DNA of 35,215 nt from Verrucomicrobiota bacterium (GTDB lineage Bacteria > Verrucomicrobiota > Verrucomicrobiia > Limisphaerales > SIBE01), in assembly GCA_027623095.1 (NCBI GenBank), contig JAQBVM010000028.1, positions 1 through 35,215 of the forward strand. The letters run 5' to 3'. A program made the position numbers and the translations under genes. The notes below the pieces were generated by a model. That model worked only from the letters and a program-made list of their open reading frames with translations, did no database searches and had not been told where the DNA came from. Positions 1 to 35,215 of the stretch are shown here, piece after piece; position 1 is the first letter of the stretch, and each line of letters opens with the position of its first letter.

Positions 1-85
1 ATGTCAGCACAATCCCCAAATCCCTTTCCAAGCCCTCGTCAAGCACCGCTCCAAATAAAAAGACCGTGCAATTTCTCCGAAGCTC

Positions 86-2038
86 TCAACACTGGTACTG
101 CTGAAACATGCGCTCAAGGAGAATTAGTTCGGGGTGGCCGGCAGCCAAGTTGGGCAGAACAACTCGAATGCGCGAGCGAAAGTTCGCCAGCTTCTCGCGG
201 AGCGGCTTCAAGTCAGTGGCCTCGTCCCAACGAAGGCTTTGGAAGTCTAACACGAGTCGATTCTTGCACTGGCCTAAAGATTGGTGGATTCGGCGCGCTA
301 CGCTCTCGGCGTCGGTTGAGGATAAGGCGCCCTCCAGGCGCATCCACACTTGCTGCTTCGCGTGCTGCAGATCTACTCGAATTGAGAATTGTTGCGACGC
401 GGACTTGCGGCAAAGCCCCTCCCACATCTCGAACGCGCTCCAGCGTTTTCCGAGCATGCGGTAACTGGTCCGAGTTAGCTTGGGATGTTGGAAAAGATTC
501 AGTTTTAAGGTGAGTCCCGTCCACAGAGCGGCGGCGACCGCCAGTACGGACTTGCATCGCTGGCCGGGCGTGGGATACCCCAGTTCCTCGTGAATCTGCC
601 GCTCCAGATTACCAATCCATCGTCGCACGGTGGCGTTGGGGCCGAGCAACCGGCCGGCGAGAAACACAGGGTAGGCGTTCCGCAATTCTGCGGCATGGCC
701 GTCCGATTTGGATCGGAGGACCGGGTTGTGTGACGTCTTCAATCTCTGGTGACCCAGAAACCGCGTTTCGAGCACACGGAAAATGCTCGGTCCCAGCCGC
801 TGAAAATCTTCACTGAAGCACCACTCCTGAATCGCTTCGATTTCAGCCGCCGATAGGCTCGGATGTTTGATCATCGTCCGAAACCCATCCGCGCTCCGGT
901 AATACAAATCCCGATCGTTCGTATAAACGTCCTGCAACAAGTTCTCCTTGATAATTCGTTCATAAAATGGTGTTCCGGGAACCGGTCCGTAAATCAAGTA
1001 TTGACCGAGCGAGGGTTTCAGTCGCATCAGTTCATCGAGTTCCTGCGCAACGACTTCCTTATTTTGATAATCGAACCCGACGATCATTGATGCCAGCACG
1101 ATAATCCCGTGATCGCGAAACTCGGAAAGAACTTCATCAATCGGACGCCCCCGCTGCTTGGCGTAGTTCGAGCGCCGCCCTTCGTAACCAATCCAGAATC
1201 CGTCGATGCCCATTTCGAGAATCTCTTCAACCTTGTATTGACTGATGGCTTTGATGCTGGAGAAAACGAAAATGGACAACGTTTTTCCGCTTCCTAACAC
1301 GCATTCGCGAAATTCCATCGCCCGCTTCTTGTTGAGCAGGAAATCTTCGTCCAAAATCACGAACGCCATGCGCGGGTTCATGTCCAGGTAGCGCTCCACG
1401 ACGTCAAATATGTCTTTGCCGCTGGGCAACAACTTGATGTGTTTCCGTGAGAAAAAATGCGACGTGCAGCAGAAATCGCATCCGTTTGGGCAGCCGAGTC
1501 CGGCGAAGATCATTCCGGTGCTCGACACCTTTTGCCCGAACACTTTCAGCGTGCTCAAGATCAGCGGGTGTTTGTAGGGTGATGGGATGCTCGGTTCACC
1601 CAGCAGGCGCCGAAAGAACGCGACTCCTTCCTCGCGGCAAATATGGTCCGCGAACGGTTTTAACACTTCATCCTTCAGCACCGTTCCGTACCCTCCAAGT
1701 ACAATCTTGCTCTCCGGTGCGTATTTTCGGATGAGCGCCACGGTCTCTTTCATTTTGTGCATGACCGCCATGAGGAAGGATACGCCGACATACTCCCAAC
1801 CCTTCTTGAGTTCGCGGATGAGCTCACTCTTGGAAGGATACTGAAGCACGACGGTCGGCGCGTCCAGATTCTCAGCGATGTACTCGAGCGAAAAATGCGG
1901 ATGCAACGATCGCGGACTGAATAGACCCTGGGCACGAGTCACCTGCCCGTAAAGGAGTTCGTAGCCCACCGAGGGCGCATCTCCGTATCTCGGTCCCATC
2001 GGGCGACAAACACTGGTTAACAAGATTCTTCCTATCAT
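86..2038 (-). CDS. B12-binding-domain radical SAM protein with STAS-like C-terminus
   Basis: A 650-residue protein. The N-terminal ~150 residues resemble a cobalamin-binding Rossmann domain of the kind that precedes many radical SAM enzymes (stretch around VGVSFLMAV and KIVLGGYG). A radical SAM core follows with the 4Fe-4S motif CxxxCxxC at C183, C187 and C190 (GCPNGCDFC), then a DEDFLLN stretch and a GYEG segment typical of the (beta/alpha) barrel. The last ~95 residues (about 550-645) read like a STAS/anti-sigma-antagonist fold: a strand containing RLEGAL, a helix, LVLDFQSL, another helix, then IRVVLPN. The substrate is unknown; relatives act on lipids, hopanoids or cofactors. It is transcribed alone on the minus strand. 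The ATG at 2036-2038 is used because the B12-like fold begins immediately (IGRILLTSV). Class is confident; reaction is not. Confidence 0.85.
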   Translation of the reverse strand: MIGRILLTSVCRPMGPRYGDAPSVGYELLYGQVTRAQGLFSPRSLHPHFSLEYIAENLDAPTVVLQYPSKSELIRELKKGWEYVGVSFLMAVMHKMKETVALIRKYAPESKIVLGGYGTVLKDEVLKPFADHICREEGVAFFRRLLGEPSIPSPYKHPLILSTLKVFGQKVSSTGMIFAGLGCPNGCDFCCTSHFFSRKHIKLLPSGKDIFDVVERYLDMNPRMAFVILDEDFLLNKKRAMEFRECVLGSGKTLSIFVFSSIKAISQYKVEEILEMGIDGFWIGYEGRRSNYAKQRGRPIDEVLSEFRDHGIIVLASMIVGFDYQNKEVVAQELDELMRLKPSLGQYLIYGPVPGTPFYERIIKENLLQDVYTNDRDLYYRSADGFRTMIKHPSLSAAEIEAIQEWCFSEDFQRLGPSIFRVLETRFLGHQRLKTSHNPVLRSKSDGHAAELRNAYPVFLAGRLLGPNATVRRWIGNLERQIHEELGYPTPGQRCKSVLAVAAALWTGLTLKLNLFQHPKLTRTSYRMLGKRWSAFEMWEGLCRKSASQQFSIRVDLQHAKQQVWMRLEGALSSTDAESVARRIHQSLGQCKNRLVLDFQSLRWDEATDLKPLREKLANFRSRIRVVLPNLAAGHPELILLERMFQQYQC

Positions 2039-2231
2039 AGTCTTAGCGGTATCCGGTTCACTATTCGCGCAGGCGAAAAGCGTCTGTAGGCAATTGAGCG
2101 AAGCGACTCGCGGCGCGTAAAATTACTCTCGCTGACCGGACAACAAATTGATCTAAGTCAATTATCAAGCATATGCTCGTCCACGTTGAATACTGGTGTC
2201 GCCGAAGCAAGTTGTTGCTGTCCAATTTCCT

Positions 2232-2718
2232 TTATCGATTTGATCCCGTTATTAAGGTCTTAGAGTCATTTTTTGGCTTTGATTTCGTTCTGTAAGCAAT
2301 CTTCGCCTCATTCAGAATCCAACGGTCCGGGGCTGCCTCGACGATCTCGGTTTCACGACGGCTCAAGATTAACGGCTGTGTCTTCTCCAAGAATTTCCGG
2401 CTCCCCACCGCCACACTTTCGGTCCAGCACGGTTCTCGTTTCATCTGTACCTTCGCAATCGCGTCTTCCAGCCCTGCGATCAAGTTTCCTCTCACGTCCT
2501 CCAGATGGTCCGTTCCCAATCGCCAACAAAGCCGCTCCACACCGCTATCGACCAAGATTGCGTGGAAGGTGTCTCCCCAAAAGGCATTCGTCCTGCCTTT
2601 GCGTCGGTTGTAGGCGCGGGCGAATTCTCCGGCAACCTTCCTAATGAAACCGCTAACTTCCAGCCGATCCTGAGCCTCGACCAGAAGGGGGTGTGTGATT
2701 AGAGGTCAGACAGCAATC
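2232..2718 (-). pseudogene. REP-associated (RAYT/Y1-type) transposase remnant
   Basis: On the minus strand, sequence from about 2718 encodes DCCLTSNHT, which looks like the RAYT core segment around the HUH motif (TSNHVHLLV in relatives). One base change in the run of C at about 2687-2692 shifts the frame, after which LLVEAQDRLEVSGFIRKV and AFWGDTFHAILVDSG follow, both typical of the family. The C-terminal part has the characteristic REPCWTESVAVGS and LILSRRETEIVEA stretches. The N-terminal part is absent because the fragment starts inside a kinase gene, and a middle segment between HAILVDSG and the C-terminal tail looks shortened. It cannot encode a working transposase. RAYTs are known to be linked to REP palindromes, and such palindromes occur elsewhere in this window. 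Family recognition is from remembered consensus. Confidence 0.75.
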
Positions 2719-3171
2719 CAGTGAATTCGATGGTTTCATGTCCCGGTGAATAACGCCCTGTTTGTGGGCGTACTCCAGTGCATCCGCCACTTCCGCCATC
2801 ATCCGTGCCACCGTGTCAAAGTAACCGCCGCTGCCGGAAGCAAGTGAGGAGCTATCGCTGAATTGCGATTTTTGATTCTTGATTTGTGATCGTCCGGCAT
2901 CGACGACGGTCGCGGCGAACTTATCGGTTTGTTCCGCGGTAGGGCGAGACTCTGTCGAGCCCTGATCGTCGGCCGCGGCGGCTTCGCGGCTGAAGCGCGT
3001 GACCGCTTGTCCGGTCAATCCCAACCCGCCGCTCAACACCTTCCACGCCACCTTGCGATTGAGTGAGACCTGGCGCGCTTCATAGACGATGCCCATCCCG
3101 CCGGAACCCAGCTCGCGCAGACCTTCGAAGTCTCCGAGGCGGTCGAAACTCGCTGTGCGTTCGCGGCTCAT
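2719..3171 (-). pseudogene. Truncated serine/threonine protein kinase (PknB type)
   Basis: From the ATG at 3169-3171 the reading frame gives a Hanks-type kinase N-lobe: glycine loop ELGSGGMGIVYEA and a beta-3 strand NRKVAWKVLSGG, then FSREAAAA, where the usual following segment (KLHHTNIVPVYATGE in relatives) is missing and an unrelated-looking linker of about 50 residues follows. The frame then resumes the kinase with VADALEYAHKQGVIHRDMKPSN, the catalytic loop. Immediately after this loop (about 2719) the sequence becomes RAYT transposase, so the activation segment and C-lobe are gone. The ATG overlaps the TGA of the upstream kinase remnant (ATGA), which may be chance at a deletion joint. I read it as a dead gene with an internal deletion and a transposase-related 3' truncation. 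Confidence 0.75.
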
Positions 3172-4827
3172 TTCTTCTTCAAGTCCGCCGCCCAGTTCTG
3201 CACCACGAATCTTTCTCCACGGAGCAGAGGTTTGGTTTCCCCGAACTCCATCGGGGTCACATAGATGACACCATCCCGATTTTCTGTAGTCGAGAGTGCG
3301 CCGCTTTCCAGATAAATCACGTGGGTGCCGCCCGGCAGAAATTGCGGCCAGCGATGTGACAGGTCGCTCCTGGATGTATCCCGCTTCGTCAATTCCCGTG
3401 GCGTGCCTCCCGCAGCCATGACCCGGTACAGAGGACCGCGCCACGCCCCAAAGACGATGGCCCCGTCCGGACCCCAAGCGCCGCCGCGTCCATCTGCTGC
3501 GTCGCACACGGTCAGCGGTGAACCTCCCGAGACATCAATCCTCTTCAGCTTTCCGTTCGCAAAAAAACCGATGAACCGGTTGTCCGGCGACCAAAAAGGA
3601 TACGTCGCCCCTTCGGTGCCGGGAAGAACCCGCGCCGTGAGCGAATCGAGTGGACGAACCCAAAGCATCGTCTCGACAAAGGATTCACCCCCCGCCAGCG
3701 CCGCGATCTGTCCGTTCGGAAACAGCGCCAGGCTATGGACGGTGAACTTCTCCGGCAAGGTAAGTGAAAAGCGCATGGTCCCGGCAGAAGCCGCCGGTTT
3801 GCTTTTCAGGAACGCGACGACTCCGAACGCAACACATCCCAGGATTGCGACCGCTGCGGCAGCCCACGCGATCCGCTCGCGATTGTTCCGTCGCGCCAGG
3901 ACGGGCGCCGGCAATCCCGCTTCCGATCCGCCTTCCAAAATCCACCGGAGCTGCAGCTTCAGGTCATGCGCGGTTTGCCAGCGGGAGTCGGGATCTTTAG
4001 CCAGACAAACGCGAACGACGCGCTCCAATGCGGGAGGCGTGAGCGGTTGGAGTTTCGAGATCGGTTCCGGCTCCCGTTCGAGGATAGCTGCCATTAGGCT
4101 TGCCTGGCTCTGGCCTGTGAACGCCTTCCGGCCCGCGAGGATTTCATACAAGACCACGCCAAAAGGCAAAAAGGTCCGTGCGTGCATCGGCTTCCTTGCC
4201 CTCCAATTGTTCCGGTGCCATATACGAAAGCGTGCCCAGGATGGTGCCTTCCTTGGTGATTTCGTCTTTGAGTGTTGCTTCCGAAGCTTTCCCCTCTCCC
4301 CGCCCTCTCCCCATCGGATGGGGAGAGGGCGGCCGAAGGCCAGGTGAGGGTCCCATCAGCTTGGCCAATCCAAAATCCAGCAGCTTCACTCCGGCCTTCG
4401 TCAGCATGATGTTCCCGGGCTTTAGATCCCGATGCACAATCCCGCTCCGATGCGCCTTGTCCAACGCCTCGCAAATCTGAATCGTACACCCGAGCGCTTC
4501 CTCCAGGGGCAAGGCGCCTTTAGCCAGGCGCTGGGACAAGGTTTGCCCTTCCTAATACTCCATCACCAAATAACTCGTTCCCTCGTGCTCTCCGATATCG
4601 TGGAGCGTGCAAATGTGGGGATGGGAGAGGCTGGAGATGGTTTTGGCTTCCCGCTCGAAGCGCTGCTTCATCGCGGCATTCCGCGAGAGTTCTGCCGGCA
4701 AGATCTTGATGGCGACCGTCTGGTCTAAGCGCGTGTCCCGTGCCCGATAAACTTCGCCCATGCCGCCGACACCGATCTGGGAAAGGATCTCGTAGGGGCC
4801 GAGTTTGGTTTTCGCCGTCAGCGCCAT
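3168..4827 (-). pseudogene. Disrupted serine/threonine kinase with TM and TolB-like beta-propeller
   Basis: The ATG at 4825-4827 starts MALTAKTKLGPYEIL, then the glycine loop IGVGGMGEVY (residues 18-27), VAIK (K41) and LVMEY. A TAG codon at 4552-4554 stands where relatives have MEYLEG; translation in the same frame then resumes with EGQTLSQRLAKG and gives HRDLKPGN, DFGLAK and GTLSYMAPEQ. A second lesion, one extra base in the A/T-rich stretch at about 4161-4172, shifts the frame at DLFAFGVVLYE. The other frame then carries the C-lobe end (RVCLAKDPDSRWQTAHDL), one membrane helix (about AWAAAAVAILGCVAFGVV) and the first part of a TolB/WD40-like propeller (WSPDNRFIGFFANG). The propeller is also short compared with the relative at 6334-8211. 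A palindromic element sits inside the activation segment. Two independent lesions make a pseudogene likely; sequencing error is the main alternative. Confidence 0.8.
4291..4350. repeat. Perfect palindrome (REP/MITE-like) inside the kinase activation segment
   Basis: Positions 4300-4314 and 4318-4332 are perfect inverted complements (15-bp stem, 3-nt loop CGG), with C/T-rich and GGTGAGGG flanks that extend the element to about 60 bp. Read on the minus strand it is in frame with the kinase and encodes LRPPSPHPMGRGRGEG between DFGLAKLMG and EATLKDEITKEGT, where relatives have no such residues. It therefore looks like a mobile palindrome that inserted in frame. Confidence 0.8.
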
Positions 4828-5098
4828 AATTGATCGGTTGCTTGCCGGCGGATCACACGGAGATACAGCGGAATCCAGACAACTCGGGTGGATTCGTGTT
4901 GCCGCAGTGCGAGTGGAGAATGACCGGGTTTGAAAGAGTGGACAAGAAAAAGGGGCGTTGGCGGAAGTCAACGTTGCATCCGGTCGTTGTCGGGAGAAGG
5001 CTAGCATCGCGACGGAATGGAATTTCATAAGCTGCTTTCGCAACTCGCGGACAAGCTGTCCGCGCCCCTAACCCAAAACGGTTGGCCGCACTCCGAAC

Positions 5099-6283
5099 TC
5101 AGAAGAGTTTTTTCGAGGCGAATTCCCGCCAAGCCCACGCTTGGACGCCCGGCGCAATCGCCCGTGATTCGACGCTGGCACCGCGAGATGGGCGGTGCAC
5201 CACGAACCGCTCGATTCGCCCGCGAACCCCGCGGCGTTTGCTCCAGGCTTCCGCCAGCCGTTGCATCGGCGCCGCATCGTGCGGCGTCACCGTGCGCGCG
5301 GCTTTGGCTTCGACGAACAGTGCTCCGCCGCCTTTTCGTGGCATGACGAAATCCACTTCCAAACCCTGTTGATCCCGAAAATAGTAAAGTTCTCGCCGCT
5401 GAGCCGCGTGCAACTGTCCTTTCACGATTTCCGCCGCAATGAACCCCTCGAAGAGCGCGCCCAAGAACGGCGATTTCTCCAATTCGGTCTTCGTTTCAAT
5501 TCCCAACAAATGGCAGGCCAATCCGGAATCGGCAACGTACAGCTTGGGCGATTTGATGAGACGTTTGCCGAGATTCTCGAACCAAGGCGGGACCATAAGG
5601 ATCTGCCCCGTGACTTCCAAAATATCCAGCCAGCGGCCAATCCCCGGCACACTCATTCCGAGCGGAGCGGCCAGATCGGACTTGTTCAGGACTTGCCCGT
5701 GCCGGCTCGCGACGAGCCCAAGAAACCGCCGAAACGCAGCGGGTTCCTGCACCGCGCTGACGGATCGCACGTCGCGCTCCAAATAGGTCTGCAAATAGGA
5801 ACTAAACCACAGCGACGCCGCTTTGGGCCGGGCCAGCACCTCGGGAAATCCCCCCCGTAGCAGGCTCACCTTCGGTGTTTCCCGCACCGACATCGGGAAC
5901 AGTTGCAACACCGCCGCGCGACCAGCCATGGACTCGGTCACGTTCCGCATCAAGCCCGCTTCTTGGGAGCCCGTCAGAAACCATTGCCCCGCGCGCCGCG
6001 GCTGGCGGTCGATGCGGGCGCGGACGAAGTTGAATACCTCCGGGACATGTTGGATTTCATCGAAAATGGCTGGCAGCCGCACGCCATCGAGAAAACCCTG
6101 TGGATCATTGCGGAATCGAGCCACTACATCCGGATCTTCGAACAGGTAATAATCCGCCTTCGGGACCAAATGCCGGAGCAAAAATGTCTTTCCAGCCCGG
6201 CGCGGACCGGTCAGCACGATGGCCGGAAAACTTTTTGCCGCCAATAAAACGGAGGTTTCCAGTGTTCGAGGGAGGTAATGCAT
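5099..6283 (-). CDS. AAA_14/DUF4143 family ATPase
   Basis: A 394-residue ATP-binding protein. The Walker A motif is GPRRAGKT (residues 26-33) and the Walker B-type motif is IFDEIQ (73-78). The LTGSQ stretch near residue 104 is the sensor-like motif of this family. The C-terminal half matches the DUF4143 pattern: a winged-helix-like part (DLAAPLGMSVPGIGRWLDIL), LYVADSGLACHLLGI, then a nuclease-like fold with FEGFIAAEI, YYFRDQQGLEVDFV and LFVEAKAA. Those last residues form a PD-(D/E)xK-like E-x(n)-D-x(n)-E-x-K arrangement. The ATG at 6281-6283 starts MHYLPRTLE. The role of the family is unclear; members are common, scattered, often single genes. It lies between two broken kinase/propeller genes yet appears intact. 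Confidence 0.9.
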   Translation of the reverse strand: MHYLPRTLETSVLLAAKSFPAIVLTGPRRAGKTFLLRHLVPKADYYLFEDPDVVARFRNDPQGFLDGVRLPAIFDEIQHVPEVFNFVRARIDRQPRRAGQWFLTGSQEAGLMRNVTESMAGRAAVLQLFPMSVRETPKVSLLRGGFPEVLARPKAASLWFSSYLQTYLERDVRSVSAVQEPAAFRRFLGLVASRHGQVLNKSDLAAPLGMSVPGIGRWLDILEVTGQILMVPPWFENLGKRLIKSPKLYVADSGLACHLLGIETKTELEKSPFLGALFEGFIAAEIVKGQLHAAQRRELYYFRDQQGLEVDFVMPRKGGGALFVEAKAARTVTPHDAAPMQRLAEAWSKRRGVRGRIERFVVHRPSRGASVESRAIAPGVQAWAWREFASKKLF

Positions 6284-6333
6284 CGTTGAGGTTTCTAAAC
6301 TGGCAGTTTAAAAAACTCAAACTCAATCTCGTT

Positions 6334-8211
6334 TCAGCGCCGCCCCGCACGCCAGTTGAGAATCAAATGCGCGGGCGGCGCCGCCAAGGCCTCGTCCGTC
6401 AACACCATCAGGAATCCTTGGCCGTCTCCCAGGACCTCGTATTGCGGAAATTCCAACCACGACTCAAACACCAGGCTCGGCTGGGGAGTGCCAACCCCAA
6501 TGGGCGAAGTGAATTCGACCGCCATTAGTTTTCTGCCGTTTCGGAAGTAGAGCCGTTTGTCGTCCATGGACCCGCGCGGCAGATCCCCTCCCTCAGTCGA
6601 GACCTGAATCTTCAGTCCCGGCCCCGGAAAAGGCAAGAGGTACACTTCATATCGTCCCGACTCGTTGGATTGATACGCCACCCATTTGCCGTCGCCCGAG
6701 AACCTGCCGCGAGGCTCCTCGAATGGCGTCTGGGCAAACGGGTAAGGCTGAGCATTCTTCTCCAGCGGCAGGACGAAGAGATCTGAGGTGGACTCGCTCC
6801 CTCTTACCAAGTTGTGATAGAGGAGAAATCGCCCGTCGGGAGAAATATCGGTTGGAAACTGCGACCCATCCGTGACGACCACTTCGCCCTCCACGCTTGC
6901 GTCATCGACCTCTTTGCGGAAAATATCCGGCCATCCCTTGCGATCGGCAGTGAAATAGATCGAAGCTCCATCCGGCGCCCAGACCGGGATGTCTTCATAC
7001 CCGGGGGCCGATGTGAATCGAATCCTGGTCGGGCGGTTCAGCCCGTACAACCAGAGATCCGACGTGCCGTTTCTCGGATCGACCACCGAAACCGCCACTT
7101 GGTCCCGCAGGGGAGAAATCCGAATCTGATAGAACGATTTCCCCCTCATCAACTCTTCAAGCAACCGTGCGTTTCCGTCCACCTTGACCAGTCGATGAGG
7201 TTCCGTGGCAGGTTCGTAAGAGATGATTCCGCTGCGTGAGACCGAGAATCGTGATAGACCCGTGGGCCGGAAATGAAACACCGAGCCCGCCACGAGCATG
7301 GGCTCCCCCGACAATCGCAGCGTGTTGAGATCAAACCGCTGCGCCATCAAGCTCCCCTCGCGTGCATAGATCAGACAGCCGGGCTCCAGGTACTCCGCCT
7401 TGGAACTCAATTCCGTGATGAAAGTGGTCGCACCGGAGTCGATCGAACCCGCGTAAAGCCGGTGCAGTGGCCGAGAATCCCTGGGCACGACACTGGCGAG
7501 AAAGAGAAACTGCTTTCCGTTCGGGAGAATATGCTCGAACCCGTGCGCCCCTTCCTCGTGGCTCGGGTCGGGCTTCGAAATCGTCACAACCTCTCCACCG
7601 GACGCCGAAACCTTCTTCAGCCCCTCTTGCCCGACGTGGAAGACAATCCATCCCGCCGGACTCCACGCGCCGCCTCCCGCCGCGGACCCCGGTCGCGCCA
7701 GCGTCTCTACAGCGCCGCCATCGATGCCGACGATTCTCAATTCGTCATTGGCAAAGAACGCGATCCGTCGGCTGTCCGGAGACCAAAAGGGAGTCCTTGC
7801 TCCTTGCGTGCCTTCGAGGGCGTTCGCCGTTGAGGCGTGGAGCGGGCGAACCCAGAGCATCCCCTTCGAGTCTTCCTGGCCCGCCGGTGTAGCGATGAAG
7901 GCGATTTGTTTTCCATCCGGAGAAACCTTCGCCACGAAAGTTCTCTCCGTAAATCGATACTGTGGCGTAATGGATGGGATGGTTAATTGGATCGTCTCGA
8001 CCGGACGCGCTGGCTTGCGCAGCCAGAGGAAAGTCACCGTCAGCACAGCGATCCCCAGCAGTGCGGCCACCGTCCAGGCCGTGGCGTCTCTTCGCTTCCG
8101 CCGCGAGGCCACCGGCGCGGCCACGCCCGCCTGGGAACCCGCCCCCGCGATCCACTGCAATTCCGCCACAACGTCGCGAGCGCTTTGCCAGCGATCGTCG
8201 GGATCCTTCTC
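6334..8211 (-). pseudogene. TolB-like beta-propeller with TM; kinase domain lost
   Basis: The open frame runs down from a TAA at 8212-8214. Its first residues, EKDPDDRWQSARDVVAELQW, are the very end of a Hanks-kinase C-lobe, so everything N-terminal of that (about 260 residues) is gone. After a basic stretch (SRRKRRDA) comes one membrane helix (about residues 31-50 counting from the GTG at 8167-8169), then some 540 residues of TolB/WD40-like repeats with SPDGKQIAF, FWSPDSRRIAFF, WAPDGASIYF, ISPDGRFLLY and FSGDGKWVAY. The propeller reads without a stop. The sequence just upstream belongs to the sulfatase 5' region on the other strand, so a deletion or rearrangement at about 8212 removed the kinase. 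It might still be translated from the GTG as a membrane-anchored propeller, but no ribosome-binding site supports this. Confidence 0.75.
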
Positions 8212-8528
8212 TTAAGATTTCCGACAAGGAAAAATGGGCGATCGCGTTTCAAGATTTGAATCGTGACAGTTGTCGCGAAGGGGGTAAAAAGATCCCGATG
8301 AGAACAGACGGTGGATTCTTCGGTTCGAATTACAAAACACATCAGTCCGATGGGCCGGATACGTTTCGAAGGCTCAATGAACTGCCAGGTTTTGCACTGC
8401 TGCGGTCTTTTGGCGTTTTTCGGCATACCAGTTTTGTCTGCAGCCGCGAAAGCGGCGGAGGACTCTGCTTCTTACAGGTGCTTGCGAATCGCAGTGCGAA
8501 CAGCGTATCCCATAGGGATTGTCGTTGG
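8212..8528. other. Gene-poor stretch upstream of the sulfatase
   Basis: About 315 bases between the kinase-domain deletion joint and the preferred sulfatase start. The sulfatase frame is open through it, with another ATG at 8298, but the residues encoded look like non-protein sequence. I see no convincing promoter, hairpin or RNA gene. Confidence 0.4.
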
Positions 8529-10043
8529 ATGACGCCAAACGCATGTGAGGAGCAGAGCGGACTGCTTCGCTCCAAGACACTGGCTCGGTCTGGGTCAGTT
8601 CAGGGTCCCAGTTCAGGCGGAAAGAGGATCGGGACTGGTCACGAAAGCTTTTCGTGCGCGAACCGGATACTTTTTCAGACTGTTCTCGTTTTTGTCTCGA
8701 TTTGGTTTCTCTCCGCTTTTTGCGTCGGTTCAGTGGTGGCTGCGGAAAAGCCCGAAACACCGAACATCGTTCTCATCATCTCGGATGATCAGGCGTGGAC
8801 GGATTACGGGTTTATGGGGCATCCAAATATAAAGACTCCTCATCTGGACAAGCTTTCGAGTGAGAGCGTTTGGTTTGATCGCGGGTATGTGCCGACAGCG
8901 CTGTGCCGTCCCTCTCTGATGACTTTGGCGACCGGACACTACGCGCATCGGCACGGAGTGACCGGTAATGATCCGTCACCGAAATACGCGGATCCGAACT
9001 CGGAATTGTACCGCGAGCGGCGGGCCAAACTGATTTCTTATATCGACCGGTTTGAAACATTGCCCGAATTATTGGCGGAGCGCGGGTATTTGACTCATCA
9101 AAGCGGGAAATGGTGGGAGGGAAGCTTCAGGCAGGGGGGATTCACGCACGGAATGACGCGGGGTTTTCCGGAGAGAGGCGGACGGCACGGGGATGATGGT
9201 TTAGCCATTGGCCGTGAGGGAATGAAGCCGGCTGAGGAGTTCGTCGAGATGGCTATCGCGAAGGAGAAACCGTTCTTCTTGTGGTATGCGCCATTTCTTC
9301 CGCATTCTCCGCACAACCCGCCCGGACGATTGCTTCACAAATACCAGACCGAAGGACGGCCTAATTCGATCTCCAAGTATTTCGCGATGTGCGAATGGTT
9401 CGATGAAACGTGTGGTCAACTGATTGGCTTCTTGGAGGCAAAGGGTGTTCGGGACAAAACGCTGATTGTCTATGTCACGGACAATGGATGGATTCAGGAT
9501 CCGCAAGGGAACGGGTACGCGCCCCGTTCGAAGCAGACCCCATACGAAGGAGGAATCCGAACGCCGATCTTGTTTTCGTGGCCGGGGCGGTTGAAACCGG
9601 CGAAGCGTTCCGAACTCGCCAGCAGCATTGATCTGGTTCCAACGATTCTTGCGGCTGCCGGAGCGAGAATTCCGGAAGGCCTTCCTGGATTGAATCTGTA
9701 CGGGAATCTTTTGACGGGCGAGGGCATTGATCGCGAAGCAATCTTCGGCGAAAGCTTCGCGCACGATATTGCCGACATCACCAAACCGGAGGTCTCGCTT
9801 CTCTATCGCTGGTGTATCGAAGGTCGATGGAAACTGCTGCTCACATACGATGGCGAGGTCAATCGTTACGCTTCCACGCATCCTCGAGATGAGAAGCGGC
9901 CCCAGCTTTTTGATTTGATCGCCGATCCGGGCGAGACCCGAAACCTTGCGCGTGAGCATCCTGATCTCGTGGCACGCTTGGCCGCTCGAATCACCGGATG
10001 GTGGCCGGTGGCGGAACGAAAAACCGTGTTGAAGTTTGAGTGA
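8529..10043 (+). CDS. Secreted sulfatase (type I family) with atypical CRPSL motif
   Basis: An alkaline-phosphatase-superfamily sulfatase that would hydrolyse sulfate esters, probably on polysaccharides, outside the cytoplasm. A hydrophobic signal (about residues 47-72, ending VGSVVAAEKP) precedes NIVLIISDDQAWTDYG, whose two Asp (86, 87) are metal ligands. The maturation site normally CxPSR is C126-RPS-L130, with the Arg replaced by Leu, followed by MTLATGHYAHRHG. Further family marks are HQSGKWW, FLWYAPFLPHSPHNPP, VYVTDNGW, TPYEGGIRTPILFSWPG and LFDLIADPGETRNLA. The ATG at 8529 gives 504 residues with a long n-region; the frame stays open upstream to an ATG at 8298, and neither has a good ribosome-binding site. 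A hairpin at 10078-10093 follows. I recall CRPSL in planctomycete/verrucomicrobial members but cannot confirm whether these are active. Confidence 0.88.
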   Translation: MTPNACEEQSGLLRSKTLARSGSVQGPSSGGKRIGTGHESFSCANRILFQTVLVFVSIWFLSAFCVGSVVAAEKPETPNIVLIISDDQAWTDYGFMGHPNIKTPHLDKLSSESVWFDRGYVPTALCRPSLMTLATGHYAHRHGVTGNDPSPKYADPNSELYRERRAKLISYIDRFETLPELLAERGYLTHQSGKWWEGSFRQGGFTHGMTRGFPERGGRHGDDGLAIGREGMKPAEEFVEMAIAKEKPFFLWYAPFLPHSPHNPPGRLLHKYQTEGRPNSISKYFAMCEWFDETCGQLIGFLEAKGVRDKTLIVYVTDNGWIQDPQGNGYAPRSKQTPYEGGIRTPILFSWPGRLKPAKRSELASSIDLVPTILAAAGARIPEGLPGLNLYGNLLTGEGIDREAIFGESFAHDIADITKPEVSLLYRWCIEGRWKLLLTYDGEVNRYASTHPRDEKRPQLFDLIADPGETRNLAREHPDLVARLAARITGWWPVAERKTVLKFE

Positions 10044-10077
10044 GCCGACAAGATTGTGTCCATGAACCCACCCTCGG

Positions 10078-10103
10078 CCCCTCCGAGGAGGGGAGCTTTG
10101 TTT
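10078..10103 (+). terminator. Candidate terminator after the sulfatase
   Basis: A 7-bp GC-rich stem (10078-10084 with 10087-10093, 2-nt loop GA) lies 35 bases after the stop and is followed by AGCTTTGTTT. The T-run is interrupted, so it could instead be a REP-type palindrome. Confidence 0.4.
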
Positions 10104-10229
10104 CAGGTGGCGATTTCAGTTCCCGTCCTGAGAGGTTGCAGGGTTTGGATGACGGGTTCAAGGAGAGCGCTTCACTCTGGATGAATTGGAGAATCGCCTC
10201 GGTATGTGAGGACTTGATCCTCGTACCTG

Positions 10230-11144
10230 TTACAGACGACTCTCGAGTTCAGCCTTCGGCATCTTGAGTTTGTCAGGATGGGCGTCGATCCACTTGAGAA
10301 AATCGTCTTTGATGTCTTGGGTCCAACGGCGGTCGATTTGGCCCGGCGTGTATTTTCCTTCGCGAAGCCGCACATGCCCAAACTCGTCCTTCAGTGAAAT
10401 GACCTCCGATCGAACCACAACAGTCTCGGCCAGATAAGCGGGAATGAAGATGACGCCCTCGCGTTTGGCCAGGACGACGTCACCCGGCAGAACGGTAACA
10501 TGTCCGATTCGAACCGGAACATTAATGCCTCCCAAAATCATATCTTTAATAGCAGATGGATCCCATCCGCGCACGAAGGCGTTGAATCCTTCGATTTTTT
10601 CGAGGCCCTCCAGGTCGCGCACACTTCCATCAAATACCACGCCATTTCCGGATTTTGCGTAGATGGCGTTTCCAAGGTTATCTCCGATCAGCGTGCCGTC
10701 CGTGATTTTTCCGTAGCTGTCGGCGACATACACGTCACCCTTTTCGAGCATGTCGATCGGCCACGAATTGGATCCACCAATTCGCCCTTCGGCTTTTCCC
10801 ACGGCATTGATTCGGTCCGCGAGGTCCGGGCGGCTGGGAAGGTACACCGCCGTGAGCGCGCGTCCGACCACTGGACGGTTTGGATGAATAATCTTCCAGT
10901 CGCCTTCGAATTGATTCCGGAAGCCAGCGCCTCCCAGGACTCCCCACGCTTCCTCAAGCGACACGTTCTTCATTCGTTCCAAAATATCGTCCGGAACTTT
11001 GGGGCGCCCGTCCGGATAACGTTCGCCTTCCCATTTCGCCGTTAACGCAATGAGCTCGTCCTTGGGTAATGTGAGTCCACGCGAGGAAAACGCCGATATC
11101 GCGATTGTTGTGATTAGAGCGACGATGCAGAATCTTGGATTCAT
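10230..11144 (-). CDS. Secreted RraA-like / HMG-CHA aldolase-fold protein
   Basis: A 304-residue protein from the ATG at 11142-11144, chosen because it starts a signal peptide (MNPRFCIVALITTIAISAFS); the longer open frame upstream has no family similarity and overlaps a repeat. The body is RraA-like, a fold shared by the RNase E inhibitor RraA and 4-hydroxy-4-methyl-2-oxoglutarate/oxaloacetate aldolases. The marks are GDNLG (about residues 154-158), VFDGSVRDLEGL with the Arg-Asp pair at 176-177, and GDVVLAKREGVIFIP (from about 221). The G...RD spacing fits the metal- and pyruvate-binding site of the aldolase members. The predicted export is unusual for an aldolase. Nearby are a sulfatase and two sugar-acid dehydratases, which suggests carbohydrate or organic-acid metabolism; the substrate is not known. 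Confidence 0.82.
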   Translation of the reverse strand: MNPRFCIVALITTIAISAFSSRGLTLPKDELIALTAKWEGERYPDGRPKVPDDILERMKNVSLEEAWGVLGGAGFRNQFEGDWKIIHPNRPVVGRALTAVYLPSRPDLADRINAVGKAEGRIGGSNSWPIDMLEKGDVYVADSYGKITDGTLIGDNLGNAIYAKSGNGVVFDGSVRDLEGLEKIEGFNAFVRGWDPSAIKDMILGGINVPVRIGHVTVLPGDVVLAKREGVIFIPAYLAETVVVRSEVISLKDEFGHVRLREGKYTPGQIDRRWTQDIKDDFLKWIDAHPDKLKMPKAELESRL

Positions 11145-11450
11145 AGGATTGGGGGATTCGATTTGGATTCGGATCGAATAATTCCGGAATTTCCGCTCGA
11201 CTTCAACTCTCAAGAAATCGGATTTTAGAGCTTGCTCCATCCCCCTCCTGTTTATTGGCATTCGCATTGATTGGACGTGCTGCGCCTCGCAGAAGAGCGC
11301 TCCGGAGAGCGGGTCTGTGATCCGCAGCATCTGCGAAATATCAGCTATCAGCATAGGCATCGTTGGTTCCAAGAAACCGGGAGAATCTGTTTGAACGAAT
11401 ACTGTTGGTGACTAAGGTTGAGCCTTAGTCATAAGCAAAGAGTATCTCCA
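11145..11450. other. Intergenic region with a dispersed repeat
   Basis: Divergent spacer between the RraA-like gene (minus) and the enolase fragment (plus). It holds the 51-bp repeat at 11279-11329, listed separately. I see no clear promoter for either side. Confidence 0.5.
11279..11329 (+). repeat. REP-like dispersed repeat, copy A
   Basis: 51 bases starting GCTGCGCCTCGCAGAAG and ending GATCCGCAGCA. It matches copy B at 15402-15452 at about 45 of 51 positions in the same orientation. The core forms two imperfect hairpins (GCGCTC/GAGAGC and GCGGGTC/GATCCGC). Confidence 0.8.
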
Positions 11451-11807
11451 ATGAAAACAACGACTCTCCGCGACACAGCGTCGCAAAAAATTGGCCGCCG
11501 CTCCATCTTAAGCGCGGACGGAACGGGTGGATTACCCTTGGGTTTCCTGTTTTCCCGAATCGAAGGTGAAGTGGCTTATGCCGCCCGGAACGTGAACTGT
11601 AAATCGATCCCGTCGGACTTGAAGATTACCAATCTCCGAATCGCCGAACTCGGACGTGCTCCGATGCGAGTGCCAATCATTCGGATTGATACAAATCAGG
11701 AAATCTTGGGTTTGGGCGAATTACGGGATGGCGGCGACAAACGGTATGCGCTCATTCTCAAGAGACGGCTTTTGGGCGAGAACCCGTGCAACATCGGAAA
11801 AGTATAA
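11451..11807 (+). pseudogene. 5' fragment of an enolase-superfamily (mandelate racemase-like) gene
   Basis: From the ATG at 11451 the frame gives a Tat-like N-terminus (GRRSIL followed by a weakly hydrophobic stretch). It then gives the N-terminal capping domain of a mandelate racemase/muconate lactonizing enzyme: SDLKITNLRIAELGRAPMR, VPIIRIDTNQEILGLGELRD and LLGENPCNIGKV. Relatives continue with the catalytic barrel from this point, but here the frame stops at 11805-11807 and no barrel sequence follows before the next gene at 11916. About 120 of an expected ~400 residues remain, so no enzyme can be made. It is not simply the start of the following enolase gene, which has its own complete capping domain. 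Confidence 0.75.
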
Positions 11808-11915
11808 AAGAATTTAAGAAGATCATAGCAGAGGTCCACAGAGTGTCGCCCCACCGTCACAAGAACGGAGGCACCGGCCACCTATTTGTAGCGCTAGCAT
11901 GACTAATAATTACTG

Positions 11916-13052
11916 ATGAAAATCCAACAGATTTCAGCTTATCAAGTTGATCTCCCTTTGCTTGAGGGCAGCTATAAATGGTCGGGCGGAAAGTCCGTGG
12001 ACATTTTTGATAGCACGATTGTTCAGGTGGATACCGACAACGGGGTCACGGGTTTTGGGGAAGTCTGCCCGTTAGGCCCCTTCTACCTTCCCGCATACGC
12101 GAAGGGTTGTCGCGCGGGAATTGCAGAACTCGCGCCGCATTTGATCGGAGAGAGTCCGATTCAATTGGAACGGCTGAATCGAAAGATGGACGCGGCTCTC
12201 AAGGGGCATCCGTATGTCAAGTCGGGAATCGACATGGCCTGCTGGGACATTCTCGGGAAAGTCACCGGTCAACCGGTTTGTTTCCTTCTTGGAGGCCGTT
12301 ATGAGGACGATTTTGTGCTCTACCGCGCTATCTCGCAGGAGTTGCCCGAGGCGATGGCTGCGCGGGTTGCAGCGTACCGTGAAGAGGGTTACAGGAGGTT
12401 TCAATTGAAGGTGGGGGGTAATCCAGACACTGATATCGAGCGGATACGAGCGGTATCCGAAAAACTGCGTCCTGGTGACAAACTGGTTGCTGACGCGAAT
12501 ACGGGCTGGCTGATGCATGAAGCGGTCCGAGTGGTTCGAGCGGTTCAGCAAGTCGATGTCTATATCGAACAGCCTTGCCTGGCCTATAGCGAATGCTTGG
12601 CGATTCGCAATCGAACAAGCCATCCGTTTGTGCTGGATGAATCGATCGACGGCATCGAGGCGTTGCTTCGGGCAAAGGCGGATCTTGCCGCGGACATCGT
12701 GAATATCAAAATCAGCAAATTCGGCGGCCTCACGAAAGCCAGACAGGCTCGCGATCTATGCGTTTCAATGGGGCTCGCAATGACGATCGAAGATAGTTGG
12801 GGAGGGGATATTACGACAGCGGCTATTGCGCATCTGGCGCACAGCACGCCGCCGGAGTTTCTCTTCTCCAGCACAGACTTCAACAGCTATGTCACGGTGA
12901 GCACCGCCGAAGGAGCACCACACCGAGACCAGGGAAGGATGGCCGCGTCAGTTGCGCCCGGCCTCGGAATTAGACCCAGGATGGACGTTCTCGGCAAACC
13001 CGTTGTGCAGGTAGGGCATTCCAGGAAAGTACGGGGGGCCGCACTCGTTTGA
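11916..13052 (+). CDS. Enolase-superfamily dehydratase/racemase (MLE/mandelate racemase group)
   Basis: A complete 378-residue enzyme. The N-terminal capping domain (residues 1 to about 125) is followed by the barrel with the expected catalytic layout: K165 in FQLKVGG, the metal ligands D193 (DANTGW), E218 (YIEQP) and D241/E242 (LDES), and K265-x-x-K268 in NIKISKFGG at the end of the sixth strand. The enzyme abstracts a proton alpha to a carboxylate, then eliminates water or racemises. The overall pattern (YKWSGG near residue 20, [16 protein letters not shown]) resembles cis-3-hydroxy-L-proline dehydratase and related subgroups, but the substrate cannot be fixed from sequence. It stands between an enolase fragment and a YjhG-family dehydratase, pointing to sugar-acid or hydroxy-acid catabolism. 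ATG at 11916; no strong ribosome-binding site. Confidence 0.88.
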
Positions 13053-13111
13053 ATTGACCACGACGGTAATCTCTGGACGTCCAACTGTTGTAGGACGAGG
13101 AGTGCTGAGGT

Positions 13112-13135
13112 GGACCGCGGGCTGTCCCAGCCCGC
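13112..13135 (-). repeat. REP-like hairpin, unit 1
   Basis: Perfect 7-bp stem 13117-13123 / 13129-13135 with loop GTCCC, preceded by GGACC and followed by AGCA. Read on the minus strand it aligns with unit 2 at 13199-13222: same loop GGGAC and same flanking GGTCC. Confidence 0.8.
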
Positions 13136-13198
13136 AGCACTTGCGATCCGCCATTCGCATCTGAATTGCGGTAGTACATAGAGCGGATCGTTATCGCT

Positions 13199-13222
13199 GC
13201 GACTTGGGACAAGTCGCGGTCC
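13199..13222 (+). repeat. REP-like hairpin, unit 2 (inverted relative to unit 1)
   Basis: Perfect 7-bp stem 13199-13205 / 13211-13217 with loop GGGAC, followed by GGTCC. Stem bases differ from unit 1 on both arms but pairing is kept. Confidence 0.8.
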
Positions 13223-13352
13223 GCTCCGCAATCCGACGAGGAAGAAGGGGTTCAGGGGTGTCCCTATTCAGAACGATGGTGTCCGGGCTGTTTCCGGCCT
13301 TCTCAAAGAATTCTCCTTTGTCTCGAGGCTCTTGGATGCTTGAATCTCGCGC

Positions 13353-15329
13353 ATGAGCCAACACGAGATTCTACCGCCACTCGACGAAACCATTTTCGAG
13401 ATCCAAACAACGGCGCCGGGTTCTCAGGGGCAATTGCCGCTCACGGAGGAGATGCTTCTGAACCGGCCGAGTGGTGATATTTTTGGCCTGAGTCAAAACG
13501 CAGGGATGGGGTGGACACCGTCTGAACTTGGGCGAAAACAGTTTCTGATTCTCAGCACGCAAGGCGGGGTTCGCGCGGCCGATGGCACGCCGATCGCGCT
13601 CGGTTATCACACGGGACACTGGGAGGTGGGCCTCCTGGTTCAAGCAGCCGCCCGCGAGTTTCGAGCGCTTAAATCAATTCCTTTCGCCGCATACTGTTCT
13701 GATCCGTGTGATGGCCGGACGCAGGGGACGTCCGGCATGTTTGACAGTCTTCCGTATCGCAACGATGCCGCTCAGATTTTTCGCCGGTTGATTCGTTCTT
13801 TGCCGACGCGCGCCGGAGTGATGGGAATCGCCACGTGCGACAAAGGTCTTCCCGCGATGATGATGGCGCTGGCTGGAATGCGCGATTTGCCATCTGTACT
13901 GGTGCCCGGCGGAGTCACTCTGCCACCGACATCCGGAGAGGATGCCGGCGCGGTTCAAACGATCGGCGCTCGATTCGCGCACGGTCTCATCTCGCTCAAA
14001 GAGGCGGCGGAAATGGGATGCCGCGCCTGCGCGACAGCGGGCGGAGGATGCCAGTTCTTGGGCACGGCGGCCACATCTCAAGTCGTTGGCGAAGCTTTGG
14101 GAATGTCGCTGCCGCATTCGGCCCTTGCCCCTTCGGGGCAGCCAGTTTGGACAGATATGGCGGTGCGGTCGGCGCGCGTTTTGGTCGAGAACGAATCCAA
14201 AGGATTGCGGTCCCGCGATATTCTTAGCGAAGCAAGCATTCGGAACGCGATGGCTGTGCATGCGGCGTTTGGCGGCTCCACAAATTTACTGCTGCACATT
14301 CCGGCGATTGCGCATGCCGCGGGACTTCCGCGTCCCACCGTGGAAGATTGGATCGATATCAACAGGCGGGTGCCGCGAATCGTCGATGTTCTTCCGAATG
14401 GTCCCACTCATCATCCGACCGTGCGTGTCTTCCTGGCGGGGGGTGTTCCCGAAGTGATGCTTCATTTGCGAAGGCTCGGAGTGTTGGATACCACCGTTCT
14501 GACAGCTAACGGCCAATGTCTTGGCGGCGTGTTGGACGACTGGGAAACATCGGAACGTAGGCGGCGTTTCCGCGAGATACTTGTGCGGCAGGATGGTGTT
14601 TCGCCGGATGACGTCATTATGTCTCCGGATGCGGCGCGTGATCGAGGCCTCACGAGCACGATGACTTTTCCAAGAGGAAATCTTGCTCCGGAAGGCGCGG
14701 TTATTAAGAGCACTTCAATCGATCGTAGCGTTGTCGATGCGGATGGTGTGTATCGCAAGGAAGGTCCCGCCCGTGTGTTCGTCAACGAAAAGGAGGCAAT
14801 GGACGCGATCAAAAAGGGCCGCATTCGAGCGGGCGACATCCTGCTGTTAATTGGTTGCGGTCCCATTGGGACGGGAATGGAAGAGACGTACCAACTGACG
14901 TCCGCCCTGAAACATTTGCCTTTTGGAAAACACGTTGCGTTGGTTACCGATGCCCGATTCTCGGGAGTTTCCACTGGCGCCTGCATCGGGCATGCCGGTC
15001 CGGAAGCCCTCGCGGGAGGTCCGATCGGCAAGGTGCGTGATGATGATTGGATTCGCATTATGATCGATTGCAACCGATTGGAAGGAACGATCGATTTCGT
15101 TGGCGAGGGGGACAAACGGTTTGACGCGGAAGCGGGGGCCGGAATTTTGCGGGAACGCAACTGCCACTCACGCTTGGCGCCCAACCCCGCGTTGCCGGAC
15201 GACACAAGGCTTTGGGCGGCGCTTCAGCAGGCCGGAGGGGGGACGTGGGGCGGATGCATTTTCGACGTCGATCAGATTCTAAAGCTCATTAAAGTGGGAA
15301 TCGAATCGCAGCAGAAGGATGCCGTATGA
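13353..15329 (+). CDS. yjhG: YjhG/YagF-family sugar-acid (D-xylonate-type) dehydratase
   Basis: A 658-residue member of the IlvD/Edd family, very close along its whole length to the E. coli YjhG/YagF pattern (about 655 residues), known as D-xylonate dehydratases that make 2-keto-3-deoxy sugar acids. Shared stretches include [79 protein letters not shown] and [20 protein letters not shown]. Probable iron-sulfur ligands are C119 (DPCDG), C162 (ATCDKG) and C233 (GGGCQF). The enzyme is cytoplasmic. It follows an enolase-superfamily enzyme, so the two may act on related sugar acids, though 300 bases and REP hairpins separate them. The ATG at 13353 matches the family N-terminus. Family assignment is firm; xylonate as the actual substrate is inferred. 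Confidence 0.93.
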
Positions 15330-15401
15330 TTATTTCTCAAAATTGTGAGGGAGTCTGGGAGAGAACTTCCCGAGAATTTCCGCGCTCGGAAACCCTTAAC
15401 T

Positions 15402-15452
15402 CCTGCGCCTCACAGAGGCGCGCTCCGGAGCGCGGGTCTGTGACCCGCAGCA
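15402..15452 (+). repeat. REP-like dispersed repeat, copy B
   Basis: Same orientation as copy A (11279-11329), about 45 of 51 bases identical. It contains a perfect 16-bp palindrome, CGCGCTCCGGAGCGCG, and an overlapping hairpin GCGGGTC-TGT-GACCCGC followed by AGCA, the same tail as unit 1 at 13112-13135. Confidence 0.85.
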
Positions 15453-15473
15453 ATATTCAGTTACTCCGAAAAT

Positions 15474-15543
15474 GGGAGGGTGAGGCTCCCGCCGAACCCT
15501 GGAATTCCGCCAAGATGGGGTTCGACAGGAGTCTCACCCTCCC
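15474..15543. repeat. Long imperfect inverted repeat
   Basis: Arms 15474-15499 and 15518-15543 (26 bases each) are complementary at 23 of 26 positions around an 18-base loop. It lies 21 bases after repeat copy B, upstream of the sulfatase stub. The left arm begins GGGAGGGTGAGGCTCC, a motif I recall as a common intergenic palindrome in this phylum. Confidence 0.8.
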
Positions 15544-15613
15544 GCACAAAACGAGGAACGCTGTTGAATCGATGTTTTCATCCGAAGCCGTGTCCTTTTT
15601 GGGCGGCGGATTC

Positions 15614-15964
15614 ATGGGAAGATTACGCAGCCGTTGGTTTCCGATTGAGACGAGGGACGTCACATGCCCGAACCTCAACTCTCAGCATCGCACTTTGAGT
15701 GTTCCACGAAGCGGGGCGTTGCAAGTTGAACGTTGGAGGTTGAACGTTGGGCGTTTCCCCTGGTTGATTGGGTTGTTGCTAGGTTTCGCCTTCACCGGGA
15801 TCGCCGCAGTGAGTGAACGGCCAAATATCATTCTCGCAATGGCGGATGACATGGGTTGGGGTGACGTTGGATTCAATGGAAACACGATCGTTCGCACTCC
15901 GAACTTGGATTCGATGGCGCGATCCGGAATTCGATTCGAACGCTTCACCTGCAAAGGTGGGTGA
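15614..15964 (+). pseudogene. 5' stub of a second sulfatase gene
   Basis: From an ATG at 15614 (another lies at 15572) the frame encodes a poorly protein-like leader, then a signal-type helix (WLIGLLLGFAFTGIAAV) and a clear sulfatase N-terminus: ERPNIILAMADDMGWGDVG, NTIVRTPNLDSMARSGIRFER. The frame stops at FTCKGG, just before the place where the active-site Cys motif (CSPSR in relatives) should come. About 50 residues of the catalytic domain remain of more than 400. The following 70 bases do not continue the gene, and the next feature is the end of the DUF2723 gene on the opposite strand. The leader part is built from a 14-bp tandem repeat at 15725-15752. It is truncated and cannot be active. 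Confidence 0.75.
15725..15752 (+). repeat. 14-bp tandem direct repeat
   Basis: Two adjacent copies, GTTGAACGTTGGAG and GTTGAACGTTGGGC (13 of 14 identical apart from the end), inside the leader of the sulfatase stub. Confidence 0.6.
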
Positions 15965-16031
15965 CGAGAACGACAGGGACGATTTTCAACTCGGCGCACG
16001 CTTGGGAGGCCGCGCGCCAAAACTGAGTTGT

Positions 16032-19000
16032 CTAGAGTTTCAGCAATTTCTTGAACTCTTCCGTCTCGCGAATCGCATTGAACCGACGATCGGAGGCTGC
16101 CTCGACGCGCAAATCCTTGGCGGTTGTTTGCGCAGCCATCCTTTGACCACTCAAGAGAAGCGCTTTTCGAAGGGACGATATCGCGTCGCTTGTCTTTTCC
16201 AATGCCACTTGGACGCCGGCAAGATCGTACCACGCTTCCGGATTGGTGGGTATCAATACGACAAGTTTGAGAAGAGTCTGCTCGAGTTTCTCCGTATGAT
16301 GTAATTCGTGATAAACCGTTGCGGCGGAAAGAAAGGTGCTCGCGTTGGCGTTTGTTCGGCTCACCAATTCGTCCACAAGTTCGACTGCCAGATTTGTTTG
16401 TTGGGTGACCATGTAGGCCGATATCAACTGAAATGCGGCGGCGACATCGTTTGTGTTCGTGCGGTAACGCTCGCTCATGGGGAGCAAAAGTTTTCCAAGC
16501 TTTTCGATCGCCGCATCGACTTCCGCCCGGCGTCCGATTTGGGCGAACGATTGGGCCACGGACAGAAGCGTCGCTATGTCGGCGTTCGGGCTAGAGCTAA
16601 TTTCGTTCAGCAGTGGAATCGCGGCCTCCGGTCGCTGTAATCGGATGTACGCGTCGGCGAGCTGAAGTCCCAACTCAAGGTTTGTCGGATTCGCGCGGAA
16701 CTTCGAATCGAGTTGCGCGAACTCGCCTTGAGCTTGAGAGATCTGTGCCTGGGTTCCGTTCATCCGCCTCAGTTGATCGGCGTAGGTGAGGAACACAGGA
16801 TTCGTGGGATCGAATTTCAGACTAGTTTCCGCAACCAGAAGCGCGTCGGCGATCCGGTTGGAGCTCAGCAAGAGGGTGACATATTTATGCAGCGCTTCAG
16901 GGCTGTACGGACAGAGCGCGTATGATTGGCGCAGCGCGAAATCCGCCTCTTTCATCAACCTTTGTTCTTCGGGCGAACCGGGGGCGGGGCGATATTCAGG
17001 CGGGCACTCGGGGCTGAGGCGCCATCCGTAAATCCACCCGATCGCGCTCCGGAGTTTTGAGAACGATTTTTGAGCGACCGAGTCGCGCACGAATGCGCGG
17101 TCGCCCTGGAACCCTGTAAAATCGCGGCGCACGTAGGTGCGCTCGGCGAAATCGCAGATTTCCTTCACGGATGTGTCATACGTGATCCAGTTTCCAATAA
17201 AACGTTCCGAATAGCGGCTCCAGAACTCATGATCCTTCCGCATCATTTCCTCGGTGATCACTGGCACCGTCTCGCGGTTGATCTTCATGATTATCCCGGA
17301 CGGAGTCAGATGCGGATACATCCATTCGAGAGGAAAACTCTCCTCCACATAGAATTCGTGGTCGGGATTCTTGTCGAAGATCACTTTTGCCAAGATTGCG
17401 TTGATCGCCATCACCGCCACCTGGCCGCTCACTTGGACCCGTCCGTCCTTGGTAAACGTCACGCCTTCCCCTGGTTTGACTTGCTTGAGTTCATTAGGAA
17501 ACTGAGCGTCGTGCTGCAGCCGGCGCGCGGCGTCGGAGATATAGTCAGTGAATGCCTGTTCGGAATCTTCCGCCGAGGGCGTCAGTATCTCCTTGGGCGG
17601 GTACACTCCCTGTTCTCTCCGGCGTTTCTCCTTTCGTTCTCCCAGAGCGGTGAAATAGCGATCGAGAGGCAGCATCGCGCGCGCCAGCAGATTCGTCCTG
17701 CGTCGCACTCCGGGGACCGGGTCCGATAGGAACAGCTCGGAGAAAAAGTATGGATCGGTCTGCGCGCTGCGGTTGTAGTGGGCGCGAATATAATCGAGGT
17801 AGGTTTTGTCCGCGAGCGCGTTCTGAGTGATCAGATAGACGTCGCGCCGGTCGAAGTCAGGATCATTCGGCTTGCACCGCGCGGGAATAAAACTCTCGCA
17901 AAAGATCATGTAAGTGGGGTTAAACCGTCCCGGGTCTGTACCCCCAAAAAGCACCGTGTTGCGCGCCATCTCCGGATAAATGTCCAGCGGCGGCGTGAAC
18001 ATGTCGTGCCCGAACCAATACCCGAACAGATGTCCACGCTGTTCGGCGTCCGACCAATTGGACAGAATGGATCGGACCGGCACAATGGCAAAGAGCGCCA
18101 GGATGGCGGCAAGCTGCGCGCGCTGGCGTCCGAAGAGAACGACAAAGGTAAACGACATCGCTGCCAGCAATGCCACCACGGCGGCGGACCGAAGAATGAG
18201 GAACTGGCTGTTTTCGAATGTCCTGAGCACATAGAAGAGTTCAATTCCGGAGGCGACCGCTCCGCCCCATAGCGCCATCGAACGATGCTCGGAATACCGC
18301 GTGGCGAGCAGTCCGCCCAATAGCGTGAAGCCATATCCGATTGTCATCGCCAGCATGATGTGAGACGCGGTGAAAAAGACCCGAGCTTGATTCTGGCTTT
18401 GGAGGTCTGTGTTTGGATTCAGAAGAATCATCAAAAGAAAAGCCAAGCAAAGGTAGATCGCGGTCAAGCCGATCATCCAGGCGCGCTCGCGCTTTTGAAG
18501 CTGCTGAAAGAAGACAAAGGGCAGGATTCCAATCACAAGATTTACGAGCCCCATTTCGTCGATCGCGCCTTCGGCGTACATTCCGACTTGATCCATGAAT
18601 TTCCCGACACTGTCGGTGGGATTTGTCTGTTCATATTGGCCGCGAGTAAGGGCATGAACAAACCCTTCTTCCGTGCGCGGGTAACCCCAGTTCAACGGCG
18701 GATTGGTCATGGAAGCGAGGGGCATATAGAAGTAGAACGAACTGCCCAGCAACCAGAGGAGGAACAAGTGAAGAATCGGTTTCCAATTGCTCAAAGGTTG
18801 TCCGAGCCGCAGGGTCACCATCACGCTTGTGATGATGGAACCGACGCCCACGGCATTATAGATGAGGAAAAGCGGAATGTTCGTATCGAAGGCTGTCAGA
18901 ATGCCCTTGGCTTTGAGGACCAGGCCCAGCAGGTAAACGACGCTGTTCCCGATGAACATGTCGCGCCCGAGTTTTGGATTCACAACGAGCACCGCGACCT

Positions 19001-19871
19001 CGATTCCCATCGCCGCCACGATTAGCGTCTGGTGATTTGTGAAACAGACTCCAAACCAAAAAAACGCCCAATAAAGATGTCGAAGCTGCTGCGGGGAGTA
19101 CATCCAGCGGAACAGATAACAGAGCACCCCCATGAACGATAGAACGCTCAGGGTGTAAACCTCGACGATGACGGACTGGCTCCACATGAAACCGTTGAAT
19201 CCAAGGAGCGTTCCGGAAATGAAACCTGAGATCACGCACAGCGCATTCTCCAATCGAATGTCGATTCGCTTCAGTTCACTGATGCCTTCAAGAATCAGGC
19301 TGCTGCCCCGGGAAACCATCAATGCGAGGATTCCACTTGCGAAGGCTCCTGCCACGGCTGAGGACAGGGCGACTCTCCATGCGATATTCGAGAATGGAAT
19401 CAACGTGAACAGCCATGTGTAGAGAGTCCAGACGGGATATCCGGGCGGGTGCGGCACTCCGGCGTAGAATGAGCCAACCGCGAGTTCTCCCGAATCTTCG
19501 AGTGTGAGATCGGGCGCCAATGTCCAATAGTAGCCTAGAAAGACAAAAAAAGTGACTCCCCAGAACGTCCACCAATCGGTCTTCCTAAAGAGCGGGAGTG
19601 TTACTGGTTCTTTCACCTTCTCCGCCTTCACAAGAAAATAACCAAGCAAGTAAAGCAGCACACCGAGGCCGTAACAGAGCCCCAGCGCGACAAATGCCAG
19701 GCGCCATGCCCCGCATGGGATCGGCGTTTGCTTGCCAAGGCCGGCGCACAAGCCGCCGAAGACAGTGTCGTCTGTCGAGCGCCGCAGCCGCTTCACCCAA
19801 GAATTGGCGGAAGGTGGAGTCGATTTCGGATTGTCCGAATCCATTTCCGGTTTTGATTTATCAACACTCAT
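16032..19871 (-). CDS. PspC-DUF2723 (TMEM260-like glycosyltransferase)-TPR membrane protein
   Basis: A 1279-residue multi-pass membrane protein in three parts. Residues about 28-85 form a PspC-like domain (RRSTDDTVFGGLCAGLG, then a helix to YFLVKAEK). From about 100 comes DUF2723, now linked to TMEM260-like protein O-mannosyltransferases (GT117), with the signature APDLTLEDSGELAVGS (119-134) followed by HPPGYPVWTL and many membrane helices up to about residue 620. A soluble region follows, and the C-terminal ~270 residues are TPR repeats ending in a conserved TPR (NPEAWYDLAGVQVALEKTSDAI). It probably transfers sugar from a lipid donor to exported proteins; that is family knowledge, not proven here. 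The ATG at 19869-19871 lies 3 bases after the stop of the small membrane protein gene, so the two are probably translationally coupled. The upstream ECF sigma factor suggests envelope-stress control. Confidence 0.88.
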   Translation of the reverse strand: MSVDKSKPEMDSDNPKSTPPSANSWVKRLRRSTDDTVFGGLCAGLGKQTPIPCGAWRLAFVALGLCYGLGVLLYLLGYFLVKAEKVKEPVTLPLFRKTDWWTFWGVTFFVFLGYYWTLAPDLTLEDSGELAVGSFYAGVPHPPGYPVWTLYTWLFTLIPFSNIAWRVALSSAVAGAFASGILALMVSRGSSLILEGISELKRIDIRLENALCVISGFISGTLLGFNGFMWSQSVIVEVYTLSVLSFMGVLCYLFRWMYSPQQLRHLYWAFFWFGVCFTNHQTLIVAAMGIEVAVLVVNPKLGRDMFIGNSVVYLLGLVLKAKGILTAFDTNIPLFLIYNAVGVGSIITSVMVTLRLGQPLSNWKPILHLFLLWLLGSSFYFYMPLASMTNPPLNWGYPRTEEGFVHALTRGQYEQTNPTDSVGKFMDQVGMYAEGAIDEMGLVNLVIGILPFVFFQQLQKRERAWMIGLTAIYLCLAFLLMILLNPNTDLQSQNQARVFFTASHIMLAMTIGYGFTLLGGLLATRYSEHRSMALWGGAVASGIELFYVLRTFENSQFLILRSAAVVALLAAMSFTFVVLFGRQRAQLAAILALFAIVPVRSILSNWSDAEQRGHLFGYWFGHDMFTPPLDIYPEMARNTVLFGGTDPGRFNPTYMIFCESFIPARCKPNDPDFDRRDVYLITQNALADKTYLDYIRAHYNRSAQTDPYFFSELFLSDPVPGVRRRTNLLARAMLPLDRYFTALGERKEKRRREQGVYPPKEILTPSAEDSEQAFTDYISDAARRLQHDAQFPNELKQVKPGEGVTFTKDGRVQVSGQVAVMAINAILAKVIFDKNPDHEFYVEESFPLEWMYPHLTPSGIIMKINRETVPVITEEMMRKDHEFWSRYSERFIGNWITYDTSVKEICDFAERTYVRRDFTGFQGDRAFVRDSVAQKSFSKLRSAIGWIYGWRLSPECPPEYRPAPGSPEEQRLMKEADFALRQSYALCPYSPEALHKYVTLLLSSNRIADALLVAETSLKFDPTNPVFLTYADQLRRMNGTQAQISQAQGEFAQLDSKFRANPTNLELGLQLADAYIRLQRPEAAIPLLNEISSSPNADIATLLSVAQSFAQIGRRAEVDAAIEKLGKLLLPMSERYRTNTNDVAAAFQLISAYMVTQQTNLAVELVDELVSRTNANASTFLSAATVYHELHHTEKLEQTLLKLVVLIPTNPEAWYDLAGVQVALEKTSDAISSLRKALLLSGQRMAAQTTAKDLRVEAASDRRFNAIRETEEFKKLLKL

Positions 19872-19874
19872 TCA

Positions 19875-20282
19875 CTAATGGATTAGACTATTTGTCTTCA
19901 TGACAGAAAAAGAGCCGATACTTGAAGGGATTCTTTGTCCCTTTGTCCACTCAAAAAGCTCGCGTCGCAGCCCGTTTTGACGGCTGTGGAATCCGGCGGC
20001 GAGGTACGTCGAAATGCTTTGATTCGTAAGGGTTTCGAATCGTTCTCCACTTTCGCTCACAGCGAAACTGGCGATTCGACCTGTGCGGGTGCTCAGGGCT
20101 GCCATCGCGAAAAGAGCGCACGCCATTGCTGTGGCGAGCGGACGGCTGCCATGCGGATACGATGCCCTTCGATCTGCGGGGGCGCATTTGGGATCGGAGA
20201 AGATTCGTTTCTTAACGTTCTCCGAAGGACGTCGGGGCGTCCACGAGCGCAAGAGGTTTTCCAAGTGATTCGAGTTCTTCAT
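19875..20282 (-). CDS. Small single-helix membrane protein, putative anti-sigma or sigma partner
   Basis: A 135-residue protein with a basic N-terminal cytoplasmic part (LLRSWTPRRPSENVKKRIF), one membrane helix at about residues 48-64 (LATAMACALFAMAALST) and a short C-terminal domain. I do not recognise a catalytic family. It overlaps the end of the sigma factor gene by 71 bases and is followed after 3 bases by the DUF2723 gene. The ATG at 20280-20282 is fixed by an excellent Shine-Dalgarno sequence. The topology and place directly after an ECF sigma gene are those of an anti-sigma factor, though no zinc-binding HxxxCxxC motif is present. Function is therefore an inference from context. Confidence 0.7.
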   Translation of the reverse strand: MKNSNHLENLLRSWTPRRPSENVKKRIFSDPKCAPADRRASYPHGSRPLATAMACALFAMAALSTRTGRIASFAVSESGERFETLTNQSISTYLAAGFHSRQNGLRRELFEWTKGQRIPSSIGSFSVMKTNSLIH

Positions 20283-20769
20283 AATTCCTCTCTTTAAGAC
20301 AGGAGCTTAGTTTTTCGAGACCATACCGGTAGCGTCCGGCGACTGTATTCGGCGAAACTCCAAGCAATTCGCCGATTGATTCGAATGTGCGTCCATGCCA
20401 GATCTTGAGAACGATGACTTCGCGTTGAGGTTGCGGCAGCCTCTCCAGGCAGCGCATGGCGGCTCGTTCTTGCGTGGATTCATTGTTTGATCGCTCAAAC
20501 CACTGGACGGCCTCGATTTCCCTTAGGAGGCGCCTCCAAAGATTCCGCCGGTAGTTGAGCGCTCGGTTGCGAAAGCTCCGAACGCAGTAGTTTTCCGGTT
20601 GTTCCGGAGGGCCAGACTTGCGCATCATTGCCAGAAAAGTGTCCTGCAAAACGTCCTCAGATTCGCTATGGCTGAGGCCCAGCGCCCTTCCATAGAGAAT
20701 CAGCTCCGATGCACGGTCTTCATAGAGCCGCCGACACCATTCATGACCACATTGGATCGTTTCACTCAC
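20212..20769 (-). CDS. ECF-type RNA polymerase sigma factor
   Basis: A 185-residue sigma-70 family protein of the extracytoplasmic-function type, with only regions 2 and 4. Region 2 spans about residues 15-80 (ELILYGRALGLSHSESEDVLQDTFLAMMR, the core-binding and -10 contact helices). Region 4 spans about 108-165, with LPQPQREVIVLKIWHGRTFESIGELLGVSPNTVAGRYRYGLEKL, the helix-turn-helix for the -35 element. The start is GTG at 20767-20769: a TGA lies two codons upstream in frame, so no earlier start exists. It is the first gene of an apparent operon with a small membrane protein and the PspC-DUF2723-TPR protein. It probably controls that operon and possibly itself; no duplicated promoter could be verified by eye. 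Confidence 0.92.
   Translation of the reverse strand: MSETIQCGHEWCRRLYEDRASELILYGRALGLSHSESEDVLQDTFLAMMRKSGPPEQPENYCVRSFRNRALNYRRNLWRRLLREIEAVQWFERSNNESTQERAAMRCLERLPQPQREVIVLKIWHGRTFESIGELLGVSPNTVAGRYRYGLEKLSSCLKERNYEELESLGKPLALVDAPTSFGER
20283..20296 (-). promoter_or_regulatory. Strong ribosome-binding site for the small membrane protein
   Basis: On the minus strand AAAGAGAGGAATT directly precedes the ATG at 20282, inside the sigma factor coding region. It decides the start of the overlapping gene and shows that the overlap is real. Confidence 0.8.
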
Positions 20770-20955
20770 TGTTCACCCAAATAGACACCTCAGGGCCGGG
20801 ATTTGTATAGGGATTTATCTTTGTGGGCAATTCGCTCGGTTAAGAACCGGCATCGAGTTGGAGTCATGCAGCGGTTCCTCGACGGGATCTGAGCAAAACC
20901 GTCAGTGCTGGTCAAAAAGCTACATTGCCGATGTGCAAAGAAATCCATCCGAGTG

Positions 20956-20987
20956 AATGAGTCATTCCATTCATGAACGAAATGAAT
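20956..20987. promoter_or_regulatory. Candidate activator sites: two adjacent inverted repeats upstream of glnK
   Basis: AATGA-G-TCATT at 20956-20966 and ATTCAT-N7-ATGAAT at 20969-20987, 35-70 bases upstream of the -24 element. Position and dyad symmetry suit an enhancer-type regulator site, but they do not match the NtrC consensus I know. Confidence 0.4.
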
Positions 20988-21021
20988 CGAATCCACAGCA
21001 TTGGCGGGCTTCGGCTCCCGG

Positions 21022-21039
21022 TTGGCATGTCTGGTGCTT
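21022..21039 (+). promoter_or_regulatory. Sigma-54-type promoter of glnK-amtB
   Basis: TTGGCATGTCTGGTGCTT has the invariant GG (21024-21025) and GC (21036-21037) separated by exactly 10 bases and fits TGGCAC-N5-TTGC except for two positions. Transcription would start near 21049, leaving a 58-base leader. Sigma-54 control of glnK-amtB is classical in other bacteria. Confidence 0.65.
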
Positions 21040-21100
21040 GAGGCTTTTTCGCAACGCTCCGGAAGGCTGAATTCAATCAGCCGTGGAGCACATCATTTAG

Positions 21101-21445
<345 letters not shown>

Positions 21446-21496
21446 CTCGCGAAGGGATTCATTTTTAAACAAAACCCAAACTTACAAACCAACTCT

Positions 21497-22867
21497 ATGA
21501 AAAAGCATTTTCTTATTTTCTCTCTTTTATGTTCGCTGTTCTTTATTGAAAGCGCATTCGCTCAGGCTGATGGGACTCCGGCTCCGGAAGCTCCTGCTGC
21601 CGCTGCGGAGGCAGCGCCGGCGTTGGATTCCGGCGACACGGCCTGGATGATCACGGCCTCCGCGCTGGTATTGTTCATGACGCTTCCGGGCCTGGCGCTT
21701 TTCTACGGCGGTCTCGTAAGATCCAAGAACGTGTTGTCCGTTCTGATGCAATGTTTCGGGATAACCGGGGTAATTACGGTCTTGTGGGTCATCTACGGCT
21801 ATAGCGTAGCTTTTAACACGGACGGAATGGCGGCCGACACCGTGAATTTCAATTCCTTCTTTGGAGGGCTTGGAACGATGTTCCTAAAGGGCGTCACCGT
21901 TGAGTCGATATCCGGGACGATCCCGACGGTCGTCTTCGTAATGTTCCAGATGACGTTTGCGATTATTACCCCGGCCCTGATCGTCGGAGCCTTCGCAGAG
22001 CGCATGAAATTCAGCGCGATGCTCCTCTTTTCGGTGATCTGGTTCACGTTTTCATATCTTCCCATTTGCCACATGGCCTGGTCCGGTGCTGGCTCATTTT
22101 TTGGCAATTGGGGCGTGCTGGATTTCGCGGGCGGGACGGTTGTCCATATCAACGCGGGCGTTGCTGGATTAGTTGCTTGCATCATGGTTGGCAAACGTTT
22201 GGGCCACGGCTCCGAGCCGATGCCTCCGCATAGTGTTCCGCTGACGCTCATTGGCGCCGCGATGCTTTGGGTGGGGTGGTTCGGCTTTAACGCTGGAAGC
22301 GAGTTGGCTGCGGATGGCACTGCCGGAATGGCGATGCTCGTCACTCAGGTGGCGACCGCGACTGCGGCCTCGACGTGGATGTTCATCGAATGGTTCGGGA
22401 AAGGCAAGCCGACCGCTGTGGGTATAGCGACTGGCGCGGTTGCGGGTTTGGTTGCGATTACGCCGGCCTCGGGAACGGCTGGTCCGATGGGAGCGATTCT
22501 CATTGGGGCCGCCGCCAGCTTCCTCTGCTATATTGCGGCTACAAAGATTAAATCCGCGTTTGGTTACGACGACAGCTTGGATGTATTCGGCGTTCACGGT
22601 GTGGGTGGGATTGTAGGCGCACTGTTAACCGGTCTGTGCGCGAGTGAGGCGCTCGGTGGCTCCGGTTTGGCGGATGGCGTGAGCGTTGGCGGCCAGATCT
22701 TCACTCAATTCAAAAGCGTTGTTGTGACAGTAGTCTGGAGCGGTGTGGTTTCCGCTGTAGCATTGTTCGTCATTAAGCAAGTGATTGGACTGCGCGCGAG
22801 CGAAGAAGTTGAGTCGATTGGCCTGGACCTTGCCGAGCACGGTGAAGAAGGATATCACGCGCGCTAA
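21497..22867 (+). CDS. amtB: Ammonium transporter
   Basis: A 456-residue Amt/MEP/Rh family channel. An N-terminal signal peptide (residues 1 to about 22, LIFSLLCSLFFIESAFAQA) and an Ala/Pro/Glu-rich linker precede eleven membrane helices starting at TAWMITASALVLFMTLPGLALFYGG. The twin histidines of the pore are H217 (GGTVVHINAG) and H367 (DVFGVHGVGG); the family stretches FAERMKF and GWFGFNAGS are present. It conducts ammonium into the cell under nitrogen limitation. The C-terminal tail (from about RASEEVESIGLDLAEHGEEGY) is the conserved cytoplasmic region needed for gating and GlnK docking. It is transcribed with glnK. Confidence 0.96.
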   Translation: MKKHFLIFSLLCSLFFIESAFAQADGTPAPEAPAAAAEAAPALDSGDTAWMITASALVLFMTLPGLALFYGGLVRSKNVLSVLMQCFGITGVITVLWVIYGYSVAFNTDGMAADTVNFNSFFGGLGTMFLKGVTVESISGTIPTVVFVMFQMTFAIITPALIVGAFAERMKFSAMLLFSVIWFTFSYLPICHMAWSGAGSFFGNWGVLDFAGGTVVHINAGVAGLVACIMVGKRLGHGSEPMPPHSVPLTLIGAAMLWVGWFGFNAGSELAADGTAGMAMLVTQVATATAASTWMFIEWFGKGKPTAVGIATGAVAGLVAITPASGTAGPMGAILIGAAASFLCYIAATKIKSAFGYDDSLDVFGVHGVGGIVGALLTGLCASEALGGSGLADGVSVGGQIFTQFKSVVVTVVWSGVVSAVALFVIKQVIGLRASEEVESIGLDLAEHGEEGYHAR

Positions 22868-22992
22868 TTCGACGGGTGGGTTGTAAGAGAAACGAGAACA
22901 GAGCGGCGCGCGCAGCGCGTTCTTTGACGGTTCCGGCTGGAACGCAGATACCGAAACGTTAAGTGGGTTGTGGAATCGAAGAGACAACCGGC

Positions 22993-23838
22993 TTATACCA
23001 CATGAATCACCAGTGCGGTTGTATTGTCGCTGCCGTCTTTCTCGACGGCTGCTTCCACGAGGCGGCGAGCCGGGCTGCCGTTTGCCTCGTTGTGAGGCGT
23101 TTCAGTCCGCAAAATCTCAGTCAAGTGGCTGTTGTAAAGCCCTTCTATCAAACCATCCGTGCAAAGTAAAAATGTGTCTCCCGGCTCATATGAGACAGCG
23201 CCTACCTGAGGACTTACAAATTGGTTTCCGCCGCCGAGGGCCTTCTGGAGAACCTTGCGGCGCGGGTGATTCCGGGCCTCGCGTTCGTTGAGTTTTCCGT
23301 TCATGAATAGCCAGCCGACGTGAGTGTCGTCATGGCTGAGCTGTTTGATTCCGTCCGCCGCCCGTGGCAACGAATAGACTCGACTGTCTCCAATGTGCCC
23401 GAAGTACATCCAACCCGGTGTAAACCAGCAAAGGCTCAGTGTTGTTTCCATTCCGGAACATTCTTCATAGCTGTCTCCGACGAAGGTCAGCGCCTTGTGG
23501 ATCTGATCGAAAAGCTCTTCCAAGACATCGGCAAATCCTGTTTCCAGTCCGACTGCGGATTGTTGGAACGAGCGCGGCAGGAGCTTGGCGATTTTATCGA
23601 TTGCGATTCGGCTCGCGTACTCTCCGGCCCGCGCGCCTCCCATCCCATCGCTGACTCCAAATGCGAAGTCCATCTCCACGATTGAGGCTTCCCCCAGTTT
23701 TCCCAAATGATGCAGTTCCTTGGCGTCAAATCGGAGGCCCAAGAACGCGTCCTCATTGTTGGGTCGCACTTTTCCGCGGTCCGTCCATCCGGACCACCGC
23801 AACACAGTTGGATTTCGAGCCGCAGGTTGATGGTTCAC
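22993..23838 (-). CDS. PP2C-family serine/threonine phosphatase
   Basis: A 281-residue PPM/PP2C phosphatase, the size of the bacterial Stp/PrpC type. The metal-binding and catalytic marks are TDRGKVRPNNEDA (19-31), SDGMGG (63-68), GHIGDSRVY (147-155), LLCTDGL (224-230) and DGSDNTTALV (268-277). It would dephosphorylate Ser/Thr-phosphorylated proteins in the cytoplasm. The start is a GTG at 23836-23838 that overlaps the TGA of the mini-kinase gene (GTGA), so the two are translationally coupled and probably act on the same target. A STAS-domain gene stands further upstream on the same strand. Confidence 0.93.
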   Translation of the reverse strand: MNHQPAARNPTVLRWSGWTDRGKVRPNNEDAFLGLRFDAKELHHLGKLGEASIVEMDFAFGVSDGMGGARAGEYASRIAIDKIAKLLPRSFQQSAVGLETGFADVLEELFDQIHKALTFVGDSYEECSGMETTLSLCWFTPGWMYFGHIGDSRVYSLPRAADGIKQLSHDDTHVGWLFMNGKLNEREARNHPRRKVLQKALGGGNQFVSPQVGAVSYEPGDTFLLCTDGLIEGLYNSHLTEILRTETPHNEANGSPARRLVEAAVEKDGSDNTTALVIHVV

Positions 23839-24233
23839 TTTGACGAGGGTTGTTCGAAGCCTGGAAGGATCGTTGCCAATTCAAAATCAATCACGCAGAA
23901 TCGACCGTCCGACTGCCGATAGGTTACGTTGCGAATATCGGGATCGTCGTGGCGCACTCCAAAAGGCTCAAGCTCGGCAAACAGCTCCTGAGTTCGTTCT
24001 GCATCCAGGTGCTCGACACGCTTTCCGCAGTTCGACGTAACGATTCGGAGCCGTGCGCGATCGGCCTCCAGAAGGCGCGGCACAAAACCGCATCCTCGCG
24101 ATTCAAGATGGCGGAGAACACGCGCTTCATTTTCGAAGCGCGCGACCGCGTCCCGACCGTGGAACACTTTAAAAACCCGGCCATCGAAACTGAGATGCAC
24201 CGTAGCGCGAAGGGTATCCTTAACCTTCAGCAT
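23835..24233 (-). CDS. Minimal kinase-fold protein (132 residues)
   Basis: A very short protein with the key marks of the protein-kinase/RIO/aminoglycoside-kinase fold. A beta-3-like lysine is K22 (VFKVFHGRD), a possible alpha-C glutamate is E34 or E36 (FENEARVL), a hinge-like segment is RIVTSNCGK, the catalytic loop HxDxxxxN is at H95-D97-N102 (HDDPDIRN), and a DFG-like metal motif is at D116-FE (VIDFELA). The glycine loop and most of the C-lobe are missing compared with 250-residue kinases. It overlaps the PP2C gene by 4 bases. A phospho-relay with the phosphatase, perhaps on the upstream STAS protein, is inferred. It might instead be a small-molecule or lipid kinase, or inactive. No other annotation comes to mind. 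Confidence 0.72.
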   Translation of the reverse strand: MLKVKDTLRATVHLSFDGRVFKVFHGRDAVARFENEARVLRHLESRGCGFVPRLLEADRARLRIVTSNCGKRVEHLDAERTQELFAELEPFGVRHDDPDIRNVTYRQSDGRFCVIDFELATILPGFEQPSSK

Positions 24234-24455
24234 TAGGAAATAGAGAGAGCGGCCAATCTCGTTTTAAAACCAAAGTGATCATGATTAGCCGGACGTTTTA
24301 TCATTTGGTTGTGATTATGGCCGATTCTGCGCCCGAGGGGAAGGTTTCACATCAATCGGTCGAGTGCGATTAGGCAAACGGCGCTTTAATTCTGCCAAGG
24401 ATTGAGAATTCACTCAATTGATTCACGAAATGAGATCTGGCGATGAAAAAAGCTG
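24234..24455. other. Spacer between STAS gene and mini-kinase
   Basis: 222 bases, AT-rich relative to the genes. It contains a perfect inverted repeat ATTGAG-N6-CTCAAT at 24401-24418. No T-run follows on either strand, so I do not call a terminator; it could be an operator. Confidence 0.35.
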
Positions 24456-24977
24456 TCAGCGCTTAAGCTTCTTGATGTCATCCGCGAGAAACTGCGCGAC
24501 ATCTTTGAACCGCGGAATGTTTTCAGGATTCACAGCCATGAGGTTCTGATGAGCCTCCAGGCACGATTTGGAAATCTCTTCCTTCGTCGGAATCGCGGAT
24601 GGAAGGGTTGGGGCCTCAAGGGTGCTTTCTGTCGGGGCCATTCCCTGGCAAATCGGAAACAAGTGAGCTACCCCGAGATTCTCCAAGAGGTCGCGGATTC
24701 GCTGGCTTGGGTCGAGAAGTTGCACGCAGACCTTCGTGTTTGTTTGCTGCCTTTGAGAAAAAGAGGAAACGATTCCAACCATCGAGCCAAGGAATGTGCT
24801 GTCCATGTTGCTGCACTCTTTCAGATCAAGGACGAATTCCACGTATCCGCGATCGTTGAGCTCTTTGACGATGGTCTTCAAGCTGATGCTTCGGTTGAAG
24901 GCCGCCCTGCCAGTCACTTTGATCAAAGCGATTCGATCGGTGACGGCGACAGCAAGACCGGACGGGGGTTGATTCAT
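24456..24977 (-). CDS. STAS-domain protein (anti-sigma-factor-antagonist type)
   Basis: A 173-residue protein. Residues 1 to about 110 form a STAS domain: a strand DRIALIKVTGRAAF, a helix, YVEFVLDLKECSNMDSTFLGSM, a helix, then VCVQLLDPS and a last helix ending in LGVAHLF. The D59-S60-T61 triplet is at the place of the phosphorylated Ser/Thr in SpoIIAA and RsbV. The C-terminal ~60 residues are an extra helical tail (KSCLEAHQNLMAVNPENIPRF) not found in the minimal domain. Such proteins switch partners according to phosphorylation. No RsbW-type kinase is nearby, but a mini-kinase and a PP2C phosphatase follow on the same strand, 222 bases downstream. The ATG at 24975-24977 is used. Confidence 0.82.
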   Translation of the reverse strand: MNQPPSGLAVAVTDRIALIKVTGRAAFNRSISLKTIVKELNDRGYVEFVLDLKECSNMDSTFLGSMVGIVSSFSQRQQTNTKVCVQLLDPSQRIRDLLENLGVAHLFPICQGMAPTESTLEAPTLPSAIPTKEEISKSCLEAHQNLMAVNPENIPRFKDVAQFLADDIKKLKR

Positions 24978-25065
24978 GATTGCGACGAATGTGACGCGGT
25001 ATGGTCCGAATTCCTAAAGGCGCTGCCCTTGGCGTTGGAAGATCGGGCAAGGCGTGGAGATGCCT

Positions 25066-26244
25066 TCATACAAATGCGGTCGGGGGAATCACCGCGTTGC
25101 GGCGCGCCGGGTTGTCACCGCAAACGATTCGCACCAACGCTTGTTGCAGGACCATCGCTCCTTCCAGTCCGCTGAAAACAAGCCGCTGATTGCATTCTAG
25201 AAGCAATTCCATTGCGCGAATTAGTTCGACGATTGTGTAGTTGGCCGCATGCGGAATTGACTTGAACAGGACATAGGGGTTCATGGTCAACGGATTGAAC
25301 CGCTTGTCGTCAGGCAATAGCCCGGCTGGCAGTTTGGTCAACTGAAGTTTGAAGCGATTAAAATCTTCGCCCGTTTTCAGTTTTCCAAGCCGCATCAATT
25401 CCTTCAGGAACAGCATGACTCGGACCTTGCTTATCAGGCCGTAAAGCAGTCCAATTTCAGATTTCTGACTGCTGCCTTTCATTTGCCATAGCTCTTCGTC
25501 CAGCGTGCGAAGCATGTGCGGCAGTTTGCGCGCTCCCAATGCATCGGCCAATGCAAACGCGCGGCTGTGTTTATGTCGAGTCACAATTGCATCGACGTCC
25601 TCTGACGTGATTTCCGATCGCTCGCCGCAGTAAAGGGCCACCTTTTCGGATTCTTGATTCAGGTCTCGCGTATTTGGGCCGACCCAGTTCACCAATCGGG
25701 CGGCTCCCTCCGAATCTATCTTTTTCCCGAGGGAAATGAAGTGGTCACAGACCATTCGTTCCGCCTCGCCCGCCCAGTTGCGGTCGTCGATGGACCATCC
25801 GGCAAACTGCTCGACCTTCCCGAGCTTCTCGATTGTCTTGTAAAAAGTCTTCCGCTTGTCAACTTTTCCCGCGGTGATCAATAGGCGGACGTTGTCCCAG
25901 CTCTGCTGTTTCAATTCCTGCGCCAATGCGGACAGAGAAGCGGTAACTGCCTGAGAGCTCGCGGTGCGATCGTCGCCAAGAAAACTGCAATTCTGAAGCC
26001 AAATGACTTTGGCGGTTCCAAAGAACGGAAACGTATTCAGCGCTTCACGGGTTTTTGAGAGTGCGTTCAGCGCATCGCCGCTGTTGGTGACATGCGCGTC
26101 GATGATCTCGTCATCCATGCCCGCCGCTGTTGCGCCCCACTCTTCGAAGATTTGCCGGCCTCGCAGTTTAACTTGAAACTCGTCGTCTCCGTGAACGAGG
26201 ATAACTTTTGTTGCTGTAGATGCCGAAGGTCGCATCCGGCTCAC
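25066..26244 (-). CDS. holA: DNA polymerase III subunit delta
   Basis: A 392-residue HolA-type protein, the clamp-loader subunit that opens the beta sliding clamp. Marks are VILVHGDDEFQVKLRGRQIF at the N-terminus, ALNTFPFFGTAKVIWLQN (the clamp-contact region), VRLLITAGKVDKRKTFYK, FISLGKKIDSEGAARLVNWVG, LNQESEKVALYCGE and ITSEDVDAIVTRHKHSRAFALADALGARK. The start is a GTG at 26242-26244 overlapping the TGA of the BFN-domain gene, so they are translationally coupled. It is somewhat longer than the roughly 340 residues of the E. coli subunit. Confidence 0.9.
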   Translation of the reverse strand: MSRMRPSASTATKVILVHGDDEFQVKLRGRQIFEEWGATAAGMDDEIIDAHVTNSGDALNALSKTREALNTFPFFGTAKVIWLQNCSFLGDDRTASSQAVTASLSALAQELKQQSWDNVRLLITAGKVDKRKTFYKTIEKLGKVEQFAGWSIDDRNWAGEAERMVCDHFISLGKKIDSEGAARLVNWVGPNTRDLNQESEKVALYCGERSEITSEDVDAIVTRHKHSRAFALADALGARKLPHMLRTLDEELWQMKGSSQKSEIGLLYGLISKVRVMLFLKELMRLGKLKTGEDFNRFKLQLTKLPAGLLPDDKRFNPLTMNPYVLFKSIPHAANYTIVELIRAMELLLECNQRLVFSGLEGAMVLQQALVRIVCGDNPARRNAVIPPTAFV

Positions 26245-26696
26245 TCGGCTGATTCACCCCCGTTTTCATTGATTCGATCGAGGATTTCGGACATGTCCTC
26301 GACGCGTTCAAAAAGCGGGGCTGATACGTAAATCGGACGTTTCTGAGCGGAAGCAATCGCGAGGCAATCGCTCGGTCGGGCATCGATTTCAACGATTTTT
26401 CGGCCGAGCTCGTTCTGTTGCTGCAGAATTAACCGCGCGAAGTAGGTGGAGCTCTTCAGTTCTGTGATGACGACGCGCTCCACGGTAACACTGAAACCGT
26501 TGAGAATATTTGTAATCAAATCGTGCGTCAGAGGCCGTTCCTTCGGGGTGTCGCGCAAGAACATGCCGATGATCGCACCCATGTTGTGCTCCACTTGAAT
26601 GACGAACACTTTCTCCTCATTGCCAACAAAGATGGCGCACCCGCTGTTTGCGGGGAGGATTCCGCGAATCGCAATTGGCACAACGTCTCTATTCAT
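26241..26696 (-). CDS. Bifunctional-nuclease (BFN/DUF151) family protein
   Basis: A 151-residue protein. The central segment carries the DUF151 pattern: CAIFVGNEEKVFVIQVEHNMGAIIG, RPLTHDLITNIL, VERVVITELKSSTYFARLIL and the strongly conserved IDARPSDCLAIASAQKRPIYVS. Family members have been described as bifunctional nucleases in plants and bacteria, but their cellular role is unclear. It overlaps holA by 4 bases and starts at the ATG 26694-26696. A 16-bp tandem duplication lies just upstream. Confidence 0.9.
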   Translation of the reverse strand: MNRDVVPIAIRGILPANSGCAIFVGNEEKVFVIQVEHNMGAIIGMFLRDTPKERPLTHDLITNILNGFSVTVERVVITELKSSTYFARLILQQQNELGRKIVEIDARPSDCLAIASAQKRPIYVSAPLFERVEDMSEILDRINENGGESAE

Positions 26697-26960
26697 TAAT
26701 TAAGTCTATGCACAAGGGAGTCTATGCACAAGGAACGAAAAAACAAGTCCCCGCGTTGTCGGATTCGCTGGGAATCTGGGCGTTCTCAATAGACCAATCC
26801 GGCGCCTGAGACTCGAGTATCGAATTCTTGTTTGTGCCTTCAAAATCAAGAAACTCTGGTGGAGGGACTGGATTCCGGCTTCGAGCGGAAGAAACCGGGC
26901 TGACCGGGGCTGTGAGATTGAAATTGCAAGGAATGAGTTCTGGATTCATACACTCGTTCG
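26697..26960. other. Divergent region between BFN gene and rfaE2
   Basis: 264 bases. It contains the tandem duplication at 26703-26734 close to the BFN start and a stretch with no recognisable signal before rfaE2. An open frame of 75 codons on the minus strand here has no protein-like features. Confidence 0.45.
26703..26734. repeat. 16-bp tandem repeat in the BFN-holA 5' region
   Basis: Two adjacent copies, AGTCTATGCACAAGGG and AGTCTATGCACAAGGA (15 of 16 identical), 7 bases upstream of the BFN start codon on the minus strand. It may duplicate a promoter element or a regulator site. Confidence 0.8.
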
Positions 26961-27455
26961 GTGAACTTTTGCAACAAAATCGTCTCTTTTGCCAAACTGG
27001 CAGACTGGAGACGGTGCTTTCAAAACGAGGGAAAACGATTGGTCGTTACGAACGGCTGTTTCGATTTGCTCCATATCGGTCATGTTACATATTTGGAAGC
27101 GGCGCGCAATCAAGGGGACGCGCTTCTGGTTGGGGTCAACGGTGATTCCGCTGTTCGCGACCTCAAGGGCCCGGCTCGTCCTATCAATACCGAAGCGGAT
27201 CGCGCTGCCGTGCTTGCGGCGCTTGAATCAGTGAATGGAGTCTGCGTGTTCGCAGAAGCGCGCGCGGTTCAATTCTTGAAGTTGGCGCGGCCGGACATCT
27301 ATGTGAAAGGGGGAGATTATACGCTCGATACGCTTGATTCCGAGGAACGTTTGGCCGTCGAAAACTGCGGAGGCAGAATCGTCATTATTCCGATGGTTCC
27401 CGGAAAATCGACGACGCAACTAGTTCAGCGCCTCGCTTCCATTCGTGACCCATAG
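26961..27455 (+). CDS. rfaE2: D-glycero-beta-D-manno-heptose 1-phosphate adenylyltransferase
   Basis: A 164-residue stand-alone nucleotidyltransferase equivalent to the C-terminal domain of HldE. It has the TNGCFDLLHIGHVTYLEAAR motif with HIGH at residues 38-41, VGVNGDSAVRDLKGPARP, the family stretch ARPDIYVKGGDYT and the STT motif (150-152). It makes ADP-heptose for the lipopolysaccharide inner core in the cytoplasm. The start is a GTG at 26961. A heptosyltransferase-like gene at 33214 supports an LPS role. A related cytidylyltransferase activity (glycerol-3-phosphate type) is less likely given the KGGDYT and STT motifs. Confidence 0.9.
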   Translation: MNFCNKIVSFAKLADWRRCFQNEGKRLVVTNGCFDLLHIGHVTYLEAARNQGDALLVGVNGDSAVRDLKGPARPINTEADRAAVLAALESVNGVCVFAEARAVQFLKLARPDIYVKGGDYTLDTLDSEERLAVENCGGRIVIIPMVPGKSTTQLVQRLASIRDP

Positions 27456-27513
27456 GGTTGTACGATTGTTGAAGTTGATTTGGAACTGAGATTTGCGCGG
27501 TAACGAACCGGCG

Positions 27514-28917
27514 TTACGTCTGTGAAGGATTCAAGTAATAGTTATCCACCCTGGCAGCAACATCCCTGTAGCCAATATCGACTTCGTAAATCTGTTTGAA
27601 TTGCTCCATGGCGTCTTCCGCTTTGCCAAGTTTTTCGAGGACGCATCCAAGCCGGTAAGTCAGTTCCATTTTCTCGTCGTCCGCCTCGGGTTTCTCCTTA
27701 AGCGCGTTTTGAAAGGTGCGGGCGGCCAAATCGTCCATGCCTCGCCTGGAGAAGCACTGACCTAGGTGGCACATGGCCGCGATCCGCCGGTGCGGGTTGT
27801 TTTGCGCTTTTTGAAACTCTTGGATGGCCTCCGTGGTCTTCCCAAGTTCGAAGTAAAGTTTTCCAAGGTCGAACCGAATCTGGAGATCGGTTGGGTATTT
27901 TTCCGCGAGCTGCTTGATCTCTGTCAGTCGATATGTGTCTCGATCGGTAATGATTCGTTCTCGTTTCGAAGCGCAGTCGGGGTCGCTTTGATTAAGTTCG
28001 GAGAGAGCCAATTCGAACCGCTTCAGGGTTATCTCGATGATCCTTTGGTCCAGCGAGGGGTCGGTTCCACCTTCTCTGGCCTCGAGCTTCCCATAGTATT
28101 CCAGAGCTTGGTCAAAATCCTTTTTGTTTGCGTAAATCTCCGCGATCAATCGATAGGGTTTCAGATTGTCCGGTTCCCGTTGAATCTGCGCCTCGTATTC
28201 GGCGACTAATTTGTCGGCAACCTCTACGGTCTTGACCTGCCGGTTTTCTTGCTCCAGCAAGAGGGACTCGTCTTCATTTTTCAATATGTCGCGAAACGAT
28301 CCCTTTCCTTCGGTCAATTTTTTGTATCCCCCCTCGCTCAATGTTCGCTGGGCTGAAAAATTCTTTAGCGCCTGAGCGATCTCCATATCGTTCGGATTGG
28401 CCTCCTGGAGCTTGATGAAAATCGACACTGCTTTCGCTTCTTGGCCGGTTCGGGTCAGCGCATTGCCCAATTTTAGCGCGATGTCCTTGTCCTTCGGAGA
28501 TTGCCGCAATGCAATTTCTAGGGAAAGCACGGCGGTTTGAGGGAAATCCAATTCCAAGGCGGCCTCAGCCAGAATCTTATGGGCAGAAACGTTGTTCGGA
28601 TCTGTGTTCAGAATCTGCTCGGCCACAGCGATCGCCTCAATTGGGTTGTTTCGAAGCGCCAGTTGCGCTTTCGCTATCAAGGGCGAGTTGCTTGCTGTTC
28701 CCAAGACTTTCTTGAAGAAGCTGGTGCCTGATCCAACTTTTTCCCTTTGGGTGGCTCGGAGCGACACCCTGCATTTGTAGAAAGCGGGTTCGTTCTGAAG
28801 CACTTGGTAAAAAAGCGCGATTGCATAGTCGAGGTTCTTCCGTTGTAGCGCGGAGGTTCCTTTTTCGAACAGTTCCCGGTCTTTTTGGGGGATTTCACTG
28901 ATGCTTTTCTCAGGCAT
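27514..28917 (-). CDS. Tetratricopeptide repeat protein
   Basis: A 467-residue soluble protein with about ten TPR-like helix pairs from the N-terminus on (DRELFEKGTSALQRKNLDYAI...) to the end (AMEQFKQIYEVDIGYRDVAARVDNY). Clear repeats include DNLKPYRLIAEIYANKKDFDQALEYY, DLQIRFDLGKLYFELGKTTEAI and RIAAMCHLGQCFSRRGMDDLA. A basic, less regular stretch at about 55-75 (REKVGSGTSFFKKVLG) separates the first repeat from the rest. There is no signal peptide or membrane segment, so it should be a cytoplasmic scaffold. Function unknown. It is transcribed away from ilvB, and its 3' end faces rfaE2 with 58 bases between. Confidence 0.88.
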   Translation of the reverse strand: MPEKSISEIPQKDRELFEKGTSALQRKNLDYAIALFYQVLQNEPAFYKCRVSLRATQREKVGSGTSFFKKVLGTASNSPLIAKAQLALRNNPIEAIAVAEQILNTDPNNVSAHKILAEAALELDFPQTAVLSLEIALRQSPKDKDIALKLGNALTRTGQEAKAVSIFIKLQEANPNDMEIAQALKNFSAQRTLSEGGYKKLTEGKGSFRDILKNEDESLLLEQENRQVKTVEVADKLVAEYEAQIQREPDNLKPYRLIAEIYANKKDFDQALEYYGKLEAREGGTDPSLDQRIIEITLKRFELALSELNQSDPDCASKRERIITDRDTYRLTEIKQLAEKYPTDLQIRFDLGKLYFELGKTTEAIQEFQKAQNNPHRRIAAMCHLGQCFSRRGMDDLAARTFQNALKEKPEADDEKMELTYRLGCVLEKLGKAEDAMEQFKQIYEVDIGYRDVAARVDNYYLNPSQT

Positions 28918-29068
28918 AAACTAGTCCATATTCATGGGGCACCGTCAAATGTATCCTTTCCGGGAGTGGGACACAATGTCGAGAATCCTGCGAAGACTCG
29001 AAAGAAGAAGTTTTTTAGTATCGTAACGCTCGATCCGCCACCAGGGTTGTTCAACGGCGAATCCGCGC

Positions 29069-29097
29069 TTGACCCTGCGGATAGGGGTCGTTAATTT
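29069..29097 (+). promoter_or_regulatory. Candidate sigma-70-type promoter of the ilvB leader
   Basis: TTGACC at 29069-29074 and TAATTT at 29092-29097 with 17 bases between. The expected start of transcription, about 29103-29105, coincides with the ATG of the leader ORF, so the leader mRNA could be leaderless. The -10 match is only 3 of 6. Confidence 0.4.
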
Positions 29098-29103
29098 CGC
29101 GGC

Positions 29104-29178
29104 ATGGCTTTAGTTGTTGGCAAAGTAGTACCGCTGGGTGTCGTGATTGACGGCGCCGTGGAAACTTGCCGAGTTTGA
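29104..29178 (+). CDS. Valine-rich leader peptide of the ilvB attenuator
   Basis: A 24-codon ORF, starting [14 protein letters not shown] and ending TCRV before a TGA at 29176-29178. Eight of 24 codons are Val, in pairs at codons 4-5, 8-9 and 13-14, and two Leu and one Ile are also present, so 11 of 24 are branched-chain residues. It precedes an acetolactate synthase gene and a hairpin terminator. This is what the IvbL/IlvL-type leaders of enterobacterial ilv operons look like, although the sequence is unrelated. Ribosome stalling at Val codons would report on Val-tRNA charging. No Shine-Dalgarno sequence is visible; a leaderless start at the candidate promoter would explain that. It is too short for gene finders and its translation is inferred. 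Confidence 0.7.
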
Positions 29179-29204
29179 AAATAACCTTAACAAGTACCCA
29201 CGGC
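29155..29204 (+). promoter_or_regulatory. Antiterminator pairing of the ilvB attenuator
   Basis: GCCGTGG (29155-29161, within the leader ORF) is perfectly complementary to CCACGGC (29198-29204), the upstream arm of the terminator. Forming this 7-bp pairing excludes the terminator. A ribosome reaching the leader stop codon would cover 29155-29161; one stalled at the Val codons before 29146 would leave it free. Confidence 0.65.
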
Positions 29205-29229
29205 TGCCGAAGACGGTCGTGGGTTTTTT
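29196..29229 (+). terminator. Intrinsic terminator (attenuator) upstream of ilvB
   Basis: ACCCACG (29196-29202) pairs with CGTGGGT (29218-29224); the inner bases extend the stem with G-U pairs and one mismatch to a GAA loop. Six T (29224-29229) follow. It lies 38 bases before the ilvB start codon and 18 bases after the leader peptide stop codon. Confidence 0.75.
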
Positions 29230-29266
29230 GGTTTACACGGCCCTCGCCAGCCCGGGACGGAAGCGT

Positions 29267-31138
29267 ATGAGCAAGACCAGAGAGACGTCGAAACGGAAGG
29301 GAACTTCGCAATTGAATCGACCCGAATTGGGCCGTCCAAGCCTCGGAAGCGAGATCTTGGTGGAAGGTTTAGAGAGGGAAGGTGTGGACACGATTTTCGC
29401 CTATCCCGGCGGAGCCAGCATGGAATTGCACCAAGCCCTGACAAAATCCGCGAAAATACGCACGATTCTTCCGCGCCATGAGCAGGGCGGCGCTTTTGCG
29501 GCTGAAGGCTACGCGCGTGCGACCGGTCGTGCCGGAGTCTGCATGGCCACAAGCGGTCCGGGGGCAACCAATCTTGTTACGGCGATCGCGGATGCTTATA
29601 TGGATTCTGTTCCCTTGGTTGCCGTTACGGGACAAGTGCCTCAACACATGATCGGAAAGGGAGGGTTTCAGGAGACTGACTTTTTTGGAATGACGCTTCC
29701 GGTGGTCAAGCATAATTATTTGGTCACAAGCATTCACGAGCTTCCGCGAATCGTAAAGGAGGCGTTTCACATTGCGCAAAGCGGACGCCCTGGACCGGTG
29801 GTGATCGATTTCCCAAAGAACATTCAACAACAGACATCCCAGCCTGTTTGGCCGAAAGAGATCAGCATTCGCGGATACCCGGCGCCGAAGCAGGCGGATG
29901 ATTTGGTTTTGAATGAAATTATCGGATTAATTGAGAAGTCCGAGCGCCCGGTGCTGTACGTTGGCGGCGGGATAATTTCCGGCGATGCAAGCGCTGAGTT
30001 GCGCAAGTTCGCGCGAAGCACAAAAATTCCAGTGACAACGACTATCATGGGTTGCGGCGCGTTTCCAGAAACGGATACGCTTTCGTTGCGCTGGCTAGGC
30101 ATGCATGGAACCGCCTTCGCCAATTGGGCGGTGAGCGGTGAGTTTAAGCGTGGAAGCAATCCCTCTGATACGCCTGAGAAAATCGCCGACGGGGCGGATC
30201 TATTGCTCGCTCTGGGAGTCCGGTTCGATGATCGTGTAACCGGCAAGGTGGACAAATTCTGCGAGACCGGGACGATTGTGCATATTGATATCGACGCTTC
30301 TGAGCACAACAAGAACAGGCGGGTTCAGTTGCCGGTGGAAAGCGATGTGAAGTTTGCCCTGCAGCGGTTGAACGAGATGATCAGCCGGCGGCCCATCCGA
30401 AAACAATTCACCGCTTGGCACAGTCAAATCGCTGTTTGGAAAAAGAAGGCGCCGCTGAGATTTCAGGTTACTGACGAGGTGCTTCGTTCGCAGCATATGC
30501 GCGATCACATGGATGGACACTCGGGGGAAGTAATCCTGCCGCAGATGGCGATTCAGATGCTGTACGAGCTGACCGATGGTGACGCGATTGTGACAACAGG
30601 GGTTGGCCAGCATCAAATGTGGGCGGGCCAGTATTACCAATACAAGGAGCCGCGGCAGTTTCTAACCAGCGCGGGGCTCGGAGCAATGGGGTTTGGCTAT
30701 CCGGCGGCTCTCGGCGCCAAGGTTGCCAGGCCTGACAAACAGGTGATTGATATCGATGGCGATGGATCGTTCTTGATGAATATCCAGGAATTGGCGACGG
30801 CTCACATTGAAAATATTCCCGCCAAAGCGCTGGTCTTGAATAATCAGCATCTCGGAATGGTCGTTCAGTGGGAAGATCGTTTTTATGCGGGGAATCGAGG
30901 TCACACCTATCTCGGCGATCCTCTCAATATGAAGAATATTTACCCGGATTTTGTAGGGATCTCCAATAGCTTTAACATTCCGTCGGAACGTGTGATGTTT
31001 AAGCGGGATCTTCGAGCCGCTCTAAAGCGAATGCTGGATTCGAAGGAGCCATATGTCTTGGATGTCATCACTCCTTATACGGAGCACGTGATTCCGTTTA
31101 TTCCGGCCGGCCGAACGGTCGCCGAAATGATTTACTAA
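29267..31138 (+). CDS. ilvB: Acetolactate synthase, large (catalytic) subunit
   Basis: A 623-residue thiamine-diphosphate enzyme that makes acetolactate from pyruvate (and acetohydroxybutyrate), the first common step of valine, leucine and isoleucine synthesis. Marks are [16 protein letters not shown], the catalytic Glu E72 in [41 protein letters not shown], the FAD-binding middle domain, LGMHGT and the ThDP motif [19 protein letters not shown]...NNQHLGMV. The ATG at 29267 is used; upstream in-frame sequence contains the attenuator and looks non-coding. No regulatory small subunit (ilvN) is next to it; the following gene, 12 bases on, is a secreted protein of unrelated type. Regulation is probably by the leader-peptide attenuator. 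Confidence 0.95.
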
Positions 31139-31150
31139 CGGAATCAACTC

Positions 31151-32218
31151 ATGTGCCGGTCGTACGCAGTGATTGCAAGCGCTTGGGTAACGGTGGTTGC
31201 CGGATTGGCAGTCGGAGCTGCCGAATTAGAATTCAATTTCGAGGAATCGAATCTTGGCGTTATCCCGTCCGGTTTTCGAAGCGTCCTCGGTGGCAAGGGA
31301 ACTCCCGGAGACTGGGAGATCATCGCAACTGAAGTCACACCAATCCTGGCGCCTCTGACTTCAAAAGCCGCGGCTGTGAAACGGCGGGTTCTCGCGCAAC
31401 TGTCGGAGGATATTACGGACGAGCGGTTTCCGATTCTATTGTACGAAGATCAGGAATTCGGTGACTTTGAGTTTTCTGCCAGGTTCAAGATTGTCGGCGG
31501 CGCGTTCGAACAAATGGCGGGACTGGTTTTTCGAGCGCTCGACGCGAACAATTATTACTACGTTCGGGCAAGCTCACTCGGAAACTCGTTCCGATTCTTC
31601 AAGGTAGTAAATGGGTTGCGGAGTGATCCGATAGGCGTGGATGTCAAGATTTCCCGAGGAGAATGGCACACGCTTTCTATTGAGTGCCAGGGAAACCAGA
31701 TCAAGTGCTTCTTTAACGGTGAACAGAAGATTCCGACAATTTCGGATATTTCGTTTTCATCGGGGAAAATTGGGTTTTGGACGAAATCTGATTCAGTGGC
31801 GTACTTTGCGGATTCGAGAGTCGTTTTCAAGCCGCGCGAAACGCCGCCTCAAACGCTGATTCACGATGTTCTCCGAGATTATCCGAGATTTATCGAGATT
31901 TGGATCTTCGCGACAGAGAATGGTTCCGACGGTCCATTGAAGGTGATTGCGGCAAGCGATCGGGGCCTCCTGAACACTCCCGGAGGGGACGTCGAACGGA
32001 ATGTAATCGACCGGGCTGCGGTATATTTTGGGAATGCGAGGAATCGTGCAACTGTAACAATGCCGCTTCGCGACCGGAATGGTGAGCCGATCGCCGCTGT
32101 TCGGTTTGTGATGAAATCGTTTCGAGGGCAAACGGAAAAGAATGCGATTGCGCGTGTGGCTCCGATACGCAAGTTGATGGAGGAGCGGTTGCGGTCAGCC
32201 AAGAATCTGGTTGAATAG
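31151..32218 (+). CDS. Secreted DUF1080-like (3-keto-disaccharide hydrolase type) protein
   Basis: A 355-residue exported protein. An N-terminal signal segment (VIASAWVTVVAGLAVGAAELEF) is followed by a concanavalin/LamG-like domain. The recognisable pieces are GDWEI, FGDFEFSARFKIVGGAFEQMAGLVFRALDANNYYYVRASSLG, SRGEWHTLSIECQGNQIKCFFNGE and GKIGFWTKSDSVAYFADSRV, which matches the DUF1080/3-keto-disaccharide hydrolase fold. The C-terminal part (about 245-355) is different and may be a periplasmic sensor-like domain (NRATVTMPLRDRNGEPIAAVRFVM). It starts 12 bases after ilvB, so it shares that transcript, and ends 4 bases before a convergent gene. The enzymatic role is uncertain; a carbohydrate-binding role is possible. 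Confidence 0.75.
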   Translation: MCRSYAVIASAWVTVVAGLAVGAAELEFNFEESNLGVIPSGFRSVLGGKGTPGDWEIIATEVTPILAPLTSKAAAVKRRVLAQLSEDITDERFPILLYEDQEFGDFEFSARFKIVGGAFEQMAGLVFRALDANNYYYVRASSLGNSFRFFKVVNGLRSDPIGVDVKISRGEWHTLSIECQGNQIKCFFNGEQKIPTISDISFSSGKIGFWTKSDSVAYFADSRVVFKPRETPPQTLIHDVLRDYPRFIEIWIFATENGSDGPLKVIAASDRGLLNTPGGDVERNVIDRAAVYFGNARNRATVTMPLRDRNGEPIAAVRFVMKSFRGQTEKNAIARVAPIRKLMEERLRSAKNLVE

Positions 32219-32222
32219 GTTT

Positions 32223-33098
32223 TTATTCCCTGGTGTTTCCGTCGTCCGCCACGAGTGCGGACCCTGACGGCGGTGGAAGGTCGTCGGTCGTGATACGTCG
32301 AACTCCGCCTCTTACACTAATCCGCCCCTCCTCATTGGACTGCAAAACGGGACGGGTATCCGAGTAGTCATGAGTTTCTCTCGCAATTAGGAGACCATCC
32401 GGGTTGACGACAGAATAGGTGAATCTTCGGGCTCCAGTCTGGTAAAGGATATGAATGTTGCTGTATTTATCCAGTTGCGGTTCGGGTTTGCTGAAAGAGA
32501 CCATCGGTCCAATTGGATAAACCTTGAGAACCTTGGAGTCTGTGACCGATGTAACTCTGAAGTACAACATGAGGTGCGACCTGTAGAGCGTTTGAAGGAG
32601 CGAATATTCACGCACTTCTGGCAGCCCGTTGGCCGCGCCCGGTGGCAGGGGAACTCCGAAATCTTGAGACCAGAGCTTTGTCCCGGAAACGATATCAAAT
32701 ACCGCCGAGTCACTCTTAATCGAGCGGTTCCATTGCGGAATCTTGATGTTCGCTGTGATCGTGTAATGATCCGGCTGCGACAGATCGAAATAGGGGGCAA
32801 GATCGACCGGCTTCTCTCCCACGTTCGAGGAGTCTAATGTGTAATCTCCCTCGAGGGGAACGACCCCCAAAGACGAAACGAGCCGGCTGTTTCGGCCTTC
32901 GATATTAAAGCTGATCCAATCGGGATCATTTCCCAAACGGAGCGTTTGGCCTGAATAATTTGTCACGCGGACTTTTACAATGAGCGCTTCGTTCGGAAGA
33001 AAATACTTTTGGTCGAAGACCAGTTGAACAGATACTTCTTGGCTAATTGCCGAAATCGACCAAGCCAGTGTGCAGCTAAGCAACGTCAGAATTCTCAT
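32223..33098 (-). CDS. Hypothetical secreted protein
   Basis: A 291-residue protein with a short signal peptide (MRILTLLSCTLAWSISAISQ). Beta-rich domains follow. The first (about 20-135) has an immunoglobulin-like pattern of protease-inhibitor or domain-of-interaction type (VQLVFDQKYFLPNEALIVKVRVTNYSGQTLRLG). The rest is unrecognised, with YSLLQTLYRSHLMLYFRVTSV and ITTDDLPPPSG near the end. I do not recognise a family. It is convergent with the DUF1080-like gene, 4 bases apart. The ATG at 33096-33098 gives the signal peptide. Confidence 0.75.
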   Translation of the reverse strand: MRILTLLSCTLAWSISAISQEVSVQLVFDQKYFLPNEALIVKVRVTNYSGQTLRLGNDPDWISFNIEGRNSRLVSSLGVVPLEGDYTLDSSNVGEKPVDLAPYFDLSQPDHYTITANIKIPQWNRSIKSDSAVFDIVSGTKLWSQDFGVPLPPGAANGLPEVREYSLLQTLYRSHLMLYFRVTSVTDSKVLKVYPIGPMVSFSKPEPQLDKYSNIHILYQTGARRFTYSVVNPDGLLIARETHDYSDTRPVLQSNEEGRISVRGGVRRITTDDLPPPSGSALVADDGNTRE

Positions 33099-33213
33099 TG
33101 AATCAGTGTAAACTCACCCAACAGCGGCGCAAGTGGCAATTCATTCCGCATACGAGACTCGGCGGATTATCCTGAGTCGGGTGAAACGATTTCGAAGATT
33201 CTCAGCTCTTGGA

Positions 33214-34233
33214 TTACGACCGCGAGAGTTGTGATTGCACTGCGTTAAAAACTCTTTCGGGAGTTATTCGGTTCAAACATTCGAGCGGCTGAGAGTGGGC
33301 GCAGAATGATTTTAGGCATGGTGCGCAGGGAATCGGGGCGCGCAGGGTCTTGTCCAATTGGTGTAATGGACCCGTGCGCTTGGGTTCGGTCGGTCCAAAA
33401 ATAGCGATCACCGGTTTGCCCAGAGCTGCGCCAACGTGCATTGGACCGGTGTCGTTCGTGACGATCATTTGGCTCAATCTAATCCATTCCACCATTTCCG
33501 GCAGCGATGTGCGTCCAGCAAGATTCAGGCAGCGGTCTGGGTGGTCCTGCGCGATGTAAGCGCCGAGGTCGGTGTCCTCGCTTTGGCCGAGGATAGCAAT
33601 TTTTAACCAAGGATTCTTCCGAATAAGGCTGTCGGCGAGTTCTCGAAAGTATTGAACGGGCCAGCGCTTGTTCTGCCATCGGGCGCCTGGATTGATGACG
33701 ATCCAACACCCGGGTTCGGGATTCCACTTTTGATCAATGCTCCGGCGCGTGTCCACTCGCACTGGGATCCAGTCAAAGTCCCAGTGAATGGGGATTCGCA
33801 AGTGGCGCAGCACTTCGAGATACCACTCGACCGCATGGGTCCCGTATGATGGACGTGAGACAGCGATGTCATAGAATCCCCGCGCGCCCTCACGCGAATC
33901 ATCCAGGCCGATCTTTAATCTGCCGCGAGCAAGCCAGGCGACGGCTCCGCTCCGCGCCAGACTCTGGAGATCGATTACCCAATCGAAGGACATGTTTCTC
34001 ATGCGCCGAATACTGGCGATGAATTCCCACCAAAACTCGGGTGACATCCAACGATTTCGCTGAAACGGGAATACTCCGGCGAGATCCGGATCATCGTCGA
34101 GGAGCGGGATCAGACCTTCGGAAATCCACCAGTAAAACTCGCCCTGCGGCATGTGAAGTTTCAATAGTCTCAGGACGGGGAGCGCTTGGACCACATCGCC
34201 GAGCGAACTTGGTTTTAGGATCAGGATCTTCAA
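33214..34233 (-). CDS. Glycosyltransferase family 9 (ADP-heptosyltransferase type)
   Basis: A 339-residue GT-B enzyme that would add heptose to the lipopolysaccharide core at the inner face of the membrane. N-terminal KILILKPSSLGDVVQALPVL with the catalytic D13, NPGARWQNKRWP (181-192), TNDTGPMHVGAALGKPVIAIFGPTEP (about 259-284) and a Cys-rich CAPCLKSFC stretch are typical of heptosyltransferases I/II. The start codon is TTG at 34231-34233. The frame is open upstream to a TAG but no ATG or GTG occurs there, and the family N-terminus begins at this TTG. With the rfaE2 gene at 26961 it suggests ADP-heptose use in this organism. Confidence 0.9.
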   Translation of the reverse strand: MKILILKPSSLGDVVQALPVLRLLKLHMPQGEFYWWISEGLIPLLDDDPDLAGVFPFQRNRWMSPEFWWEFIASIRRMRNMSFDWVIDLQSLARSGAVAWLARGRLKIGLDDSREGARGFYDIAVSRPSYGTHAVEWYLEVLRHLRIPIHWDFDWIPVRVDTRRSIDQKWNPEPGCWIVINPGARWQNKRWPVQYFRELADSLIRKNPWLKIAILGQSEDTDLGAYIAQDHPDRCLNLAGRTSLPEMVEWIRLSQMIVTNDTGPMHVGAALGKPVIAIFGPTEPKRTGPLHQLDKTLRAPIPCAPCLKSFCAHSQPLECLNRITPERVFNAVQSQLSRS

Positions 34234-34277
34234 GGCGGAGAATGATTCGGGAGAGTCAGCTTTGGCCAGGGTGCCAC

Positions 34278-34300
34278 GAAGTTCGCGATAGACGAACTTC
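34278..34300. repeat. Perfect 8-bp hairpin upstream of the heptosyltransferase gene
   Basis: GAAGTTCG (34278-34285) and CGAACTTC (34293-34300) with a 7-base loop, in the 166-base gap between the heptosyltransferase start and the phosphoesterase stop. No T-run follows on either strand. Confidence 0.55.
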
Positions 34301-34399
34301 AGGACGTTTTCTCGCCGACGTTCTTTGTTTGCGGGACTCGCCTATTAAGGCATCAAAAATAGCGCGATTCGCTCGGTTCGGTTCGTGTCGAAAGACGCC

Positions 34400-35122
34400 T
34401 TATCTACCGTGCGCGAGCCGTTCTGCAAGCCTTTCGGGAAGGCCAACGGCCCGAATCTTCGCCTGTGTCTTGGCGATGTCATAGTCCAGACGGCGAAGCT
34501 CAATCGTTCCTTCGTCGAGGTCATAAATGACGTAAGTCGCTTTTGCCACTCCATCCCTGGATTGGCCAACGCTGCCGACGTTTACAAAGTATTTTCGGCC
34601 TGCCTCAACCCGGAATTTTGAATAGGTTCCTCCTCGCACGACCGTGTCCCTGACAAAAGCCACGGGAACATGTGTGTGTCCGAAGAAGCAGACGTTCGTG
34701 TTCTGGTAGGTGAAACTGGCTGCAGCAGCCAGCTTTTCAAAGACGTATCCCCAGCGCTGAGGCCCGTCGAGAGTGGCGTGAACGATCGAAAAACTCGCGA
34801 TCAGGCGCAGATACTTGAGATCCCGGAGCCACTGCTGGTCCTCTTCAGTCAATTGTTGCCGCGTCCAGTTGACCGCCTCCGCTGCGTGCGGATTGAATCC
34901 CTCAAGTTCCGAGTCGATCGAGCAGTATTCATCGTGGTTCCCCTTGACACACGGCATTTGTGTTTCGCGGATGATATCGAGACATTCCTTTGGGTTCGCG
35001 TTGTATCCAACCACATCTCCCAGGCACGCGTAATGCGTGCATTTCTCGGATTTCGTATCCTCCAGTACAACTTGCAGCGCCTCCAGATTTGAGTGGATAT
35101 CAGCGATAATAGCGTACTTCAT
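34400..35122 (-). CDS. Calcineurin-like metallophosphoesterase (YfcE/MJ0936-like)
   Basis: A 240-residue metal-dependent phosphoesterase. The metal ligands are in ADIHSN (D8, H10), CLGDVVGYN (D36), KGNHDE (N62, H63), IVHATLD (H115) and FFGHTHVP (GHTH, 148-151). Likely substrates are phosphodiesters or nucleotides; the small single-domain form with a GDVVGYN motif is widespread in bacteria and uncharacterised. The ATG at 35120-35122 starts MKYAIIADIHSNLEAL, which is the usual N-terminus. It is 166 bases upstream of, and on the same strand as, the heptosyltransferase gene. Confidence 0.92.
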   Translation of the reverse strand: MKYAIIADIHSNLEALQVVLEDTKSEKCTHYACLGDVVGYNANPKECLDIIRETQMPCVKGNHDEYCSIDSELEGFNPHAAEAVNWTRQQLTEEDQQWLRDLKYLRLIASFSIVHATLDGPQRWGYVFEKLAAAASFTYQNTNVCFFGHTHVPVAFVRDTVVRGGTYSKFRVEAGRKYFVNVGSVGQSRDGVAKATYVIYDLDEGTIELRRLDYDIAKTQAKIRAVGLPERLAERLAHGR

Positions 35123-35198
35123 CTAGGACTTTCTCAGGAAATAATTAGGGGTCTTCTGGAAGTCGAGTGGGTAGTTTTGAGGGATTTCTGTTTGATTT

Positions 35199-35215
35199 AG
35201 GAGGGTGAAAATCGG
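35199..35215 (+). promoter_or_regulatory. Shine-Dalgarno-like AGGAGGG at the window edge
   Basis: AGGAGGG at 35199-35205 on the plus strand, with the window ending 10 bases later. It may precede a gene that starts just outside. Confidence 0.25.

Follow-up and report, generated by a model that had tools for sequence, protein, structure and literature searches.

What controls ilvB, the gene of the acetolactate synthase large subunit, and what is the role of the short valine-codon-rich ORF and the hairpin in front of it? We addressed this in a 35,215-nucleotide stretch of DNA from a bacterium of the order Limisphaerales in the phylum Verrucomicrobiota (hereafter the window, meaning the whole stretch analysed) and in its relatives. 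We propose that ilvB is under the control of a ribosome-mediated transcription attenuator that would sense charged tRNA-Val, a reading to which we assign a probability of about 0.92. Its basis is the anatomy of the sequence, its conservation, its pairing potential and the folding of the RNA left exposed by the ribosome, from which we infer the start site, the stalling, the read-through and the response to valine. The features concerned are the following.

29069 to 29074, forward strand: predicted -35 hexamer of the leader promoter, TTGACC; TTGAC stands at a fixed distance from the leader start in relatives
29092 to 29097, forward strand: predicted -10 hexamer, TAATTT, after a 17-nt spacer and ending 6 nt before the leader ATG
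29104 to 29178, forward strand: Val-rich leader peptide ORF, 24 codons on translation, at or next to the predicted 5' end of the transcript
29117 to 29123, forward strand: segment 1, TTGGCAA, which pairs with 29166-29172 (TTGCCGA) in the minimum free energy fold of the free leader
29155 to 29168, forward strand: segment 2, putative antiterminator 5' strand, GCCGTGG plus ACTTG, within the final codons of the leader
29191 to 29204, forward strand: segment 3, putative antiterminator 3' strand, CAAGT plus CCACGGC, overlapping the 5' arm of the terminator
29196 to 29224, forward strand: intrinsic terminator hairpin (3:4) by fold score, 11 bp with a 7-nt loop; 99.2% of cells are paired in 95 relatives
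29224 to 29229, forward strand: T6 tract, the first T of which closes the terminator stem
29267 to 31138, forward strand: ilvB, acetolactate synthase large subunit (TIGR00118, E 6.9e-200)

The identity of ilvB, which starts at 29267, is given by a TIGR00118 score of 665 bits against a cut-off of 538. It is followed by a gene for a 3-keto-disaccharide hydrolase-like protein (PF06439; 31151-32218) and not by ilvN, so that ilvB appears separate from the other ilv genes. ilvB was detected in 56 of 58 relatives, and 80 further loci were added, giving 116 upstream regions after deduplication. A promoter, a Val-rich leader, a conserved segment at the 3' end of the leader and a terminator were found in 105 of these 116 dereplicated Limisphaerales regions, a set that still includes a few non-orthologous or truncated loci. 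An alignment of upstream regions, as the earlier note had proposed, revealed that the Val codons, the terminator and the alternative pairing are conserved. Neither a lack of the ORF or terminator among relatives nor a transcript starting downstream of the element, which that note had named as grounds against its idea, was encountered at the sequence level, the start site being a predicted one.

The hairpin that had been noticed 18 bases past the leader stop codon, with its six T residues, scores as a good intrinsic terminator. Its arms (29196-29206 with 29214-29224) give a fold z-score of -3.16, equalled by none of 200 shuffles. As a matter of general knowledge, the position of the ribosome could also govern the access of Rho, and attenuation might act through Rho or through translation instead of an intrinsic terminator; we hold this to be very improbable, as almost all relatives have an intrinsic terminator with a T tract and the hairpin comes well before the point where ilvB starts.

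GCCGTGG (29155-29161), which precedes the terminator, matches the reverse complement of CCACGGC (29198-29204) at every base. This perfect 7-bp pairing, described in the earlier note, is the core of a longer helix: beyond a 2x2 internal loop, ACTTG (29164-29168) pairs with CAAGT (29191-29195), yielding an antiterminator of 12 bp in the window (duplex -22.0 kcal/mol) and of up to 17 positions in relatives. In the consensus of 95 sequences, GCCG..GG..CTTGTCG is found near the 3' end of the leader and GACAAGAACCCACGGC immediately 5' of the terminator loop. In an alignment-free strand swap test of the 2:3 pair, strands from the same genome paired at a mean of -23.7 kcal/mol versus -21.6 for swapped ones (0 of 2000 permutations as good; both the swap and the shuffle controls are inflated by kinship among the sequences), and the control pair 1:3 had no effect (1722 of 2000). 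Antiterminator cells were paired in 75% of cases, against 32-49% in slid versions of the helix, and those with both sides changed numbered 44 versus 21 +/- 3.8 after shuffling, with such changes seen in 10 of 17 pairs; pair 31/66, for instance, alternates between C-G (55), U-A (13) and U-G (4). An ilvB tree with 83 tips gave 8 double changes that keep a pair, against 2-3 in slid versions, but also 129 pair-breaking changes, partly due to alignment error. Judged from these comparisons, the putative antiterminator helix is selected but loose, with many mismatches tolerated.

A ppGpp riboswitch is in use at some ilvB genes (PMC10272879), and the core of the element is conserved in sequence, so one might think of a ligand-binding riboswitch of that class, or of a T-box, next to which the ORF would be incidental. 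A search of Rfam with the window and 19 relatives, with the ilv and leu leader families and the T-box included, gave no relevant match at gathering scores, nor any with E values up to 5. Moreover, the three pairing segments account for the conserved positions, and the frame and Val codons of the leader are kept among relatives while the remainder of its sequence varies, all of which makes a riboswitch or T-box highly unlikely.

The leader itself was as described in the earlier note, with 8 Val codons in three adjacent pairs and two singles, together with 2 Leu and 1 Ile, that is 11 branched-chain residues in 24 codons. Across the 105 relatives the leader has a mean length of about 25 codons, at least 5 Val are present in 94, and runs of 3-5 Val are common, often VVVV. 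Val makes up 26.3% of the leader residues, versus 6.8% and 4.1% in the other two frames of the same DNA. The codons used in the leader body differ (GTC 227, GTA 203, GTT 96, GTG 63), so it is the amino acid that is conserved and not one repeat; GTA represents 34% of them, against 2% in ilvB (13 of 635) and 8.5% in the genes of the window. A blind scanner recovered a leader and a terminator at 108 of the 116 ilvB loci, Val being the most frequent of the tested residues in 103; in the same genomes, hisG gave none in 20 and trpE one in 23, with no Trp leader. The confinement of the Val enrichment to one frame and these negative controls exclude a chance origin of the Val-rich leader. That the hairpin, a good intrinsic terminator by itself, merely ends an upstream transcript beside a chance Val-rich ORF is practically negligible as an explanation, since the upstream neighbour (27514-28917) lies on the opposite strand, leaving no upstream operon or transcript to end here, and since 105 relatives have kept the promoter, the Val leader and segment 2 together.

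A stock promoter scan of the window reported no promoter upstream of the leader, and it was only through its conservation in the 105 relatives that the one given above was recognised, with the layout TTGACC, about 17 nt and TAnnnT. TTGAC was a selection criterion among relatives, but the C on either side of it was not, and both are conserved; of the -10 positions outside the selection, 23, 24 and 28 are T in 77, A in 76 and T in 72 of the 105 regions, respectively, at 17-nt spacing. The start codon lies 34-42 nt beyond the -35 element in the 105 relatives, and 6-13 nt after the end of the -10 element (6 nt in the window). With a typical start site, such a gap would leave about 0-6 nt of 5' UTR. 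This layout predicts a transcript start at, or a few bases from, the leader ATG, and hence a leader mRNA that would be leaderless or nearly so. We dropped an argument for leaderless translation from the missing Shine-Dalgarno sequence, as ilvB is without one too (present in 6 of 105 leaders and 1 of 50 ilvB).

The locus displays the anatomy of the trp/ilv attenuator class: a conserved promoter-like sequence, with a predicted start site, upstream of the leader; a leader ORF rich in codons for the product; a terminator between leader and ilvB; and an antiterminator that excludes the terminator and has one strand in the leader ORF. In the attenuation that we propose, transcription would begin at or next to the leader ATG. 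With ample Val-tRNA, the ribosome would reach the stop codon and cover segment 2, the 3:4 terminator would form and ilvB would be left untranscribed. With scarce Val-tRNA, it would stall in the Val codons 5' of segment 2, so that the 2:3 antiterminator could form ahead of the synthesis of segment 4 and let RNA polymerase continue into ilvB. Were the leader untranslated, segment 1 could hold segment 2, and the terminator would form. Folding of the RNA left exposed by a Val-stalled ribosome, with assumed mask edges, gave the antiterminator in 105 of 105 sequences as long as segment 4 was absent, and in 84 of 105 once it was included; with the ribosome at the stop codon, under equally assumed edges, the terminator was obtained in 105 of 105. 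The earlier note placed the alternative segment inside the leader ORF, between the Val codons and the stop; segment 2 indeed occupies the last codons. The longest complementary 1:2 run in relatives has a mean of 6.56, weakly above the controls (6.24 when swapped, with a maximum of 6.50, and 5.73 for codon-shuffled leaders). On modest support in relatives, segment 1 could sequester the 5' strand of the antiterminator, which would give the classic 1:2 / 2:3 / 3:4 logic.

A leader and a terminator are by themselves no proof of attenuation, as is clear from Streptomyces coelicolor, where the possible regulatory codons in front of ilvB could be replaced with no effect (PMC1262725). Here, the attenuation reading is supported by the conserved Val leader, the marked use of the rare codon GTA, the promoter, the terminator and the better pairing of strands from their own genome than of swapped ones, and also by an analogous leader before leuA with codons for Leu, the product of its own pathway. 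The earlier proposal of control of ilvB through Val codons thus gains comparative support (105 of 116 regions, swap test and covariation counts), but its extension to the whole phylum was too wide. A covariance model of the element has matches in most sampled genomes of the order. Outside the order but within the class, none of 22 ilvB upstream regions passed the scan for a Val leader and terminator, though L170, a further genome from another order of the class, has them; in other classes 2 of 18 regions passed (L293 and L294). The predicted element is order-wide, with scattered cases elsewhere. A further three of the 18 have Val/Leu-rich ORFs before ilvB, with no terminator recognised (L279, L281 and L290, the last in G352). 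Four weak matches of the model (L158, L159, L168 and L172) were rejected, having no clear leader and resembling plain terminators.

Similar leaders precede other genes of the pathway. In most genomes leuA, which belongs to either of two families, has a leader rich in Leu behind a promoter of the same layout (the scanner recovered 51 of 55, with Leu commonest in 49); these leaders (L181-L240) contain about 29% Leu, and an alternative terminator lies before leuA. In the genome of the window, the leuA leader (L221, G000:C9) reads ...VINLLSLDTLLLGRVAVGL up to its stop codon. The 2:3 swap test was weak for leuA (87 of 2000) and the 1:3 control deviated too (6 of 2000), so that we claim no covariation there. 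ilvN-ilvC forms an operon separate from ilvB, most sampled copies of which (L349-L370) carry a short leader rich in Val together with a GCGGCC/GGTCGC hairpin and a terminator; the leader in the genome of the window (L359, G000:C438) reads MQILVIALQDCVVID before its stop, and MQIPAEAIRLVVVVVVD, also given to its stop, is an example of these leaders. When mutual exclusion was sought in the ilvNC leader, the upstream hairpin was found merely to abut the terminator. Rfam gave no match at the leuA and ilvN loci.

Val/Ile-rich leaders and terminators stand before a gene for a class I SAM-dependent methyltransferase in other orders of the class (L164, L166, L167, L169, L171, L241-L245 and L250). Named by eye, an AsnC/Lrp-type regulator and an aminotransferase lie downstream in L175 and L178, with a homoserine dehydrogenase gene further downstream in L175; in L173, a weak match of the model, a Val/Ala-rich leader-like ORF and a terminator precede a D-Ala-D-Ala carboxypeptidase-like ORF. 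We lean towards the view that attenuation in Limisphaerales governs a branched-chain amino acid regulon with no fewer than three sequence-distinct leader RNAs (Val for ilvB and ilvNC, Leu for leuA), with leaderless or near-leaderless ORFs and a shared promoter layout, and that related Val/Ile leaders control the SAM-dependent methyltransferase in other orders.

In enterobacterial ilvBN and ilvGMEDA, the structural gene is preceded by a leader peptide that contains control codons, by hairpins that exclude one another and by a terminator. The logic proposed for Limisphaerales ilvB is the same as in these attenuators and in that of trp, in another phylum, with another sequence and with a predicted near-leaderless start. 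The ilvBNC operon of Corynebacterium glutamicum (ilvB-II motif) likewise has a short leader rich in branched-chain residues and an anti-antiterminator / antiterminator / terminator logic (PMC10272879, PMC11857589). Its leader ORF starts 1 nt from the transcript start and is leaderless (PMC11857589), so that the near-leaderless start predicted here has been observed there; however, its control codons are mixed Ile/Leu/Val and not Val-dominated, the RNA sequences differ, and Limisphaerales ilvB is separate from the ilvN-ilvC operon, which has its own leader. Similar uORFs precede ilvB in Actinobacteria (PMC10272879, PMC1262725, PMC13236596). In Mycobacterium tuberculosis ilvB1NC, a uORF with branched-chain codons ('LVVI') and an antiterminator hidden by the ribosome at the stop codon (PMC13236596) resemble what we propose, but this is a single operon of different sequence. 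The ilvB-OMG and Leptospira ilvB motifs also comprise uORFs rich in such codons before ilvB, the latter always with at least 3 consecutive Val codons (PMC10272879), although no Rfam family matches the window or the 19 relatives at gathering score. A literature search on attenuation or uORFs in Verrucomicrobia or Pedosphaera retrieved no paper on this topic. This is a known type of mechanism in a lineage for which no earlier report was found, and neither Rfam nor, as far as searched, the literature has a record of this sequence family or of such an element in this lineage.

The finding provides the largely uncultured order Limisphaerales with a predicted regulatory circuit for branched-chain amino acids, and offers about 100 natural variants with which to study attenuation through near-leaderless leader ORFs outside Actinobacteria. 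It also brings to light genes about 25 codons long, which annotation as a rule overlooks. If the wider regulon is true, valine sensing would have an unexpected target in the methyltransferase.
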